From positions 1,703,693 to 1,767,692 of the forward strand of contig NZ_CP008852.1 of the NCBI RefSeq assembly GCF_000725345.1: 64,000 bases of DNA. The letters run 5' to 3'. Positions 1-64,000 of this stretch are shown piece after piece. The DNA is from Pelosinus sp. UFO1. Its GTDB lineage: Bacteria > Bacillota > Negativicutes > DSM-13327. The notes beneath the pieces were generated by a model. It was given only the letters and a program-made list of their open reading frames with translations. It had not been told where the DNA came from and made no database searches. The first letter of the stretch is position 1; every line of letters begins with the position of its first letter. Both the position numbers and the translations under genes were made by a program.

Positions 1-14
1 TGCAGTTTACAATG

Positions 15-55
15 CCTAAAGTTTTGATTGTTACAGTTAGTATCAAAACTTTAGG
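15..55. repeat. Perfect inverted repeat before the symporter gene
   Basis: Two 14-base arms (15-28 and 42-55) are perfectly complementary around a 13-base loop. The second arm ends 31 bases before the likely ATG of the symporter gene. The arms are AT-rich and no T-run follows on the + strand, so this may be the terminator of an unseen upstream gene, an operator, or a 5' leader hairpin. I cannot choose between these. Confidence 0.6.
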
Positions 56-86
56 TTATTTGTTGTGAAAAAAGGAGAAAGTGTTG

Positions 87-1517
87 ATGAATCCATATTT
101 ATTAGCGATTGTTGCATATGCATGTGTTTTGGTTGCCGTAGGGTTTATTGCAACAAAAAAAGTAAAAGGCGTTTCTGATTTTTTCGTTGCAGGAAGAAAA
201 TTAGGGCCTGCACTGCTCTTTACAACCCTGATTGCTCCCAATATTGGTGCTGGGTCTACTGTTGGTGTGGCTGGAGTAGGTTACAAATTTGGGATTTCTG
301 CGTGGTGGTGGATTGCTTCTTCTGCAGTAGGGTCCGTGATACTAGCATTTGCTGTTGGGCCAGCTATCTGGCAAGTGGCAAAAAAGTATAACTTATATAC
401 ATTAGGGGATTATCTTGATCATCGTTATAATCGAAATTTCCGTGGACTGATATCTCTTATGATGGCCCTTGGAACAGTTGCTATTTTTGCAGGGCAGCTA
501 ATGGGAATTGCTTGGATTTTAACGGCTGTTGCGGGGACCAGTAAGACTGTGGGCATTTTGGTTGGTGCGATTGTGGTTGTTCTGTACTTTGGTGCAGGAG
601 GTCTTTTAGCTGCAACTGTTGTAAATAGTATCCAAATTATTGTAAAGTTTATTGGCTTTTTCTTGGCAGTACCCTTTGCTTTGCATTATGTAGGTGGTTG
701 GGATGGTCTTACTACTTTAGTTTCCCAAAACTTTGCTGATCAGAGTCAGGCAGATGCGTATATGAGTTTTGATGGTATGGGGATTTCGATGATAATAGGT
801 TACTTTTTGATGTTGACTCCCTCTTTTTTTATTTCCCCAGGGCTAATTGGTAAGGTTTATGGGGCTCGGGATAGAGCTACAGTAAGGCTAGGTACGGCTC
901 TTAATGCATTGGTACAGTTTGGTTTCGCCATAGTTCCCGTAATATTAGGAATGTGCGCTTTTGCTGCATTTCCTAACCTATCAGAAAGGGAATTGGCAAT
1001 GCCTATTGTGATGAAAGAGTTTATGCCATTTTGGGCCTCTGCGTTTGCCTTAGCAGCTATTTTTTCAGCGGAAGTAAGTGCGGCAGATGCGGTTTTGTAT
1101 ATGATTACTACGTCTTTTACAAAGGACTTATATAAAACCTTCATTAAGCCTGACATCTCAGATGAAAAATTATTAAAGATGAGCCGCATTGTAACAGCAG
1201 TAGCTGGAGTACTTGGTATTGGTATTGCCCTGCTTTTGCCGAATATCATTACAGCATTATCTATATTTTATTCATTAATGTCAGTGTCGCTGACAGCACC
1301 TTTATTGTTTGGCTTGTTTTCTCGCAGGCCTTCTACTACAGCAGCTTTTTTATGTGCTATTACAGGTGTATTGACTACGGTAGTATTACAGTTTGGCAAT
1401 GGAGGAAAGGGAATAGGAATATTGAATGCCCAATCTACGGGAATTGCTTTGACAATTATCATCATGGTATTTATGATGTATATATATCCAGAAAAGAAGG
1501 AAAAGCAGACTATATAA
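87..1517 (+). CDS. Sodium:solute symporter family transporter
   Basis: Predicted polytopic membrane carrier of the SSS family (the PutP/SMCT type), which couples Na+ entry to uptake of a small organic solute. At 476 aa it has the usual family length, with about 13 hydrophobic segments. The N-terminal part carries the family-like stretch DFFVAGRKLGP near residue 30, then a GAGSTVG turn near residue 55 and GDYLDHRYNRNFRG near residue 110. The track start at GTG 81 lies only 3 bases from the GGAG at 74-77, so ATG 87 (9-base spacing) is the better start. The substrate cannot be read from the sequence. A small ferredoxin gene follows 43 bases later and may be cotranscribed, but no shared function is evident. 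Confidence 0.85.
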   Translation: MNPYLLAIVAYACVLVAVGFIATKKVKGVSDFFVAGRKLGPALLFTTLIAPNIGAGSTVGVAGVGYKFGISAWWWIASSAVGSVILAFAVGPAIWQVAKKYNLYTLGDYLDHRYNRNFRGLISLMMALGTVAIFAGQLMGIAWILTAVAGTSKTVGILVGAIVVVLYFGAGGLLAATVVNSIQIIVKFIGFFLAVPFALHYVGGWDGLTTLVSQNFADQSQADAYMSFDGMGISMIIGYFLMLTPSFFISPGLIGKVYGARDRATVRLGTALNALVQFGFAIVPVILGMCAFAAFPNLSERELAMPIVMKEFMPFWASAFALAAIFSAEVSAADAVLYMITTSFTKDLYKTFIKPDISDEKLLKMSRIVTAVAGVLGIGIALLLPNIITALSIFYSLMSVSLTAPLLFGLFSRRPSTTAAFLCAITGVLTTVVLQFGNGGKGIGILNAQSTGIALTIIIMVFMMYIYPEKKEKQTI

Positions 1518-1560
1518 AAAAACGATATAGTCAAAAATATATTCTAAGGTAGGGATGGGT

Positions 1561-1953
1561 ATGGCGAAGGTTACTAGAAAAATTGTTAAAATTAGTGATG
1601 AGTTATGTACTGGTTGTGGCAAATGTGTTTCTCCCTGTGCGGAAGGAGCTATTGAGATTTATAATGGCAAGGCGCGAGTACTTCGTGAGGAGTTGTGTGA
1701 CGGTGCTGGTTACTGCTTGGGTGTATGTCCAACAGGAGCCTTAACTACTGAGGAACGCATCTCTGAGGACTTTGACGAGCGTGCGGTGGAAGAACATAAA
1801 AAGACCATCGCCAATCGACCAGAATTTCATCATATTATGAAATGTTCTTTATGTGGTGTAACGGAGAATGATCGACCTTTACTACCGATTAAATCTAAGG
1901 GAGAAAGTGATTGGGTCTGTGTACATTGCATTCCTCGTTTGATACACAGTTAA
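1561..1953 (+). CDS. Small 4Fe-4S ferredoxin with C-terminal CxxC pairs
   Basis: A 130-aa iron-sulfur protein, probably a cytoplasmic electron carrier or sensor of unknown partner. Residues 16-26 form a complete CxxCxxCxxxC cluster motif. The second motif (C46, C52, C56 followed by Pro) has Ala49 where the second cysteine would be, so it could hold a 3Fe-4S or a non-standard cluster. The C-terminal 40 residues contain two CxxC pairs (KCSLCG and VCVHC) that resemble a zinc or rubredoxin-like knuckle. ATG 1561 is preferred over ATG 1555 because AGGTAGGG at 1547-1554 gives it normal spacing. A terminator follows. Confidence 0.8.
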   Translation: MAKVTRKIVKISDELCTGCGKCVSPCAEGAIEIYNGKARVLREELCDGAGYCLGVCPTGALTTEERISEDFDERAVEEHKKTIANRPEFHHIMKCSLCGVTENDRPLLPIKSKGESDWVCVHCIPRLIHS

Positions 1954-1966
1954 GAACGAGAATATC

Positions 1967-1998
1967 TATCCTACCTTTACAGGTAGGATTTTGATTTT
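1967..1998 (+). terminator. Rho-independent terminator after the ferredoxin gene
   Basis: ATCCTACCT and AGGTAGGAT pair across a 4-base loop (1968-1989) and are followed by TTTGATTTT. It lies 15 bases after the ferredoxin stop. Confidence 0.8.
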
Positions 1999-2059
1999 AG
2001 TCTGTGGAATTCTTTTTAAGAGTTAAATATTTGGTAAAGATATAATAGAGGTGTTAATA

Positions 2060-2518
2060 ATGCATATTGTTTTAGTTGAACCTGAAATTCCTGGTAATAC
2101 TGGTAATATAGCTCGATTGTGTGCAGCAACAAATAGCGAACTGCATTTAGTAAAACCATTGGGTTTTTCGATTGAGGATAAGTATTTGAAACGTGCCGGT
2201 CTTGATTATTGGAATTTAGTAAAAGTATCTTGTCATGAAAACTTTGCTGAAGTGGTAGAATTATATAAAGGGCATAATTTCTACTTTAATACGACAAAAG
2301 CGGATAAACATTATACCGACATTCAGTATATGCCAGATGATTTTTTAGTTTTCGGGAAGGAAACAGCTGGTCTGCCGGAAGCCCTATTGGCAGAGAATAC
2401 AGAAAACTGCATTCGGATTCCTATGGTGGATGATGCGAGATCGCTTAATTTATCGAATGCTGCAGCAATCGTTGTATACGAAGCCCTTCGTCAACAACAG
2501 TTTGCAAAATTAAAGTAA
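2060..2518 (+). CDS. trmL: tRNA (cytidine/uridine-34-2'-O)-methyltransferase
   Basis: SPOUT-class methyltransferase that 2'-O-methylates the wobble base of certain tRNA-Leu species using S-adenosylmethionine. The 152-aa length and the whole sequence fit TrmL (formerly YibK/CspR): it opens with HIVLVEPEIPGNTGNIAR, has FGKETAGLP near residue 100, and ends with the trefoil-knot cofactor loop IRIPM...RSLNLSNAAA. ATG 2060 follows an AGAGG at 2047-2051, so the upstream GTG at 2051 is not needed. TATAAT at 2040-2045 is close to the start, so the promoter or start may be unusual. The window also carries four tRNA-Leu genes, which are possible substrates. Confidence 0.92.
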   Translation: MHIVLVEPEIPGNTGNIARLCAATNSELHLVKPLGFSIEDKYLKRAGLDYWNLVKVSCHENFAEVVELYKGHNFYFNTTKADKHYTDIQYMPDDFLVFGKETAGLPEALLAENTENCIRIPMVDDARSLNLSNAAAIVVYEALRQQQFAKLK

Positions 2519-2563
2519 AGAGCTGAGCGTACTCATTACAGTAAGAAAGGACGGTGATGAAAG

Positions 2564-3421
2564 TTGTATGCTAACTTTGGTCCGGCAGGTAATCCGGATG
2601 CATTTTATGAAGCTGGATATAAGGCGTCAGTAGATATGCCAGCTTGGCTAGGTAAACAAAAACTTACTGCCTATGAATATCAATGTAGTCGAGGAGTACA
2701 TATAAAAGAAGAAACAGCCAGAGAAATTGGAAGGCAGGCGGAAAAATATGGAATAAAGCTAAGTATTCATGCGCCCTACTTCATTAGTTTGGCTACGGAA
2801 GATGAGAAGATTACTGCCAATACACAAAACCATTTTATGAGATCATTAGAGGTCGCTCGTTGGATTGGGGCGGATCGTATTGTTTTTCATATGGGAGGAC
2901 CAGGAAAGCAAACACGTACAGCCGCAATGCTGAGAGTGAAACGTGCCTTTAGTGCCGTATTAGAACTCATGGAACAAAGAGGATTCACTGGTGTCTATCT
3001 TTGTCCAGAAACCATGGGAAAACAAAATCAATTGGGATCATTAGAAGAAGTGGTAGATATTTGTTCTATGTCTAAATGGGTTACGCCCACCGTAGATTTT
3101 GGACATTTACATGCAGTCTCAGGTGGGCAGTATATTACGGAATCAGAATTTGAAAGTGTTTTTGACATCATTGGTGAAAAATTAGGGGCAGAAGTAGCGA
3201 AACAATTACACATTCATTTTAGTCGCATTGAGTTTACCAAAGGCGGAGAAAAGCGTCACTGGACTTTTGTTGATGATTTTGGTCCTCCTCATGAACCCTT
3301 AATTACTTTGTGTGCAAAACGTGGTTTTACACCGCGAGTGATTTGCGAATCAGCAGGTACGCAAGGAATAGACGCAAAGGTTATGCAAGAATTATATCTA
3401 TCGCTGGTAAATACAAAATGA
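2564..3421 (+). CDS. DNase IV / AP endonuclease-like TIM-barrel protein
   Basis: A 285-aa member of the Nfo-like AP endonuclease/xylose isomerase-like TIM-barrel superfamily. It would use a metal centre to cleave DNA at abasic sites. Candidate metal-ligand stretches occur in the expected order: SIHAPYF near residue 68, VFHMGG near 110, CPETMG near 148, DFGHLHA near 183, and HIHFS near 218. The start is TTG 2564, placed 6 bases after a GGTGA sequence; no ATG lies nearby in frame. True AP endonuclease activity is likely but a different substrate within this superfamily is possible. Confidence 0.75.
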   Translation: MYANFGPAGNPDAFYEAGYKASVDMPAWLGKQKLTAYEYQCSRGVHIKEETAREIGRQAEKYGIKLSIHAPYFISLATEDEKITANTQNHFMRSLEVARWIGADRIVFHMGGPGKQTRTAAMLRVKRAFSAVLELMEQRGFTGVYLCPETMGKQNQLGSLEEVVDICSMSKWVTPTVDFGHLHAVSGGQYITESEFESVFDIIGEKLGAEVAKQLHIHFSRIEFTKGGEKRHWTFVDDFGPPHEPLITLCAKRGFTPRVICESAGTQGIDAKVMQELYLSLVNTK

Positions 3422-3520
3422 TATTGTAATTACCAGACAATATCTGTACTATTATAAGATAAATATTGTATAATGTATGAATTGGGTGTATTTAGCATAT
3501 TATAAAACAGGAGGTAGAAT

Positions 3521-3871
3521 GTGAATATTTACGATAAAACTCATGATTTGGTGCGTGCAATAAAGGAGTCACCAGAATATACAGAATTTATGGCAGTCAA
3601 AAAAGGTATAGATGCCGATGAAACAGCTAAAAAGATGGTAAAAGAATTTATTGCCAAACAAATGGAATTAGAATATGAAATGATGGGTGGCAAACCAGAG
3701 GATAAGGCAAAAACAGAAGAAATACAAAAAATGTATCAGCTTATTATTGGCAACAGCAAAGCATCTGCATTTATGCAGTCATATATGAAGTTTCAGCGTT
3801 TAGTGGCTGATATCTATAAAATTTTAGGTGATTCTGTAGCTGAAGGAATGGATTTTTTTGAGAAGAAATGA
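3521..3871 (+). CDS. YlbF/YmcA-family protein
   Basis: A 116-aa, charged, almost wholly alpha-helical cytoplasmic protein of the DUF964/Com_YlbF family. In Bacillus, YlbF, YmcA and YaaT form the Y-complex, which affects RNase Y, sporulation, competence and biofilm formation. The family pattern is visible as the N-terminal DLVRAIKESPEY and a central KEFIAKQMELEYEMM. The GTG start lies 6 bases after AGGAGG at 3509-3514. The gene overlaps murB by 14 bases. A TATAAT-like hexamer lies near 3469. Which family member it represents cannot be decided here. Confidence 0.8.
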   Translation: MNIYDKTHDLVRAIKESPEYTEFMAVKKGIDADETAKKMVKEFIAKQMELEYEMMGGKPEDKAKTEEIQKMYQLIIGNSKASAFMQSYMKFQRLVADIYKILGDSVAEGMDFFEKK

Positions 3872-4784
3872 TCATTCTGAGGAGATTTTATTAAAACTTA
3901 ATAAAATCATTCCCACTGCACGGCTCTTGCTAAATGAGCCATTATCAAAGCATACAACATTTAAGATAGGCGGCCCAGCTGATTACTTGGTTTTTCCAGC
4001 CACTATGGACGAAATATCCGCTATTATGCTCATTTCGAAACAATTTGAGATACCGGTCACAATCTTGGGGAATGGTTCTAATATATTAGTGCTTGATAAA
4101 GGGATTAAGGGGCTAGTATTGAAGTTTGGCAGTGAAATGGCTAATATTAGAAATGAAGGATCCACTGTTATCGCTGGAGCAGGCGCTATGTTAGCGGATG
4201 TTTCTTCCTATGCTGCTAGCTGTGGGTTAAGTGGTATGGAGTTTGCGATCGGAATCCCTGGTAGTATCGGTGGAGCCGTCTTTATGAATGCTGGTGCTTA
4301 TTCAGGTGAAATGTGTCAAGTTGTTACTGGGGTTTCAGGTGTTTGTGCAGATGGTAGTATACGTCATTATACGTCATCAGAACTTGCTTTTGGCTATCGA
4401 CATAGTATATTTCAGGATAATGGTTGTATTATTTGTGAAGTAGAATTGAAGTTGCATGTGCAAGAAAAACCCATGATTGCCCAGAAGATGGATGACTATA
4501 CTTTAAAGCGCGAGACCAAGCAGCCATTGGAAATGCCTAGTGCCGGCAGTACATTTAAACGTCCCACAGGCTATTTTGCGGGGACGCTAATTGAGCAAGC
4601 TGGATTAAAGGGCTTTCAGGTTGGCGGAGCACAAGTATCAATGAAACATGCTGGTTTTGTTATTAATGCTGGTGGTGCAACAGCAGAAGATGTATTACTG
4701 TTAATTGAAGAAGTGCAACGCCGTGTATACGAACATTCAGGTGTTATGTTACATCCTGAAGTACGTATTTTAGGAGAAGAATAA
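3858..4784 (+). CDS. murB: UDP-N-acetylenolpyruvoylglucosamine reductase
   Basis: Cytoplasmic FAD enzyme that reduces UDP-GlcNAc-enolpyruvate to UDP-MurNAc with NADPH in peptidoglycan synthesis. The 308-aa protein shows the FAD-binding TFKIGGPADYLVFP near residue 33, GIPGSIGGAVFMNAGAYSGEM near 130, the catalytic-region GYRHSIF near 180, and the SAGSTFKRP serine segment near 230, with terminal HPEVRILG. This pattern fits a type II (short) MurB. The TTG start at 3858 overlaps the end of the YlbF-family gene, which implies translational coupling. A GAGGAG inside the first codons has no good start after it. Confidence 0.93.
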   Translation: MRRNDHSEEILLKLNKIIPTARLLLNEPLSKHTTFKIGGPADYLVFPATMDEISAIMLISKQFEIPVTILGNGSNILVLDKGIKGLVLKFGSEMANIRNEGSTVIAGAGAMLADVSSYAASCGLSGMEFAIGIPGSIGGAVFMNAGAYSGEMCQVVTGVSGVCADGSIRHYTSSELAFGYRHSIFQDNGCIICEVELKLHVQEKPMIAQKMDDYTLKRETKQPLEMPSAGSTFKRPTGYFAGTLIEQAGLKGFQVGGAQVSMKHAGFVINAGGATAEDVLLLIEEVQRRVYEHSGVMLHPEVRILGEE

Positions 4785-4816
4785 GTAAAGACTTAGCGTA
4801 AGCTAAGTCTTTACTT
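4783..4816. terminator. 15-bp hairpin after murB
   Basis: AAGTAAAGACTTAGC and its exact complement surround a GTAA loop immediately at the murB stop. No long T-run follows, so termination would be weak. The 3' arm itself contains TCTTTACTT. Confidence 0.55.
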
Positions 4817-4834
4817 GCCTTATGGACTTGGGTA

Positions 4835-4862
4835 GCAGGATTTCTTTACTAATTGTCGAAAT
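4835..4862 (+). promoter_or_regulatory. SigH-like promoter for the beta-CASP gene
   Basis: GCAGGATTT at 4835-4843 and GTCGAAAT at 4855-4862 fit the SigH -35/-10 pattern (RnAGGAwww, 11-12 bp, RnnGAAT) with one -10 mismatch. TTGTCGAAAT is also a close Spo0A-box match. The site lies 61 bases upstream of the next start codon. Four similar elements occur in this window. Confidence 0.5.
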
Positions 4863-4895
4863 ATACTGATAGCAGGTAAGAAGGGGGAGAGCAAT

Positions 4896-6485
4896 ATGAA
4901 AATAACTTTTTTGGGAGCAGCAAAAATTGTAACAGGCTCGTCCTATTTATTGGAAGTAGGTACACAAAGAATCCTGGTAGACTGCGGAATGTTTCAAGGT
5001 TCAAAAACAATTACAGCTTTTAATAGACGCGATTTCCCATATGATCCTACAACGATTGATTGCGTATTGTTAACACACGCTCATATTGATCACAGTGGAC
5101 TATTACCCAAACTGTGTAAGGCTGGATTTAAAGGTACAATTCATGCAACACGAGTTACAAATGAACTTTGCGGAATTATGTTGCCTGATAGTGCGCACAT
5201 TCAAGAATTTGATGCTGAGATTGCGAATCGCAAGGGCCAAAGAGCTGGTAAAAAACCTGTAGAGCCCTTATATTCAATTGATGATGCTTATGCTTGCTTA
5301 AAACATTTTTCCCCGGTGGACTATGATAGTGAGTTAGTAATATCGCCTAATGTTACAGTGCGTTTTAGGGATGCGGGGCATATTTTAGGATCTGCTATGC
5401 TAGAAGTCATGGTTTCAGAAGGTGGAAAAACAACTAAGCTACTGTTTTCTGGTGATCTGGGGCAACCGAATCAACCTATAATTAAAGACCCAACCTTTAT
5501 TGATGAGGCTGATTATATCATTGTCGAATCTACCTATGGGAATCGTTTGCATGAGGACTATGATAAAGAAGAACATTTGGCAACGATTATCAATACTAGC
5601 GTAGCCCGTGGAGGAAATATTATAATTCCTTCCTTTGCTGTAGGCCGTACGCAAACTCTTTTATATTATTTACACAATCTTTTAAAGGCTGGGAAAATTC
5701 CAGATATACCTGTTATCATTGATAGTCCCTTAGCTATATCTGCTACTGATATTTTCTTGCGTAATACCCAAGATTATGATAATGAAGCCAAAGAGATGCT
5801 GTTTAAGGATCATGATAATCCACTTCATATGCCACAATTACGATTTACAAAAACTGCTGATGAATCCAAAGCTTTAAATAATTTGGAACAGCCTGCAATT
5901 ATAATTTCGGCTAGTGGCATGTGCGATGCAGGACGTATTCTCCATCATCTTAAACATAATCTCTGGCGTCCAGAGTCTACCGTATTATTTGTAGGTTATC
6001 AGGCTCAAGGTAGCTTAGGGCGTCGTTTGGTAGAAGGTGCCAGCAAGGTGAAGATTTTAGGGGAAGAAATCAGTGTGAAGGCCACGATTCATCGGTTAGA
6101 TGGTTTCTCTGCTCACGCTGACCAAGGACAACTATTAAACTGGTTATCCTACTTTAAAAGAAAGGCTGCGAATATCTTTTTGGTACACGGGGAACCAGAA
6201 ATGTCAGAGCCATTTGCTAAAATAATTAAAGAGAAGTTAGACGTTAGTACTTATATTCCTAATTATGGTGATGTTGCAGTGTTAGATGGAGCACTTTGGA
6301 AAGTTGATGAGGCTAAAGTGGTCGACCCAGCAGTAAAACAATTGCATGATTACCTAGAATTACTTGACCGGGAATATGCAGAATATCGAAAACAGCTTGA
6401 ACAGTTAGGAAATGCTGATAATCATAAGATTACAGAGATTATGAGTAACATAGAAAAGTTACAAAGTCATTTGGGCAAACAATAA
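4896..6485 (+). CDS. Metallo-beta-lactamase/beta-CASP ribonuclease
   Basis: A 529-aa zinc-dependent nuclease of the beta-CASP family (the CPSF73/Ysh1-like group), which processes or degrades RNA in the cytoplasm. The metallo-lactamase core has the signature THAHIDHSG near residue 54, GHILGSAMLEV near 160 and FSGDLGQ near 185. The beta-CASP part follows, with SFAVGRTQ near 247, ISASGMCDAGRI near 342, and the histidine motifs FSAHADQ near 405 and LVHGEPE near 430. This is not RNase J, whose architecture and length differ. A SigH-like promoter precedes it, so expression may rise on entry to stationary phase. The C-terminal 80 residues look helical. Confidence 0.85.
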   Translation: MKITFLGAAKIVTGSSYLLEVGTQRILVDCGMFQGSKTITAFNRRDFPYDPTTIDCVLLTHAHIDHSGLLPKLCKAGFKGTIHATRVTNELCGIMLPDSAHIQEFDAEIANRKGQRAGKKPVEPLYSIDDAYACLKHFSPVDYDSELVISPNVTVRFRDAGHILGSAMLEVMVSEGGKTTKLLFSGDLGQPNQPIIKDPTFIDEADYIIVESTYGNRLHEDYDKEEHLATIINTSVARGGNIIIPSFAVGRTQTLLYYLHNLLKAGKIPDIPVIIDSPLAISATDIFLRNTQDYDNEAKEMLFKDHDNPLHMPQLRFTKTADESKALNNLEQPAIIISASGMCDAGRILHHLKHNLWRPESTVLFVGYQAQGSLGRRLVEGASKVKILGEEISVKATIHRLDGFSAHADQGQLLNWLSYFKRKAANIFLVHGEPEMSEPFAKIIKEKLDVSTYIPNYGDVAVLDGALWKVDEAKVVDPAVKQLHDYLELLDREYAEYRKQLEQLGNADNHKITEIMSNIEKLQSHLGKQ

Positions 6486-6520
6486 AAGAATTGCTAAGTT
6501 TTTAAAAGAGTATTTTTTGA

Positions 6521-6573
6521 ACGCCAAAGATACAAAGCTGCTATAAAAGCATTGTATTTTTGGCGTTTTATTC
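6521..6573 (+). terminator. Terminator after the beta-CASP gene
   Basis: ACGCCAAA...TACAA pairs with TTGTA...TTTGGCGT and is followed by TTTATT, 35 bases after the stop codon. Confidence 0.75.
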
Positions 6574-6606
6574 GTAAATATATTGTTAAATTTTAATAAT
6601 TAGTAA

Positions 6607-6635
6607 TTGACATCAAGACCACAGTATAATATAGT
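6607..6635 (+). promoter_or_regulatory. SigA-type promoter of typA
   Basis: TTGACA at 6607-6612 and TATAGT at 6630-6635 are 17 bp apart. A TATAAT overlaps at 6625-6630 but its spacing from the -35 is only 12. Confidence 0.65.
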
Positions 6636-6653
6636 GGTTTGTATGCGAAAATA

Positions 6654-6681
6654 AAAGGGTGCAGTAGAAAACGCATCCTTT
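6654..6681 (+). promoter_or_regulatory. Leader hairpin of typA
   Basis: AAAGGGTGC (6654-6662) pairs with GCATCCTTT (6673-6681, one G-U) and is followed by CTTTGTTTATTTTG. It lies just after the predicted typA transcription start and could act as a transcription attenuator or stabilise the 5' end. Confidence 0.45.
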
Positions 6682-6712
6682 CTTTGTTTATTTTGTAGGA
6701 GGGCTTAAATTT

Positions 6713-8521
6713 ATGAAACGTACAGACTTACGCAACGTGGCCATTATTGCCCACGTTGACCATGGTAAAACAACTTTGGTAGATGCAATGCTAAGACAAA
6801 GCGGAGTGTTCCGCGCTAATGAAACTGTGGCCGAGCGAGTAATGGATTCCAACGATCTTGAACGTGAACGGGGTATTACAATCCTGTCAAAAAATACTGC
6901 TATTATGCATGGCGACGTAAAAATTAACATTGTGGATACTCCTGGACATGCTGATTTTGGTGGCGAAGTAGAACGGGTATTGAATATGGTTGATGGGGTT
7001 TTACTATTAGTAGATTCCTTTGAAGGCCCTATGCCTCAAACGAAATATGTTTTGAAAAAAGCATTAGAGCAAAAATTAAAACCGATTGTTGTAATTAATA
7101 AAATTGACCGTCCTGACCAACGTGTTAAGGATGTTGCAGATGAAGTTTTTGAATTATTTATGGAACTAGATGCTACTGACGAACAATTAGAGTTTAAAGT
7201 AGTGTATACTGCAGCAAGAGCGGGTATTGCTAAATTAAAAATGGAAGACGAAAGTGACAATTTAGAGCCTCTATTTGAATTGTTGGTTTCTGAAATTCCT
7301 GCTCCTCAAGGAGAGATTGATGGGCCACTGCAAATCATGGTCACTACCCTAGATTATGATGATTATGTGGGACGTATTGCCATCGGCCGTGTAATTCGTG
7401 GCAGAGCTAGTAGCGGCCAGCAGGTTCTAGTATTAAATGGCGATGAACAAAAGAAAGCGAAAATTGGTCGTCTTTATACTTACCAAGGATTAAAACGTAC
7501 AGAAGTTCAAGATGTAGCTCTAGGAGATATTGTTGCAATTACTGGGCTTGATGATGTTAACATTGGCGAGACCATTGCAGATACAGAAAATCCTGAAGCA
7601 TTGCCAATGATTGATATTGATGAACCTACATTAGCGATGACCTTTAGTGTTAATAATAGTCCTCTTGCTGGGCGGGAAGGACAATTTATAACTACTAGAC
7701 ATTTACGTGATCGTTTATTTAGAGAAGTTGAAACTAACGTGAGTTTGCAGGTTAGAGAAACTGAAAGTGCAGATACTTTTGAAGTTATGGGTCGTGGTGA
7801 ATTACATCTATCGATCTTGATCGAAACCATGCGCCGCGAAGGCTTTGAATTCCAAGTTGGGAAACCAGAAGTTATTTATAAAACTATTAATGGCCAACGT
7901 TGTGAGCCAATGGAAGCTTTGACGATTGATGTTCCGCAAGAATTTATGGGTGCGGTTATGGAAAAACTAGGTACTCGTAAAGCTGACTTGGTCAACATGA
8001 CAGAAGTAGCTGGATATTTGCGGATGGAGTTTTTGATTCCTGCTCGTGGACTAATTAGTTTCCGTTCAGAGTTTTTGACTGCTACCAAAGGTAATGGCAT
8101 CATGCATCACTTATTCCATGGTTATGCGCCTTATAAAGGCGATATTCCTGGACGTAATCGTGGCGCATTGGTTGCTTTTGAAGCAGGCGAAACAACAGGG
8201 TATGGTATCTTTGGTGTACAAGATAGAGGGACCTTATTCATAGTACCTGGTCAAACGGTATATGAAGGCAGCATTATCGGTGAAAATACTAGAGAAATGG
8301 ATATGGATGTAAATCCTTGTAAGAAGAAAAATGTTACAAATATGCGTACGAGTGCTTCTGATGAAGCATTACGTTTAACTGCACCACGTATACTAAGCTT
8401 AGAACAAGCCTTAGAGTATATTAATAAAGATGAGCTAGTAGAAGTTACACCTAAGAGTATTCGTTTACGTAAAGCAATTTTGAGTCGTACCCAACGTGGT
8501 AGAGAACGCAAAAATAGTTAA
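6713..8521 (+). CDS. typA: Ribosome-associated translational GTPase TypA/BipA
   Basis: EF-G-like GTPase that binds ribosomes and aids large-subunit assembly and growth under stress or cold. The 602-aa length is typical. Residues 1-200 hold the GTPase domain with AHVDHGKTT (P-loop), RERGITI (switch I), [10 protein letters not shown] and NKIDRPD. Domain II follows at about 205-300, then domains III and V. The BipA-specific C-terminal domain begins near 480 with a region rich in Gly and Arg (GRNRGALV). The ATG follows GGAGG at 6697-6701. It is a single-gene unit, with its own promoter and a strong terminator. Confidence 0.96.
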
Positions 8522-8538
8522 ATTCTATAAATATAAGT

Positions 8539-8568
8539 AAAAAAAGCGCCCTTGTGGGCGCTTTTTTA
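8539..8568 (+). terminator. Terminator after typA
   Basis: AAAAAAGCGCCC, loop TTGT, GGGCGCTTTTTT: a textbook GC stem with T-run, 18 bases after the typA stop. Confidence 0.92.
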
Positions 8569-8617
8569 CACTTGTGACCCAAAATGTCGTAAATCCTATA
8601 AAAAAGATGAAGGTAAT

Positions 8618-8646
8618 GCAGGAAATCTTTACTAACGTGTCGAATG
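8618..8646 (+). promoter_or_regulatory. SigH-like promoter of sepF
   Basis: GCAGGAAAT (8618-8626) and GTCGAATGT (8639-8647) are 12 bp apart and match the SigH -35 and -10 patterns without mismatch. TGTCGAA is also a Spo0A-box core. It lies about 90 bases before the sepF ATG. This is the best of the five copies. Confidence 0.6.
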
Positions 8647-8708
8647 TAAAGCATATCATAACAGTTTTGGTCAAAATGACTTAGAAAAGATCTGGAGGGG
8701 CAAAAATA

Positions 8709-9125
8709 ATGGGGCTTAGATTGATTGATAAGCTGACAAATTATTTGATGCCACTGGAAGAAGTGGCTACGCAAGGGAAGGTTGTGTCGGAATTGGATAC
8801 AGCACGTGCTCGTAAATCTGTAAATTTGCAGGTACATAGCAATGAACCAACTTCTTTACAAGTGGTAGTAGCTTCGCCAGCAACATATGATGATGTCTGT
8901 GTATATGCAAATCATCTAAAAGAAAATATGGCAGTTGTGATTAATTTTACAGGTATCGATATAGAAATGCAGCATGCTATTAAAGATTTTATGAATGGTG
9001 TATGTTATATAGTAGATGGCAATGTACAGCGAATCGATGATTCTGTGTTTTTATATGCTCCTGGATATGTAGACATAGAAAAAGAATTGTACGCTTATTC
9101 CGTACCCGCTTATACAAAACCTTAG
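8709..9125 (+). CDS. sepF: Cell division protein SepF
   Basis: Membrane-tethering partner of FtsZ that bundles and curves protofilaments at the septum. The 138-aa protein begins with an amphipathic helix suited to membrane binding (GLRLIDKLTNYLMPLE), then a variable linker. The conserved SepF core occupies about residues 48-130, with QVVVASPATYDDV, the AVVINFTGID strand, FMNGVCYIVDGNVQRI and VFLYAPGYVDIE. GGAGGGG at 8694-8700 precedes the ATG. It is isolated here rather than within a ylm/divIVA cluster, and carries a SigH-like promoter, which would link septation to sporulation onset. Confidence 0.93.
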   Translation: MGLRLIDKLTNYLMPLEEVATQGKVVSELDTARARKSVNLQVHSNEPTSLQVVVASPATYDDVCVYANHLKENMAVVINFTGIDIEMQHAIKDFMNGVCYIVDGNVQRIDDSVFLYAPGYVDIEKELYAYSVPAYTKP

Positions 9126-9140
9126 TCATGAATCTTATTT

Positions 9141-9194
9141 AAGCGCTTTAAACTGGATGCAAAAATGCAATCCAGTTTAAAGCGCTTTTTTGTG
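9141..9194 (+). terminator. Strong terminator after sepF
   Basis: AAGCGCTTTAAACTGGAT pairs over about 18 bp with ATCCAGTTTAAAGCGCTT, allowing one bulge, and TTTTTGTG follows. It is one of the longest stems in the window. Confidence 0.9.
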
Positions 9195-9301
9195 TTATAT
9201 AATCAAAATAGTTCAGTATTTACCACTGTTTTTGTATGAATTATTAAAGCATGGAAATGCTAACGTAGAGATTAAACTACAAATATAATGGAGGAGATAC
9301 T

Positions 9302-9496
9302 ATGATACGAGTGTGCCCTAACTGTACAGATGTAGATATTGATAAGCTAGAAGAATTGGTACCAGGAAATTTAGAGGTGGAATGTATTGGTGAATGTGGT
9401 CAGCATGAAGGAAAATTTTTTGGTTATATAAATGATGAACTGGTAATCAAAGAGACAGAAGAAGAATTTTTTGAAGAAGTAAAAAAAGCGAAGTAA
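9302..9496 (+). CDS. DUF1450 (YuzB-like) small protein
   Basis: A 64-aa acidic cytoplasmic protein of the DUF1450 family; function unknown. The family's cysteine pattern is visible: CPNC at residues 5-8 and two more cysteines around residues 29-33 in ECIGECGQHEGKFFGYINDELV, which suggests a metal or redox site. GGAGGAGA at 9290-9297 precedes the ATG. The next gene, a DUF438/hemerythrin protein, starts 32 bases later, so the two probably form an operon. That link makes a redox or nitrogen-oxide role thinkable but unproven. Confidence 0.75.
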   Translation: MIRVCPNCTDVDIDKLEELVPGNLEVECIGECGQHEGKFFGYINDELVIKETEEEFFEEVKKAK

Positions 9497-9528
9497 AAAA
9501 CGGTGATTGCGAGCTGTTGAGGGGGTAC

Positions 9529-10758
9529 ATGGTGAGTGAACTAATTAATAATCGGGAGTATAGGCAGAAAGTCTTAAAAGAAATAATTTTGGAACTTCAT
9601 CAAGGGAGGTCAGTACTAGAAGTTAAAGGGAAATTTGATAAAATAGCTGTGGGTATGGATCCGGCTGAACTTTCTTTAATTGAACAAGGACTGATAAATG
9701 AAGGGCTGCCAGTGGAAGAAGTACAGCGTCTTTGTGATGTTCATGCTGCAGTCTTTCGCGAAGCGTTAGAAAAAAATCCAGAATTAACAGTCGTCCCAGG
9801 TCACCCAGCAGCAATTTTTATCGCAGAAAATCAGGCATTGCAAGAACTAATGGATCAAGAAATTAAGCCTATTATTAGTAAACTAAAACAAGCATCAGAT
9901 CAGACAGAAAAGGCATTAGTCTTACAGTTGACTGAAAAATTAAACCTCCTTTGGGATGTTGATAAACATTATCGGAGAAAAGAAGATCTTATCTTTCCCT
10001 TCCTGGAAAAGTATGAAATTACTGGACCGCCCAAAGTTATGTGGGGTGTCGACGATAAAATAAGGAATTTGTTAAAAGAGACAAAAGGCTTAGCTGTTGC
10101 TTATCAACCATCTATAAAAGAAGGGTTAATTGCTAAAACGGAAGAAACATTGGTACAAATCGAAGAAATGATTTTTAAAGAAGAGAAAATATTTCTGCCA
10201 ATGGCGATGGAGACACTTTCAGAAGATGAATGGTATCGTGCTCTCATTGATAGTGATGAAATAGGTTATTGCTTAGTGGAACCCCAGTGTGGCTGGAAAC
10301 CATATCGGGAGGATTTAAAGGAAGAATCAATCCATCTACTCAATGAAAATACAGGCGGGCAGGTTAAGTTCGAAACTGGGGTTTTATCACCTCAGGAAAT
10401 TGAATTGATTTATCGGCATTTACCAGTTGATATTACTTTTGTTGATAAAAATGGAGTCGTCAAATTTTTCTCTGCACCCAAGGATCGAATTTTCCCTCGC
10501 ACCCGAACCATTATAGGTCGTAAGGTAGAAAACTGCCATCCTCCAGCGAGTGCTGACATTGTAGAAAAAATAGTTGAGGACTTTAAAAACGGGAAAAAGG
10601 ACAATGAAGACTTTTGGATCAAGATGGGAGATAAATTCGTATACATTCGTTATTTTGCAGTAAAGAACAGGGAAGGAAATTTCTCTGGAGTTTTAGAAGT
10701 TACGCAAGATATTAAACCGATCCAAGCTATCACGGGAGAAAAGCGAATTACAGACTAA
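9529..10758 (+). CDS. DUF438 / hemerythrin / PAS protein
   Basis: A cytoplasmic sensor-like or di-iron protein of about 409 aa. Residues 1-80 are a DUF438 helical domain. Residues 85-245 are a hemerythrin-like HHE region with candidate iron ligands in GHPAAIFIAENQ, DKHYRRKEDLIFPFLEKY and KEEKIFLPMAMETL. Residues 290-405 are a PAS domain (VDITFVDKNGVVKFFS... ending VLEVTQDI). Relatives are often tied to oxygen or nitric oxide stress; this is family knowledge and not shown here. GAGGGGG at 9519-9525 favours ATG 9529 or GTG 9532 over the upstream TTG 9517. A hairpin made from the first NreC-like module follows the stop codon. Confidence 0.82.
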   Translation: MVSELINNREYRQKVLKEIILELHQGRSVLEVKGKFDKIAVGMDPAELSLIEQGLINEGLPVEEVQRLCDVHAAVFREALEKNPELTVVPGHPAAIFIAENQALQELMDQEIKPIISKLKQASDQTEKALVLQLTEKLNLLWDVDKHYRRKEDLIFPFLEKYEITGPPKVMWGVDDKIRNLLKETKGLAVAYQPSIKEGLIAKTEETLVQIEEMIFKEEKIFLPMAMETLSEDEWYRALIDSDEIGYCLVEPQCGWKPYREDLKEESIHLLNENTGGQVKFETGVLSPQEIELIYRHLPVDITFVDKNGVVKFFSAPKDRIFPRTRTIIGRKVENCHPPASADIVEKIVEDFKNGKKDNEDFWIKMGDKFVYIRYFAVKNREGNFSGVLEVTQDIKPIQAITGEKRITD

Positions 10759-10783
10759 GCTAGGAAAAGAAAACAATCAATAA

Positions 10784-10849
10784 TAGGGAATTCCCACGAC
10801 TTAAAGTGGGGATTCCCTACATTACTTTTTACTAGAAAAAGAGTATAAT
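10784..10849 (+). promoter_or_regulatory. NreC-like tandem operator and promoter, copy 1
   Basis: Distal palindrome TAGGGAATTCCCAC at 10784-10797 and proximal GTGGGGATTCCCTA at 10806-10819; their centres lie 22 bp apart. After the proximal site comes CATTACTTTTTA, then TATAAT at 10844-10849. The -35 region (ATTACT) is poor, as expected for an activated promoter. The two palindromes are also nearly complementary to each other (12 of 13), so the RNA could form a hairpin that ends the upstream gene. The HPP gene starts about 88 bases after the -10. Confidence 0.78.
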
Positions 10850-10936
10850 AAATTTCTTACTGATATAGATGTATTTGCATTATTTGTAAAAAAATCTATG
10901 AATTTAATTAGATATCGGAGAGGAATAAGGACATGT

Positions 10937-11431
10937 ATGCATACTACTTCGCGGCAAATATTATATCGCAAATTAAACTTTAAACACATTAGTTGGTCTT
11001 CTTTAGGGAGTGTTTCTGCGATTGGCATTATCGCATATTTATCGGCAATTACAGGATATGCCTTTCTAATTCCTCCTTTTGGTGCAACATGTTATATCGT
11101 TTTTTCCATTCCAGATAGTGCATTTGCTCAGCCGCGAAGTATTATTGGCGGACATGTTCTTGCTGTTTTTGTAGGATTACTCTGCTCATTTATCTTTGGG
11201 TCAAACTGGTGGTCTCAGGGTATAGCAATAGGAGCCATTGTGGCTGGCATGCATCTAATTCGTGTAAATCATCCACCAGCCGCCGCCACTACCATATTTC
11301 TGACATTACAAGAACACAATAATTGGAATGTTTTTTATACGGTATTGATTGGTAGCATCATGATTGCAGCTGTAGCAGTGGTTTTTAATAAATATGTAAT
11401 AAAGCACAAATATCCTCATTATTGGTGGTAA
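10937..11431 (+). CDS. HPP-family membrane protein, possible nitrite transporter
   Basis: A 164-aa integral membrane protein with about four to five hydrophobic segments and the HPP family hallmark: PPFGATCYIVFS near residue 50, the PRSIIGGH loop near 73, and the diagnostic NHPPAAATT near 115. HPP proteins in cyanobacteria and chloroplasts include nitrite transporters. ATG 10937 follows AAGG at 10927-10930 and is preferred over ATG 10898, which lacks a ribosome site. It stands between the DUF438 gene and asrABC and shares the tandem palindrome promoter of asrA and narK. I infer a role in nitrite or nitrate movement. Confidence 0.82.
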   Translation: MHTTSRQILYRKLNFKHISWSSLGSVSAIGIIAYLSAITGYAFLIPPFGATCYIVFSIPDSAFAQPRSIIGGHVLAVFVGLLCSFIFGSNWWSQGIAIGAIVAGMHLIRVNHPPAAATTIFLTLQEHNNWNVFYTVLIGSIMIAAVAVVFNKYVIKHKYPHYWW

Positions 11432-11495
11432 ATACGATATATTTTAAAAAACGTTAATGTATTATTTGGATAAGAATTTATTGAAATAAACAATG

Positions 11496-11561
11496 TAGGG
11501 AATTTCCTTTAGTAATGTAGGGAATTCCCTACATTACTTTTTAGTAGTTAAATATTAAAAT
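11496..11561 (+). promoter_or_regulatory. NreC-like tandem operator and promoter, copy 2 (asrABC)
   Basis: Distal site TAGGGAATTTCCTT (11496-11509) and perfect proximal palindrome TAGGGAATTCCCTA (11518-11531) have centres 22 bp apart. The proximal core extends to a 22-bp perfect palindrome, 11514-11535. CATTACTTTTTA and then TAAAAT at 11556-11561 follow at the same distance as in the other two copies. asrA begins 116 bases after the -10. Confidence 0.85.
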
Positions 11562-11676
11562 TAGTCTGATATATATTCAGTGCAAAGAACCCTAGGACGG
11601 TAAGGATTCTTAATGAGATAAGGTTAAAAGCAGGATCTTCAAAAGAGTAAAAATAAGCGTAGGAAAGGAAAAAATA

Positions 11677-12669
11677 ATGGCATATAAAGTAACAGGGATA
11701 AGGTTCAATCAGTACTTAAAAGAATTAGGAAAGGAGTATCAAATTTTTGCTCCAGTAGGTCTCTCTGGAAAGGGGGCCTTTACCGACACGGATTCTGTTA
11801 GATATCAGAAAATAACAAGCTTGGAAGAGATAGAACTATCGATAAAGTCTAATTTTTCGGCAAAAGAAATTCTTTTGCCCATAACTGAGACTTTATTTTA
11901 TTTTAGCGAGGACAATTGGACAGAACCCAAGATTCATGAAAAAAAGATATTGCTGTTTTTGAGAAGTTGTGACATACATGGCATAAAAAGGCTTGATGAC
12001 ATTTATCTGAAAAATGGATGTGAGGATCCTTACTATAAAGTATTTCGGGAAAAAGTAAGAATCTGCCTCATAGAATGTCAAGAAAGCTTTGCAAACTGTT
12101 TTTGCGCTAGTATGAATACGAATGTTACAGACAAATATGACATGTTTATCCATGTCGAGGATGATTTTGTATATGTAGGAATTAATAATAAAGAGTTGGA
12201 TCGGCTAGATGAAAAGGTAGTCGATCTCTCTCCGCGTTTTGTAATGGAAAATAAAATAAAGGTAACGTTACCAGAATCGGTAACAATTGGACTAACTGAG
12301 TCTCCAATTTGGGAAGAATACTCCTCCCGGTGCATCGGTTGTGGAAGATGCAGCTTCGTCTGTCCAACGTGTAGTTGTTTTTCTATGCAGGATATCTTTT
12401 ATAAAGAAAATAAGAACATGGGGGAGCGAAGACGAGTTTGGTCTTCCTGTATGGTTGATGGTTTTACCGATATGGCAGGGGGGCATGCTTTCCGTAAAAA
12501 ACAAGGAGAGCGCATGCGGTTTAGAGTGATGCATAAGCTTCATGATTATAAAAAACGCTTTGGTTATCATATGTGCGTTGGATGTGGAAGATGCGATGAT
12601 GCGTGCCCAGAATATATATCAATTTCTCATTGTGCAAATAAGTTGAACCATGTAGTGGAGGAGAAATAA
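11677..12669 (+). CDS. asrA: Anaerobic sulfite reductase subunit A (ferredoxin-type)
   Basis: Electron-transfer subunit of the three-part AsrABC siroheme reductase of the cytoplasm. The 330-aa protein is similar in length and layout to AsrA of Salmonella and clostridia. It has a long N-terminal domain, then a cysteine-rich motif CIGCGRCSFVCPTCSCF near residues 219-235, and a second CVGCGRCDDACPEY near 300-313, both suited to 4Fe-4S clusters. The ATG is preceded by TAGGAAAGGA. The stop codon overlaps the asrB start by one base, so the subunits are translationally coupled. The NreC-like promoter upstream suggests nitrate or anaerobic control instead of sulfite control. Confidence 0.9.
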   Translation: MAYKVTGIRFNQYLKELGKEYQIFAPVGLSGKGAFTDTDSVRYQKITSLEEIELSIKSNFSAKEILLPITETLFYFSEDNWTEPKIHEKKILLFLRSCDIHGIKRLDDIYLKNGCEDPYYKVFREKVRICLIECQESFANCFCASMNTNVTDKYDMFIHVEDDFVYVGINNKELDRLDEKVVDLSPRFVMENKIKVTLPESVTIGLTESPIWEEYSSRCIGCGRCSFVCPTCSCFSMQDIFYKENKNMGERRRVWSSCMVDGFTDMAGGHAFRKKQGERMRFRVMHKLHDYKKRFGYHMCVGCGRCDDACPEYISISHCANKLNHVVEEK

Positions 12670-13463
12670 TGAACAATACGTATCTACCTTTTAAATCCCG
12701 AATTATAAAAATAATTCCTCATACTGCTATTGATTATACTTTCTTGATGGAATATAAGGGCGATGTAAAGCCAGGACAATTTTTTGAAGTATCCATTCCT
12801 AAATACGGCGAAGCTCCGATTTCTGTAAGTGAAATTGGTGAAGGTTATGTTGGGTTGACAATTCGCAAAGTTGGTTTGGTTACCAACACAATTCATGAAC
12901 TACAGGAAGATGGTGTACTATTTCTAAGGGGACCATATGGTAATGGTTTTGATATTAACTTATTTCAATCAAAGGAAGTAATTGTAGCTGCTGGTGGGAC
13001 GGGATTAGCTCCAGTCAGAGGTGTTGTAGATTATTTCGCTGAGAATGTTAATGAGGTTACGTCTTTTTCGCTGATTGCGGGATTCAAATCACCTAAAGAT
13101 ATACTGTATAAAGATGATTTTGAGAAGTGGCAAAACAACATTAACGTCATAGTAACGGTCGATGGCTCAGAGGATGTAATGTATAAAGGAAATACGGGGC
13201 TCATTACAAAATATGTACAGGATATTCACATTGAAAATCAAGCAGAGGTAAATGTAATTGTTGTTGGTCCACCCATAATGATACGTTTTACTGTGGCAGA
13301 ATTTTTAAAAAGAGGGATTAAAGAAGAAAATGTATGGGTGTCATACGAAAGAAAAATGTGCTGTGGTGTTGGTAAATGCGGGCACTGTAAAATTGACGAT
13401 ACCTATATTTGCCTTGAAGGACCTGTATTTAACTATGTAAAAGCTAAGAATTTTATTGATTAA
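12669..13463 (+). CDS. asrB: Anaerobic sulfite reductase subunit B (FAD/NAD(P)H)
   Basis: The 264-aa flavoprotein subunit, which passes electrons from NAD(P)H toward AsrA and AsrC. It has the ferredoxin-NADP reductase fold. A beta-barrel FAD domain spans residues 10-95 and contains the RGPYGNGF flavin loop near 90. A nucleotide-binding domain begins at VIVAAGGTGLAPVRG near 105. The C-terminal cysteine cluster (CCGVGKCGHCKI, then TYICLEGP) resembles the 2Fe-2S site of dihydroorotate dehydrogenase subunit K. The ATG shares one base with the asrA stop. Confidence 0.9.
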   Translation: MNNTYLPFKSRIIKIIPHTAIDYTFLMEYKGDVKPGQFFEVSIPKYGEAPISVSEIGEGYVGLTIRKVGLVTNTIHELQEDGVLFLRGPYGNGFDINLFQSKEVIVAAGGTGLAPVRGVVDYFAENVNEVTSFSLIAGFKSPKDILYKDDFEKWQNNINVIVTVDGSEDVMYKGNTGLITKYVQDIHIENQAEVNVIVVGPPIMIRFTVAEFLKRGIKEENVWVSYERKMCCGVGKCGHCKIDDTYICLEGPVFNYVKAKNFID

Positions 13464-13483
13464 TAGGGAGGGTAGTATGAACC

Positions 13484-14431
13484 ATGGATATAAATACAAA
13501 AATGTTAAAAAAGAATGCCTTTCGCATAACAAAGGAAAGAGATAAGACTGCTGTTCGAATAAGAGTCCCAGGAGGAGAAATGGCAGTCAAATATCTAGAG
13601 ACGGTTAGGCATGTAGCTGAAACCTTTGGTAATGGTACCATTCATATCACAACGCGACAAGGCTTTGAAATCCCAGGTATTAGTATAGATAAAATGGCAG
13701 AGGTGAATGCCATAATCCAAAGTCTGATCGAAGGACTTGAGATTAACCAAACCTATTCTAATGCAGGGTATCCAGCAGCGGGTACCAGAAATGTAGCGGC
13801 CTGTATTGGTAGTCGGGTATGTCAATTTGCTAATTATGATACAAGTGCTTTTGCTCAAAGAATAGAGAAAGTGATATTCCCCAATGACTATCATGTGAAA
13901 ATTGCTCTTACCGGTTGCCCTAATGATTGCATTAAGGCAAGAATGAATGATTTTGGTATTATTGGCATGAACGAACCACAGTATGATTCCTATCGGTGTA
14001 TCGGCTGCCAAGCATGTGTAAAAACTTGTGAAAAGAAATCTGCTGGTGCATTGAAGGTTGAAAACTTCAAGGTGGTCAGGAATTCTGATAAATGTATTGG
14101 CTGTGGAGAATGTGTGCTAAAGTGTCCTACAGGAGCTTGGACGAGAAATTCAGAAAAATTATATCAGCTTGTAATTATGGGGAGAACGGGTAGAAAGAAT
14201 CCGAGAATTGCTCAACCCTTTATCAAATGGATTAATGAAGAAAGTATTTTAGAGATACTTAAGAATACCTATGACTATGTTCATCAATATATCGATAAAG
14301 ATGCACCAGGGGGAAAAGAGCATGTAGGGTACATTGTTGATCGTACTGGTTATCAAATATTTAAAAATTGGGTATTAAAAGATGTAAATTTAAATAGCGA
14401 GGCACAGGTAGCAGAATATATCTATTGGTAA
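13484..14431 (+). CDS. asrC: Siroheme reductase subunit C (AsrC type), sulfite or nitrite reducing
   Basis: The catalytic subunit, 315 aa, of the dissimilatory/anaerobic sulfite reductase superfamily, which reduces sulfite to sulfide or nitrite to ammonia with six electrons. The siroheme/4Fe-4S ligands are visible as C107-x5-C113 and C145-x3-C149 (ACIGSRVC and TGCPNDC). A ferredoxin insert with two clusters follows, at C172/175/178/182 and C204/207/210/214. THITTRQ-like HITTRQGFEIPG lies near residue 54. ATG 13484 is 11 bases from GGGAGGG; a nearer ATG at 13477 opens only a 22-codon frame. Sequence alone does not separate sulfite from nitrite as substrate, but the NreC-like promoter and the nar neighbours favour nitrite. 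Confidence 0.87.
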   Translation: MDINTKMLKKNAFRITKERDKTAVRIRVPGGEMAVKYLETVRHVAETFGNGTIHITTRQGFEIPGISIDKMAEVNAIIQSLIEGLEINQTYSNAGYPAAGTRNVAACIGSRVCQFANYDTSAFAQRIEKVIFPNDYHVKIALTGCPNDCIKARMNDFGIIGMNEPQYDSYRCIGCQACVKTCEKKSAGALKVENFKVVRNSDKCIGCGECVLKCPTGAWTRNSEKLYQLVIMGRTGRKNPRIAQPFIKWINEESILEILKNTYDYVHQYIDKDAPGGKEHVGYIVDRTGYQIFKNWVLKDVNLNSEAQVAEYIYW

Positions 14432-14471
14432 ATTGGCAATATTGAGAAAAATGAAATATTTTTCGACGATG

Positions 14472-14537
14472 TAGGGAGTTTCCAGAATGTATATAGGGAA
14501 TTCCCTACATTACTTTTTATCGGCAAAATATTAAAAT
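14472..14537 (+). promoter_or_regulatory. NreC-like tandem operator and promoter, copy 3 (narK-narGHJI)
   Basis: Distal site TAGGGAGTTTCCAG (14472-14485) and perfect proximal palindrome TAGGGAATTCCCTA (14494-14507) have centres 22 bp apart. CATTACTTTTTA follows, then TAAAAT at 14532-14537 at the same distance as in copies 1 and 2. narK starts 45 bases after the -10. Confidence 0.85.
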
Positions 14538-14582
14538 AAATCTAACAATATAGACTTCATATTATAAAAGGGGGACTAGTCA

Positions 14583-15884
14583 TTGTATAAACTGAAAACA
14601 TGGAATCCAGAAGACCCTATATTCTGGGAACAGGAGGGGAAAAAAATTGCGAACCGGAATTTATGGATTTCGGTTCCTGCACTATTAATATCTTTTTGTA
14701 TTTGGATGTTATGGTCAGTAGTTGCCGTTAATCTTAATAGTGCAGGGTTTAGCTTTAGTGCAGAGCAGTTATTTAACTTAGCCGCTTTACCAGGATTATC
14801 AGGTGCAACGTTGCGTATCTTTTATGCTTTTGTAGTACCTGTTTTTGGGGGACGGAATTGGACTGTCATTAGTACTGCATCACTTTTAATTCCCGCCATT
14901 GGTATTGGCTATGCGGTGCAGGATACTACCACAAGCTATACAACCATGGTTATATTGGCCGTATTATGTGGCTTAGGCGGAGGAAATTTTGCATCATCGA
15001 TGGGGAATATTAACTTCTTTTTTCCAAAAAAACAGAAGGGAACTGCCCTAGGGATAAATGGGGGCTTGGGTAATGTAGGTGTTAGTGTAGTGCAGTTTGT
15101 AGCGCCCCTTGTGATCACCTGTGGGATTTTTGGCAGTATGGGTGGTGAACCTCAAATTATAATGAATGGGGGGATTGGGAAATCCATTTGGTTACAAAAT
15201 GCTGCTTTTATATGGATTATTCCCATTGTATTGATTACCGTGGCTGCTTTTTTCGGTATGAATAATTTGGAGACAGCCAAAGCATCAGTTCGTGAACAAT
15301 TCATTATATTCAAATGTAAACATATGTGGGTTATGAGTTTTATTTATACCATTGCTTTTGGGTCTTTTATCGGTTATTCTGCAGTGTTTCCTCTACTGAT
15401 CAAATTTCAATTTTCAGGTATTAATCCTTTGCAATATGCCTTTTTAGGGCCTCTAGTGGGTGCCCTCTCTCGTCCCATTGGAGGATGGGCCGCTGATAAA
15501 TACGGCGGGGCGCGGGTCAGCTTTTGGTCTATTTTTGTTATGATAGGTGCCACCTTAGGCGTTATCTTCTTTATGAACCAACATAATTTTATCGCATTTT
15601 TTATCATGGCATTAATTTTGTTTGTTACTTCTGGGGCGGCGAGTGGCTCTACCTTTGGAATGCTTTCTAAGATCTTTAATCCGAAAGAAGCAGCACCAGC
15701 CATTGGATTTATTTCAGCAGTTGCTGCGTATGGCGCATTTTTTGTTCCTAAGGCTTTTGGTTGGTCAACGCAGGCTACGGGATCGCCATCCATGGCCTTA
15801 TATGGTTTTATTGCCTCTTACATAATCAGTCTATTTGTAATTTATCATTATTACAATCGTAGAGACGCAGAGATAAAATGTTAA
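14583..15884 (+). CDS. narK: Nitrate/nitrite transporter, MFS NarK type
   Basis: A 433-aa, 12-segment major facilitator of the NNP family, which moves nitrate in and nitrite out across the cytoplasmic membrane. Nitrate signature segments are seen as GINGGLGNVGVSVVQF near residue 158 and TSGAASGSTFGMLSKIF near 350. The MFS motif SRPIGGWAADKYGG lies near 298. The TTG start at 14583 follows AAGGGGG with normal spacing. narG begins 22 bases after the stop, so narK heads the nar operon. The immediate upstream promoter is NreC-like copy 3. Confidence 0.93.
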   Translation: MYKLKTWNPEDPIFWEQEGKKIANRNLWISVPALLISFCIWMLWSVVAVNLNSAGFSFSAEQLFNLAALPGLSGATLRIFYAFVVPVFGGRNWTVISTASLLIPAIGIGYAVQDTTTSYTTMVILAVLCGLGGGNFASSMGNINFFFPKKQKGTALGINGGLGNVGVSVVQFVAPLVITCGIFGSMGGEPQIIMNGGIGKSIWLQNAAFIWIIPIVLITVAAFFGMNNLETAKASVREQFIIFKCKHMWVMSFIYTIAFGSFIGYSAVFPLLIKFQFSGINPLQYAFLGPLVGALSRPIGGWAADKYGGARVSFWSIFVMIGATLGVIFFMNQHNFIAFFIMALILFVTSGAASGSTFGMLSKIFNPKEAAPAIGFISAVAAYGAFFVPKAFGWSTQATGSPSMALYGFIASYIISLFVIYHYYNRRDAEIKC

Positions 15885-15906
15885 AAAAATATGGAGGTGA
15901 GAGTAT

Positions 15907-18900
15907 ATGGATGAAAAAGAATTACCATTATGGAAAAAACTGAATTTCTTTAAAACAAAAGAAAGGTCGCAAGATGGCTGGAGCCAAGTAGTTGCAGATG
16001 ACAGAGAATCCGAAGGGATATATCGTAAACGTTGGAGTTATGACAAAGTCGTGCGTACTACCCATGGGGTAAACTGTACAGGATCTTGTAGTTGGAAGGT
16101 TTTTGTGAAAGATGGTATTATTACCTCAGAAAATCAGCAGACGGATTACCCTTCTACAGGGCCTGATATGCCAGAGTTTGAGCCTCGAGGCTGTCCGAGA
16201 GGTGCAAGTTTTTCCTGGTATGTATATAGCCCTCTTAGGATCAAATATCCCTATATTCGTCGTCAACTATTGGCCTTATGGCGTGAGGCGGTAGAAAATA
16301 GTCAGGGCAATTTAGTGAAAGCTTGGGGTTCTATAGTAGAAGATGCTGATAAAGCAAAGCAATATAAACAAGTACGGGGTAAGGGTGGTTTTGTACGCGC
16401 AAACTGGCAAGAGGTTAATGAAATCATGTCAGCGATGCTGTTATATACCATTATCACCTATGGACCTGACCGTATTGCTGGCTTTACGCCCATACCTGCC
16501 ATGTCTATGGTAAGTTATGCGGCTGGGTCCCGATTTTTATCTCTCTTAGGTGCTCCTATGTTAAGTTTTTACGATTGGTATGCCGATTTGCCCCCTGCAT
16601 CACCTCAAATATGGGGGGAACAAACGGATGTGCCGGAAAGTAGTGACTGGTATAACGCAGGGTATATCATAATGTGGGGCTCCAATGTACCAATGACTCG
16701 GACACCTGACGCCCATTTTATGACGGAAGTCCGATATAAAGGTACGAAGGTAGTAGCCGTTAGTCCAGATTATGCGGAAAATGTGAAATTTGCTGATAAT
16801 TGGCTTCCTGTTAATCCAGGCTCGGATGCGGCCTTAGCCCAGGCTATGACCCACGTTATTTTGAAAGAGTTCTATATTGAGAAACAAGAAGAATATTTTT
16901 TGGATTACGCTAAACAGTTTACGGATATGCCATTTATGGTGCTTATTGAAAAAAATGATACGGTATATACTCCAGGCCGATTTGCACGGGCTAGTGATCT
17001 TGGGTTAGCAGGGAATAAAGGAGAGTGGAAACCAGTATTATGGGATACAGTACAAGATGGCTTCGCTATTCCGAAGGGAACCATTGGTCAACGTTGGGAT
17101 AGTACAGGACAATGGAATCTAAAAATGGAGAGTGAAGCTGGTGACACTTTATCCCCATTATTAACACTCCTAGGGCAAGAAGATGAGCAAATCTGTGTAA
17201 ATCTTCCTGAATTTACGGAAGGTGGCACTGGAATTGTTAAACGAGGTATTCCTGTTAAATTAATCATGAAAAATGGTAAACTACTACGAGTCACAACTGT
17301 ATTTGATCTTATGTTAGCTCAATATGGAATCGATCGCGGTCTGCCTGGGAAATATCCGATAGATTATTATGATGAAGCAACCTATACTCCAGCTTGGCAA
17401 AAGAAGCATACGAATGTTGAGACTGATTTGGTCATTCAGATAGCTAGAGAATTTGCTCAAAATGCTGCCGATACAAAAGGAAGATCCATGATTATCATGG
17501 GAGCAGGCATTAATCATTGGTTCAATGGAGACACCATTTATCGGGCTATATTGAATTTGGTGATTCTAACCGGTTGCCAAGGGGTAAATGGCGGCGGCTG
17601 GGCTCATTATGTAGGGCAGGAAAAGTGTCGTCCGATAGAAGGATGGGGTACTGTGGCTTTCGCTCGCGACTGGTCAATGCCGCCACGCCTTCAGAATGCG
17701 ACCTCCTTTTTTTACTTTGCTACCAATCAGTGGCAGTATGAAACCCATAGCATGGAAGGATTAAAATCACCAACAGTGGCAAAAAGTCGCTACAGCCATC
17801 CGGCAGACTATAACGTATTGGCCGCTCGCCTCGGATGGATGCCTTCTTATCCTCAGTTTAGCCAAAACTCGTTACAGCTTAGTACAGAGGCCACTGAAGC
17901 AGGAGCTGAAACTACTGAAGAAGTCATTAGCCATGTCGTCAAAAAGTTAAAGGACAGAAAGATGTCTTTTGCTGTGGAAGATCCTGATAATGCCAAAAAT
18001 CATCCTCGCGGATTGTTTGTCTGGCGTTCTAATCTAATTTCTAGTTCTGGTAAGGGACATGAGTATTTTTTGAAATATCTACTGGGAGCTTCCCATGGAC
18101 TTTTATCGGAACCCAATGAAGAGTTGAGACCAGAGGAAGTTCATTGGAATAATGCTCCTCCAGAAGGCAAGCTTGATTTATTGGTTAATTTAGACTTTCG
18201 CATGGCTGGCACCGCTCTTTATTCTGATATAGTATTACCTGCTGCTACTTGGTATGAAAAAACCGATTTAAGTAGTACCGATATGCATCCTTTTGTTCAT
18301 CCATTCAATCCCGCGATTAATCCACCATGGGAAGCCAAGTCTGATTGGGATATTTTCAAGGATTTGGCTAAGACCTTTTCTACTATGGCGAAAGAATATC
18401 TACCTGAGGTACAACAAGATATTGTGGCAGTGCCTCTTATGCATGACTCACCAGGAGAAATTGCCCAGCCCTTTGGTAAAGTGCTAGATTGGCGCAAGGG
18501 GGAAGTGGAGGCGATACCTGGTAAGACGATGCCGAATATGGTAATGGTAGAGCGGGACTATAAAGAAATTTATAATAAATTTACTTCTCTTGGACCATTA
18601 CTAGAAAAAAGTCCAGTAGGTGCTCATGGTATTGCTTTTCCTGTTAAAGAACAATACGAAGAACTTAAAAAAATTAATGGAAAGAACATGGTGCCTGGTG
18701 TAGCCTTTGCTCGTCCTAGTATTGAGACAGCTCGCCAAGCGGCAGAAGCAATACTTACTCTATCGAGTGCGACAAATGGCAAATTGGCTATGAAAGCCTG
18801 GGAAGATGCAGAAAAGAAAACGGGTATGGAACTTAAGGATATCAGCGCGGGTCGTGCAGGAGAAAAATTTACTTTTAATGACATTACGGTACAACCAAGG

Positions 18901-19596
18901 CAAGTCATTCCTACCCCTGTATTTACTGGCTCAAATAAAGGAGATAAACGCTACTCCCCCTTTACGACCAGTATCGATCATTTGATGCCTTTCCGTACGT
19001 TGACAGGACGTCAACATTTCTATATTGATCATGAAATCATGCTAGAGTTTGGCGAAGCCATGCCTATCTATAAACCGACTTTATCTCCAGTGTTATTTGC
19101 TGGCAAAGAATATAAGCCCGAAGCGGAAGGTAAAGAAATTGTTTTGCGATATCTTACCCCTCATGGCAAATGGAATATACACAGTACCTATCAAGATAAC
19201 CTGCATATGCTTACCTTATTTCGTGGTGGACCTCATGTATGGGTGAATCATCAGGATGCCTTACTGGCGGATCTTAAGGATAATGATTGGGTGGAAGTGT
19301 ATAATCGTAATGGTGTAGTTTCTGCTAGAGTCGTGGTGAGTCATCGTATGCCTAGAGGAACTCTTTATATGTATCATGCGCAAGATAAGCACATTAATGT
19401 TCCTGGTTCATCTATTACTGGACAGCGGGGCGGGACACACAATAGCCCTACTCGAGTTCATGTTAAGCCCACCCAGTGTATTGGCGGATACGCCCAGCTT
19501 AGCTATGGGTTTAACTATTACGGGCCAATTGGCAATCAGAGAGATATTTATGTTGCGGTTCGTAAGTTAAAGGAGGTGGCTTGGCTTGAAGATTAA
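15907..19596 (+). CDS. narG: Respiratory nitrate reductase alpha subunit
   Basis: The 1229-aa catalytic subunit, on the cytoplasmic side of the membrane, reduces nitrate to nitrite at a bis-MGD molybdenum centre. The FS0 cluster ligands H53, C57, C61 and C96 are present (HGVNCTGSC... and RGCPRG). The Mo-coordinating aspartate is D227 in YADLPPASPQIWGEQTDVPES-type context, as in E. coli NarG. Later blocks include INHWFNGDTIYRAIL and the C-terminal GQRGGTHNSPTRVHVKPTQ-like cofactor-binding region. There is no Tat-like signal, consistent with cytoplasmic facing. The stop overlaps narH by 11 bases. The length is full. Confidence 0.97.
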   Translation: MDEKELPLWKKLNFFKTKERSQDGWSQVVADDRESEGIYRKRWSYDKVVRTTHGVNCTGSCSWKVFVKDGIITSENQQTDYPSTGPDMPEFEPRGCPRGASFSWYVYSPLRIKYPYIRRQLLALWREAVENSQGNLVKAWGSIVEDADKAKQYKQVRGKGGFVRANWQEVNEIMSAMLLYTIITYGPDRIAGFTPIPAMSMVSYAAGSRFLSLLGAPMLSFYDWYADLPPASPQIWGEQTDVPESSDWYNAGYIIMWGSNVPMTRTPDAHFMTEVRYKGTKVVAVSPDYAENVKFADNWLPVNPGSDAALAQAMTHVILKEFYIEKQEEYFLDYAKQFTDMPFMVLIEKNDTVYTPGRFARASDLGLAGNKGEWKPVLWDTVQDGFAIPKGTIGQRWDSTGQWNLKMESEAGDTLSPLLTLLGQEDEQICVNLPEFTEGGTGIVKRGIPVKLIMKNGKLLRVTTVFDLMLAQYGIDRGLPGKYPIDYYDEATYTPAWQKKHTNVETDLVIQIAREFAQNAADTKGRSMIIMGAGINHWFNGDTIYRAILNLVILTGCQGVNGGGWAHYVGQEKCRPIEGWGTVAFARDWSMPPRLQNATSFFYFATNQWQYETHSMEGLKSPTVAKSRYSHPADYNVLAARLGWMPSYPQFSQNSLQLSTEATEAGAETTEEVISHVVKKLKDRKMSFAVEDPDNAKNHPRGLFVWRSNLISSSGKGHEYFLKYLLGASHGLLSEPNEELRPEEVHWNNAPPEGKLDLLVNLDFRMAGTALYSDIVLPAATWYEKTDLSSTDMHPFVHPFNPAINPPWEAKSDWDIFKDLAKTFSTMAKEYLPEVQQDIVAVPLMHDSPGEIAQPFGKVLDWRKGEVEAIPGKTMPNMVMVERDYKEIYNKFTSLGPLLEKSPVGAHGIAFPVKEQYEELKKINGKNMVPGVAFARPSIETARQAAEAILTLSSATNGKLAMKAWEDAEKKTGMELKDISAGRAGEKFTFNDITVQPRQVIPTPVFTGSNKGDKRYSPFTTSIDHLMPFRTLTGRQHFYIDHEIMLEFGEAMPIYKPTLSPVLFAGKEYKPEAEGKEIVLRYLTPHGKWNIHSTYQDNLHMLTLFRGGPHVWVNHQDALLADLKDNDWVEVYNRNGVVSARVVVSHRMPRGTLYMYHAQDKHINVPGSSITGQRGGTHNSPTRVHVKPTQCIGGYAQLSYGFNYYGPIGNQRDIYVAVRKLKEVAWLED

Positions 19597-21067
19597 AGCA
19601 CAAATAGCTATGGTAATCAATTTAGATAAATGTATTGGCTGTCATACTTGCAGTGTGACCTGTAAAAATACTTGGACAAATCGTGAAGGCGCTGAGTATA
19701 TGTGGTTTAATAATGTGGAAACCAAGCCAGGTATTGGGTATCCCATGGAGTGGGAAAATCAAGAAAAGTATAAGGGGGGCTGGGAATTACAAGATGGTAA
19801 ACTCCGGCTCAAAGGCGGTAGCCGCTTAGCAAAGTTATTACTTAAATTATTCCACAATCCCGATATGCCTACCCTTGATGATTATTACGAACCTTGGACA
19901 TACGATTATGAGAAACTAATTAACAGTCCTACAAAGCGTTATCAGCCAGTGGCTCGTCCCAAATCAGTAATTACCGGTAAAAATATGGACTTAAAGTGGG
20001 GGCCAAACTGGGAAGATGATTTAGCCGGTGCCCATCAAACTGGTACTAGAGATCCGAATGTAGTGAAGATGCAGGAAAAAGTTAAATTTGAGTTTGAACA
20101 AACTTTCATGGCCTATTTGCCAAGACTTTGTGAGCATTGCTTAAATCCTGGTTGTGTGGCTGCGTGTCCTTCAGGCGCCATTTACAAGCGGGAAGAAGAT
20201 GGGATTGTTTTGGTGGATCAAGATGCTTGCCGCAGTTGGCGTATGTGTATGACTGGATGTCCCTATAAAAAGGTTTATTTTAACTGGCAAACTCATAAAG
20301 CGGAAAAATGTATTTTTTGTTTTCCAAGGGTGGAGTCAGGTCAACCTACTGTTTGCTCGGAAACTTGTTCAGGCCGTGTTCGGTATATGGGAGTCATATT
20401 GTATGATGCTGATAGAGTAAAAGAGGCAGCATCTACTAGCAATGAACAGGAGTTATATCAAGCGCAGCTTAGTGTATTTTTGGATCCTACTGATCCTGAA
20501 GTGATTGCGAAGGCTCGCTTAGATGGCATTCGTGAAGACTGGTTAGAAGATGCAAAACGTTCTCCTATTTATGATTTAGCCGTCCGATACGGTATAGCAC
20601 TGCCATTACATCCTGAATTTCGCACCATGCCAATGGTATGGTATATACCGCCTCTTAGCCCGATTGTAAGTGTGGCAAAGGAGCAAGGCGTAAATGAAAA
20701 TCTATTCCCGCTACTAGATGATATGCGTATTCCTATCGAATACTTAGCTAATATCTTAACGGCTGGTAATACAAAAGCAGTTAAGTCGGCCTTAGGTAAG
20801 CTGCTAGCTATGCGTACCTATATGCGATCAATCAACACAAACCAAAAAGTCGACAAGGATAAGCTAAGAGAGGCCGGCCTTGATGAAATTGCTGTAGAGC
20901 GTATGTATCGCCTTCTAGCTATTGCAAAATATGAGGATCGTTTTGTAATTCCCACATCACATCAAGAAAAATACGTTAATGTATATAAACAGCAAGGTAG
21001 CTGCGGTTATTCCCTGCCCCAAGGGAGCTCATGCTATGGTATTAGAGGTGAAGAAGATGGTAGATAA
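19586..21067 (+). CDS. narH: Respiratory nitrate reductase beta subunit
   Basis: The 493-aa iron-sulfur subunit that carries electrons from NarI heme to NarG. Cluster ligands are visible at C16/19/22/26 (CIGCHTCSVTC), then CEHCLNPGCVAACP, then CRSWRMCMTGCPYKK, where Trp replaces a cysteine as expected for the 3Fe-4S cluster, and CIFC...VCSETCSGR. The TTG start at 19586 follows AGGAGGT at 19571-19577. It overlaps both narG (11 bases) and narJ (11 bases), which implies coupled translation. Confidence 0.96.
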   Translation: MKIKAQIAMVINLDKCIGCHTCSVTCKNTWTNREGAEYMWFNNVETKPGIGYPMEWENQEKYKGGWELQDGKLRLKGGSRLAKLLLKLFHNPDMPTLDDYYEPWTYDYEKLINSPTKRYQPVARPKSVITGKNMDLKWGPNWEDDLAGAHQTGTRDPNVVKMQEKVKFEFEQTFMAYLPRLCEHCLNPGCVAACPSGAIYKREEDGIVLVDQDACRSWRMCMTGCPYKKVYFNWQTHKAEKCIFCFPRVESGQPTVCSETCSGRVRYMGVILYDADRVKEAASTSNEQELYQAQLSVFLDPTDPEVIAKARLDGIREDWLEDAKRSPIYDLAVRYGIALPLHPEFRTMPMVWYIPPLSPIVSVAKEQGVNENLFPLLDDMRIPIEYLANILTAGNTKAVKSALGKLLAMRTYMRSINTNQKVDKDKLREAGLDEIAVERMYRLLAIAKYEDRFVIPTSHQEKYVNVYKQQGSCGYSLPQGSSCYGIRGEEDGR

Positions 21068-21602
21068 GAAAATGTTGCGATTGCTATCTATTTTGCTTCA
21101 ATATCCAAAAAGCAGTTGGTTAAAATTTGATGAGTTACGTCAGCTGGCAAGTGAATTGGAACACTTGCCAATGGAGGAAAGGGTACATTCTCTTCTAGAT
21201 TACTTGGAACATAATACTTGTGAGGAATTAGCTGAGTTTTATGTAAGTACCTTTGATTTTAGTGAACATTGTAATCTGTATATTACCTCCCTACTCTGTC
21301 CCGATGATCAAAAGCGTGGGCAAGTACTAGCCGACTTGAAAGGTATCTACCGACAAGCTGGATTTGAGGTAGATACTGAGGAATTACCTGATTACCTTCC
21401 TATGCTACTTGAATTTCTAGCCATTGCTAACCAGGAATCATGTAAACAAATTTTAGAGATCGTAAATCCTGGTATTGAAAAACTATGGCAGCAACTTCTA
21501 GAAAAACGCAGTCCCTATGCTGCATTGCTTGAAGTTTGTGTAGGATTTACAGTGCCAATAGCATGTGCAGAAACTACCCACAGAGGAGAAGGTATATCAT
21601 GA
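21057..21602 (+). CDS. narJ: Nitrate reductase assembly chaperone (delta subunit)
   Basis: A cytoplasmic helical chaperone of the NarJ/TorD type, needed for cofactor insertion and membrane docking of NarGH. From ATG 21057 the product is 181 aa; GAGGTG at 21045-21050 is the ribosome site. A longer reading back to 20979 would lie wholly inside narH and is unlikely. Family features are LLQYPKSSWL near the N-terminus, the EEL-AEFYVSTFDFSE block, and the LPDYLPMLLEFLA motif near residue 110. It overlaps narI by ATGA. Confidence 0.9.
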   Translation: MVDKKMLRLLSILLQYPKSSWLKFDELRQLASELEHLPMEERVHSLLDYLEHNTCEELAEFYVSTFDFSEHCNLYITSLLCPDDQKRGQVLADLKGIYRQAGFEVDTEELPDYLPMLLEFLAIANQESCKQILEIVNPGIEKLWQQLLEKRSPYAALLEVCVGFTVPIACAETTHRGEGIS

Positions 21603-22300
21603 ATTTTATAGAACAATTTCTATGGGTGATTTTTCCTTATATAGCATTAACTATCTTTATAGTAGGACATATTTATCGCTATAACATGGATCAATTGGGC
21701 TGGACGGCTAAATCCAGTGAATTGTTGGAAAAACGCAGTCTACAGTGGGGCAGTATATTATTCCATGCTGGTATATTAGCTGTAGTTGGAGGTCATATTT
21801 CAGGTCTCTTGATACCCAAGACTTTTTTTGAATCACTTGGAGTGAACGAGCATATGTACCATATGGCCGCTGTTTATGGTGGAGGTCCCGCAGGGGTAGT
21901 CACGTTAGTAGGTATTCTGATTTTAACTTTCCGTCGTTTTGGTAATGACCGTGTATTTGCTGTTAGTAGTAAGGCTGATTTACTGGTAGCTATTTTAGTG
22001 CTAGTAGAAGTAGTCTTAGGGTTGACAAGTACAGCTACAAATGTATTCCAGGTGACGAACTTTGATTATCGAGAAACGATTAGTCCTTGGCTTAGAGGGT
22101 TATTGTTTTTGAAACCGGATGCTTCCTTTATGACTGGTGTACCTTTGGTATTTAAGCTTCATGTTGTGACGGGCTTTGGAATGTTTGCTATTTGGCCGTT
22201 TACAAGATTGGTGCATGTATGGAGTATGCCAGTCGAATATATATACAGAACCTATATTCAATATTTTAGTCGGGATTTAAAAGATAAATCCTTTCATTGA
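21599..22300 (+). CDS. narI: Nitrate reductase gamma subunit (cytochrome b)
   Basis: A membrane cytochrome b subunit that oxidises quinol and passes electrons to NarH. The 233-aa protein has five hydrophobic segments. Candidate heme b histidines lie in LFHAGILAVVGGH (segment two) and in KLHVVTGFGMFAIWPFTRLVHVWS (last segment). ATG 21599 overlaps the narJ stop and follows GAGGAGAAGG at 21583-21592. It is the last gene of the narKGHJI unit; a hairpin without T-run follows. Confidence 0.95.
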   Translation: MNFIEQFLWVIFPYIALTIFIVGHIYRYNMDQLGWTAKSSELLEKRSLQWGSILFHAGILAVVGGHISGLLIPKTFFESLGVNEHMYHMAAVYGGGPAGVVTLVGILILTFRRFGNDRVFAVSSKADLLVAILVLVEVVLGLTSTATNVFQVTNFDYRETISPWLRGLLFLKPDASFMTGVPLVFKLHVVTGFGMFAIWPFTRLVHVWSMPVEYIYRTYIQYFSRDLKDKSFH

Positions 22301-22306
22301 TTTCAT

Positions 22307-22338
22307 AGGGCAATCCATGTTGTATTTGAGATTGCCCT
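22307..22338. terminator. Hairpin between narI and nreA
   Basis: AGGGCAATC (22307-22315) and GATTGCCCT (22330-22338) pair perfectly. The next bases are TATGTAATAA, so this is a partial terminator or processing site that could lower nreABC expression relative to nar. Confidence 0.5.
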
Positions 22339-22421
22339 TATGTAATAACCCTGCGACTTTGCTTTTAAAAGGAAACTGTGATAAATTGAAATTAAGATTA
22401 AATACTTCGGGAGAATACTTT

Positions 22422-22856
22422 ATGAATACATTAGAGAGTACAATCAATAAATGCTTAGAGGATTTGCGACTTAGGGCGGGGGCTGATTTCTCAGCGTTAG
22501 CTCTCCAGGAGTCAAGAGAATCTACGATCCGCTGGAAGTATGCAGTGGGTAATAAAAATGAACGGTTTCGAAGGATTGTACTGCGTCTGGGCAAGGGAAT
22601 TGCAGGGAAAGTATTGATGTCAGGCAGACCCATGATATTGGAACATTATGAACCTCGGCAACATGAAGATCCGCAAGAATACCCGATTCTTTACGCGGAA
22701 GAATTGCAATCTGCCCTAGGAGTGCCAGTACTAACAAAGGGAAAAGTCAAAGGAGTGCTTTTAGTGGGTTACCGTACTCCTTGCGTAATTGAGGGAGTAG
22801 TAATTGATTTATCCAAACGAGTTGCCACAGAACTAGAAAATAGTATAGACTTCTAA
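22422..22856 (+). CDS. nreA: NreA-like GAF-domain nitrate sensor
   Basis: A 144-aa single GAF domain. In staphylococci NreA binds nitrate and modulates NreB; here the same function is inferred from length, fold pattern (LGKGIAGKVLMSGRPMIL... then ALGVPVLTKGKVKGVLLVG) and position next to the sensor kinase and nar genes. ATG 22422 is preferred because GGGAG at 22409-22413 gives 8-base spacing. An upstream TTG at 22317 would lie in the narI hairpin. The kinase gene starts 34 bases after the stop. Confidence 0.78.
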   Translation: MNTLESTINKCLEDLRLRAGADFSALALQESRESTIRWKYAVGNKNERFRRIVLRLGKGIAGKVLMSGRPMILEHYEPRQHEDPQEYPILYAEELQSALGVPVLTKGKVKGVLLVGYRTPCVIEGVVIDLSKRVATELENSIDF

Positions 22857-22890
22857 AAAATCATATATGTGCTACATTGGGGGCTGTCGT

Positions 22891-23961
22891 ATGAGGCAAA
22901 AAACTTCCGAATCCTTATTAAAAATGATTTTTCAGTATGTAAGCGATGCAATACTCATTTTAGACGAACAAGGAATGATTGTGGATGCCAATCCATCGAT
23001 TGAAATTCTGACAGGTTATTGTACTAAGGAGCTTATTCATAAAGTGAAATTAAGCAGTATTTGCCAGGGAATGGACAGATGCGCAGATTTCACCGTTTGT
23101 ACAAATTGTTTTACGAAGTTAGGAAGTATTTCTTCTTTTGAAATTCGCTTATTGCATAGGAATGGGCAAATTTTTTCCGCAGCTGCAAGTACAACTCGTT
23201 TGCAAGAACACATGGGAGGATTGTTGGTAGTTGTACTAAGGGATATGTCAGAACATAATAAAGAGGAACAAAAGCAGTTACAAAAAAAGATGGCTAATTA
23301 TATGATTCAAGCACAAGAAGAAGAACGTAAGAGAGTATCTCGCGAATTACATGACGGAGTCGGACAAAGTATTTATAGTATGATTGTAGGGCTTAATATC
23401 ATTGGGCAAATGGAACTTAAAGATGAATTGAAAGAACATTTTCAAATGGTACAAGATATGGCAGTTCAGGCTTTAAATGAAGTACGATGCATTGCTGTCG
23501 ATCTTAGACCCTCCTCCCTCGACGATTGGGGCCTGTTACCAGCCCTACGGTCTTTCATAAAACAGTTTGAGCGAACCTATGGAATTGTAACAACGTTATC
23601 TGTTGTAGGAAAAGAACGTCGTTACGAATCAGCGGTTGAAACGGCCCTATATCGTATCTGTCAAGAGGCTATGGTTAACGCAGCTAAATATGCGAACATT
23701 GATAAACTACAGATCGATTTTGAAGAACAGGATCAGCAGTTGCACTTAGTAGTTACAGATTTTGGGCGGGGTTTTAATATAGAAAAGATTGAAATACAGG
23801 GAACAGGACTTGGGCTGTACGGTATGCGAGAGCGAGCAGAATTGATTGGCGGTACTCTTGATATTACATCCAACTTTGGCCATGGCACTACGATTCGGGT
23901 TAATGTTCCCATAACTAAACAGGAGGAAACAACTTATGACCATCCGTGTTTTAATAGCTGA
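22891..23961 (+). CDS. nreB: NreB-like PAS sensor histidine kinase
   Basis: A soluble cytoplasmic sensor kinase, 356 aa, expected to sense oxygen through an iron-sulfur cluster in its PAS domain and to phosphorylate the adjacent NarL-type regulator. PAS residues 10-115 contain C44, C58, C64, C70 and C73. Staphylococcal NreB, as I recall it, uses a CxxC-x11-CxxC pattern; here the spacing C-x5-C-x5-C-x2-C differs. The HisKA_3 domain follows with phospho-acceptor H154 in SRELHDGVGQ, and the HATPase domain has GTGLGLYGMRERAELIGG near residue 300. There are no membrane segments. ATG 22891 follows a GGGGG tract. It overlaps nreC by 26 bases. Confidence 0.85.
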   Translation: MRQKTSESLLKMIFQYVSDAILILDEQGMIVDANPSIEILTGYCTKELIHKVKLSSICQGMDRCADFTVCTNCFTKLGSISSFEIRLLHRNGQIFSAAASTTRLQEHMGGLLVVVLRDMSEHNKEEQKQLQKKMANYMIQAQEEERKRVSRELHDGVGQSIYSMIVGLNIIGQMELKDELKEHFQMVQDMAVQALNEVRCIAVDLRPSSLDDWGLLPALRSFIKQFERTYGIVTTLSVVGKERRYESAVETALYRICQEAMVNAAKYANIDKLQIDFEEQDQQLHLVVTDFGRGFNIEKIEIQGTGLGLYGMRERAELIGGTLDITSNFGHGTTIRVNVPITKQEETTYDHPCFNS

Positions 23962-24595
23962 CGATCACGCTGTTGTCCGTTCAGGATTAGCTATGCTAAT
24001 TAATTCTCAGCAGGACATGGAGGTGGTTGGGGAAGCTGCAGATGGAAGGGAAGCTGTAGAATTAGGATTAAAACTTCTTCCACAAGTCGCACTTATGGAT
24101 TTGAGTATGCCTCCAGGTGAGAATGGTTTAATTGCTACTGCAAGATTAAAAGAATTGCTACCACAAACTCGTGTGCTGATCTTGACTATGCATGATGATG
24201 AAGAATATTTGTTTCAATCTCTAAAGGCAGGGGCAATGGGATACATCTTAAAGAACGCTCCTCAATTTGATTTAATTCAGGCGATTCGTACGGTTCACCA
24301 AGGAGAATCATATTTGTATCCATCTGCCGCAAAATCGTTAATTGAAGGATTCTTGCGACAGGGAAATAAAAGGGAAGAGGTTGAGTCACTAACATTATTA
24401 ACAGAACGAGAAAGGCAAACATTACGCTTGGTAGCCATGGGTTATGCTAATAAAGATATTGCTGAGCAACTTTGCCTTTCCGTCAAAACCGTTGAAGCTT
24501 ATAAAACTAGAATAATGGAAAAACTCCAGTTTAAAACTAGGCCTGAAATGGTGAAATACGCCATAAAAAAAGGACTATTAGATTTAGAGGGATAA
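23936..24595 (+). CDS. nreC: NreC-like NarL/LuxR response regulator
   Basis: A 219-aa DNA-binding regulator. The receiver domain (1-120) has the acidic pair D9/D10, phospho-acceptor D55 in ALMDLSMPP, and a late Lys in ILKNAP. The LuxR helix-turn-helix (about 150-212) reads LTERERQTLRLVAMGYANKDIAEQL and SVKTVEAYKTRIMEKL. In staphylococci NreC activates nitrate and nitrite reductase operons. Three tandem TAGGG-N4-CCCTA-type operators upstream of the HPP gene, asrA and narK are its probable targets here. AGGAGG at 23921-23926 precedes the ATG. Confidence 0.88.
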   Translation: MTIRVLIADDHAVVRSGLAMLINSQQDMEVVGEAADGREAVELGLKLLPQVALMDLSMPPGENGLIATARLKELLPQTRVLILTMHDDEEYLFQSLKAGAMGYILKNAPQFDLIQAIRTVHQGESYLYPSAAKSLIEGFLRQGNKREEVESLTLLTERERQTLRLVAMGYANKDIAEQLCLSVKTVEAYKTRIMEKLQFKTRPEMVKYAIKKGLLDLEG

Positions 24596-24670
24596 TACTA
24601 CAAAGAAGAAATGAGATAATCCTAATTTTAGGGTTAAATGCATGATGTTTACAAAGTAGGAGGTTGCAGG

Positions 24671-25642
24671 ATGGATGGATTATATGACATTGTAGGCAGG
24701 CGCATTCATTATTTGCGAGTAGCAGTAACCGACAGATGTAATTTTCGCTGTCAATACTGTATGCCATCAGATGGCGTAAAATGGACGGAACATGACAATA
24801 TTTTACGATATGAAGAACTACTACGAATTATCCATGCATTTACCAGCTTAGGAATTGATAAAGTACGTATTACTGGTGGAGAGCCTTTAGTACGTAAAGG
24901 TCTAATACCTTTTTTAAAAAAGGTTACAGCGATTGCAGGTATTAAAGAAGTCGTGTTAACAACCAATGGTAGTATGCTCGAAGAATATGCTCCTCTTTTA
25001 AAGAAAGCAGGGGTGAAACGCGTAAATGTGAGTCTTGATACCTTATATCCCGAAAGGTTTAAACAAATAACAGGACAAGATGCATTGCATCAGGTATTGG
25101 CAGGGATAAAAAAAGCGCAAGCAGTAGGTCTTACGCCAATTAAAATAAACATGGTTGTTATGAAAGATTTCAATTCAGATGAACTTGCTGACTTTGCGAA
25201 TTTGGCTATGGAGAATCCATATCAAATTCGATTTATTGAATATATGCCCTTTTGCTCTGATAAAAACTACTTATTTACCGCAGCCGAGATAAAGCAACAA
25301 CTTATTACCGCTGGTTTTACGACAATGCTTCCAGAGGTGAGTAATAATTCTCCAGCTCAAGTATATCGTTTTCCCCAATCGCAGGGTTCAATTGGTTTTA
25401 TTACTCCCGTGTCCCAGCATTTCTGTAGTTCTTGCAATCGCATTCGTCTTACACCCGATGGCAACCTTAAGCCCTGTTTATTATCGAACCAGGAATATTC
25501 TTTGCGGGATGTTTTACGTGCAGGAATCTCTGATCAAGAGCTTTTAGATACGATAAGACAAGTGGTTTGGAATAAGCCGATGGAACATGAGTTAAAGAAG
25601 GGAAAGAAAAGTGAAAGGGGCATGTATCGTATTGGAGGGTAA
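24671..25642 (+). CDS. moaA: GTP 3',8-cyclase, molybdenum cofactor step 1
   Basis: Radical SAM enzyme that, with MoaC, turns GTP into cyclic pyranopterin monophosphate. From ATG 24671 it is 323 aa. The SAM-cluster motif CNFRCQYC gives C23, C27 and C30. The C-terminal 4Fe-4S motif is seen as FCSSCNRIRLTPDG...KPCL, and the required terminal Gly-Gly (YRIGG) is intact. AGGAGG at 24658-24663 fixes the start 7 bases later. The gene follows nreC by 75 bases and overlaps mobA. Confidence 0.95.
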   Translation: MDGLYDIVGRRIHYLRVAVTDRCNFRCQYCMPSDGVKWTEHDNILRYEELLRIIHAFTSLGIDKVRITGGEPLVRKGLIPFLKKVTAIAGIKEVVLTTNGSMLEEYAPLLKKAGVKRVNVSLDTLYPERFKQITGQDALHQVLAGIKKAQAVGLTPIKINMVVMKDFNSDELADFANLAMENPYQIRFIEYMPFCSDKNYLFTAAEIKQQLITAGFTTMLPEVSNNSPAQVYRFPQSQGSIGFITPVSQHFCSSCNRIRLTPDGNLKPCLLSNQEYSLRDVLRAGISDQELLDTIRQVVWNKPMEHELKKGKKSERGMYRIGG

Positions 25643-26225
25643 CCGGTTTTCAATTGTTGTATTAGCAGGTGGTCAGAGTAGCCGGATGGGCTGCGACAAA
25701 GCGGCACTTCCTTGGGAAAATGGAGACATCCTCCATAACTTATTGTTAAAAATGCTAACATTGTCTGATGATATCGTGGTAGTGAGTAACATCACTAGAA
25801 ATATTAAACTGCCTGTCCGGCAAGTTCCTGATATCCTAATGTCTAAAGGGCCCTTAAGTGGTATTCATGCAGGGCTATTCTATGCTCGATATTCTCGGGT
25901 TTTTGTTACGGCCTGTGATACACCTTTTTTAAAACCTGAAATTATTCCAATTATTGTTCAATCCTTGGGAAGCCAGGATGGGGCTGTTACGGTACGTAAA
26001 GGGAAAATAGAACCCCTATTGGCCTGTTATCGAAAACCTTGCGCTGGCATAATCGAAGAGCTTATTCCGAAGGAACAATACAGTGTTCTTAGATTGTTAG
26101 ATAAAATTCACTGGGTGCCTGTTACTTGTCTAGATGAACTGGATGATTGCCTTTTTACAAACATTAATACGTATAGTGATTATGAAAAAGCAAAACTAAT
26201 ATTGGGAAGGGAAAAAGAAGTATGA
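25611..26225 (+). CDS. mobA: Molybdenum cofactor guanylyltransferase
   Basis: Joins GMP to molybdopterin to give the bis-MGD form needed by NarG and other enzymes. The 204-aa protein has the nucleotidyltransferase signature VVLAGGQSSRMGCDKAALPW near residue 16, then GPLSGIHAGL near 82 and VTACDTPFL near 100, whose Asp should bind metal. It overlaps moaA by 32 bases from GTG 25611; TTG 25632 is an alternative start. The stop overlaps mobB (ATGA). Confidence 0.93.
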   Translation: MKGACIVLEGNRFSIVVLAGGQSSRMGCDKAALPWENGDILHNLLLKMLTLSDDIVVVSNITRNIKLPVRQVPDILMSKGPLSGIHAGLFYARYSRVFVTACDTPFLKPEIIPIIVQSLGSQDGAVTVRKGKIEPLLACYRKPCAGIIEELIPKEQYSVLRLLDKIHWVPVTCLDELDDCLFTNINTYSDYEKAKLILGREKEV

Positions 26226-26710
26226 TACCCCTTATATCATTTGTGGGCTATTCTGATAGTGGTAAAACCACCCTTTTGGTAAAGGTTATTTCTGAGCTCA
26301 AAAGTCGTGGCTATCGAATTGCTGTTATTAAACATGATGGACATGATTTCGAAATAGATCATAAGGGGACTGATACTTACAAGCACCGCCAAGCTGGTGC
26401 TGATATTGTATGTATTGCCTCTAGTAAGAAAGTCGCTATAATAGAAAACTTTGCTCAGCCACCAGTATTGGATGATATTGTGCAGAGTATTACTAATGTT
26501 GATTTGATTTTGACGGAAGGCTTTAAACAAGAAAAGAAACCACAAATTGAAGTACACCGCCAGGGAATAGAATGTATTGGTCCCAAAAAGAATCGGATTG
26601 CGTTAATTGCGGATCAACAGATTTATGAGGGTGTACCGTATTTTAAATTGGATGAGATAGAAGCGGTTGCTGACTTTTTAGAAAATATAATTCAAGATTC
26701 AACGCTATAG
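26222..26710 (+). CDS. mobB: Molybdopterin-guanine dinucleotide adapter protein
   Basis: A 162-aa GTP-binding partner of MobA. The P-loop GYSDSGKTT lies near residue 9. Further MobB marks are AVIKHDGHDFEID near 38 and ILTEGFKQEKKPQIEV near 98. It is needed for efficient but not essential MGD formation in E. coli. It is translationally coupled to mobA. Confidence 0.93.
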   Translation: MIPLISFVGYSDSGKTTLLVKVISELKSRGYRIAVIKHDGHDFEIDHKGTDTYKHRQAGADIVCIASSKKVAIIENFAQPPVLDDIVQSITNVDLILTEGFKQEKKPQIEVHRQGIECIGPKKNRIALIADQQIYEGVPYFKLDEIEAVADFLENIIQDSTL

Positions 26711-26758
26711 CTGTAGGGTTAATTTCTTATCTGCTATTTGGGGAAAGGAGACTTGGAA

Positions 26759-27970
26759 ATGGCAATATCATTAGAAGATTCTATGTCAATTTTACTAGAA
26801 AAAATAAAATTGCAAAAAAAAACTCATATTTCCCTAGAAGATTGCTATAATCGGGTATTAGCAGAAGACATTATTGCAGATATGGATTTTCCTCCTTTTG
26901 ATCGATCGCCCTTAGATGGTTATGCAGTAAGAATGGAAGATGTACAATCTGCCTCCTCTTTTAATCCTGTGGTGCTAAAACAAGTAGATTATGTACCAGC
27001 AGGCAGTTGGCCAAGTAAAAAAGTTGAAATAGGCATGGCCACACGCATTATGACAGGGGCGAAAATCCCTGAGGGAGCAGATGCTATCATTCGACTGGAA
27101 GATACAGAAGTTCAACAGGACATGGTTAGCATTTTCGCAGCTGCAGATGCCAACCACAATATCTGTAGGCAAGGGGAAGAAATTTGTATTGGTCAGATTA
27201 TGCTGAAAAAAGGCACGGTCATTAAGGATGGAGCGATGGGGGTCCTAGCGATGCTAGGCAGGAGTAGACCCTTGATTTATGAGCAGCCTAAAGTTGCTAT
27301 CTTGGCTACTGGGACTGAGATTGTTAGTGTTGATCAGCCTCTAACCAAAGGAAAGATTCGGAATTCGAATAGTTATATGTTAATGGCAAAAGTTAGAGAA
27401 GCTGGGGGACAACCGATTCTTTTAGGGCAGGTCAAAGATGATATTATCGAAATGGAAAAAAAGCTAATAGGGCATGAGAACATTGCTATGTATATCACTA
27501 CAGGGGGGGCGTCTGTTGGTGATTATGACTTAATGGAACAATTATTTCATAAAATGAAAATTCCCATGTTATTCAGTCGCTTAGCAATGAAGCCAGGCAT
27601 GCCGGTAATAACCGGTTTCTGGCATGATACATTGGTGGTAGCCTTATCTGGAAATCCGGCATCAGCAAATGTTTCTTTTGAGGTGCTACTAAGGCCTTTA
27701 CTGCGAAAAATGGCAGGAATTATTGAGATTGAAAGGCCTAGAGCAGAAGCTAAGCTTAAGAAGGCCTTTAATAAAAAAAGTAAGTCTAGGCGCTTCATTT
27801 GGGCTAGGTGCGAAAATGTCGATGGAGCCCTATATGCTGAACCGATTGATTTTCAAGGAAATGGTATGTTGTCAGGCTTATTGCCAGCTAACGCTCTTAT
27901 TGATGTTTCGGCGGACAGTAGTTGTTTACCAATAGGAACGAGGGTAACTCTTCGTTTATTGACTGATTAG
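26759..27970 (+). CDS. moeA: Molybdopterin molybdenumtransferase
   Basis: Inserts molybdate into adenylylated molybdopterin. The 403-aa length is typical. The N-terminal domain has DFPPFDRSPLDGYAV near residue 42 and IMTGAKIPEGADAIIRLEDT near 95. The MogA-like central domain has ILATGTEIV and YITTGGASVGDYDLM near 245. The terminal barrel begins near 325. ATG 26759 follows GGAG at 26747-26750, so the longer reading to 26738 is not needed. A second MoeA-like gene lies 13 bases downstream. Confidence 0.94.
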   Translation: MAISLEDSMSILLEKIKLQKKTHISLEDCYNRVLAEDIIADMDFPPFDRSPLDGYAVRMEDVQSASSFNPVVLKQVDYVPAGSWPSKKVEIGMATRIMTGAKIPEGADAIIRLEDTEVQQDMVSIFAAADANHNICRQGEEICIGQIMLKKGTVIKDGAMGVLAMLGRSRPLIYEQPKVAILATGTEIVSVDQPLTKGKIRNSNSYMLMAKVREAGGQPILLGQVKDDIIEMEKKLIGHENIAMYITTGGASVGDYDLMEQLFHKMKIPMLFSRLAMKPGMPVITGFWHDTLVVALSGNPASANVSFEVLLRPLLRKMAGIIEIERPRAEAKLKKAFNKKSKSRRFIWARCENVDGALYAEPIDFQGNGMLSGLLPANALIDVSADSSCLPIGTRVTLRLLTD

Positions 27971-27983
27971 AGAGGAAAAAATA

Positions 27984-29000
27984 ATGAAATCAATTGATGT
28001 AAGTCAGGCAATCGGTATGATCTTAGGGCAAGATCTTACTCGTGTTGTACCTGGGGAAACGAGCGGCGTAGCTTTTAAAAAAGGTCATATCATTAAGGCA
28101 GAAGATATTTCTTTAATGCGCAGCATGGGAAAAAATAACGTATATGTTATGGAATTTGGTGAGGATCAAGTTCACGAAAATGATGCGGCAGAGCAGTTAG
28201 CCCTTTTAGTAGGGCATAAGGAATTGCTGCTATCAGAAGCTGCCGAAGGTAAGGTCGGGATACGGGCACAGTGCCATGGTCTACTCAAGATAAATACGGA
28301 GAAATTATTTGAAATTAATATGTTGGAGGGTTTATCCCTTTCTACCTTGCATAATAATAGCCTTGTGTGTGTGAATGAATTAGTCGCTATTGCAAAGATT
28401 ATCCCTCTGGTTTTACCAAAGAAAACAATGGATCAAGCAAAAGAAATATGTATAGATGAAGAGCTAATCCACATTATACCTTTTACTGCGAAGAAAGCAG
28501 GCTTACTGATCACAGGAAACGAGGTATATTATGGTATAATAAAAGATAAATTTGAAGCGGTAATAAAAAAGAAGTTTGCAGATCTGGGCAGTGTAGTAAC
28601 AGAAACAATATTTTTACCAGACGATGAAAATTTAATTGCAGAAACGATAAAGACATTGGCAGTTAAAAATGACATTGTGTTTGTAACTGGCGGCATGTCG
28701 GTCGATCCTGATGACGTGACATTAGCCGGTGTAAAAAAGGCGGGGGCAGATGTAGCAGTGTATGGCACACCTGTTTTACCAGGTGCTATGTTTATGACGG
28801 CCTACTTAGGTGAAATACCTGTAATCGGTATTCCTGCATGTGGTATGTTTAGTAAAGTAACGGTGCTTGATGTAGTATTGCCCCAAATATTAATCGGTGA
28901 GCGTATTACGCGCCAGTATATAGCTTCCCTAGGACATGGTGGTTTATGTCGCCGTTGCGAGAGTGGCTGCACGTATCCTCATTGTTCATTTGCAAAGTAA
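27984..29000 (+). CDS. MoeA-like molybdopterin-binding protein with Cys-rich tail
   Basis: A 338-aa protein with a MoCF/MogA-type pterin-binding domain at about 170-315 (GLLITGNEVYYG... then VFVTGGMSVDPDDVTL and ACGMFSK). The N-terminal 160 residues differ from classical MoeA and lack its DGYA segment. The end carries a compact metal-site-like pattern, CRRCESGCTYPHCSF. Proteins of this group occur beside moeA in several anaerobes; their exact step is not settled. It may act in cofactor modification, sulfuration or delivery. It is 13 bases from moeA and 13 bases from moaC, all on one transcript. Confidence 0.75.
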   Translation: MKSIDVSQAIGMILGQDLTRVVPGETSGVAFKKGHIIKAEDISLMRSMGKNNVYVMEFGEDQVHENDAAEQLALLVGHKELLLSEAAEGKVGIRAQCHGLLKINTEKLFEINMLEGLSLSTLHNNSLVCVNELVAIAKIIPLVLPKKTMDQAKEICIDEELIHIIPFTAKKAGLLITGNEVYYGIIKDKFEAVIKKKFADLGSVVTETIFLPDDENLIAETIKTLAVKNDIVFVTGGMSVDPDDVTLAGVKKAGADVAVYGTPVLPGAMFMTAYLGEIPVIGIPACGMFSKVTVLDVVLPQILIGERITRQYIASLGHGGLCRRCESGCTYPHCSFAK

Positions 29001-29013
29001 AAGGAGTGGAATT

Positions 29014-29505
29014 ATGGGAGAATTTACTCATTTTAATACCAAAGGCGAGAGTCACATGGTGGATGTTAGTGCAAAAGATATAACCTATCGGCAAGCAGTA
29101 GCTCGTGGACAAATTTTTATGGAAGTAGAAACATTAGAAAAGATATATGACAGTCAAATTGCTAAAGGGAATGTTTTGGAAGTAGCACGCCTAGCGGGTA
29201 TTATGGCGGCAAAACAGACGCAGCATTTAATACCTCTTTGCCATCCTTTGCCGATAAGTTCTGTTATGATCAGTTTCACCAAAGGGGAGGCTTCTGTCAT
29301 CATTGAGGCGACTGTTAGAGTGAGTGGACAAACAGGTGTTGAAATGGAAGCTATGACAGCCGTTAGCATTGCGGCTTTGACCATATATGACATGTGTAAA
29401 GCCATTGACCGTTCTATGGTAATATCTAATGTTTGCTTAATGAAAAAAGAAGGCGGTAAAAGTGGCCTATTTGAGAGGGAGGATGATCCATGTCTGCAAA
29501 AATAG
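29014..29505 (+). CDS. moaC: Cyclic pyranopterin monophosphate synthase
   Basis: Works after MoaA to form cyclic pyranopterin monophosphate. The 163-aa protein has the MoaC signatures HMVDVSAKDITYRQA near residue 14, LIPLCHPLPISS near 75 and GVEMEAMTAVSIAALTIYDMCKA near 110. ATG 29014 follows AAGGAG at 29000-29005. The track version starting at 28936 runs inside the upstream gene. The stop overlaps the MOSC-MogA gene by 16 bases. Confidence 0.95.
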   Translation: MGEFTHFNTKGESHMVDVSAKDITYRQAVARGQIFMEVETLEKIYDSQIAKGNVLEVARLAGIMAAKQTQHLIPLCHPLPISSVMISFTKGEASVIIEATVRVSGQTGVEMEAMTAVSIAALTIYDMCKAIDRSMVISNVCLMKKEGGKSGLFEREDDPCLQK

Positions 29506-30443
29506 CTGCTGTTTGCATTAGCAAAGAAAAGGGTGTCCGCAAGACGAATATCGGTGAGGCTACTCTAATTCCCAACTGGGGCATGGAAGGTGACGCCCAT
29601 GCAGGGAAATGGCATAGACAGATTAGCTTACTCAGCGTAGATAGTATAGAAAAAATGCGGGAAATGGGCAAGCAAAAAGGCCTAGACTTAGTTCCGGGGG
29701 ATTTTGCTGAAAACCTTACTACAGAAGGCTTGGAGCTTTTCAAACTACCTGTAGGTACCTACCTTAAAGCTGGTGAGACATTATTAGAAGTGACCCAAAT
29801 TGGTAAAAGTTGTCATCATGGCTGTGAAATATTTAAACAGGTTGGCCAATGTGTTATGCCGAAAGAAGGTATTTTTACCCGCGTACTTGTTGGCGGTAAA
29901 GTTAAGGCAGAGGATTCAATTACACTTTGGCAAGGGATACCAGTAGGTATTATTACTGCCAGCGACAAAGGTGCTAAAGGTGAACGGGAAGATACCAGTG
30001 CCAAAGAGATCGAAAAACTTATGCCTGAGATTCAAGGACAGGTTATTGATTATCGTATACTGCCGGATGATCAGGATGTATTAGTAGAAGCTATGACGGA
30101 GATGGTAGATCAGCTTGGTGTAGGTCTTTTGCTTACTACTGGAGGCACTGGCTTTTCCCCCAGAGATGTAACCCCTGAAGCGACTTTGCGTGTGATTGAA
30201 AGAGCTGTCCCTGGCTTACCGGAAGCCATGCGACGAGAAAGCTTTGCTATATCCTCAAGAGCAATGTTAAGCCGAGCTGTGGCAGGTATTCGCGGTAAAT
30301 GTCTCATTGTGAACCTGCCAGGCAGTCCCAAAGCAGTACGGGAATGTCTGCAAGTCATTTTACCTGTACTGCCTCATGCCCTAGACATCCTCCGTGGCAC
30401 GGGTGGTGAATGCGGACAACCAGGAACAGGTAAAGGTATATAA
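29490..30443 (+). CDS. MOSC domain fused to MogA/MoaB domain
   Basis: A 317-aa two-domain protein. Residues 1-148 form a MOSC domain (NWGMEGDAHAGKWHRQISLLS near 28; conserved cysteine region GKSCHHGCEIF near 110), a fold linked to sulfur transfer or MOSC-dependent cofactor handling. Residues 150-310 form a MogA/MoaB-type molybdopterin adenylyltransferase, with GIITASDKGAKGEREDTS near 152 and LLTTGGTGFSPRDVTPEAT near 213, and LPGSPKAV near 288. The second domain would activate molybdopterin for MoeA. The fusion links adenylylation with a MOSC function. It is the last gene of the cofactor run; a strong terminator follows. Confidence 0.9.
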   Translation: MSAKIAAVCISKEKGVRKTNIGEATLIPNWGMEGDAHAGKWHRQISLLSVDSIEKMREMGKQKGLDLVPGDFAENLTTEGLELFKLPVGTYLKAGETLLEVTQIGKSCHHGCEIFKQVGQCVMPKEGIFTRVLVGGKVKAEDSITLWQGIPVGIITASDKGAKGEREDTSAKEIEKLMPEIQGQVIDYRILPDDQDVLVEAMTEMVDQLGVGLLLTTGGTGFSPRDVTPEATLRVIERAVPGLPEAMRRESFAISSRAMLSRAVAGIRGKCLIVNLPGSPKAVRECLQVILPVLPHALDILRGTGGECGQPGTGKGI

Positions 30444-30482
30444 TAGAGGGATAGAAGTATAGATTAATCCAATATATAATAA

Positions 30483-30521
30483 AATACTCCTAAACAGATT
30501 TTGTTTAGGAGTATTTGTTTT
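30483..30521 (+). terminator. Terminator of the Moco operon
   Basis: AAATACTCCTAAAC pairs perfectly with GTTTAGGAGTATTT and is followed by GTTTTAATT. Confidence 0.9.
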
Positions 30522-30624
30522 AATTGTGGGGAAAGTAGGATATTAAAAACAGGAAATTGACAGAGGGGGAACGAATAAATTTCATATAATATATGTACGA
30601 GAGCACATCAGGAGGTTAGAAATA

Positions 30625-32631
30625 GTGAAGAGAGAAGTAAAACGGTCTGTATGCCCTTATGACTGTCCCGATGCCTGTGGACTTATGGTAGAAACGTTCG
30701 AGGGTAAAGCGATAAGAGTTACGGGAGATCCAGATCATCCTTATACAAAAGGAACCTTATGTCCAAAAATGAATCATTATGAAAAGACAGTACATTCGCC
30801 AGAGCGGTTGACTCACCCCTTATTACGTACAGGACCTAAGGGAACAGGGGAATTCAAGGCGATTAGCTGGGATGAAGCAATGCATCATATTAAGGATCAT
30901 TGGCAGAAGATAATTGCTGAGTATGGAGCCGAGTCTATTCTTCCTTATTCCTATGCGGGGACAATGGGGGTGGTACAGCGTAATATTGGAGAGGCTTTTT
31001 TTCATCGTTTAGGAGCTTCTCGCTTAGATAGAACAATTTGTTCATCTGCTAAAGGATATGGATGGTCTACTGTAATGGGCTCAAGCCTAGCACCCCATCC
31101 TCAAGAAGTAGCAGCAAGTGACTTAATCATTCTTTGGGGGACCAATGTGCTAGCTACGAATATCCACTTGCTTTATTATGTTCGAGAAGCAAAAAAAAGG
31201 GGTGCGACTGTCTGGTTAATTGAGACTTATGAGACGCCGGCAGCTCAAGTTGCTGATAAGGTGATCATAGCGCGACCTGGTACTGATGGGGCCTTGGCCT
31301 TGGGGATGATGAATGTCTTGGTGCGTAATCATTTGGTTGATGAGGACTTTGTTAGGCAACATGTACAAGGCTTTGAATCGTTAAAGGAAGAAGTTCTACC
31401 AGACTATTCAACTGAAGTCGTAAGTGAAATTACGGGAATTGATAGCACTACGATAGAAGAAATGGCCATATTATATGGGAAAGCGCAAGCGCCTTTTATC
31501 GTCATGGGCAGTGGGATGTCACGGTATGGTAATGGTGCCATGACAGTTCGTGCGATTAGCTGCCTTCCAGCGATTGTGGGAGCCTGGGCGAAAACAGGGG
31601 GAGGCCTTTTATCAAGCGTTGGTACCGGTGGTGCCTTTGCTATGGAAACCATCACTCGGACAGATTTTATTAAAGAACCGACTCGAAGCGTAAATATGAA
31701 TCAATTAGGTATGGCCTTGCAGGAATTGAATAATCCACCAATTAAGAGTATGTATGTATATCATTCAAATCCTGCAGTTGTTACTCCGGATCAAAATGCA
31801 GTAATAAAAGGACTTTTGCGAGAAGATCTATTCACTGTAGTTCATGAAAGATTCATGACAGATACGGCCCGTTATGCCGATATTGTGTTACCGGCAACTA
31901 GTTCACTAGAACATGCGGATATATATCGTTCCTATGGACATTACTGCGTACAAAGGGCCTATTCAGTCATCCCTCCAGTGGGAGAAGCAAAGTCAAATTG
32001 GGATGTATTCCGTTTACTAGCTGAAGCAATGGAGTTTAAGGAGCCTTTCTTCCAGCAGACTGTAGATGAAATTATTAACCAATTAATTGACACACCGAAT
32101 GCATGGCTTAAAGGTGTAGACATGGATAAATTGCAGAATGGTGTAGCAGTAGAACTACCATTGCCTCCTAATTACAAAACAATATTTAAAACTCCTTCAG
32201 GAAAAATAGAAATATTTAATCCGCGGGAAGAGGAGCCTCTTCCTAGGTACAATACATCACATGGTGATGATGCCCCTTTTTGGTTTATGAATGCTCCCGG
32301 ACTGTATTCTCTTAATTCTTCATTTAATGAACGGCCTGACCTTTTGGAAAAAAGGAAAGACATGTATTTGATGATGAACCCCCGTGATGCTTTAAATAAA
32401 AAACTACAAGATAAACAAGAAGTCATCGCCTATAATGAACGAGGAGAAGTTACCTTTATTCTTGATATAACACCAAAAGCTCCCGTTGGTGTAGTGGTGG
32501 CAGAAGGAATCTTTTGGATTAAAGATACTCCAGGGCAGCGTTCTGTGAATGCCTTGACTTCTCAGCGTCTAACAGATAAGGCGGCTGCTAGTACTTTTTA
32601 TGATACAAAGGTTGACGTCCGCGCTAAATAA
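30625..32631 (+). CDS. Molybdopterin oxidoreductase, DMSO reductase family
   Basis: A 668-aa cytoplasmic bis-MGD enzyme of the formate dehydrogenase/thiosulfate reductase-like group (COG0243). N-terminal CPYDCPDACGL plus KGTLCPK gives a complete 4Fe-4S motif at about C10, C14, C18 and C47. The segment near residue 137 (ICSSAKGYGWSTVMGS) is where formate dehydrogenases carry the Sec or Cys molybdenum ligand; a naive alignment puts Tyr there, so the enzyme is probably not a classical formate dehydrogenase. There is no in-frame UGA and no Tat signal. The C-terminal MopB_CT-like domain begins near 555. GTG 30625 follows AGGAGG. It is monocistronic, with no partner subunit nearby. Substrate unknown. 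Confidence 0.83.
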   Translation: MKREVKRSVCPYDCPDACGLMVETFEGKAIRVTGDPDHPYTKGTLCPKMNHYEKTVHSPERLTHPLLRTGPKGTGEFKAISWDEAMHHIKDHWQKIIAEYGAESILPYSYAGTMGVVQRNIGEAFFHRLGASRLDRTICSSAKGYGWSTVMGSSLAPHPQEVAASDLIILWGTNVLATNIHLLYYVREAKKRGATVWLIETYETPAAQVADKVIIARPGTDGALALGMMNVLVRNHLVDEDFVRQHVQGFESLKEEVLPDYSTEVVSEITGIDSTTIEEMAILYGKAQAPFIVMGSGMSRYGNGAMTVRAISCLPAIVGAWAKTGGGLLSSVGTGGAFAMETITRTDFIKEPTRSVNMNQLGMALQELNNPPIKSMYVYHSNPAVVTPDQNAVIKGLLREDLFTVVHERFMTDTARYADIVLPATSSLEHADIYRSYGHYCVQRAYSVIPPVGEAKSNWDVFRLLAEAMEFKEPFFQQTVDEIINQLIDTPNAWLKGVDMDKLQNGVAVELPLPPNYKTIFKTPSGKIEIFNPREEEPLPRYNTSHGDDAPFWFMNAPGLYSLNSSFNERPDLLEKRKDMYLMMNPRDALNKKLQDKQEVIAYNERGEVTFILDITPKAPVGVVVAEGIFWIKDTPGQRSVNALTSQRLTDKAAASTFYDTKVDVRAK

Positions 32632-32641
32632 AAAAATGTAA

Positions 32642-32685
32642 AAATACAATCCTCCAATATATTATTGGAGGATTGTATTTTATTT
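32642..32685 (+). terminator. Terminator after the molybdopterin oxidoreductase
   Basis: An AT-rich stem of about 18 bp (AAATACAATCCTCCAATA with its complement) is followed by TTTATTTATT. Confidence 0.9.
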
Positions 32686-32799
32686 ATTGAACTTTCATAT
32701 AATAAATAGGAATTTTGGTAATAGTTAACCTTACGTTAGAATAGATTAGATTAACACACTTATTTACAGGCAAATTGACATAAGTAAGGAGTGATGGTT

Positions 32800-33090
32800 A
32801 TGAGGACCCTGTTTAAAGAAAAGATAAGTAGATTTGGCTCACTGATTAGTTTATTGACGTTAACCACTATGTTAACGTTATTTTCTCTCTTTATGCCAGA
32901 TCTAATAGCAACTCCCTCTGGAAGAGTTTTTGTGGTTTTATGGGCTGTGATCGCGATTGTAGCATTTATTGCCCATGCGAGAGGATTAAGAGTAGGGGTT
33001 AATAAACGTTATAGTGCCCACAGTATTATGAGAAAAGAAGAGCGCACCCTTAAAAAGGGGCGCCCTCAACGCTTAGTGCGTGGATTATAG
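32800..33090 (+). CDS. Small membrane protein, unknown
   Basis: A 96-aa hypothetical protein with two hydrophobic segments (about residues 15-35 and 42-62) and a strongly basic C-terminal third (KKGRPQR). ATG 32800 lies 8 bases after AAGGAG; the track GTG at 32791 overlaps that ribosome site. It faces the convergent aminotransferase gene with no gap between the stop codons. No family recognised. Confidence 0.6.
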   Translation: MRTLFKEKISRFGSLISLLTLTTMLTLFSLFMPDLIATPSGRVFVVLWAVIAIVAFIAHARGLRVGVNKRYSAHSIMRKEERTLKKGRPQRLVRGL

Positions 33091-34383
33091 TTAAATTTTA
33101 ATGGAAGATAACACATCGTCTAGGTTGTTGAGTAAGTTGTTAATATCGGCAGTTGTAATAACTAGAGGCGGTTGGAAAGCTAATGTGTTGCGATTGGGAC
33201 CATTTTTCCCAACTAAAAATCCTCGGTTTTTCATTTCCTCTAGGATAAAATCTGTTTCTTTCATAGCTGGCGTTTTGTCAGCATAAACTAATTCTGCGCC
33301 GATCATAAGACCTAGACCTCGTATATCTCCGATAATTCGATATTTTTGCTGTAAAAGAGTAAGACCATCTTTTAAAACTTTACCAAGTACAGCGGCTTTA
33401 GCGGGTAGATCATTTTCTTGAATATAACGTAAGGTAGCTAGACTAGCGGCCGCTGTCACTGGGTTGCCCCCTAAGGTAGAAGCACCAGGACGAGTGTATA
33501 TGTCGGCAATCTCGGCTCTAGCGGTAAAGGCTCCAACAGGTGTACCGTTTCCAAGTGCTTTTGCCATTGTCATTATGTCAGGTTCTACATTATAATGTTC
33601 CATGGCAAACATCTTTCCAGTACGACCAAAACCTGTTTGTACTTCATCGATGATGAGTAAAATTCCGTAGGCATCTAAAATAGATTTAACACGTTTAAAA
33701 TAATCAGGTGGTGGAGTAACCATTCCACCATTTCCTTGAATAGGTTCGGCGAACATAGCAGCTACTTTTCCGGAAGTAGCTGTTTTTATAATGGTTTCAA
33801 TTTCATTGGCGCAAGCTAAATCACAAGATGGATATTTTTTGTCATAGGGACAACGATAGCAATAGGCATTAGGTGCAAAACTAATCCCCCCAACAGGATT
33901 AGGATCTGTACGCCACATACTCAAACCTGTTAAGCTCATTCCAAGTTTTGTGCGACCATGCAAACCCTGGCGCAAACTAATAAATTCAGAGTTTCCAGTA
34001 TATAAAGTGGCCAAGAGAGCGGCCCCCTCATTGGCTTCGCTTCCAGAACTGCAAAAGAATGTTTTTTGCAATCTTCCTGGTGTTATGTGAGCTAATTGTT
34101 CAGCAAGATTCACAATGTTTTCGGTTAGGTAAATAGTGCAAGTATGCTGTAGGGTATTGACTTGTTCGCAGATTGCTTTCGTAATCTCAGGATTGCAGTG
34201 ACCGCAATTAACGACGGATACACCAGCAAAACAATCCAGATATTCTTTCCCGGTGGAGTCATACAAATATTGCATTTCACCACGTACTAATTGCATAGGA
34301 TGGTTATAAAAATGATACACGCAAGGGATTATATATTGGCTTTTTTTACGTAAAATTTCTTCAGATCCAATATAAGTATTCAA
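33091..34383 (-). CDS. Class III PLP aminotransferase
   Basis: A 430-aa fold-type I pyridoxal-phosphate enzyme of the omega-aminotransferase group, which transfers an amino group from an omega- or beta-amino acid to a keto acid. Landmarks are FFCSSGSEANEGA near residue 112, the PLP-binding LLIIDEVQTGFGRTGKMFA near 240, and the Schiff-base lysine in MAKALGNGTPVGAF near 277. A cysteine cluster CYRCPYDKKYPSCDLAC near 190 is seen in AGXT2-like members. TTG start after AAGGTGAG. The best guess is alanine-glyoxylate/beta-alanine type; the substrate is uncertain. Confidence 0.87.
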   Translation of the reverse strand: MNTYIGSEEILRKKSQYIIPCVYHFYNHPMQLVRGEMQYLYDSTGKEYLDCFAGVSVVNCGHCNPEITKAICEQVNTLQHTCTIYLTENIVNLAEQLAHITPGRLQKTFFCSSGSEANEGAALLATLYTGNSEFISLRQGLHGRTKLGMSLTGLSMWRTDPNPVGGISFAPNAYCYRCPYDKKYPSCDLACANEIETIIKTATSGKVAAMFAEPIQGNGGMVTPPPDYFKRVKSILDAYGILLIIDEVQTGFGRTGKMFAMEHYNVEPDIMTMAKALGNGTPVGAFTARAEIADIYTRPGASTLGGNPVTAAASLATLRYIQENDLPAKAAVLGKVLKDGLTLLQQKYRIIGDIRGLGLMIGAELVYADKTPAMKETDFILEEMKNRGFLVGKNGPNRNTLAFQPPLVITTADINNLLNNLDDVLSSIKI

Positions 34384-34427
34384 ATATATCTCACCTTTCC
34401 ATTTTTATAGAACAAAAACTATTAAAA

Positions 34428-36383
34428 TTACTTAGATAGGCGATAGCGGAAACTGCCGACACCTAGTTCTCTAGGGCTTATTGTAGTAATTTTTTCTAAT
34501 TGACTCATATCAAATTGGTAGTTTTCCTGTTGAGCTGTTAATTTATCCAATTCCTCGCGGTAAACTCTTGTAATAGCTCCTACTACGTCAGCGGTATAGT
34601 ATTGCCCTTCTATGCGATAATTTTGGACAGCAGTTAGGGAAACTAGGTGGGGTAGTAAGCATAAATCTTTAGCAAATAAAAGATTGCTTCTGCCATATTG
34701 ATCTACCATAATAGGATGTTGCTGTCCTGCGGTATCGAGTAATGCATATTGTTTTGTATCTAAAGCTGGGTCATAGCTCTTTTCGTATTGGTCGTTTAAA
34801 ATGGCATCGGGTATAGAATGGTCTGTAATCATTGCGGGTATTGATCCGTGGACAATAATTTCTAAAGGAAGTTGGCTTTTTTCTGTCAAATGAATGACTT
34901 GTTCATAGGTAGCTTCAAGAGATATTGTAGCTTTTTTTACATCATTATTTCTAAGAAGTTGAGTTGTCATGTGATTAAATACATTAAATGAAAAATCAGT
35001 TTGTATTGGGAAGTTCGAGAGTTGTCTTGCCATGGTCAAAGATCCAAGGTTACCAACCATTACACCATGAGGTTTTAACTTGCTAAGAGCAGCGAAAAAT
35101 TGCTCTAGTTCTTCACATTCTCGTTCCATTGTAATACGAGGAGTAGTAACTATAACTTTTGCATTATATTTCGTAGCTTCTTCTATGGCTTCAGATATGG
35201 ATTGTAATGTCCAGGGAAGGGCTGGTTTGGCTGATTCTCCACCAATATATATGATATTAGCTCCATTTTGGCAAGCCGCACGCAAGGAAGATAAATCAGC
35301 AACACGGACACTTAATGTAGGCTTAAATGGTTCACTAGCCTTTGGATCTTGAACTGGTACTGGTCTCTTGACTACGGTTGTCATATCGGCTTCTCGCACA
35401 GCTTGGCTAAAGAAACGGGGCTCCCGTTTACCGCTATAACCGATCGCTGTGGCACCTGGATTGCCCAAGGCATAACAAGTAGAAAAATCTCTGGACCGAC
35501 TGTTTTGTAATTCTTCCCAGCCCTGTTGATCTAAGGTATAACCTGTTGGATCAGCAATATAACGATCAATGGCTTTGCGGTATGTTTTTACGATACGGCT
35601 TACAAAATCAGCAGTACGCATACGTCCTTCAATTTTGAATGAGCGTACGCCAGCTTGTATGAGTTCAGGCAATTTGGGGTATAAACACATATCTTTCATG
35701 GCTAGTTTATAGGGACCAGGATCTTGGTCTGTAACAGGGATCCCTGTTGCTGCATCCACCAATTGATAAGGCCAGCGACAAGGTTTCAAACAACGACCAC
35801 GGTTAGAGCTTTGTCCAAAAACGACACCTGATTGTATACATTGGCCACTGTGAGAAATGCACATATCACCATGAATAAAATATTCGACTTCTATGCCAGT
35901 ACGCTCTTTCAAGAGGCTAAGCTGAGAGAGAGACATTTCCCGGTTTACGACAACACGAGTAATTCCATACCCTTGTAAGGTACGCACAGCGTGTTCGTTG
36001 TGCGTATTCATCATAATGGATGCGTGCAGGGGAACGCTTAGCTTCATTTCCCGTGCCAACTCCAAAATAGATAAATCCTGTACAATAAGTGCATCCGGCT
36101 TAAGCTCATCAAGCAGACTAAGATAAGAACGCATCTTATCAATTTCCCGGTCACTGATTAGGTTGTTAACCGTAACATGTAGTTGTACATTGTGATTATG
36201 GGCATATTCGATAGCCTTAGCCAGCATTTTATCATCAAAATTAGCGGTTGTTTTAAACATGCGCATATTGAATTGTTTGCCGCCTAGATATACAGCATCT
36301 GCTCCGGCTTCAATAGCGGCTTCTAATACATCCCATGTACCGACAGGTGCTAATAATTCAACAGAGTTTCGTGTTAATAGCAT
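34428..36383 (-). CDS. Peptidase U32-family protein with two U32-like halves
   Basis: A 651-aa cytoplasmic protein. Residues 1-330 match U32 proteins (LLAPVGTWDVLEAAIEAGADAVYLGG, YFIHGDMCISHSGQC and GRCLKPCRWPY), with cysteines suited to a cluster. The second half, from about 365, repeats the opening logic (LRAACQNGANIIYIGG) and has another IVHGSIPAM element, so it looks like a divergent duplicate. U32 proteins include RlhA and TrhP, which act in RNA hydroxylation, so an RNA-modification role is likelier than proteolysis. ATG after GGAGATG. The minus-strand run of three genes may be one operon. Confidence 0.85.
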   Translation of the reverse strand: MLLTRNSVELLAPVGTWDVLEAAIEAGADAVYLGGKQFNMRMFKTTANFDDKMLAKAIEYAHNHNVQLHVTVNNLISDREIDKMRSYLSLLDELKPDALIVQDLSILELAREMKLSVPLHASIMMNTHNEHAVRTLQGYGITRVVVNREMSLSQLSLLKERTGIEVEYFIHGDMCISHSGQCIQSGVVFGQSSNRGRCLKPCRWPYQLVDAATGIPVTDQDPGPYKLAMKDMCLYPKLPELIQAGVRSFKIEGRMRTADFVSRIVKTYRKAIDRYIADPTGYTLDQQGWEELQNSRSRDFSTCYALGNPGATAIGYSGKREPRFFSQAVREADMTTVVKRPVPVQDPKASEPFKPTLSVRVADLSSLRAACQNGANIIYIGGESAKPALPWTLQSISEAIEEATKYNAKVIVTTPRITMERECEELEQFFAALSKLKPHGVMVGNLGSLTMARQLSNFPIQTDFSFNVFNHMTTQLLRNNDVKKATISLEATYEQVIHLTEKSQLPLEIIVHGSIPAMITDHSIPDAILNDQYEKSYDPALDTKQYALLDTAGQQHPIMVDQYGRSNLLFAKDLCLLPHLVSLTAVQNYRIEGQYYTADVVGAITRVYREELDKLTAQQENYQFDMSQLEKITTISPRELGVGSFRYRLSK

Positions 36384-36415
36384 TTTTTCATCTCCAACAA
36401 TTTTAATAAGGTGAT

Positions 36416-37285
36416 TTATTGAAAAATTTCAGCTGCTTCCTGTAATAAATCTTCCGGTAAGCTGATATCTAAATTTTCTGCAGTAAACTGATTCAACAAA
36501 ATCTCTGGTGATTTTACAATATCAACAGGAATCGTTTTTACCTCTCTACCATGTAAAATCATTTCGGCTTTTACTGCACATTCCTTACCTAGTTGATAGT
36601 GGTTAGCTACCAAACCACCTAAGGCACCATCCGATATGTTAGGGGTATGAGAGGCAATAATAGGTACTCCAATGGTATCTGTATAATAAACAATAGTAGC
36701 AAAATTTTCTTCTACAATCCGTCCAATTGGCAAAAATAAAGCATCTAAACCTGATGGTAAGATATCAGGAAGATTGGATAAATCCTCAGAATTCTCAATG
36801 GCAATTTCTACTAAGCGTATGGTAGGATGAACTACTTTGCGGAAGTTTGCTACTTCAACCATAGAATTTGTATCTTTTGTGTGATAAAGTATGCCTACGG
36901 TTGTTGCTGTAGGCAGTAAACGACTGATAAAAAGCATTTTGTCTTCTGCTTTAACCATACCGGCAACTCCTGTTGCTTTACCGCCAGGTTCTGCCAAACT
37001 ATGTACAAGGTTCGCGCCGATAGGGTCAAATACAGGTGTAAATACCACAGGAATATTTGCTATAAGTTTTACAGCAGCAGTAGCCGCGGGCGTCGAGCAG
37101 GCAAATATAAGATCCACTTTTTTTTCAGCCAATTGATTGGCTAGTCCTGGAAGTTGATCAATATTTCCGTCAGCGTTTAGATAATGAAACTCAGTTTGAA
37201 TACCGAGTTGTGCAATCTCAGATTTAAAACCATGCACTGCATCGTCTAAGTTTTGTGTAAGTTGCAGAATGCCTATATTATACAA
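36416..37285 (-). CDS. ABC substrate-binding-like protein without signal peptide
   Basis: A 289-aa protein of the COG2984 type (TrpX-like ABC transporter substrate-binding family). The usual fold marks are present: MYNIGILQLTQ at the start, DLIFACSTPAATAA near 80, NIPVVFTPVFDPIGANLV near 97 and SPEILLNQFTAENLDI near the end. No signal peptide or lipobox precedes them; the protein starts directly at the first strand from TTG 37285 with GAGGTG in front. No permease or ATPase lies nearby. It may be a cytoplasmic ligand-binding or regulatory protein, or a decayed transporter part. It sits upstream of the U32 gene on the same strand. Confidence 0.78.
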   Translation of the reverse strand: MYNIGILQLTQNLDDAVHGFKSEIAQLGIQTEFHYLNADGNIDQLPGLANQLAEKKVDLIFACSTPAATAAVKLIANIPVVFTPVFDPIGANLVHSLAEPGGKATGVAGMVKAEDKMLFISRLLPTATTVGILYHTKDTNSMVEVANFRKVVHPTIRLVEIAIENSEDLSNLPDILPSGLDALFLPIGRIVEENFATIVYYTDTIGVPIIASHTPNISDGALGGLVANHYQLGKECAVKAEMILHGREVKTIPVDIVKSPEILLNQFTAENLDISLPEDLLQEAAEIFQ

Positions 37286-37525
37286 TTGATAACACCTCTT
37301 TAAACATTTCTAACCACTATAAATTCAACAAATTATGAGTAATACCTGCGAAAGATTGTGAAAAAATATCCTAATTTTCGAAAAAAATATATTATATTGT
37401 TAGATTAAGAGGGAAAGTAGTAAATTTCAGTAAGGAATGTTATTTCGTTATTCCATACTATAAAGTATAATGAAAAGGAACTTTTCTATACAATTAGTTT
37501 TCTGTCTTCGGAAGGGTGTGAAAAT

Positions 37526-40500
37526 ATGAAGCAACAACTACAGCATTCGAATAATAAACCATTTGTACATTTACATGTTCATACAGAATATAGCTTATTA
37601 GATGGTGCTAGCCGTGTTAACGCTTTAGTAAAGCGGGCAAAGGAATTGGGTATGCCAGCCATTGCAATTACAGATCATGGCACTATGTATGGCGCTATAG
37701 AATTTTATAAACAAGCAAAAAAACAAGGTATTAAGCCAATTATTGGCTGCGAAGTATACGTGGCTCCTCGCTCTCGTCAGGAAAGAACAATGGTGGAGGG
37801 AGAAGCCTACTATCATTTAGTACTTTTGGCGGAAACGGACGAGGGCTATCGTAATTTGATTGAGCTTGTGTCACGGGCCAATACAGAAGGTTTTTATTAT
37901 AAACCAAGGGTGGATAAGGAACTACTCAGTATCTATAGTAAAGGGCTTATTTGTCTAAGTGCCTGTATTGCAGGAGAAATCCCATCTTGGTTGTTAAAAG
38001 GAAATATTGATACTGCAGAGGCTTTGATTCAAGAGTATATTACCATATTCGGCAAAGATAACTTTTTTTTGGAACTACAGGATCATGGAATACCAGAACA
38101 AAAAAAGGTAAATAAGTTCTTAATAGAGATGGCCGAGAAGTTTGGTGTTGGCTTAGTAGCTACTAATGACTTACATTATATTAATAAAAAGGATGCGGAA
38201 TGTCATGATGTGCTGTTATGCATTCAAATGGGTAAGACGGTAGATGACACAGCTAGGATGAAGTTTTCTAGCGATGAATTTTATCTGAAGAATTTCGATG
38301 AAATGTCCCAGTTATTTGGAGAACATCCAAAAGCCTTGACAAATACTTGTCTTATTGCTGAGCGCTGTAATGTAAATCTAGAGTTTGGGAATTTGTATTT
38401 GCCTGAATTCCCCGTACCAGAAGGTCTTACAGCAGATGAGTACCTTGAGCAGCTATGTAAAGAGAAATTAGCGGAACGTTACAGCGATATCACACCTGAG
38501 GTACTAGAGCGTCTTGCATTTGAGCTAGACGTGATTATAAAGATGGGTTTTGCTGGGTACTTTTTAATTGTGTGGGATTTTATTAATCATGCTAGGCAGC
38601 AGGAGATTCCAGTCGGACCAGGCAGAGGGTCAGCAGCCGGTAGTATTGTGTCTTATTTGCTAGGGATTACCAATATTGATCCTATTGCCTACGGATTGCT
38701 GTTTGAAAGGTTTCTAAATCCTGAGCGGGTCACCATGCCCGATATTGATATTGATTTTTGTTATGTGAAACGCGGTAAGGTTATCGAATATGTATCGGAA
38801 CGATATGGGGCTGATAAAGTGGCCCAAATTATTACCTTTGGAACGATGGCAGCAAAGGGAGCTATTCGCGATGTAGGGCGGGCTTTAAATATGCCTTATG
38901 GAGAAGTCGACCGCATTGCTAAAATGGTGCCAAATGAACTGGGCATAACTTTAAAACGTGCCTTGGAAATTAGCTCTGAATTTCGGACAGCTTATGAAAG
39001 CGAAGCAATGGTGGGAAAACTTTTGGATTTGGCCATGGCAGTTGAAGGTTTGCCCCGGCATGCTTCTACCCATGCAGCTGGGCTCGTAATTTCCAAGGAG
39101 CCTTTGACTCATTATGTGCCACTGCAGAACTCAGCCGAAGGTTTTCTGACGACCCAGTATGATAAGGATAAAGTAGAAGAGCTAGGCTTATTGAAGATGG
39201 ACTTGCTCGGCCTTAGAACCTTAACTGTCATTGGCGATACGATAAAGCTAGTGAAGGAAAGTCAGGGCATCAAAATAGATATTGATAAGATCCCTTTTGA
39301 TGATCCTAAAGTAAGTGCTATGTTGACGAGTGGGGATACGGCGGGAGTCTTTCAATTAGAGTCAAGTGGTATGACTGCTTTAGTTAAAGACTTAAAACCG
39401 GAATGTTTTGCAGATTTAATTCCTTTAGTCGCTTTATATCGGCCAGGTCCTTTGGGAAGCGGCATGGTGGAAGACTTTATTAATGGACGCAACGGTAAAA
39501 AGCAAGTGACTTACGTACATCCTTTACTAGAGCCTATCTTACATGACACCTTTGGCGTTATCCTATACCAGGAACAGGTTATGCAGATTGCGTCTGTTAT
39601 GGCTGGTTTTACTTTAGGTCAAGCTGATCTTTTGCGGCGGGCGATGGGTAAAAAGAAACATGATGTACTAGATGCTCAGCGAGAGAACTTTTTACGTGGC
39701 GCAATGGAGCGGGGCATTGAAGGAAAAATGGCGGGAGAAATCTTTGACTTAATGGCCCATTTTGCGGATTATGGCTTTAATAAATCTCATAGTGCGGCTT
39801 ATGCCTTAGTTGCTTATCAAACAGCCTATTTAAAGGCAAATTACCCCCAGGAATTTATGGCGGCGCTGCTATCTAGTGTTATGGGGACAAATGATAAAAT
39901 AGGCTCTTATATTGAAACTTGTCGCCAAATGGGAATTGCTGTATTGCCGCCAGATATAAACGCGAGTCAAAGCAGCTTTAGTGTTGATGGTTCTGGGATA
40001 CGCTTTGGTTTGGCCGCAGTAAAAAATGTAGGGGAGAATGCCATTCAAAATATGGTAGCTTCCCGTGATGCAGATGGAAAGTTTGAATCATTAGTGGACT
40101 TATGTACAAGGGTAGATATGCGGGTTATTAATAAGCGTGTTATTGAAAGTTTGATTAAATGTGGGGCTTTTGACTCATTAGGGGCAAGACGTTCCCAGCT
40201 GCTAGCTGTACTGGATCGTGCTGTCGATATGGCTGGGGTAAGACAAAGGGATAGAGTCAGCGGGCAAATTGGACTCTTTGGTGAAGAAACTCTAAATGAG
40301 GCAGATGAACTTATCTTGCCTGATATTCCTGAAATTCCAAAAGATCAAATACTAGCCTTAGAAAAAGAAATTACTGGTTTTTATGTTACAGGGCATCCTC
40401 TAGATGCTTATCGGGATAAGATGAATCATTTTACACCATTAAGTGAGCTTGTTAGTGGTGAGTATGGAGATGGTAAGTCAGTAAAAGTAGCTGGTCTTAT

Positions 40501-40954
40501 TATGAATGCAAAACGCATTACGACTCGTAATGGGGATATGATGTGTTTTATGGTCCTTGAGGATTTTACAGAACAGATGGAAGTAATCGTTTTTCCAAGA
40601 ATATTTGACAAGTTTAGTAAAGTTTTGCTGCCCGATATGCCTGTAAAAGTAAGTGGACGTCTAAATATGAGTGAAGATAAGGCGAAAGTAATTGCGGATG
40701 ATATTCAGCTCCTTAGTGATACAGAAAATATAGAAGTACGGCTTAAAATAAGTAAGCTGCAAGAGAGTGGAGAAGTGTTTGAACAATTGAAACAAGTTTT
40801 TAAAATGTATCCTGGTTCATCTGTCGTATTTTTACATCTTATTGACAGCCGTCGTGTTATTAAGACGGAAAAACAATTTTGGATTAAGCCCACTGCCCAA
40901 GCAATTGAGGCATTAGAAAATATTATTGGTAAAGGCCGGGTAACGGTTGCCTGA
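37526..40954 (+). CDS. dnaE: DNA polymerase III subunit alpha (DnaE)
   Basis: A replicative polymerase subunit of 1142 aa. The N-terminal PHP domain (HLHVHTEYSLLDGA near residue 15) is intact. The C-family catalytic aspartates lie in MPDIDIDF near residue 405, and GPGRGSAAGSIVSYLLGI near 370 is the palm/nucleotide region. A helix-hairpin-helix area and a C-terminal OB fold (GLIMNAKRITTRNGDMMCF near 990) follow. It is DnaE and not the PolC type. ATG start after GGAAGGG. A palindromic terminator lies right after the stop. Confidence 0.96.
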   Translation: MKQQLQHSNNKPFVHLHVHTEYSLLDGASRVNALVKRAKELGMPAIAITDHGTMYGAIEFYKQAKKQGIKPIIGCEVYVAPRSRQERTMVEGEAYYHLVLLAETDEGYRNLIELVSRANTEGFYYKPRVDKELLSIYSKGLICLSACIAGEIPSWLLKGNIDTAEALIQEYITIFGKDNFFLELQDHGIPEQKKVNKFLIEMAEKFGVGLVATNDLHYINKKDAECHDVLLCIQMGKTVDDTARMKFSSDEFYLKNFDEMSQLFGEHPKALTNTCLIAERCNVNLEFGNLYLPEFPVPEGLTADEYLEQLCKEKLAERYSDITPEVLERLAFELDVIIKMGFAGYFLIVWDFINHARQQEIPVGPGRGSAAGSIVSYLLGITNIDPIAYGLLFERFLNPERVTMPDIDIDFCYVKRGKVIEYVSERYGADKVAQIITFGTMAAKGAIRDVGRALNMPYGEVDRIAKMVPNELGITLKRALEISSEFRTAYESEAMVGKLLDLAMAVEGLPRHASTHAAGLVISKEPLTHYVPLQNSAEGFLTTQYDKDKVEELGLLKMDLLGLRTLTVIGDTIKLVKESQGIKIDIDKIPFDDPKVSAMLTSGDTAGVFQLESSGMTALVKDLKPECFADLIPLVALYRPGPLGSGMVEDFINGRNGKKQVTYVHPLLEPILHDTFGVILYQEQVMQIASVMAGFTLGQADLLRRAMGKKKHDVLDAQRENFLRGAMERGIEGKMAGEIFDLMAHFADYGFNKSHSAAYALVAYQTAYLKANYPQEFMAALLSSVMGTNDKIGSYIETCRQMGIAVLPPDINASQSSFSVDGSGIRFGLAAVKNVGENAIQNMVASRDADGKFESLVDLCTRVDMRVINKRVIESLIKCGAFDSLGARRSQLLAVLDRAVDMAGVRQRDRVSGQIGLFGEETLNEADELILPDIPEIPKDQILALEKEITGFYVTGHPLDAYRDKMNHFTPLSELVSGEYGDGKSVKVAGLIMNAKRITTRNGDMMCFMVLEDFTEQMEVIVFPRIFDKFSKVLLPDMPVKVSGRLNMSEDKAKVIADDIQLLSDTENIEVRLKISKLQESGEVFEQLKQVFKMYPGSSVVFLHLIDSRRVIKTEKQFWIKPTAQAIEALENIIGKGRVTVA

Positions 40955-40956
40955 CA

Positions 40957-40991
40957 AAAAAGGACTTGGCCATGGCCAAGTCCTTTTTTTA
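40957..40991. terminator. Bidirectional terminator between dnaE and the YdcF-like gene
   Basis: AAAAAAGGACTTGGCC and GGCCAAGTCCTTTTTTT are perfectly symmetrical, so they serve dnaE on + and the convergent gene on -. Confidence 0.95.
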
Positions 40992-41567
40992 CTTTCCAGT
41001 GAGCAGTAGAACAGCGATTGCTGCTCCCTCACGGACATATTGTTTTGTAGTAAGATAAAAGTTGTCAGCCATGGGGGCAGGGGCACCAGTTGCTGATATT
41101 CCTTGATTTTGGGCTAGGATAAGAGAACGGCGTATGTGCGAAGCATTCGATACAATTATGGCAGTTTTTAAGTTGTTTTCCTGCATAATCTTATGAGAAT
41201 TAGCTAAGTTTTGCATTGTGTTAAAGGATTGATCTTCTACAAAAATATGCTCTGAGGGGATGCCATGATTCACTAGATAGTTTTTCATGCTGCTAGCCTC
41301 GCTGATAGCTTCGTCTTTCCCTTGTGCGCCACTAACAATAATCCTTTTGGCATAGCCCTCCCTATAGAGTTTAATTCCTTCATCAAGACGTAGACTAAGC
41401 ATGAGACTAGGATCTTGCCCGATAAGTTTGGCTCCCAGGATGATGATGGTGTCACTGGCAGATGGTTGTGTTAGATAACCAACTGCAATAATTGGGATCT
41501 CGATGGATAAAGTTATTATGAGAACTATAAATAGAATATACCGCTGCAACTTTTTCGAGTAGTTCAT
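40989..41567 (-). CDS. YdcF/DUF218-family envelope protein
   Basis: A 192-aa protein with one N-terminal membrane anchor (about residues 10-30) and a DUF218 domain, the group of YdcF/SanA/ElyC. The family core is IIILGAKLIG near 42, a serine-glycine stretch IVSGAQGKDEAISEA near 75, and IVSNASHIRRSL near 138. Members often affect envelope or vancomycin tolerance; their enzymatic activity is not firm. GGGAGG precedes the ATG. Confidence 0.82.
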   Translation of the reverse strand: MNYSKKLQRYILFIVLIITLSIEIPIIAVGYLTQPSASDTIIILGAKLIGQDPSLMLSLRLDEGIKLYREGYAKRIIVSGAQGKDEAISEASSMKNYLVNHGIPSEHIFVEDQSFNTMQNLANSHKIMQENNLKTAIIVSNASHIRRSLILAQNQGISATGAPAPMADNFYLTTKQYVREGAAIAVLLLTGK

Positions 41568-41706
41568 ATTGGCCTCCCAAGGATAATATCACATTGTCTA
41601 TTATATAATATTGTAAAGGAAAATGTTACATTAGTGCAATGGTAGTAAAAGTTAGTTGAAAATAGGTGAATAATTTTTACTTTTGGCAGAAAACGCCAAG
41701 AATTTA

Positions 41707-41734
41707 GCAGGAATAAAATCCGATATGGAGAAAG
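41707..41734 (+). promoter_or_regulatory. SigH-like promoter element upstream of the DUF2007-like gene
   Basis: GCAGGAATA at 41707-41715 and TGGAGAAAG at 41726-41734 have the same spacing as the other four copies; the -10 side has mismatches. It is the weakest of the set. A short TTGGC/GCCAA hairpin lies just before it. Confidence 0.35.
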
Positions 41735-41818
41735 CAATGTAGAGATTTGATTTTCATGGTACTATGAGTAGATTAGTAGGGTAGTTTCAAAAATATGGGA
41801 ATAATAGCAGGAGGAATT

Positions 41819-42019
41819 ATGTGGACTGTAATATATATTGCAACGAATCGAGCTCAAGCTGAAAAATTGAAGAACTTACTATGTACAGAGGGAATTTTGG
41901 CCAATACAAGACAAGCCGGTGTTTCGTCCGTTGTTGGTGATGGTATATATGAAATATTAGTACTGGAATCAGAAGCAGATGAAGCACATGCAGTTCTTTG
42001 TCAGCATGCGATAAAATAA
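41819..42019 (+). CDS. DUF2007-like small signal-transducing protein
   Basis: A 66-aa protein beginning MWTVIYIATNRAQAEKLKNLL, typical of the DUF2007/GlnB-like small domain. Role unknown. ATG 41819 follows AGGAGG at 41808-41813; the longer reading to 41795 includes that ribosome site and is wrong. A structured spacer separates it from pyk. Confidence 0.7.
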   Translation: MWTVIYIATNRAQAEKLKNLLCTEGILANTRQAGVSSVVGDGIYEILVLESEADEAHAVLCQHAIK

Positions 42020-42025
42020 AGAAAA

Positions 42026-42135
42026 CTAAGATTAGGTAGAGGTATTAACTTATCTAAATCTTAGACGCCCTTATCCAGGGGCTAGTTCCTTTTAACTCCC
42101 ACTGTAGAAGATAGGGGAGTATAAGAGCGACTTAG
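42026..42135 (+). ncRNA. Possible structured leader RNA upstream of pyk
   Basis: Several nested complementarities occur in about 110 bases. CTAAGATT (42026-42033) pairs with AATCTTAG (42057-42064). GACGCCCTTAT (42064-42074) pairs with ATAAGAGCGAC (42121-42131) at 9 of 11 positions. Inside that outer stem, GCCC/GGGC and ACTCCC (42095-42100)/GGGAGT form two hairpins. A second CTTAG at 42131-42135 could replace the first as partner of CTAAG, giving two exclusive folds. No known riboswitch class was recognised. It could also be a free small RNA. Confidence 0.4.
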
Positions 42136-42186
42136 TACCGGATTCATTGTATTATATGTTTTAAAAATTGTAGGAGAGTGTACAGC

Positions 42187-43941
42187 GTGCTAAAAAAGAC
42201 GAAAATTATTTGTACATTAGGACCAAGTACAGATAAAACAGGTATTTTGGAAAATTTGCTGGTAGAAGGTATGAATGTTAGCCGTTTTAATTTTTCCCAT
42301 GGATCTCACGAAGAACAAGGTAAACGTATTGAAATGCTGCGTGCCGCTAGCAAAAAACTGAATAAAACAGTAGCCTTATTATTAGATACCAAAGGGCCAG
42401 AAATACGTTTGGGTAAATTTGCTAGTGGGAAAGTTCACTTAACAACAGGACAAGCATTTACATTGACGTCAAAGGAAATCTTAGGGACAGTAGATAGGGC
42501 ATCTGTTAATTACAGCTTATTACCGCAAGAGGTAAATGTAGGTAATACAATTTTATTATCTGATGGCTTAATTAGTTTACGTGTAGACGCTGTCCAGGAT
42601 GATGAAATCGTTACTACAGTGCTAAATAGTGGCGATATTAGTGATCGGAAAAGAGTAGCAGTACCTGATGTAAGTCTTAATATGCCCTTTTTATCAGAAC
42701 AAGATGAGGCAGATATCTTATTTGGTGTTAAGCAGAATATGGATTTCATTGCGGCATCTTTTGTGCAAAGAGCAGCTGATATCTTGGCAATTCGTAAATT
42801 ACTGGAAAGTGTTAATGCCCATATGGAGATTATCGCTAAAATTGAAAACGCAGAAGGTGTTAGAAATATCGATGAAATCTTAAAAGTTGCTGATGGCATC
42901 ATGGTAGCCAGAGGTGATTTAGGAGTAGAGATTCCAACAGAAGAAGTTCCAATTGTACAAAAACGTTTAATCGATAAATGTAACAAAGCAGGTAAACCGG
43001 TAATCACTGCGACCCAGATGTTAGAGTCGATGATGGTGAACCCTCGCCCTACGCGAGCAGAAGCGAGTGATATTGCCAATGCCATTTTGGACGGTACAGA
43101 TTGTATTATGCTAAGTGGAGAGACTGCATCAGGGGATTACCCTGTTGAAGCCGTGAAAACTATGGCTCGGATAGCTATACGTACGGAGGAATCGTTACAA
43201 TATAGATCCATCTTACAAGCTAACGGTGTAATGCTGCAAAATACGACTACAGATGCGATTAGTCATGCTACCGTGCAGGTTGCTTATGAATTAAACGCGG
43301 CAGCTATTATCACAGCTACAGAACACGGCTATACAGCTCGGATGGTATCAAAGTATCGTCCGCAAGCTCACATTGCAGCTGTAACGCCAAATGAAAAAAC
43401 GATGAGACGTATGATGCTGTTTTGGGGTGTACAGCCCATAATGGGAGTAGCAACAAAAAATTCTGATGAGATGGTACAAAATGCTATGAATAGAGCAGTC
43501 GAACACGGGGTGGTAAAAGAGGGAGACCTGGTGGTAGTTACTGCTGGAGTTCCAGTGGGTATGTCTGGTACTACGAATATGATTCGGGTACATGTTGTGG
43601 GTAATATTTTGCTTCGCGGGGTAGGTATTGGACAATGTTCCGTAACTGGTAAGGTTTGTATTGCCCATTCGATTAAAGATGTTAAAAACAAGTTCCAGCC
43701 AGGGGACATTTTAGTTGTAACGGGTGTGGATGAAGAAACAGCAGTTTATGCGGCAAAGGCATCAGCAATTATCGCTGAAGAAGGGGGACTAACTTCAAAC
43801 GCGGCTATTGTAGGTATTAGTGTTGGCATACCTGTTATAATTGGTGTTGATGGTGCAGTAGAACGTTTAACAGATGGATCATTAGTTACAGTTGATGGGT
43901 CAAGAGGGCTTATTTATCAAGGCGAAATAAACGCTAGATAG
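42187..43941 (+). CDS. pyk: Pyruvate kinase with extra C-terminal domain
   Basis: Glycolytic enzyme forming pyruvate and ATP from PEP and ADP. From GTG 42187 it is 584 aa, typical of Bacillus-type enzymes. The start is KKTKIICTLGPST; the catalytic lysine region IIAKIENAEGV lies near 218 and MVARGDLGVEIP near 243. Residues 475-584 form a PEP-utiliser-like domain (LTSNAAIVGISVGIPVIIGV) with Asn at the position where phosphotransferases have the active His, so it is probably structural or regulatory. AGGAG at 42172-42176 fits GTG 42187 better than GTG 42178. Confidence 0.95.
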   Translation: MLKKTKIICTLGPSTDKTGILENLLVEGMNVSRFNFSHGSHEEQGKRIEMLRAASKKLNKTVALLLDTKGPEIRLGKFASGKVHLTTGQAFTLTSKEILGTVDRASVNYSLLPQEVNVGNTILLSDGLISLRVDAVQDDEIVTTVLNSGDISDRKRVAVPDVSLNMPFLSEQDEADILFGVKQNMDFIAASFVQRAADILAIRKLLESVNAHMEIIAKIENAEGVRNIDEILKVADGIMVARGDLGVEIPTEEVPIVQKRLIDKCNKAGKPVITATQMLESMMVNPRPTRAEASDIANAILDGTDCIMLSGETASGDYPVEAVKTMARIAIRTEESLQYRSILQANGVMLQNTTTDAISHATVQVAYELNAAAIITATEHGYTARMVSKYRPQAHIAAVTPNEKTMRRMMLFWGVQPIMGVATKNSDEMVQNAMNRAVEHGVVKEGDLVVVTAGVPVGMSGTTNMIRVHVVGNILLRGVGIGQCSVTGKVCIAHSIKDVKNKFQPGDILVVTGVDEETAVYAAKASAIIAEEGGLTSNAAIVGISVGIPVIIGVDGAVERLTDGSLVTVDGSRGLIYQGEINAR

Positions 43942-43999
43942 CGAGGCTATCAGATAGATAAGTTTTCCCGGAAGAAATTGCTGTCGTACTGCCATAAGT

Positions 44000-44037
44000 C
44001 ACTTATAAGACTCTGGGTTTCTAGAGTCTTATAAGTG
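44000..44037. terminator. 15-bp perfect hairpin after pyk
   Basis: CACTTATAAGACTCT and AGAGTCTTATAAGTG flank GGGTTTCT, about 60 bases after pyk. The following TATAGTAAAA is not a T-run, so termination strength is uncertain. Confidence 0.6.
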
Positions 44038-44078
44038 TATAGTAAAAGACTATTATTGATGAGCGGAGGGTGTTACTA

Positions 44079-45443
44079 TTGTTCTGGGTGGCATCGACAA
44101 GCACTATTGTAATCATGATATGTATTTATTACTATTGCCGGAGAACAACTTGGAAAATTAAATTGCTTACATTCCGGATGCATAAAGTGATCAATAAATC
44201 GCAGCAAAATAAGAAACAGGTTCAGCGATTATTAAAAGAGATATATATGCTTCTTAATAAAAGCATAGGAAGTCATGATCAGGTAACTGCTTATAAATTA
44301 ATTGATTTACTTAAATTAGCTTTTGGTTATGGAATGATGCGTCAAGATGAGTCAGTTCGGCTCATGGCAGTTAGCGTTGCAGCATTGAACAAGGGAAATC
44401 CTGATACGGTAAGCTTTATTTTAGATGCTTTTAAGCCATTAATTCGTCAAATAGCGCCTGAATTTGTTCCTAGTGCAGCAGAACAGTTAACATTAATTGG
44501 TGCAATTGCTTTGAAGAAAAAACAGAAATTTTTATTCGCAAAAGTGGCAGAATGCATTTTTCTAATAATGGAAAGACCAGATGCTACTGGGGATAAAAAA
44601 ATAATAACATCAGTTATTGAAGCCCTTAAAGTAATTGGGGTCTTAAGTCTTAGACGCCGTGATATTGCCTTATTTCGGGAAATAAGTATACGTTTATCTA
44701 GTTGGTTTAATGGAAATCAAGTTACCGTAGATATTACGGAAAATTTAATAACTATGTTATCAGCTTGGCTGCATCGCATTATTGGATTAAATGAAACAGC
44801 TCTATTTGATATTCTAGAGGAATCTTCTTATAGTTTGGTAAAATCTAACGTGTTACTTGAAACTAAGCTAGATTTATTATTTGAGGAATGGGGAAATCTT
44901 GCAGCATCTGCTTGTTTAAACCCGAATAGTCAAATAGCTGGCCGAATTATAGACGTTTTGTTTACTCTAGCTAGTATGAACGATGATAGTAGGCGTTGGC
45001 CAAGGACGATATCTATAGCTGGGCGAGTTGCAAAGTTAGCAGTCTCACGCCATGGCATTGCTGTGGCATTTATGTCTTTTTACCCTATGCTAGAAATGGG
45101 GAGAAAGTTATTATGGTCAGAATTAAGATTTGTTCAGTGTATTGATGAGTGTAGACAAGAGATGTTATTTGCAATTGTCAGGGAGTCCTTATTGATTATT
45201 TCATTTGCTTCGAAGCAGGATTTGGTAGGATCTTCAGGGCAAACGATTGTTGATCTTTATAAATGCTGGGTAGAGAATCCTGCAATGGCGGGAAAGCAGA
45301 AATCAATTAAAAAGTATTGTCAGTTGCTACTGCTTTTTTGGTTAAAGGATAAAAGAAAGGTTAGAAAAAATCTACCTCATAATAATGATCTTACAGAGCC
45401 TATGTTATTTTCTGATAGTGAAAGGCAAAGATTCAGAATATAG
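44079..45443 (+). CDS. Membrane-anchored helical protein, unknown
   Basis: A 454-aa hypothetical protein that I do not recognise. It opens with one membrane segment (about residues 1-20, VASTSTIVIMICIYYYC), then a basic stretch (RRTTWKIK), then about 400 residues of predicted alpha-helix with Leu/Ala-rich pairs, in the manner of HEAT or armadillo-like repeats. There are no catalytic motifs. TTG 44079 lies 8 bases after GGAGGG and suits better than GTG 44070. It lies between pyk and a convergent acyltransferase and is expressed alone. Confidence 0.6.
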   Translation: MFWVASTSTIVIMICIYYYCRRTTWKIKLLTFRMHKVINKSQQNKKQVQRLLKEIYMLLNKSIGSHDQVTAYKLIDLLKLAFGYGMMRQDESVRLMAVSVAALNKGNPDTVSFILDAFKPLIRQIAPEFVPSAAEQLTLIGAIALKKKQKFLFAKVAECIFLIMERPDATGDKKIITSVIEALKVIGVLSLRRRDIALFREISIRLSSWFNGNQVTVDITENLITMLSAWLHRIIGLNETALFDILEESSYSLVKSNVLLETKLDLLFEEWGNLAASACLNPNSQIAGRIIDVLFTLASMNDDSRRWPRTISIAGRVAKLAVSRHGIAVAFMSFYPMLEMGRKLLWSELRFVQCIDECRQEMLFAIVRESLLIISFASKQDLVGSSGQTIVDLYKCWVENPAMAGKQKSIKKYCQLLLLFWLKDKRKVRKNLPHNNDLTEPMLFSDSERQRFRI

Positions 45444-45461
45444 AAAAATAACATAAGAAAA

Positions 45462-45549
45462 GACTTGGCTTGCGCCAAGTCATCGGACGCAGGCAGAAGC
45501 CTTAGTCGTTCTTACTTGGAATCAAGAAAGTGTTATACTTTCTGATTCC
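45462..45549. terminator. Two hairpins in the convergent spacer after the helical-protein gene
   Basis: GACTTGGC/GCCAAGTC (45462-45481) and GGAATCA-GAAAGT with its complement (45518-45549, one bulge). Neither has a long T-run on +. Together they could stop or stabilise the + transcript. Confidence 0.5.
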
Positions 45550-45552
45550 GTG

Positions 45553-45583
45553 AAAAAAATCCGGGTATTTTTTATACACCGGA
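45553..45583 (-). terminator. Terminator of the acyltransferase gene
   Basis: On the minus strand TCCGG-TAT pairs with ATA-CCGGA and a TTTTTT tract follows. The stem begins within the last codons, so the stop codon lies inside the hairpin. Confidence 0.75.
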
Positions 45584-46708
45584 CTTTGGTTTTGATAATT
45601 TACTACCTGTCAATAATAAGCTGATAACTGGTATGAATTTGCCAATTTTTTTAATGAAAATTGCAAAGGTTAGACTAATAATGACAGTTGTTAAATAGAA
45701 CATAATTGTGGTGGGGGCTGTCATTAATAAATTGCGGACAGACAAGTAACTGGCTAAATAATACATGACCAAAGGATGAACTAGATACACTACATAGGAG
45801 TGTTCACCTAGGCTGCCAAGCAGCTTTTGGATTCCTTCTGGTAGTCTGTCTTTACTAAAAAGCATAAATAAAAATACTGTACTAGATAGCGTATATAATA
45901 TGCCGATAGGGCTAAGTTGATGATCAGTATTGACGGCAGCTTCAGGTGTGTAATTCAGAGTATACACTAGATAATAATAAAATAGTAACATCCCTGCTAA
46001 GCTAATAGAAAAGAATGTTTTAATATAGGATCGATAGCATTTGATTGCTTCTTTGAATTTTACATATTCTACGGCGCAAACAGCGCCGAATAGAAAAATA
46101 AATACGTAATGGAATATCCAATAACTTGTACGATGAAAGATTAATTTATTTAGATAATGATTAGAAAAATTTGCGTGTAGTATATAACTTGAGTAATAAT
46201 TAAAAAGCATTTGTAGTAGCAGGAGTATGCCTAAATTGCGGATTGGATGCTTTATTATACTCCTGACTAGAGTACGCCATAAGGGCATAAATGTGTAAAA
46301 CCATAATAGAATGACTAGAAAATAGAGTTGATAAGAAGCAAGACCGAAAAAAGCAAACTCATAAAGGAGAGGAGGATGCCATATCATGGTATCGCCACTC
46401 ACGAAGGTGTAGTGAAGCATATATAAGATAGACCAAACTATGTAAGGTAGTAACACCGTGCGGAGTCGTCTGATAAGGAAACTACTATAATTGAGCTTTG
46501 CTGTAAGGTCTTGTGTGATAAATAAGCCAAAGGCCGATACGAAAAAGAAAATCGGAACGCTGAAACGCGTGATAATTTCTAGTAAAGCAAATAAATGAAT
46601 GTTTACTTTAGGATTGCTTAGGGAGTAAGCTCCCGTATGAATACCAATTACGCCAAGCATAGACACGCCGCGTATGTATTCAATGGCCATTATTTTTTCT
46701 CTAGACAT
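45572..46708 (-). CDS. Acyltransferase 3 family membrane protein
   Basis: A 378-aa integral membrane protein with about ten hydrophobic segments of the Acyl_transf_3 family, which O-acylates cell-surface sugars or peptidoglycan. The N-terminal signature IEYIRGVSMLGVIGIHTG, with its conserved R and H, lies near residue 8. Another family block is SVPIFFFVSAFGLF near 50. The acceptor is unknown. ATG after AAAGGAACTT. A SigH-like promoter lies about 80 bases upstream. Confidence 0.83.
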   Translation of the reverse strand: MSREKIMAIEYIRGVSMLGVIGIHTGAYSLSNPKVNIHLFALLEIITRFSVPIFFFVSAFGLFITQDLTAKLNYSSFLIRRLRTVLLPYIVWSILYMLHYTFVSGDTMIWHPPLLYEFAFFGLASYQLYFLVILLWFYTFMPLWRTLVRSIIKHPIRNLGILLLLQMLFNYYSSYILHANFSNHYLNKLIFHRTSYWIFHYVFIFLFGAVCAVEYVKFKEAIKCYRSYIKTFFSISLAGMLLFYYYLVYTLNYTPEAAVNTDHQLSPIGILYTLSSTVFLFMLFSKDRLPEGIQKLLGSLGEHSYVVYLVHPLVMYYLASYLSVRNLLMTAPTTIMFYLTTVIISLTFAIFIKKIGKFIPVISLLLTGSKLSKPKSGV

Positions 46709-46760
46709 TGTTAAGTTCCTTTCTACTGAGAAATTTAGAAATTTTAATCCTGAAAATACT

Positions 46761-46789
46761 TTATTCGTAATTAGTCAGCATTTTCCTGC
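46761..46789 (-). promoter_or_regulatory. SigH-like promoter upstream of the acyltransferase gene
   Basis: On the minus strand GCAGGAAAA begins at 46789 and TTACGAATAA begins at 46770, with the same 19-base offset as the copies on +. The GAAT of the -10 is intact. The downstream gene is in the same orientation. Confidence 0.5.
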
Positions 46790-46859
46790 TTGTCATGAAT
46801 AACTAACGAGAATAGAGTATTTCAAAATACATATTAATTAAATTTTTAGGAGGATTATT

Positions 46860-47717
46860 ATGAGAGAATTAGGATTAGTAAATGGTAATTTGGTTGATAT
46901 GAGTGATAGCTTCATACCAATGGAAGATCGTGGTCATCAATTTGGAGATGGAGTTTATGAGGTGACGAAAGTATATAATGGTCGGTGTTTCGCTTTGAGA
47001 CCACATTTGGATCGATTGTATCAATCCTTGCGTGCTATAAGAATTCCTGCTACTTATACTTTCGAAGAATTGGTCGAGTTTCATGAGTTGTTGATAAAAG
47101 AAAGTGGTATTACAGAAGGAGCCATTTACTTGCAGATTACTCGAGGCGTTGCACCACGCGTACACTCTTTTCCGGAGCAAGTTGTACCATGTTTGACCAT
47201 GTCTATTCGTCCTAGTAGTCCAATAAATCCGGAATTTAAAGAAAAAGGTGTTAAAATTATATTAATTCCAGATGAACGTTGGCTGCGTTGTGATATTAAG
47301 TCTTTAAATTTGCTGAGCAATGTGCTGGGGAAACAACAAGCAAAAGAGGCTCACTGTTTTGAAGCTGTTATGGTGCGAGGCGATCACGTTACGGAAGGCA
47401 CTAGCAGTAATTTCTTTGTTGTAAAAGATGGAGTGATTTGGACTCATCCAGCTACGAATTTAATCTTAAAAGGTATCACACGGTCAATTATATTAGAAAG
47501 ATTAGCAAAGGATTTGGATTTGACAATTTTAGAAAAACCTTTTGGTGTGGCTTTCGTAAAAGGAGCAGAGGAAGCATTTTTATCCGGAACGAGTACAGAA
47601 ATCATGCCAGTTACTTCCATCGATGGAGTTGCTGTGAACAATGGTTCTGTTGGGCCTATTACGCGAAAATTACAATTAGCTTATACTCGTCTAATTGATG
47701 AAGAGTGTCATCGTTAG
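46860..47717 (+). CDS. dat: D-amino acid transaminase (class IV)
   Basis: A PLP enzyme of fold type IV, 285 aa, that interconverts D-alanine and D-glutamate and so feeds peptidoglycan. The close match to Bacillus D-amino acid aminotransferase shows in the N-terminal FIPMEDRGHQFGDGVYEVTKVYNG, the Schiff-base lysine in CDIKSLNLLSNVLGKQQAKE near residue 145, and GTSSNFFVVKDG near 180. AGGAGG at 46850-46855 precedes the ATG. A terminator follows, so it is transcribed alone. Confidence 0.92.
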   Translation: MRELGLVNGNLVDMSDSFIPMEDRGHQFGDGVYEVTKVYNGRCFALRPHLDRLYQSLRAIRIPATYTFEELVEFHELLIKESGITEGAIYLQITRGVAPRVHSFPEQVVPCLTMSIRPSSPINPEFKEKGVKIILIPDERWLRCDIKSLNLLSNVLGKQQAKEAHCFEAVMVRGDHVTEGTSSNFFVVKDGVIWTHPATNLILKGITRSIILERLAKDLDLTILEKPFGVAFVKGAEEAFLSGTSTEIMPVTSIDGVAVNNGSVGPITRKLQLAYTRLIDEECHR

Positions 47718-47748
47718 TAGAATGTGATTTAAAACCATGATTCGTCTA

Positions 47749-47777
47749 GTAGCAGGGAATGGACCCTGCTACTTTTG
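47749..47777 (+). terminator. Terminator after dat
   Basis: AGTAGCAGGG pairs with CCCTGCTACT over a short loop and TTTGTG follows. Confidence 0.8.
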
Positions 47778-47828
47778 TGTATAGTAATAGGGAATGCAGT
47801 TTGTTTTTTTTAGGGGAGGATGTAATGC

Positions 47829-49259
47829 ATGCAAGAAAAGATTAAGCAATTACCGTACTACCGATGGCTTATTTTTAGCGTAACGGTAATGGGAACTTTT
47901 ATGGCTGTATTGGATTCTAGTATTGTCAATGTAGCTTTACCTGTAATTGCAGTAAGCTTTGGTGTAGAATTACCAGTAGTCCAGTGGGTTGTAACCGCTT
48001 ATTTACTCGTCATCTCTAGTTTGTTACCTCTCTTTGGTAAGGTGGGCGATATGTATGGGCGACGTAGAATTTATTTACTAGGATTTAGTATCTTCACGAT
48101 AGGTTCTTTATTATGCAGTCTTTCTAACGCTGTATGGCTTTTAGTAGCAGCTAGAGTGGTGCAGGCGATAGGAGCATCTATGCTAATGTCTAATTCTCCT
48201 GCGATTATTAGTACGACTTTTCCCGGTAAGGAGCGAGGACGTGCCTTGGGAATGAACGGTACAGTCGTAGCCTTAGCCGCTATGGCTGGACCTAGCCTGG
48301 GAGGGTTATTGGTAGGCTTATTCAGTTGGCAATCTATTTTTTATATTAACTTGCCCATTGGTATACTTTCTTATCTAGTAGGACATGTTATTTTGCCTGT
48401 GGAAGAGAAACATTCAATAGGGACATTTGATTTTAAAGGAGCAGTTTTATTTGCCTTGGGTATGACAGGGTTACTGGTAGTGCTGAGCAATGGGCAGGAA
48501 TGGGGCTGGAGCTCTTTTATTGTACGCGTAATTAGTATTATGTCTGTAGTGTTACTAAGTGTATTTGTTTGGCATGAGGGTGGGGTAGAGCACCCGATGA
48601 TTGATTTATCATTATTTAAGCGTTGGCCTTTCTTAGCGGGAAATATTGCAGGATTGTTATCTTTTATGGCCATGTTCTCCAATAATATGTTAATGCCCTT
48701 TTATTTACATTCGGTCTTGCTGTTGTCGCCGACAGAGATCGGGTTAGCTATTACGCCGTTTCCGCTATTGATGGCAATTACAGCACCTGCTAGTGGGTAT
48801 CTATCGGAAAAAGTTAGCCCAGTTGTGCTGACGAGTAGTGGTCTTAGTATCTTAATGTTGGGTCTATTATACTTAGCTACATTAGATGCTCAGTCGGTTA
48901 TTTGGCAGGTTGCTATAGGCCAGGCTGTGATGGGAATTGGAAATGGTATGTTTCAGTCACCGAACAACAATAGTGTCTTGAGCTCCGTACCTTCTAATAA
49001 AGTAGGTCTAGCTAGTGGAATTAGTGCTTTAATGCGTAATGTAGGCATGGTAAGTGGTATTGCAGTTGCAGTGTCTGTATTTGAGAGTAAAAGACAGCAA
49101 GAATTAGCTGGTTTAGCTATTCCTGATAATGCAGCTCAACTTAGTGCGTTTTTGTCAGCATATCATGTTGCTCTAGTAATTGGGGCCTGTTTTGCCGGCG
49201 TTGGTGCAATTCTCTCTTTGAGTAGAAAAGGGCACGTATATCTAAAAACTACACAGTAA
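47829..49259 (+). CDS. MFS drug exporter, DHA2/EmrB-QacA family
   Basis: A 476-aa membrane protein with 14 predicted segments, which expels small toxic molecules in exchange for protons. Family motifs are the acidic LDSSIVNVALPVI near residue 30, motif A GKVGDMYGRRR near 67, and motif C AGPSLGGLLVG near 153. AGGGGAGGA at 47812-47820 places the start at ATG 47829, 4 bases after a decoy ATG. Substrate unknown. There is no adjacent regulator. Confidence 0.9.
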   Translation: MQEKIKQLPYYRWLIFSVTVMGTFMAVLDSSIVNVALPVIAVSFGVELPVVQWVVTAYLLVISSLLPLFGKVGDMYGRRRIYLLGFSIFTIGSLLCSLSNAVWLLVAARVVQAIGASMLMSNSPAIISTTFPGKERGRALGMNGTVVALAAMAGPSLGGLLVGLFSWQSIFYINLPIGILSYLVGHVILPVEEKHSIGTFDFKGAVLFALGMTGLLVVLSNGQEWGWSSFIVRVISIMSVVLLSVFVWHEGGVEHPMIDLSLFKRWPFLAGNIAGLLSFMAMFSNNMLMPFYLHSVLLLSPTEIGLAITPFPLLMAITAPASGYLSEKVSPVVLTSSGLSILMLGLLYLATLDAQSVIWQVAIGQAVMGIGNGMFQSPNNNSVLSSVPSNKVGLASGISALMRNVGMVSGIAVAVSVFESKRQQELAGLAIPDNAAQLSAFLSAYHVALVIGACFAGVGAILSLSRKGHVYLKTTQ

Positions 49260-49397
49260 AAATTTTTCTTAGATTTAGCATCTAGGATACATTGTGTATT
49301 GGTTTTAGAAGTTGACAAAAATACAGTTTATTACTTATAGTAAGAGTAGGATAAAAGAACTGCACTGGATAAGTGTAGTGTTTAGGGAGGCTAGAAA

Positions 49398-49730
49398 ATG
49401 AATCAAATTTGGATGCGAATTTTTTTCATAATGATTGGTGGTAGTATTGTTAAGTATTTATTTGCTTCTTCCCTTGTTTGGGTAGGAATTGATTTGGCTG
49501 TTCTCGCAATTTGCTATTTAACTTTAAAGCGATATCCCTTTGTGGATTTGAAAACAAGTATGTTATTTCTTGGTGGCTTAACTGCCGTTTCTGTTTTGAC
49601 GGATTTAGGGATCATTAGCGGCCTTATTGCCAATGTCATTATACTGGCATTGATGGCATGGATGATGTTTGGACGTAATGGTAACAATGGCCCTAAGAGG
49701 CCTCAAAATCGGCATAAGTGGCATAAATAA
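49398..49730 (+). CDS. Small integral membrane protein, unknown
   Basis: A 110-aa protein with three to four hydrophobic segments and a basic, glycine- and asparagine-rich tail. A possible promoter upstream is TTGACA at 49313-49318. The next gene begins 15 bases later, so the pair is probably an operon. Function unknown. Confidence 0.65.
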   Translation: MNQIWMRIFFIMIGGSIVKYLFASSLVWVGIDLAVLAICYLTLKRYPFVDLKTSMLFLGGLTAVSVLTDLGIISGLIANVIILALMAWMMFGRNGNNGPKRPQNRHKWHK

Positions 49731-49745
49731 AGGGGAACCTTATAG

Positions 49746-50255
49746 ATGAACTCAACGTCCAGAATTTTAACACGTACGGCATTGCTGCTGGCTCTTGTGT
49801 TGCTGTTTCAATCCTTACGGTTGATGATTCCCATCTCGCCATTTTTATCGACATTTTTAATTGGCAGCTTGATAAATAGTTGTTTGCTAATTGCTGCTGA
49901 AATGGTAGGGGCAGGACCGGCTTTAGTGATTGTGCTATTAACACCAGTGGTGGCATATTTTCAACAAGTGTTGCCGCTTCCTATTTTTATTCTGCCTGTG
50001 GCTTTAGGGAATGCTATTTATATTGGAATATTTCTAATGGGGAAGCATTGGAAATATTGGATGAGTATTAGTATTGCTGCAGCCTGTAAAGCTGCGTTTA
50101 TGTATTTTGCTTTTAGTTGGTTGCTTACACTGATAGAAATTCCTGCAAAAATAGCTATTGGATTGCTGTTTGCTATGAGTTGGCCTCAATTTGTTACGGG
50201 GTTACTCGGTGGATTATTAGCTGACATTATAAAAAAGCGTTTGAAATTGATGTAA
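49746..50255 (+). CDS. ECF transporter S component-like protein
   Basis: A 169-aa membrane protein with about five to six segments and an N-terminal basic start (TSRILTRTALLLAL) typical of the ECF substrate-binding S component. These bind a vitamin or metal and work with a shared energising module, not seen here. A central Ala/Gly-rich segment (GNAIYIGIFLMG) agrees with the fold. No specific ligand can be named. GGGGAACC precedes the ATG. The stop lies inside a bidirectional terminator. Confidence 0.65.
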   Translation: MNSTSRILTRTALLLALVLLFQSLRLMIPISPFLSTFLIGSLINSCLLIAAEMVGAGPALVIVLLTPVVAYFQQVLPLPIFILPVALGNAIYIGIFLMGKHWKYWMSISIAAACKAAFMYFAFSWLLTLIEIPAKIAIGLLFAMSWPQFVTGLLGGLLADIIKKRLKLM

Positions 50256-50278
50256 AACAATTTCAAACGCTTTTTTTA
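50231..50278. terminator. Bidirectional terminator between the S component and the YgjP-like gene
   Basis: AGCGTTTGAAATTG and CAATTTCAAACGCT pair around 8 bases, with A-run before and T-run after, serving both convergent genes. Confidence 0.88.
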
Positions 50279-50290
50279 TAGAAAATTGAA

Positions 50291-51037
50291 CTACAAGATA
50301 GTCATGAGTAAGATTCCGTTCGTGCGTAGCCATGTACGATGCTCTTTAAAATTGGGGGAGTATTTCCCGACCTCCCGCCAAAAAGAGTCAGAGTGATTCA
50401 GTATGCGCAAATGGCAAAGTTCATGAATGACTAAATAATCAACGACTTCAGGCGGTGCCATAATGATTCGCCAGTTATAATTAACGTTTCCTCTAGAAGA
50501 ACAGCTACCCCAGCGGGTTTTTTGCTCCTTAATAGTAATACGCTTTGGAGATACCTTAATTGCAGCGGACCAAAAAGTTGTTTTTTCGGATAAGATTTTC
50601 GTAGCGGAGTCAATATACCATTCTTTTAATAGCGAGTATGACAGGTTATCCAATTTAGCCGCTGGGAGAGGAGGGAGTTCTAATAGGATTTGATCCTCAT
50701 CTAGACGCACAGCAGGTTGGTGATTCTCCTTTGTGATAAAGGTAAGGGTATGGGGGATTCCTAAATATAGGATACTAGCATTGTGGCTAATGGATTTGTT
50801 AATTGGATTAGATGCCGCAGCTGTTAATTTTGAAATTTGGGTCGTAATCCATTTTGTCTTTTCGAGTATTATCTTTTCAATGTCCTCCATTGGAAAATGT
50901 GTAGGGGCAGTAATGTTGAGATGATTTACAGACGTTAGCTTTAACTGAATGGATTTACGGTTTTTCTGGTAACGGATAGTATAAGTAATTGGCTGGTTTT
51001 CAATAAGAATTGTATTCATAGAATTAGAATTAGACAT
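50291..51037 (-). CDS. YgjP-like M48-type metalloprotease
   Basis: A 248-aa cytoplasmic member of the DUF45/YgjP group. The zinc motif HELCH near residue 210 (VIHELCHLRILNHSDSFW) has a second metal residue expected downstream. The N-terminal beta part reads TIRYQKNRKSIQLKL. In-frame starts are ATG 51037 and TTG 51058; an AGGA between them favours ATG 51037. Other members support it, but the substrate is unknown. Confidence 0.8.
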   Translation of the reverse strand: MSNSNSMNTILIENQPITYTIRYQKNRKSIQLKLTSVNHLNITAPTHFPMEDIEKIILEKTKWITTQISKLTAAASNPINKSISHNASILYLGIPHTLTFITKENHQPAVRLDEDQILLELPPLPAAKLDNLSYSLLKEWYIDSATKILSEKTTFWSAAIKVSPKRITIKEQKTRWGSCSSRGNVNYNWRIIMAPPEVVDYLVIHELCHLRILNHSDSFWREVGKYSPNFKEHRTWLRTNGILLMTIL

Positions 51038-51053
51038 TGTAAAGAGGGAATCC

Positions 51054-51097
51054 TGCAAAAAAAAAAGCTTTCAATTTTTTTAAAAAATTGAAAGCTC
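51054..51097 (-). terminator. Terminator after the first tRNA-Leu(CAA)
   Basis: On the minus strand AGCTTTCAATTTTTT pairs with AAAAAATTGAAAGCT and a run of T follows. It separates the tRNA genes from the YgjP-like gene. Confidence 0.85.
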
Positions 51098-51105
51098 TAA
51101 TATAC

Positions 51106-51193
51106 TGGTGCCGAAGGCCGGACTCGAACCGGCACGTGGAGTACACGTCTGATTTTGAGTCAGGTGCGTCTGCCAATTCCGCCACTTCGGCAC
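51106..51193 (-). tRNA. tRNA-Leu(CAA), copy 1
   Basis: An 88-base class II tRNA with encoded CCA. The acceptor starts GTGCCGAAGT. The anticodon loop CTCAAAA gives anticodon CAA, which reads UUG. A long variable arm and the T-arm GGTTCGAGTCC are intact. It is identical to copy 2. Confidence 0.95.
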
Positions 51194-51281
51194 GTTTTAG
51201 GTTGAACTCTTGGCCCAACAAACAATATATTAACATAATAGATAGTTATTGTCAAGTTTCTAGTTTTAGAAAAACAAAATA

Positions 51282-51316
51282 AAAAAGACTTTAACACAAA
51301 AATGTAAAGTCTTATA
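51282..51316 (-). terminator. Terminator after the second tRNA-Leu(CAA)
   Basis: On the minus strand AAGACTTTACA pairs with TGT-AAAGTCTT and TTTTTT follows. It lies between the two tRNA genes, so each copy has its own 3' end signal. Confidence 0.75.
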
Positions 51317-51322
51317 AAATAC

Positions 51323-51410
51323 TGGTGCCGAAGGCCGGACTCGAACCGGCACGTGGAGTACACGTCTGATTTTGAGTCAGGTGCGTCTGCCAATTCCGCC
51401 ACTTCGGCAC
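51323..51410 (-). tRNA. tRNA-Leu(CAA), copy 2
   Basis: Same 88 bases as copy 1 with no difference visible, including the encoded CCA. A tandem duplication with diverged flanks is likely. Confidence 0.95.
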
Positions 51411-51599
51411 ATTTTAAGTTTTACTATCAGGTGGTGGCCCACCGGACAAGTAGTATATTATCATGATTCTAATAAAGAAGTCAAGAAAATTTTTTATAGA
51501 AGAAACATAAACAAAAAAAATCTTGATAACAATTAGTATAAATACACAATTATAGGGAATAATTGTACCATATATGGAAGAACGAGGAGGATGTAAATA

Positions 51600-51962
51600 A
51601 TGGCAACGAAGATGGGGCCTTTACCCATAAAAAAGGTTATGTTTAATAGTAAGGTTGCTAATAATGATGGAGAATATGAGTTTATTATTGATTGTGAATC
51701 TGTTTATTTTGATGTAGGGTATGACAATGAAGGCAATTTGCAGTTTGTTGACCAGTATTTTTACACGGAACGTCATTCCCATGGGGATATAAATTATGCC
51801 TTAGAGGAAGAAGATTTGCTAAGTGTTGATGATACTGATTTCCCGGTGAAGAGTTATTTGTTAGCGAAGCAGGAACACGGGAACGAATGGTTGCGTTTTC
51901 ATGCAGTGGTACCAAAAACAGTTGATCCTGGATATTTTCACCAAAAGTACCTTGGTGAATAA
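51600..51962 (+). CDS. Hypothetical protein, 120 aa
   Basis: A soluble acidic protein that I do not recognise. It begins with MATKMGPLPIKK, has a beta-rich middle (EYEFIIDCESVYFDVGYDNEGNLQFVDQYFYTERH) and an acidic loop, and ends with a region rich in aromatic residues. GAGGAGG at 51584-51590 precedes the ATG, and a good terminator follows, so it is a genuine single gene. Confidence 0.6.
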   Translation: MATKMGPLPIKKVMFNSKVANNDGEYEFIIDCESVYFDVGYDNEGNLQFVDQYFYTERHSHGDINYALEEEDLLSVDDTDFPVKSYLLAKQEHGNEWLRFHAVVPKTVDPGYFHQKYLGE

Positions 51963-51995
51963 AACTAAATTTATATTTTGATTGTATCCTATTTT

Positions 51996-52026
51996 AGAGG
52001 TGGTTTAATAACCACCTCTTTTGTTA
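51996..52026 (+). terminator. Terminator after the 120-aa gene
   Basis: AGAGGTGGTT pairs with AACCACCTCT around a short loop, followed by TTTGTTATTT. Confidence 0.88.
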
Positions 52027-52136
52027 TTTGTAACGTATTTAAAATGTAATTATATGGAAAATGATATAAAAAATGTAATAAAATGGTAAAAAAATAAGAC
52101 AATTAGAACTAGAACATTTTGCAATGCAGTTATAAA

Positions 52137-52216
52137 TGTCGAATGAGGTAACAAAGAGAATAGAGGAGAGACTTGTTAAATCAAGGGGGAGCAAAAAAGG
52201 GTAAGGATATTCGACA
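52137..52216. promoter_or_regulatory. Pair of Spo0A-box-like heptamers
   Basis: TGTCGAA occurs at 52137-52143 on + and as its complement TTCGACA at 52210-52216. Both lie upstream of the SigH-like promoter of the PAS kinase. The heptamer is the core of the Spo0A box; the wider context is only a partial match. Confidence 0.45.
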
Positions 52217-52278
52217 GTAAATGCTTGTTTTCCTTAGTATTATGTCGCAATTTTACGAAAAGAACTTAGTCTAATTTA

Positions 52279-52306
52279 GCAGGAGTTACAATTATTTACA
52301 AGAATA
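52279..52306 (+). promoter_or_regulatory. SigH-like promoter of the PAS kinase
   Basis: GCAGGAGTT (52279-52287) and ACAAGAATAT (52298-52307), with spacing as in the other copies; GAAT is intact. It lies 72 bases before the preferred start. Confidence 0.5.
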
Positions 52307-52350
52307 TTATGTATCACTTTAATAAAGTAGAAAAAGGGAGATGGCGGAAT

Positions 52351-53490
52351 ATGTATCTGGCAGCAGCTTCTCAAAATAGAGTAGTACACTTAGTGAGAGA
52401 AGATGAATACAAAGAATATTTTGAGTCAACAACAAACGGAATTTTACACTTGGATAATAACATGCGGATAAAAAGCTTGAACCGTGAGGCAGAAAGAATC
52501 GGTGGTGTAGACCGTTCGAATGTAATAGGAAAGCGGGTAGAGGTTGTATTTCAAAAGTTTGGTGATCAGTTTTTAAAGATTTTTGATACCTCAGACTTTG
52601 AAGATATTAAAACATCGAATCTTAGTTTGAAGGTGAATGAACAGGTTATTTACGTGCATACAGATGCGTTAAAACTCACGGATTCATCAGGCGTATTCAA
52701 TGGTATGATTGTCATTCTGCAAGATGTATCCGCAGTCAGGGCAGCTATAAAGCAAATACAGACTACTCAGATGCTTGTTTCATTAGGTGAATTAGCTGCT
52801 GGGGTAGCCCATCATGTACGAACTCCGCTAACCACAATTAGTGGATATTTGCAAGTAATGTTAGGGCGTATTGATGATGATAAATATACGGTACGTCGTG
52901 ATGTATTAGAAACTTTATTAGGTGAGGTCTCCTATATCAATGATGTAGTAAAAGAGTTGATTTTATTTGCAAAGCCTCCAGTACAAAAGGAACCGGATGT
53001 TGATATTAATCGTTTGCTGGAAGATGCCCTTCGACTAGTCTTTAAAGAGATAGGCGGAGAAAAGATTGATATAAACAAAGAATTAGTAAAAAATCTTCCT
53101 ACCATTATCGCAGATAACAATCTTATTAAGCAAGCTGTGATGAATATTATGCAAAATGCTATAGAATCTATGGATGGAGAAGGGGTATTAGGTATAAAAA
53201 CCTGGATGAATGCAGAGCTTAGTATGTTAGTAATTGCAATCAATGATACTGGGGCAGGGGTAACACCTGAGATAATGTCTCGAATCTTTGAACCTTTTTA
53301 TACTACTAAATTGGACAGGGTAGGATTGGGACTGCCGATTGCTAATCGTATTATTGTGGAGCATGGTGGGTTTGTTAACGTTAGCGCAGGGGAAAAGGGT
53401 GGCACAAAAGTACATATTTATTTGCCAATCGTTGATGATTGCACAAATCGTCTAGCAGTAATACATCAACAAATTTTAAACTTACAATAG
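52351..53490 (+). CDS. PAS sensor histidine kinase, sporulation-kinase-like
   Basis: A soluble cytoplasmic kinase of 379 aa. A PAS domain (about residues 20-135) is followed by HisKA with the phospho-acceptor histidine in ELAAGVAHHVRTPLTTISGY. This resembles the KinA-type motif AAGIAHEIRNPLT but has His and Thr where Glu and Asn are usual. The HATPase domain has N (MNIMQNAIESM), NDTGAGV, and GLGLPIANRIIVEHGG. No response regulator is adjacent, so it is an orphan kinase. With a SigH-like promoter and Spo0A-like boxes, a role in phosphorylating Spo0A is a reasonable guess. ATG 52351 is chosen; ATG 52309 is possible. Confidence 0.83.
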   Translation: MYLAAASQNRVVHLVREDEYKEYFESTTNGILHLDNNMRIKSLNREAERIGGVDRSNVIGKRVEVVFQKFGDQFLKIFDTSDFEDIKTSNLSLKVNEQVIYVHTDALKLTDSSGVFNGMIVILQDVSAVRAAIKQIQTTQMLVSLGELAAGVAHHVRTPLTTISGYLQVMLGRIDDDKYTVRRDVLETLLGEVSYINDVVKELILFAKPPVQKEPDVDINRLLEDALRLVFKEIGGEKIDINKELVKNLPTIIADNNLIKQAVMNIMQNAIESMDGEGVLGIKTWMNAELSMLVIAINDTGAGVTPEIMSRIFEPFYTTKLDRVGLGLPIANRIIVEHGGFVNVSAGEKGGTKVHIYLPIVDDCTNRLAVIHQQILNLQ

Positions 53491-53599
53491 GGATAACAAG
53501 TTGAACTACCTTTTTTATAATAGGAATTTTTTATCCTGTCATATACACAGAGCATTCTTCATATACGTTTATTGTTGTTTAATTTTTAATGAAGAAGGG

Positions 53600-54529
53600 A
53601 TGTCTGTGTTTTGTTTTTTAAAGAAAGTAGTATGTCTAATTTTTTTATTGTTACTCATAATGATACCAGTATCTGCAGAACAGATAAGCTCACCGCAAGT
53701 AATTGTGAACTTACCGAGCCGTACCTTGCAATTATATTCAGGTACTGCGTTTATTAAAGAATATTCTGTGGCAATTGGTAAACCTTCGACTCCGACTCCT
53801 TTAGGGAGCTATACCATTACGAGCAAGGAAAAAAATCCAACTTGGATTCCTCCAGGGCGTGGTTATGTGGTAGAATCTGGCCCAGATAATCCATTAGGAT
53901 ACAGATGGATGGAATTCCTGCCGTTATATGGTATTCATGGAACAAATGCCCCCTGGACAATTGGGATGGCTGTATCCAACGGGTGTATACGGATGAAGGA
54001 GGAGGATGCTGAAGAATTATTTGAAGTTGTAAAATATGGCACATCGGTTAAAATAATCTATGAACGCATTAAAATAAATGTTGATAGTCAAGGGCAGGCA
54101 TCTATCGGAATATTTCCCGACCTGTATGGTTATCAGCACCTTTCACTTGCAAATGTAGATGATAAACTGGCTGAGTATGGCTTTAAAGGGTTTGTAAGCG
54201 AAACGGTTTTGTTGTCAATGCTTAGAGGGGAAACAGGTAAACAAGTGCCATTTGCCAAAGTTCACACTCTACGTGTCAATGATAAAACTTTGCGGGAAAA
54301 GGCGATAACGGTTGGTGATACGACCTATGTACCCGCATGGCCAGTTGCTGTTGCATGTAATAGTAACATTGTTTGGGATGAACAAAAACAGTTAATATGG
54401 AAAGGAAAACGTGGAATTAACGGTGTGATAAAAGGTGATATTATATACAGTAAAGCTGAAGAAATTTCATCGTTATTTGGTCTAGAGTCAGTTCTTAAAG
54501 AAGACAATTCATTAGAACTAAAGGACTAA
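53600..54529 (+). CDS. L,D-transpeptidase (YkuD) with C-terminal stalk-binding-like domain
   Basis: A secreted or envelope peptidoglycan cross-linking enzyme, 309 aa from ATG 53600. The signal peptide is VVCLIFLLLLIMIPVSAEQ. The YkuD domain (about 30-160) has the catalytic histidine and cysteine in GIHGTN and SNGCIRM. Residues 200-300 (TLRVNDKTLREKAITVGDTTYVP) look like a copper-amine-oxidase-N-like repeat found in Firmicute surface proteins. The upstream reading to 53501 lacks a signal peptide and a ribosome site; AGAAGGGA precedes ATG 53600. L,D cross-links are often linked to spore or stress-state wall. Confidence 0.86.
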   Translation: MSVFCFLKKVVCLIFLLLLIMIPVSAEQISSPQVIVNLPSRTLQLYSGTAFIKEYSVAIGKPSTPTPLGSYTITSKEKNPTWIPPGRGYVVESGPDNPLGYRWMEFLPLYGIHGTNAPWTIGMAVSNGCIRMKEEDAEELFEVVKYGTSVKIIYERIKINVDSQGQASIGIFPDLYGYQHLSLANVDDKLAEYGFKGFVSETVLLSMLRGETGKQVPFAKVHTLRVNDKTLREKAITVGDTTYVPAWPVAVACNSNIVWDEQKQLIWKGKRGINGVIKGDIIYSKAEEISSLFGLESVLKEDNSLELKD

Positions 54530-54603
54530 AAACGCTAATTCATCATCACCTATACAAAAAAACGCTGTTGTCGGATATGAGTTAATTTGTCGCCATGTTA
54601 TAG

Positions 54604-54650
54604 AGGGCTTATCTTATATGGAGTATGTTGCTTATATAAATCTAAGCCCT
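54604..54650. repeat. Nested inverted repeat in the spacer upstream of polA
   Basis: AGGGCTTA and TAAGCCCT are outer arms, TTATAT and ATATAA inner arms, with 14 bases between. The folding is symmetric but has no T-run, so it is probably not a terminator. Confidence 0.5.
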
Positions 54651-54706
54651 AGATAAATAGAAAATGATTATTTGGCGTAAGATAGATATAGACTATACGG
54701 AAATAA

Positions 54707-54736
54707 GAAAGAGATCTGAAAATGATCTCTTTTTAT
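54707..54736 (+). terminator. Terminator upstream of polA
   Basis: AAAGAGATC pairs with GATCTCTTT and TTATTTTA follows. It probably ends the L,D-transpeptidase transcript. Confidence 0.85.
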
Positions 54737-54831
54737 TTTACTATTTATAAATAAGAAAAAATTAAAGGGATTCTGTCATATTTAGCAAAATATAATATAG
54801 TTTAAATCTATTATTTAAGGTGGTAAAGCAT

Positions 54832-57456
54832 ATGCCTGGAAGTTTTATAATTATTGATGGAAGTAGTTTGGTACATAGAGCGTTTTACGCATTACCCTTA
54901 TTAACTACAGCAAGTGGACAATATACAAATGCAGTTTATGGTTTTACAACTATGATGGTAAAATTATTAGGGGAACTTAAACCAGATTTTATGGTCGTAG
55001 CTTTTGATAAAGGGAAAATCACGTTTCGGAATGACGCATATGCTGAATATAAAGCTCATCGTAAACCGACTCCAGGGGAGTTGTCAGAACAATTTCCCTT
55101 GGCTAAAGAGGTACTGGATGCTTTTGGTATTCGAGTAATTGAAGAAGCTGGATATGAGGCAGATGACATTATTGGAACGTTAGCTGCTAAGGCGGGACAA
55201 GCAGGGCATAAAGTGACTATCGTTACAGGTGACCGTGACGCATTACAACTAATTTCACCTAATACCCGAGTCATGTTGACGAAAAAAGGTATTTCTGAAA
55301 TGGAAACTTTTGATAGAGAGGCTTTTCAAGCGAAATATAGTGTAACTCCCGAGCAGCAAATTGATATTAAGGGCTTGATGGGAGATGCTTCTGATAATAT
55401 TCCAGGTGTCCCAGGTGTCGGTGAAAAGACGGCGGTAAAGTTAATTGCTGAATTTGGCTCTATTGAGAATGTTCTCGAAAATATAGATTGCATTTCAGGG
55501 AAAAAGTTGCAAGAAAACTTGCGTAACAATAAAGAAATTGCTTTATTATCGAAAAAGTTAGCAACAATTGTTTGTGATATGCCCCTAGAGTTTTCTACGG
55601 AGAGTTTTGAATTTCAACCTAATGTTACTAAAGTAAAAGAACTATTTGCTAAATTTGAATTTAAAACCTTGTTAGGCAAGGTTGACAGCATATTTCCAGG
55701 GAATGAGCAACAATGTATAGTTGAGGTAGAATGCCTGCCTGAAGTTACTGCTTTAACTGACGGTAATGAATTTAGAATTTTTGTTAGTAAGGTACGAGAA
55801 TCAGGTGTGTTAGAATTCTATCCAATTATTACTGGGAAACTACCTGTTATTACAATGCAGGGGTTGTCCGTGATTTTCGATGACAAGGTAGTATATATAC
55901 CAGCCTCGATAGAAGGCTGGCAAGAAATGTTAGATCTGTTTGCTGATGCATCAGTGATGAAAATTACACACGATGCTAAGATCGTATATAATGCTTGTGC
56001 CAGAATGGGGGCTTCATTAGGTGGCCTTGTTTTTGATACGATATTAGCAGCTTATCTTTTGGATCCAACAGCCAGCGAGTATTCCCTTGCTATACTGAAA
56101 GAAAAGTACCTTGGACTTCCAAATACAATCCAGTGGAATAAAATGCACCATGAACCTGTTTTTGCTGTATGGGCCATTAAAGTCATACATGAAATTTATC
56201 CGTTGCTAAGACAGGGGCTAATAGAGAATGAACTGATTACCCTGTTTAATGAAGTAGAGCTTCCCTTAGTGGAAGTTTTATCTGTAGTAGAAAACTATGG
56301 AATTAAGGTAGACAAAGAGTATTTAGAAATCATGTCTGCTGAAATAGGGACTAAAATTAACCAACTACTTTCTGAAATTCATTGCTCTGCGGGTGAAGTT
56401 TTTAATGTAAATTCACCAAAACAACTTGGCACTATATTATTTGATAAGTTACAGTTGCCTGTAATGAAAAAAACAAAAACGGGATACTCTACTGATGCAG
56501 AGGTATTGGAAAAATTAGCAGGGCAGCATGCTATTATTGATGCAATCTTAGAATATCGGATGCTGACAAAATTAAAGTCGACCTATTTGGACGGAATGAT
56601 CGGTTTAATTAGTCCAGATACAGGACGTATCCATACGACTTTCAATCAAATGGTGACAGCTACTGGTAGGCTCAGCAGCTCTGAACCTAATCTACAAAAC
56701 ATACCGATACGAACGGAAATTGGTAGGAAGATACGAGAACTCTTTGTACCTGATGAAGGATTCGATTGTATTATGACTGCTGACTATTCTCAAATTGAAC
56801 TTAGGGTGTTAGCCGATATGTCCGGTGATGAGAATATGATCGAGGCCTTTGCCCAGAATCAAGATGTTCATACTCGTACAGCCTCCGAAGTTTTTGAAGT
56901 ACCTATGTCAGAAGTTACACCTGAGCTGCGCTCAAGGGCGAAAGCCGTAAACTTTGGCATCGTTTATGGAATTAGTGATTATGGCTTATCACGAGATACT
57001 GGCGTTAGCCGTAAAGAGGCAGGTCAATATATTGAGAATTATTTTGCAAAATATCATGGTGTTAAAGCATATATGGACAAAATGGTAGATGACGCGCACA
57101 AACAAGGATATGTAACTACCTTATTGGGGCGCCGCCGTTATTTACCCGATATTAATAGCAAGAATTTTAACCAGCGATCTTTTGCGGAACGTACTGCGAT
57201 GAATACTCCTATACAAGGGACAGCGGCAGATATTATAAAAAAGGCTATGGTGGATGTATACCGTGCCTTGCGAAAAGCAAATCTACAGAGTCGCATTTTG
57301 CTTCAGGTACACGATGAGCTAGTATTAGAAGTTCTTGCTTGTGAAGCGGAACAAGTAGCTAAAATAGTAAAAGATGCAATGGAGCAAAGTGTGACATTGC
57401 GAGTGCCTCTAGTAGTAGATGTAAATGTAGGGAAAAATTGGGCTAGTGCAAAGTAG
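54832..57456 (+). CDS. polA: DNA polymerase I
   Basis: A repair and Okazaki-maturation polymerase, 874 aa. The 5' nuclease domain is intact (IIDGSSLVHRAFYA near residue 7, EADDIIGTLA near 113, GDRDALQL near 140, GVPGVGEKTA near 200). The 3'-5' exonuclease domain lacks the expected D-x-E start and only keeps late segments such as VFDTILAAYLLDP, so proofreading is probably lost, as in many Gram-positives. The polymerase motifs A (TADYSQIELRVLA), B (RAKAVNFGIVYGIS) and C (LQVHDELVLEV) are complete. ATG 54832 lies 9 bases after AAGGTGG. mutM follows 22 bases downstream. Confidence 0.96.
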   Translation: MPGSFIIIDGSSLVHRAFYALPLLTTASGQYTNAVYGFTTMMVKLLGELKPDFMVVAFDKGKITFRNDAYAEYKAHRKPTPGELSEQFPLAKEVLDAFGIRVIEEAGYEADDIIGTLAAKAGQAGHKVTIVTGDRDALQLISPNTRVMLTKKGISEMETFDREAFQAKYSVTPEQQIDIKGLMGDASDNIPGVPGVGEKTAVKLIAEFGSIENVLENIDCISGKKLQENLRNNKEIALLSKKLATIVCDMPLEFSTESFEFQPNVTKVKELFAKFEFKTLLGKVDSIFPGNEQQCIVEVECLPEVTALTDGNEFRIFVSKVRESGVLEFYPIITGKLPVITMQGLSVIFDDKVVYIPASIEGWQEMLDLFADASVMKITHDAKIVYNACARMGASLGGLVFDTILAAYLLDPTASEYSLAILKEKYLGLPNTIQWNKMHHEPVFAVWAIKVIHEIYPLLRQGLIENELITLFNEVELPLVEVLSVVENYGIKVDKEYLEIMSAEIGTKINQLLSEIHCSAGEVFNVNSPKQLGTILFDKLQLPVMKKTKTGYSTDAEVLEKLAGQHAIIDAILEYRMLTKLKSTYLDGMIGLISPDTGRIHTTFNQMVTATGRLSSSEPNLQNIPIRTEIGRKIRELFVPDEGFDCIMTADYSQIELRVLADMSGDENMIEAFAQNQDVHTRTASEVFEVPMSEVTPELRSRAKAVNFGIVYGISDYGLSRDTGVSRKEAGQYIENYFAKYHGVKAYMDKMVDDAHKQGYVTTLLGRRRYLPDINSKNFNQRSFAERTAMNTPIQGTAADIIKKAMVDVYRALRKANLQSRILLQVHDELVLEVLACEAEQVAKIVKDAMEQSVTLRVPLVVDVNVGKNWASAK

Positions 57457-57478
57457 CAGTTAAACCAGGAGGATAATT

Positions 57479-58303
57479 ATGCCAGAAATGCCAGAAGTGG
57501 AAATGGTTCGACGTACTCTTGTCGACAAAGTAGCTGGAAGGACAATTAAAGAAGTAGAATTTTTGTTGGCCCGACTGGTGAAATGGCCTTCACCTGGTGA
57601 ATTTCAGGCGGTGCTAACAAATAGAAAAATTGTAACGCTAACTAGACGAGGGAAATACTTATTATTTCATTTAGATGATGGACAAGTGTTAGTCATCCAT
57701 CTTCGCATGACAGGACGATTGCAATACATTCGTACTGGCATGGAGAAGGACAAATTTACTCGTATCATATTTAAGTTAGATAACGGCGATTTGCTTATCT
57801 ATGCAGATACGCGTACATTAGGAACGTTATATTTAATGCCAATGGATGAATTGTGGCGTATTTCGGGACTCGCTACCATGGGGCCAGAACCTTTGACGCC
57901 TGAGTTTTCACTTGATTATTTAAAGAATATGTTAAAAAAACATCATGGCAAAATTAAGGCTATTTTATTAAATCAGAAATATATAGGTGGTTTAGGTAAT
58001 ATTTATGTAGATGAAAGCATAGCTATTGCCGGTATTCATCCAGAACGTATTGCTAGTAGTTTGAGTGAAAGTGAAAATGAAAAATTATATCATGCAATTA
58101 ATAAAGTAATAGCCGATGGCATAGAACATGGTGGTACTACATTCCGAGATTATCGTGATGCGATTGGCAGAAGTGGCAGTCACCAGCACCATCTTATCGT
58201 ATATGGACGTAAAGGAGAGCCGTGCCTTACATGTGGCACACCAATTGTATGGAAAGAAGTATCGGGTCGTGGAAGTCACTTTTGTCCTAATTGCCAAGGG
58301 TAG
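57479..58303 (+). CDS. mutM: Formamidopyrimidine-DNA glycosylase
   Basis: Base-excision repair enzyme removing oxidised purines such as 8-oxoguanine. The 274-aa protein begins PEMPEVEMVRRTL, with catalytic Pro2 and Glu3 after Met removal. The H2TH domain (KIKAILLNQKYIGGLGNIYVDE near 160) and the C-terminal zinc finger CLTCGTPI...CPNC are complete. AGGAGG precedes ATG 57479. The operon polA-mutM-coaE is a common Firmicute arrangement. Confidence 0.96.
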   Translation: MPEMPEVEMVRRTLVDKVAGRTIKEVEFLLARLVKWPSPGEFQAVLTNRKIVTLTRRGKYLLFHLDDGQVLVIHLRMTGRLQYIRTGMEKDKFTRIIFKLDNGDLLIYADTRTLGTLYLMPMDELWRISGLATMGPEPLTPEFSLDYLKNMLKKHHGKIKAILLNQKYIGGLGNIYVDESIAIAGIHPERIASSLSESENEKLYHAINKVIADGIEHGGTTFRDYRDAIGRSGSHQHHLIVYGRKGEPCLTCGTPIVWKEVSGRGSHFCPNCQG

Positions 58304-58327
58304 GAAGGATAGGTTGGAGGCGGTTAC

Positions 58328-58951
58328 ATGTATATTGTTGGTCTAACAGGTGGTATTGCAACGGGTAAAAGTACTGTAAGCGCCATGCTAGCAGAATTAG
58401 GTGCCTATATTATAGATACAGATAAAATTGCCCACAACCTTGTTTTGCCAGGACAGCCTGCTTTTCATGCTGTTGTGGCCCATTTCGGTGGTGGGATAGT
58501 ACGGAGTGATGGGAATCTCAATCGAGAGGTTTTAGGTGAAATTATATTCAAAAATCCAGAGGAACGTACTTGCTTAGAAAGAATCACTCACCCTTTTATC
58601 GAAGAACAAGTAAATGAAGACATCAAAAAAGGGGAAGAACTCGGCTATAAATTGGTTGTTGTTGATGTGCCCCTGCTATTTGAGGTTGGGTGGCAAAATA
58701 GAGTTGATGAAGTTTGGGTAGTTTATGTTGACCAAAAGGTGCAGATCTCAAGGTTGATTGCCCGAAATCAATTAACTTATGAACAAGCACAAGTCAGAAT
58801 TAATGCCCAACTACATGTCAAAGAGAAAGCAAAACAAGCAGATGTAGTGATTGATAATACTCTTGATACAGAAAATACAAAAAAACAAGTAGTAAGCGCA
58901 TGGCAGGACGTATGCAATAGAGCGCAAAAATTGATTGTTGAAAAAGTTTAG
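58328..58951 (+). CDS. coaE: Dephospho-CoA kinase
   Basis: Last step of coenzyme A synthesis, phosphorylating the ribose 3'-OH. The 207-aa length is usual. The P-loop is GLTGGIATGKST at residue 5, the CoA-binding area includes DTDKIAHN, and the lid has RLIARNQLT. GGAGG at 58315-58319 precedes the ATG. It belongs to the polA-mutM unit. Confidence 0.96.
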   Translation: MYIVGLTGGIATGKSTVSAMLAELGAYIIDTDKIAHNLVLPGQPAFHAVVAHFGGGIVRSDGNLNREVLGEIIFKNPEERTCLERITHPFIEEQVNEDIKKGEELGYKLVVVDVPLLFEVGWQNRVDEVWVVYVDQKVQISRLIARNQLTYEQAQVRINAQLHVKEKAKQADVVIDNTLDTENTKKQVVSAWQDVCNRAQKLIVEKV

Positions 58952-59027
58952 TCGTTCTATTTTCTTTGGGCTTTGCGTAAAATTTTGTAAGAAGATGGCT
59001 AGTAAATTAACAACGGAGTGATTTGTT

Positions 59028-59597
59028 TTGCGGATTTTAACCCGGATGAAAATCCTGGTGGGTAGTATACTACTAGTAGTAACCATTGGTTATCAGATAT
59101 ACAGCAGCGATTGGTTTCAAAAAAAATATATTTATCCTTTCCCGTATCAGGAAATCGTGTATCGTTATGCCTTGGAGAGAGAATTGGATCCCTTTCTTGT
59201 TGCTGGAGTCATAAGAGCAGAAAGCAAATTTAATACAAAAGCAAAATCTCCTAAAGGCGCCCTAGGATTAATGCAATTGATGCCTGAAACGTCAAGATGG
59301 GTCGCTGAGCAAATGGAAAATCAAGATTTTAATACAAAACAGCTTGAGGATCCAGAACTAAACATTAGTATGGGTACTTGGTATCTAGGGTCATTAAAGA
59401 AAGAATTTAAAAGCAATGAAGTATTAATGTTAGCTGCCTATAATGGTGGAAGAGGTAATGTGAAACAATGGATGGCCCAATATGGATGGACTATGTCTTT
59501 TGTTGAAGATGAAAAAATTCCCTTTCGGGAAACTCGGGAATATGTAAATCGAGTGTTAGATAATAAGAAACGGTACCAAGAGTTATATGGCAGATAG
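59028..59597 (+). CDS. Membrane-anchored lytic transglycosylase (SLT domain)
   Basis: A 189-aa envelope protein, with an N-terminal membrane anchor (LVGSILLVVTIGYQIY) and an SLT/goose-lysozyme-type domain (about residues 45-185) that cuts glycan strands non-hydrolytically. The catalytic glutamate is in RAESKFN; the conserved KGALGLMQLMPETS and AAYNGGRGNVKQW follow. TTG 59028 has GGAG 9 bases upstream; ATG 59046 is an alternative. It follows coaE, probably in the same transcript. Confidence 0.9.
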   Translation: MRILTRMKILVGSILLVVTIGYQIYSSDWFQKKYIYPFPYQEIVYRYALERELDPFLVAGVIRAESKFNTKAKSPKGALGLMQLMPETSRWVAEQMENQDFNTKQLEDPELNISMGTWYLGSLKKEFKSNEVLMLAAYNGGRGNVKQWMAQYGWTMSFVEDEKIPFRETREYVNRVLDNKKRYQELYGR

Positions 59598-59609
59598 GAG
59601 AAGGTAGCA

Positions 59610-61322
59610 TTGGAAGATGGAAGACCAGTTGCAGTCAAACATAAAACTGATGACTTATTTTCTAAAAGAAAAACCATACAAATACCTAGATTTGGGTTTA
59701 GGTATTCTAGTTTTTTATGCTTTCTAATGGCTATCGTCTTACTGGTAGGTGGTTGTAGTTCCAAATCACTGCCAAATCCTAATAAGCCTGAATTAAAGCA
59801 AGGCGGACAATTGGTCTATGGCAGTCTACAAGAACCGAATACCTTAAATCCATTGTTATCCGATTTTCTGGCTACTGCGGAAGTGAGTAGTTTGATTTTT
59901 AGCGGATTATTGGTAAACAATGAAAAAGGGGAATGGGTCCCAGACCTTGCGGTTGAAGTTCCCACCTTACAAAATGGTGGAGTGAGTCAAGATGGTCTCA
60001 GCGTAACCTATAAGCTGCGTTCTGGTGTGACTTGGCACGATGGGATGCCTTTTACTGCAGAGGATGTTAAATTTACTTGGCAACTTATCATGAATCCGAA
60101 GGTAAATATTGTGTCTCGTGATGGATATGATAGAATTTTGGCAATCGATACTCCCGATAGCAATACCGTCATAGTGCGGTTTAAAGAGTACTATGCGCCT
60201 TACTTAACCCTGTTCACTAGTATTTTACCTAAACACATAATAGAGTCGGCAGGTGATGTCAATAAGGCAGCCTTTAATCGTGGGCCAATTGGTACAGGTC
60301 CTTTTAAATTTAAGGAATGGCGTCTTGCAGAAGCCATTGTATTAGAAGCAAATACTACATACTTTCGTGGTAAACCTAATTTAGATACTATTGTTTATAA
60401 AATAATTCCTGATAATACTATTATGTTGACGTTGCTAAAGGCTGGAGAATTAGATATTATGGCAAACGTTCCATTCTCCCAATATGAGCAAGTCAAAAGT
60501 ATAGAAGGTGTCAAGGTTGTCAGTACTCCCGCTATGATTTGGGAGCACCTCGATTTTAATTTGGACAATCCCTTATTTCAAGATGTGCGAGTGCGGCAAG
60601 CCATTTCGCTAGGGATAGATAAGCAGGCTTTGATTACCAATCTATTTAAAAATGCAGCGAGTCCAGCTTTTGGTGATCAATCTCCCTTGTCATGGGGTTA
60701 TAATCCAGTTGTAAAAGGGGCTGTACGTGATGTTGCGGCTGCACGTGAATTATTAGTCCAAGCAGGATGGCAACAAGGGACTGATGGTATTTTTGCCAAA
60801 GGCGGACGTAAGCTATTGTTTTCTCTAAGTGTGCCAGCAGGAGTAAAAATACGAGAACTTACAGCCCAAATGATAGCTCAGCAGTTGAAAGAAACCGGTA
60901 TTGAAGTAGAAGTGAAAGTCCTAGATGCACAGCTGTTTTTTGCTGATACCTTAAAAAAGCGTAGATTTGAAACCGCCTTATATGCCTGGGTGGCAGGAGT
61001 TGATCCGAATAACCTCAACTTGTGGAATTCAAAGAAAATTCCTAGTGCAGCCAATCGGATGGAAGGACAAAATTATCCAGGGTGGCGCAACGCGGAAGTT
61101 GATTTGCTAACGGAGCAAGGGGCGCGGACGGTGGATATAGAAGCGCGTAAACAAATATATTTTCGAATTCAGGAGTTAATTCAGCAAGAATATCCAATTA
61201 TTCCTCTCTATTTTAGGACCAATATTGATGTAGCAAAAAATAGTGTTGAAAACTACAAATCAAATCCTACTCCCTCAGGTAATTTATGGAATGCTTGGCA
61301 ATGGGGAATTGCTTCAAAGTAA
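59610..61322 (+). CDS. Oligopeptide ABC transporter substrate-binding lipoprotein
   Basis: A 570-aa extracytoplasmic binding protein of the SBP_bac_5 (OppA/DppA) family. A long basic N-terminal part precedes a lipoprotein signal with lipobox LLVGGC near residue 48. The mature domain shows GGQLVYGSLQEPNTLNPL, the family-like LRSGVTWHDGMPFTAEDVKFTW near 137, and DVRVRQAISLGIDKQAL near 330. No permease or ATPase genes adjoin it. TTG 59610 lies 12 bases after the lytic transglycosylase stop, so it may be coupled. Peptide, nickel or other ligand cannot be told. Confidence 0.88.
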   Translation: MEDGRPVAVKHKTDDLFSKRKTIQIPRFGFRYSSFLCFLMAIVLLVGGCSSKSLPNPNKPELKQGGQLVYGSLQEPNTLNPLLSDFLATAEVSSLIFSGLLVNNEKGEWVPDLAVEVPTLQNGGVSQDGLSVTYKLRSGVTWHDGMPFTAEDVKFTWQLIMNPKVNIVSRDGYDRILAIDTPDSNTVIVRFKEYYAPYLTLFTSILPKHIIESAGDVNKAAFNRGPIGTGPFKFKEWRLAEAIVLEANTTYFRGKPNLDTIVYKIIPDNTIMLTLLKAGELDIMANVPFSQYEQVKSIEGVKVVSTPAMIWEHLDFNLDNPLFQDVRVRQAISLGIDKQALITNLFKNAASPAFGDQSPLSWGYNPVVKGAVRDVAAARELLVQAGWQQGTDGIFAKGGRKLLFSLSVPAGVKIRELTAQMIAQQLKETGIEVEVKVLDAQLFFADTLKKRRFETALYAWVAGVDPNNLNLWNSKKIPSAANRMEGQNYPGWRNAEVDLLTEQGARTVDIEARKQIYFRIQELIQQEYPIIPLYFRTNIDVAKNSVENYKSNPTPSGNLWNAWQWGIASK

Positions 61323-61371
61323 TTGAGGAAACCTTTCTCATAAATTAAAAAGGATAAAATGAATTATCTTA

Positions 61372-61399
61372 TTGACATTTTCTCATGAAACGGTATAAT
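61372..61399 (+). promoter_or_regulatory. SigA-type promoter of the tRNA-Leu pair
   Basis: TTGACA at 61372-61377 and TATAAT at 61394-61399 are 16 bp apart, both perfect. The first tRNA begins 54 bases later. Confidence 0.85.
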
Positions 61400-61452
61400 A
61401 GTATATGTCGGCAAGTTAAACCATATAAAGTGAGTCCCAATTGTCTTGCTAT

Positions 61453-61538
61453 GCGGTCGTGGCGGAACGGCAGACGCGCTAGATTCAGGTTCTAGTGAGG
61501 GAAACTTCGTGGAGGTTCAAGTCCTCTCGACCGCACCA
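61453..61538 (+). tRNA. tRNA-Leu(CAG)
   Basis: An 86-base class II tRNA with encoded CCA. The anticodon stem TAGA/TCTA surrounds TTCAGGT, giving anticodon CAG, which reads CUG. The long variable arm and GGTTCAAGTCC T-arm are intact. Confidence 0.95.
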
Positions 61539-61581
61539 ACTTTAGTATGATTGGCTTGTTTACGAAATGAATAGTTTATTC

Positions 61582-61667
61582 GCGGTAGTGGCGGAACGGC
61601 AGACGCACCAGCTTGAGGGGCTGGCGGGGGCAACCTCGTGATGGTTCAAATCCATTCTACCGCACCA
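61582..61667 (+). tRNA. tRNA-Leu(GAG)
   Basis: An 86-base class II tRNA with encoded CCA. The loop TTGAGGG between CCAGC and GCTGG gives anticodon GAG, which reads CUC and CUU. It follows the CAG gene by 43 bases and is probably on the same transcript. Confidence 0.95.
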
Positions 61668-61679
61668 ATTCAGTAATGA

Positions 61680-61716
61680 TAGGCTTACAGGCATTTTGCT
61701 TGTAGGTCTTTTTTGT
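61680..61716 (+). terminator. Terminator after the tRNA-Leu pair
   Basis: AGGCTTACA pairs with TGTAGGTCT using G-U pairs, and TTTTTTG follows, about 15 bases after the second tRNA. Confidence 0.7.
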
Positions 61717-61823
61717 TGTTTGCAGTGTTTAATAGGGGCTCGAGGATAATGTGACATTAATACTTGAAACATCAGAGAAGTTCAGGTATTATTGCCATTT
61801 TTGCTAGACGTACCGTTTACCAT

Positions 61824-61864
61824 AATAAAAGTAGAGCCTACCAATCAGAGGGTGGGGCTCTACT
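61824..61864 (-). terminator. Terminator of the araC-type gene
   Basis: On the minus strand AGTAGAGCC pairs with GGCTCTACT and TTTATTATG follows. It is about 35 bases after the regulator's stop. Confidence 0.8.
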
Positions 61865-61898
61865 TACGGGATATACATAGGCTCTTGTTGCAATGGCG

Positions 61899-62825
61899 TT
61901 ACTTTCTCATCGAAGATGGCGATGTTTTCTGGTATTTCTTAAATAAGCGACTGAAATAATTACTATCATCAAAGCCAACTGCCATGGCAACTTCGCTGAT
62001 ATTAAAATCGCTTTCTGACAAAAGCGTTACGGCCTTATTAATTCGTAGGTAATTCATATAATCAACTGCGCTTTTACCGGTAATGCTTTTAAAGAGACGA
62101 CAAAAATGTTGGTTGCTCATGTTGGCTAAACTTGCCAATTGGCTCAGACTAATATTTTCATTGTAATGCTGATCCATATATTTTAAAACAGTACGTAAAT
62201 GGTGCATGTTTTTTTGTTGGTGATCTTGCTGAATTTTATGAGATGTGTCCTGTTGATAATGCCGCAATAGTAATACGATTATATGGTAAATTAGTGATTT
62301 GACTGCTAATTCGCACCCTATTTCTTGCTGATTATATTCGTTAAAAATTTGCTGGACTTGCTTTGCCAATTCATTATCTTGGGGGATATGATTTTGAAAG
62401 CGAATTCGGCCTTGTAGCAAGGGATTTAAATATTTTGTTTGGCAAAAGTCCACCTGACTGCCAAGTAGGAAATTAAGATCGACTTTTACGATATAATAAA
62501 CTAGATGTTGGCAGATAGTCTCGCCGTAGTGTATTTCATTACTATTTATAATCACTAGATCCCCTGGTTTGACCTCGTAGGGGTGGGAGTTGCAGTGAAT
62601 CAATGCCTCGCCTTGTTCAAAATATAAAATTTGAAATTGTTCATGCCAGTGACTTTCAAAAATAGGACCACGTTCCAAACGTTCGTTGCGGGTTATTTTC
62701 ACCGGAAAATCTCGATACATGTCGTAATCCCACTGCTGGCTATTGTCGTTAACTTTTGGCTGACCATTGCATAATAGCATACATATACTGTAGTTTTTCT
62801 CGCAGAGATTTCTGTCAATCATCAT
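61899..62825 (-). CDS. AraC-family transcriptional regulator
   Basis: A 308-aa one-component regulator. The N-terminal part (about 40-190) is a cupin-like sensor (HWHEQFQILYFEQGEALIHCNSHPYEVKPGDLVIINSNEIH). The C-terminal 100 residues form the double helix-turn-helix, LSQLASLANMSNQHFCRLFKSITGKSAVDYMNYLRINKAVTLL-type and FDDSNYFSRLFKKYQKTSPS. It is divergent from the MFS gene with 182 bases between, so it probably controls it. The usual effectors are sugars or related compounds, unknown here. AAGGTGATAG precedes the ATG. Confidence 0.9.
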   Translation of the reverse strand: MMIDRNLCEKNYSICMLLCNGQPKVNDNSQQWDYDMYRDFPVKITRNERLERGPIFESHWHEQFQILYFEQGEALIHCNSHPYEVKPGDLVIINSNEIHYGETICQHLVYYIVKVDLNFLLGSQVDFCQTKYLNPLLQGRIRFQNHIPQDNELAKQVQQIFNEYNQQEIGCELAVKSLIYHIIVLLLRHYQQDTSHKIQQDHQQKNMHHLRTVLKYMDQHYNENISLSQLASLANMSNQHFCRLFKSITGKSAVDYMNYLRINKAVTLLSESDFNISEVAMAVGFDDSNYFSRLFKKYQKTSPSSMRK

Positions 62826-63007
62826 TTGCTATCACCTTCTAATGTTAATATTGTGCTAATATCGAGTAATATAGTCCATGAATTATAATATTGATTTATA
62901 TATAATAATACCATGATGCAAATAAATGTATAAGGTATATTCTAAAAATATCAAATTAATTTTATGCTACTATGCAAAACGCAATTTGTATCGGAAAGGG
63001 GAATATT

Positions 63008-64000
63008 ATGAAAATAAATTTTTTTAATGGTATAGACCGCAATTATTTTTTCTTTTTATTATCGACAGCTTTTATTGGTATTGGACAGAGTGTTGATGGT
63101 GCAATTCTGACTAATTATTTAAAAGAAGGCTTGGGAATGATGATTCTAGAACGGTCAGCTTTGGAGTTCCCGCGAGAACTACCGGGGCTACTGATGGTTG
63201 TTATTATTGGGCTGCTTTCTTTCCTCGGTGATATTAGAACTATGTTAGTAGGAAATGTTATCTCGGCGATAGGTATGTTTTCTTTGGGGATCATCCCTCC
63301 AGAATACAGTTGGCTCATAGTAACTATTTTCGTTTACAATATGGGAACTCATATTTATATGCCTTTGTCTAATAGTATTGGAATGAGTTTTGCTTCTGCT
63401 GGTGAATTAGGGAAAAAACTGGGACAAATGAACGCCATTAACACTTTGACGCTAGTCATTAGTAGCGCAGTCTTATGGATGTTGTTCAAGTTTCTGCACA
63501 TTAGTTATATGACCGCTTTTTCAATAGGCGCGGTGGCCTTTTTATTGGCAGCCGTCTCACTTATTTTTATGAAGCCAACCAAAACAATAAAAAAATCCAG
63601 ACGTTTTGTTTTCAGGAAAGAATATGGTCTATATTATTGGTTGAGCATTCTGTATGGAGCGCGCAAACAGATATTTATTACTTTTGGTCCATGGGTACTT
63701 GTTGATGTTTTCCGCCAACCAGTTACTACTATGATTATGCTGTTTTTTATTGTGTCGATTGCCGGAATTTTTGTAAAGCCGTGGATTGGGCATATGATTG
63801 ATCATTTGGGAGAAAAAAATGTTCTTAGCAGTGAGGCAATAGGTTGTTTTATTATTTGCTTAGGCTATGCGTTTGCTGATAATCTATTTGGTCAGCAGCT
63901 TGCATTGTTTGTAATTTGTGCATGTTATGTTTTGGACCAGGCGATGAATGCAGTGAGTATGGCCAGGGCTACTTATATGAAAAAAATCGCCCTACGACCT
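63008..64000 (+). CDS. MFS transporter, cut by the window end
   Basis: The first 331 codons of a membrane transporter, with no stop before base 64000. About nine hydrophobic segments are visible. The start MKINFFNGIDRNYFFFLLSTAFIG and later loops (LSFLGDIRTM, PWIGHMIDHLGEKNV) fit an MFS carrier. GGAAAGGGG at 62994-63002 precedes ATG 63008. The divergent AraC regulator suggests inducible uptake or export. The substrate is unknown, and the remaining segments lie outside. Confidence 0.78.
   Translation, partial: MKINFFNGIDRNYFFFLLSTAFIGIGQSVDGAILTNYLKEGLGMMILERSALEFPRELPGLLMVVIIGLLSFLGDIRTMLVGNVISAIGMFSLGIIPPEYSWLIVTIFVYNMGTHIYMPLSNSIGMSFASAGELGKKLGQMNAINTLTLVISSAVLWMLFKFLHISYMTAFSIGAVAFLLAAVSLIFMKPTKTIKKSRRFVFRKEYGLYYWLSILYGARKQIFITFGPWVLVDVFRQPVTTMIMLFFIVSIAGIFVKPWIGHMIDHLGEKNVLSSEAIGCFIICLGYAFADNLFGQQLALFVICACYVLDQAMNAVSMARATYMKKIALRP

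Follow-up and report, generated by a model that had tools for sequence, protein, structure and literature searches.

Three short tandem-palindrome modules precede the HPP-family gene, asrABC and narK-narGHJI in the 64,000-nucleotide stretch of the Pelosinus sp. UFO1 genome analysed here (the window). With a probability of roughly 85%, we read each of them as an activator-dependent promoter under the NreC-like response regulator encoded from 23936, answering to nitrate and low oxygen, switching on the nar, asr and HPP units jointly and, in Pelosinus, also folding as RNA into a hairpin. The initial annotation had predicted an NreC regulon from these modules. That prediction is supported at the level of sequence: before the nar genes of many other Firmicutes bearing NreA and NreC, including those of the staphylococcal type, the architecture recurs with an identical -10 offset. 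NreC binding, activation, the signal, the start sites and termination are inferred. The features are collected in Table 1.

Table 1. Predicted promoter and hairpin elements and neighbouring genes, by position in the window
Feature	Position	Strand	Remarks
DUF438/hemerythrin/PAS protein gene	9517-10758	+	upstream of module 1
Module 1, predicted tandem operator	10784-10819	+	distal TAGGGAATTCCCAC, proximal GTGGGGATTCCCTA; 22 bp between centres
RNA hairpin, module 1	10784-10831	+	-25 kcal/mol; T-run 6 nt past stem; weak possible terminator of DUF438/hemerythrin/PAS gene
Predicted -10 TATAAT, HPP-gene promoter	10844-10849	+	29 bases past first C (10815); start ~10856
HPP-family membrane protein gene	10898-11431	+	Pfam TM_HPP PF04982, 135.7 bits
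RNA hairpin and TTTTT, module 2	11492-11543	+	-25.1 kcal/mol, z -6.1; possible HPP-gene terminator
Module 2, predicted tandem operator	11496-11531	+	distal TAGGGAATTTCCTT, proximal TAGGGAATTCCCTA; kept in G003, G004, G007, G008
Predicted -10 TAAAAT, asrABC promoter	11556-11561	+	29 bases past first C (11527); start ~11568
asrABC, siroheme sulfite reductase genes	11677-14431	+	TIGR02910, TIGR02911, TIGR02912, all above cut-off
RNA hairpin and TTTTT, module 3	14468-14519	+	-23.2 kcal/mol, z -5.7; possible asrABC terminator
Module 3, predicted tandem operator	14472-14507	+	distal TAGGGAGTTTCCAG, proximal TAGGGAATTCCCTA; kept in G003, G004, G007, G008
Predicted -10 TAAAAT, narK-narGHJI promoter	14532-14537	+	29 bases past first C (14503); start ~14544
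narK-family nitrate/nitrite transporter gene	14583-15884	+	NF011608 446 bits, TIGR00886 309.6 bits; both below cut-offs
narGHJI, respiratory nitrate reductase	15907-22300	+	TIGR01580 narG 1912 bits; narJ, narI equivalogs; NarH by Pfam
nreA-like nitrate sensor gene, GAF domain	22317-22856	+	NF038250 105 bits, cut-off 175
nreB-like PAS histidine kinase gene	22867-23961	+	4-Cys motif C-X5-C-X5-C-X2-C
nreC-like response regulator gene	23936-24595	+	predicted binder of the three modules

The initial annotation described two palindromes of the TAGGG-N4-CCCTA type per locus, with distal sites starting at 10784, 11496 and 14472 and centres 22 bp apart. Starts and spacing are exact in all three modules, each proximal site beginning 22 bp after its distal partner. 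The palindrome type itself holds for the proximal sites, which are perfect in modules 2 and 3 and, at two mismatches, near-perfect in module 1, as had been claimed; the distal sites are clearly degenerate, with 2-3 mismatches in 10. The sequence said to follow the proximal sites, CATTACTTTTTA, is present in all three modules, and the -10 hexamer indeed begins 29 bases after the first C of CCCTAC each time. At normal spacing, no -35 candidate agrees in more than 3 of 6 letters, so the view that these promoters have no good -35 also holds. If transcription starts 7 bases after the -10, the centre of the proximal site computes to -43.5, in agreement with the earlier estimate of about -43. The staphylococcal NreC site is reportedly TAGGG-N4-CCCTA, a consensus that we reconstructed here from promoters. 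Judged by their letters, the modules thus carry the three marks by which we define a putative NreC-type promoter: palindromes of the class TAGGGN4CCCTA, their tandem arrangement at 21-22 bp and a -10 at offset 29.

How rare is this arrangement? Single palindromes with up to 2 mismatches show no enrichment in the window, with 20 observed against 18.1 expected. Across the genome, a lone TAGGGN4CCCTA at 1-2 mismatches is no more frequent than the control, whether or not a -10 at offset 29 is required. The tandem pattern, allowing up to 2 mismatches in 16 positions, occurs at exactly three places in the single-contig 5.1-Mb genome, all of them the window modules; its reversed control gave 0 matches there, and a control tandem with shifted spacing found no module. 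The scan for 22-bp tandems that the initial annotation had put forward as a check therefore returned only the three modules already described.

Could these three be recent copies of one promoter, or of a mobile repeat, alike by descent and without function? The asr and nar modules do have about 60 bp in common, including ATATTAAAAT and TCTGA. Yet there are no further copies in the genome, and between Pelosinus species the spacers diverge while the site cores, the 22-bp spacing and the -10 offset are kept. The same geometry is also found elsewhere at the unrelated promoters of narG, narK, nreA and ScdA. Moreover, in the relatives G003 and G004, decay of the HPP gene, which is shortened by a deletion, is accompanied by loss of the distal site of its module; the proximal site in G004 retains its -10 at offset 29. 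We give likeness by descent without function next to no credence, and the reading as NreC-type promoters is preferred.

Comparison across 10 genomes of the family (G000-G009), also proposed with the initial annotation, showed that the module is restricted to genomes with an NreC ortholog. The modules, the ortholog (89-100% identity, E < 1e-120), the NreA-like gene and AsrC are all found in G000, G003, G004, G007 and G008; none of the four was found in G001, G002, G005, G006 or G009. The nar, asr and nre genes and the module move together as a unit, so which gene needs the module cannot be told from their co-occurrence by itself. The one remaining look-alike, in G001, was rejected: it is an inverted repeat flanked by unrelated genes and lacks a -10 at offset 29. 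Among named relatives, AsrC is closest to the proteins of Pelosinus fermentans JBW45 and of a Pelosinus metagenome-assembled genome, at 91% identity each.

The nreABC-like genes that the initial annotation placed just downstream of narI are present at 22317-24595, with molybdenum cofactor genes next after them, and the nreC-like gene follows the nar module at a distance of 9.4 kb. As in NreABC in the strict sense, the NreC is of the NarL type with a similar DNA-binding helix (SVKTVEAYK against SVKTVEAHK in the staphylococcal type), and the gene order is narGHJI-nreABC. Of the 69 residues in the DNA-binding domain of this NreC, 36-41 are shared with most NreC proteins of the staphylococcal type and their relatives. 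The best relatives of the NreA-like protein among solved structures are NreA itself (4pau and 4iuh). Because this protein scores below the curated cut-off, however, and because the four PAS cysteines of the kinase are shifted from the strict-type C-X2-C-X11-C-X2-C, we call the system NreABC-like and its promoters NreC-type. An additional upstream cysteine of NreB is kept in three of four sister genomes.

The genome encodes at least three further NarL-type regulators with some 39-41% identity to NreC, and one of them, another NarL/FixJ protein or an unlinked regulator of nitrogen-oxide metabolism could in principle own these operators. But regulators about 40% identical also occur in the sister species that lack both the modules and the NreC ortholog, and the same architecture stands alongside nreABC in distant genomes. 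We consider control by a different regulator unlikely; the linked NreC-like protein is the better candidate.

Strong support for NreC-type promoters comes from loci outside Pelosinus. A search for NreA-like genes in a wide Firmicutes sample gave a match in 110 of 399 genomes of one class, 26 of these 110 lying above the curated NreA-family cut-off; we take those 26 to be of the staphylococcal type. The held-out set comprised 86 loci with NreA-like genes, and 400 bp upstream of narG or narK were scanned for pairs of TAGGGN4CCCTA with up to 4 mismatches in 20. Upstream of narG, tandems occurred at a spacing of 21 in 30 of 67 regions and at 22 in 2; upstream of narK, the corresponding numbers were 5 and 9 of 62. 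Spacings of 14-19 and 24-35 yielded 0-1 tandems each, and random control regions (n=344) gave 7 counts over spacings 20-23. At this threshold no tandem was found in 35 of 67 narG and 47 of 62 narK-like upstream regions; several regions below it nonetheless score well with the matrix described next. The NreA-bearing loci L097-L099, which have no nar nearby, showed no clear tandem.

Offset and matrix were analysed on 34 non-redundant held-out promoters. At offset 29, 25 of them have a hexamer matching TATAAT in 5-6 of 6 letters, and 30 have both A2 and T6; the mean number of matches is 4.47 there and 1.4-2.9 at other offsets. The offset had been fixed from the window before the held-out loci were fetched, which makes this a true prediction. 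Conversely, a matrix trained on the 34 promoters, Pelosinus excluded, ranks the three window modules 1, 2 and 3 among all positions on both strands, with scores of 45.6, 37.7 and 33.6. On shuffled windows, 19 of 20 scored below 15, and one reached 28.3. In G634, the first distant case (NarG 69% identical), the two sites before narK lie 22 bp apart and are followed by GATAAT at offset 29. No module is present at the AsrC loci of Sporomusa malonica and Lucifera butyrica, indicating that asrABC is not always part of an NreC-type regulon.

How might such a promoter work? The NreB-like kinase, along with the NreA-like protein, would sense low oxygen and nitrate. Phosphorylated NreC would then occupy both palindromes as two dimers on a single face of the helix, the proximal one centred at -43.5 and the distal one at -65.5. 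In the manner of a class II activator, the proximal dimer would cover the place of the missing -35 and recruit RNA polymerase to the -10. The narK-narGHJI unit with nreABC, asrABC and the HPP transporter gene would be switched on together, with narK-narGHJI serving nitrate uptake and reduction and asrABC the step from nitrite to ammonium. Relatives of the HPP protein in plants and cyanobacteria transport nitrite, and by analogy the Pelosinus protein is a possible nitrite transporter; translation of its gene more probably begins at an in-frame start at 10937 than at 10898. Together, the three units would cover the whole route from nitrate uptake, through reduction to nitrite and the movement of nitrite, to ammonium formation by way of AsrABC.

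For the staphylococcal NreABC system, a review gives a GC-rich palindrome before narGHJI, nir and narT as the target of phosphorylated NreC (PMC8139620). The Pelosinus system resembles this one in palindrome type, in the 21-22-bp tandem with a -10 at offset 29, in the adjacency of nreABC and narGHJI and in a DNA-binding domain that is over half identical. It differs in the NreA score and the cysteine spacing of NreB, in predicted targets that include asrABC and the HPP gene, and in modules that double as hairpins. The NreBC system of Bacillus licheniformis, likewise built on a NarL-type regulator related to NreC, is sulfide responsive, lacks NreA and controls sulfur-oxidation genes; its NreC, though distant, is reported to recognise sites resembling the ones bound by NreC of S. 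carnosus (PMC9918477). In Mycobacterium tuberculosis, the NarL-family activator DevR/DosR binds cooperatively to two or more close-packed sites, the proximal one over the -35 (PMC3029386), much as in our model; the site sequence and signals are different, and the targets are not homologous. The NreC-type promoter as a kind was thus already known; the present analysis sharpens the promoter rule, adds predicted targets and points to a possible overlap of operator and terminator. The rule can be checked throughout the Firmicutes: palindromes 21-22 bp apart and a -10 exactly 29 bases past the proximal CCC.

Why would a sulfite reductase be controlled together with nitrate respiration? In Acididesulfobacillus acetoxydans, Nar and asrABC are induced on nitrate, asrABC 29-fold, and AsrABC has been proposed as the nitrite reductase of its nitrate-to-ammonium route (PMC10949509). 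Pelosinus would be alike in that both Nar and asrABC are predicted to be tied to nitrate, whereas in A. acetoxydans nar and asr lie far apart by locus number, and the portion of that report available to us describes neither regulator nor operator. Shared NreC-type control of nar and asrABC in Pelosinus would lend independent support to this role, and we suspect that its AsrABC reduces nitrite to ammonium. The predicted regulation connects asrABC with nitrate respiration and would bring a Pelosinus-like anaerobe, from the class Negativicutes, into the range of NreC-type regulons.

Read as RNA from the upstream gene, a Pelosinus module would form a hairpin followed by a T-run, probably ending that transcript. 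This layer at the ends of upstream genes had been missed by the initial annotation. Eleven Pelosinus modules fold at -22.8 to -32.4 kcal/mol (z -5.6 to -8.9) and a twelfth fits the same stem, making 12 of 12. Every cell of the 12-bp stem core is Watson-Crick or G-U although the bases vary, T53-T55 are invariant, and the modules begin 26-65 nt past a stop codon. In the asr and nar modules, AATG...CATT flanks extend the stem, and 4-5 T follow after a gap of 2-3 nt. Two palindromes at a fixed distance fold into some stem automatically, which accounts for part of this pattern, though not for the flanks, the G-U-only variation or the T-run. We took a G+C-rich stem with a T-run within about 2 nt as the mark of an intrinsic terminator, a description that the asr and nar modules fit roughly. 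The asr and nar modules likely also end the upstream transcript; the gap of 6 nt in the HPP module makes the case for a terminator weak there.

Are the modules, then, intrinsic terminators of the three upstream genes alone, with an accidental likeness to promoters? The common stem, its kept pairing, the invariant T residues and the nearby stop codons would all suit that explanation, but it offers no reason for a -10 at a fixed 29-base offset, and the distant T-run of module 1 sits poorly with it. The held-out nar promoters, with the same spacing and offset, fold at a median of just -13.5 kcal/mol and mostly lack a T-run; they remove termination as the sole explanation, which we consider very improbable. 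On the reading as NreC-type promoters, we propose only tentatively, and at less than even odds, that operator and terminator in Pelosinus form one element of about 40 bp under the double constraint of protein binding and RNA pairing, closing one unit and opening the next, and that AsrABC is thereby the dedicated nitrite reductase of a nitrate-to-ammonium pathway. When distal and proximal arms were permuted within Pelosinus, the true arms paired better than swapped ones (p 0.007), a value that is only suggestive given the relatedness of the sequences compared.

In the sampled class, NreA-bearing genomes also have tandem operators, followed by a -10 hexamer starting 29 bases after the first C of the proximal CCCTA, ahead of other genes: nreA itself and the genes for an ScdA-type hemerythrin and for a COX2-domain protein of 155 aa. 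At the tandem-preceded loci of these genomes, the COX2-domain gene is followed by one whose product, a membrane protein of ~550 aa, resembles a subunit of an oxidase or NO reductase. The regulon in NreA-bearing genomes of this class may be wider than the nitrate genes.

Among the held-out narG promoters, four of staphylococcal type (loci L133, L134, L138 and L144) carry TTGTGAA or TGTGAA, similar to half a Rex site, after the proximal site and before the -10 hexamer. At two other loci, narG is preceded by two tandem sets separated by ~120 bp.

Coordinates of features (in the window or in the fetched loci, L numbers)
Feature	Source	Position	Remark
DUF438/hemerythrin/PAS protein gene	window	9517-10758	directly upstream of HPP unit
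NreB-like kinase	window	22867-23961	PAS cysteines C-X5-C-X5-C-X2-C
Further tandem	L177	2190	
Further tandem	L189	9757	
Further tandem	L190	8470	
Further tandem	L191	4797	
Further tandem	L198	8099	
Further tandem	L200	8099	
Further tandem	L203	7988	
Two tandem sets, narG	L094	16703, 16822	
Two tandem sets, narG	L095	16768, 16887	

In two relatives (L073 and L074), deletion has shortened the HPP gene, located on the minus strand upstream of asrA, and its promoter also lacks the distal operator. The DUF438/hemerythrin/PAS protein, a possible sensor of oxygen or NO, is encoded without a module of its own.

The metagenome-assembled genome G007 contains two asr-nar module pairs (contigs C109 and C166; loci L025 and L071), one almost identical to that of JBW45, and is therefore probably a mixture of strains.

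Compared with the cysteine pattern of the NreB-like kinase in the window, sister Pelosinus genomes retain an extra upstream cysteine (LCDIC), and it looks as if one iron-sulfur ligand had shifted in position.
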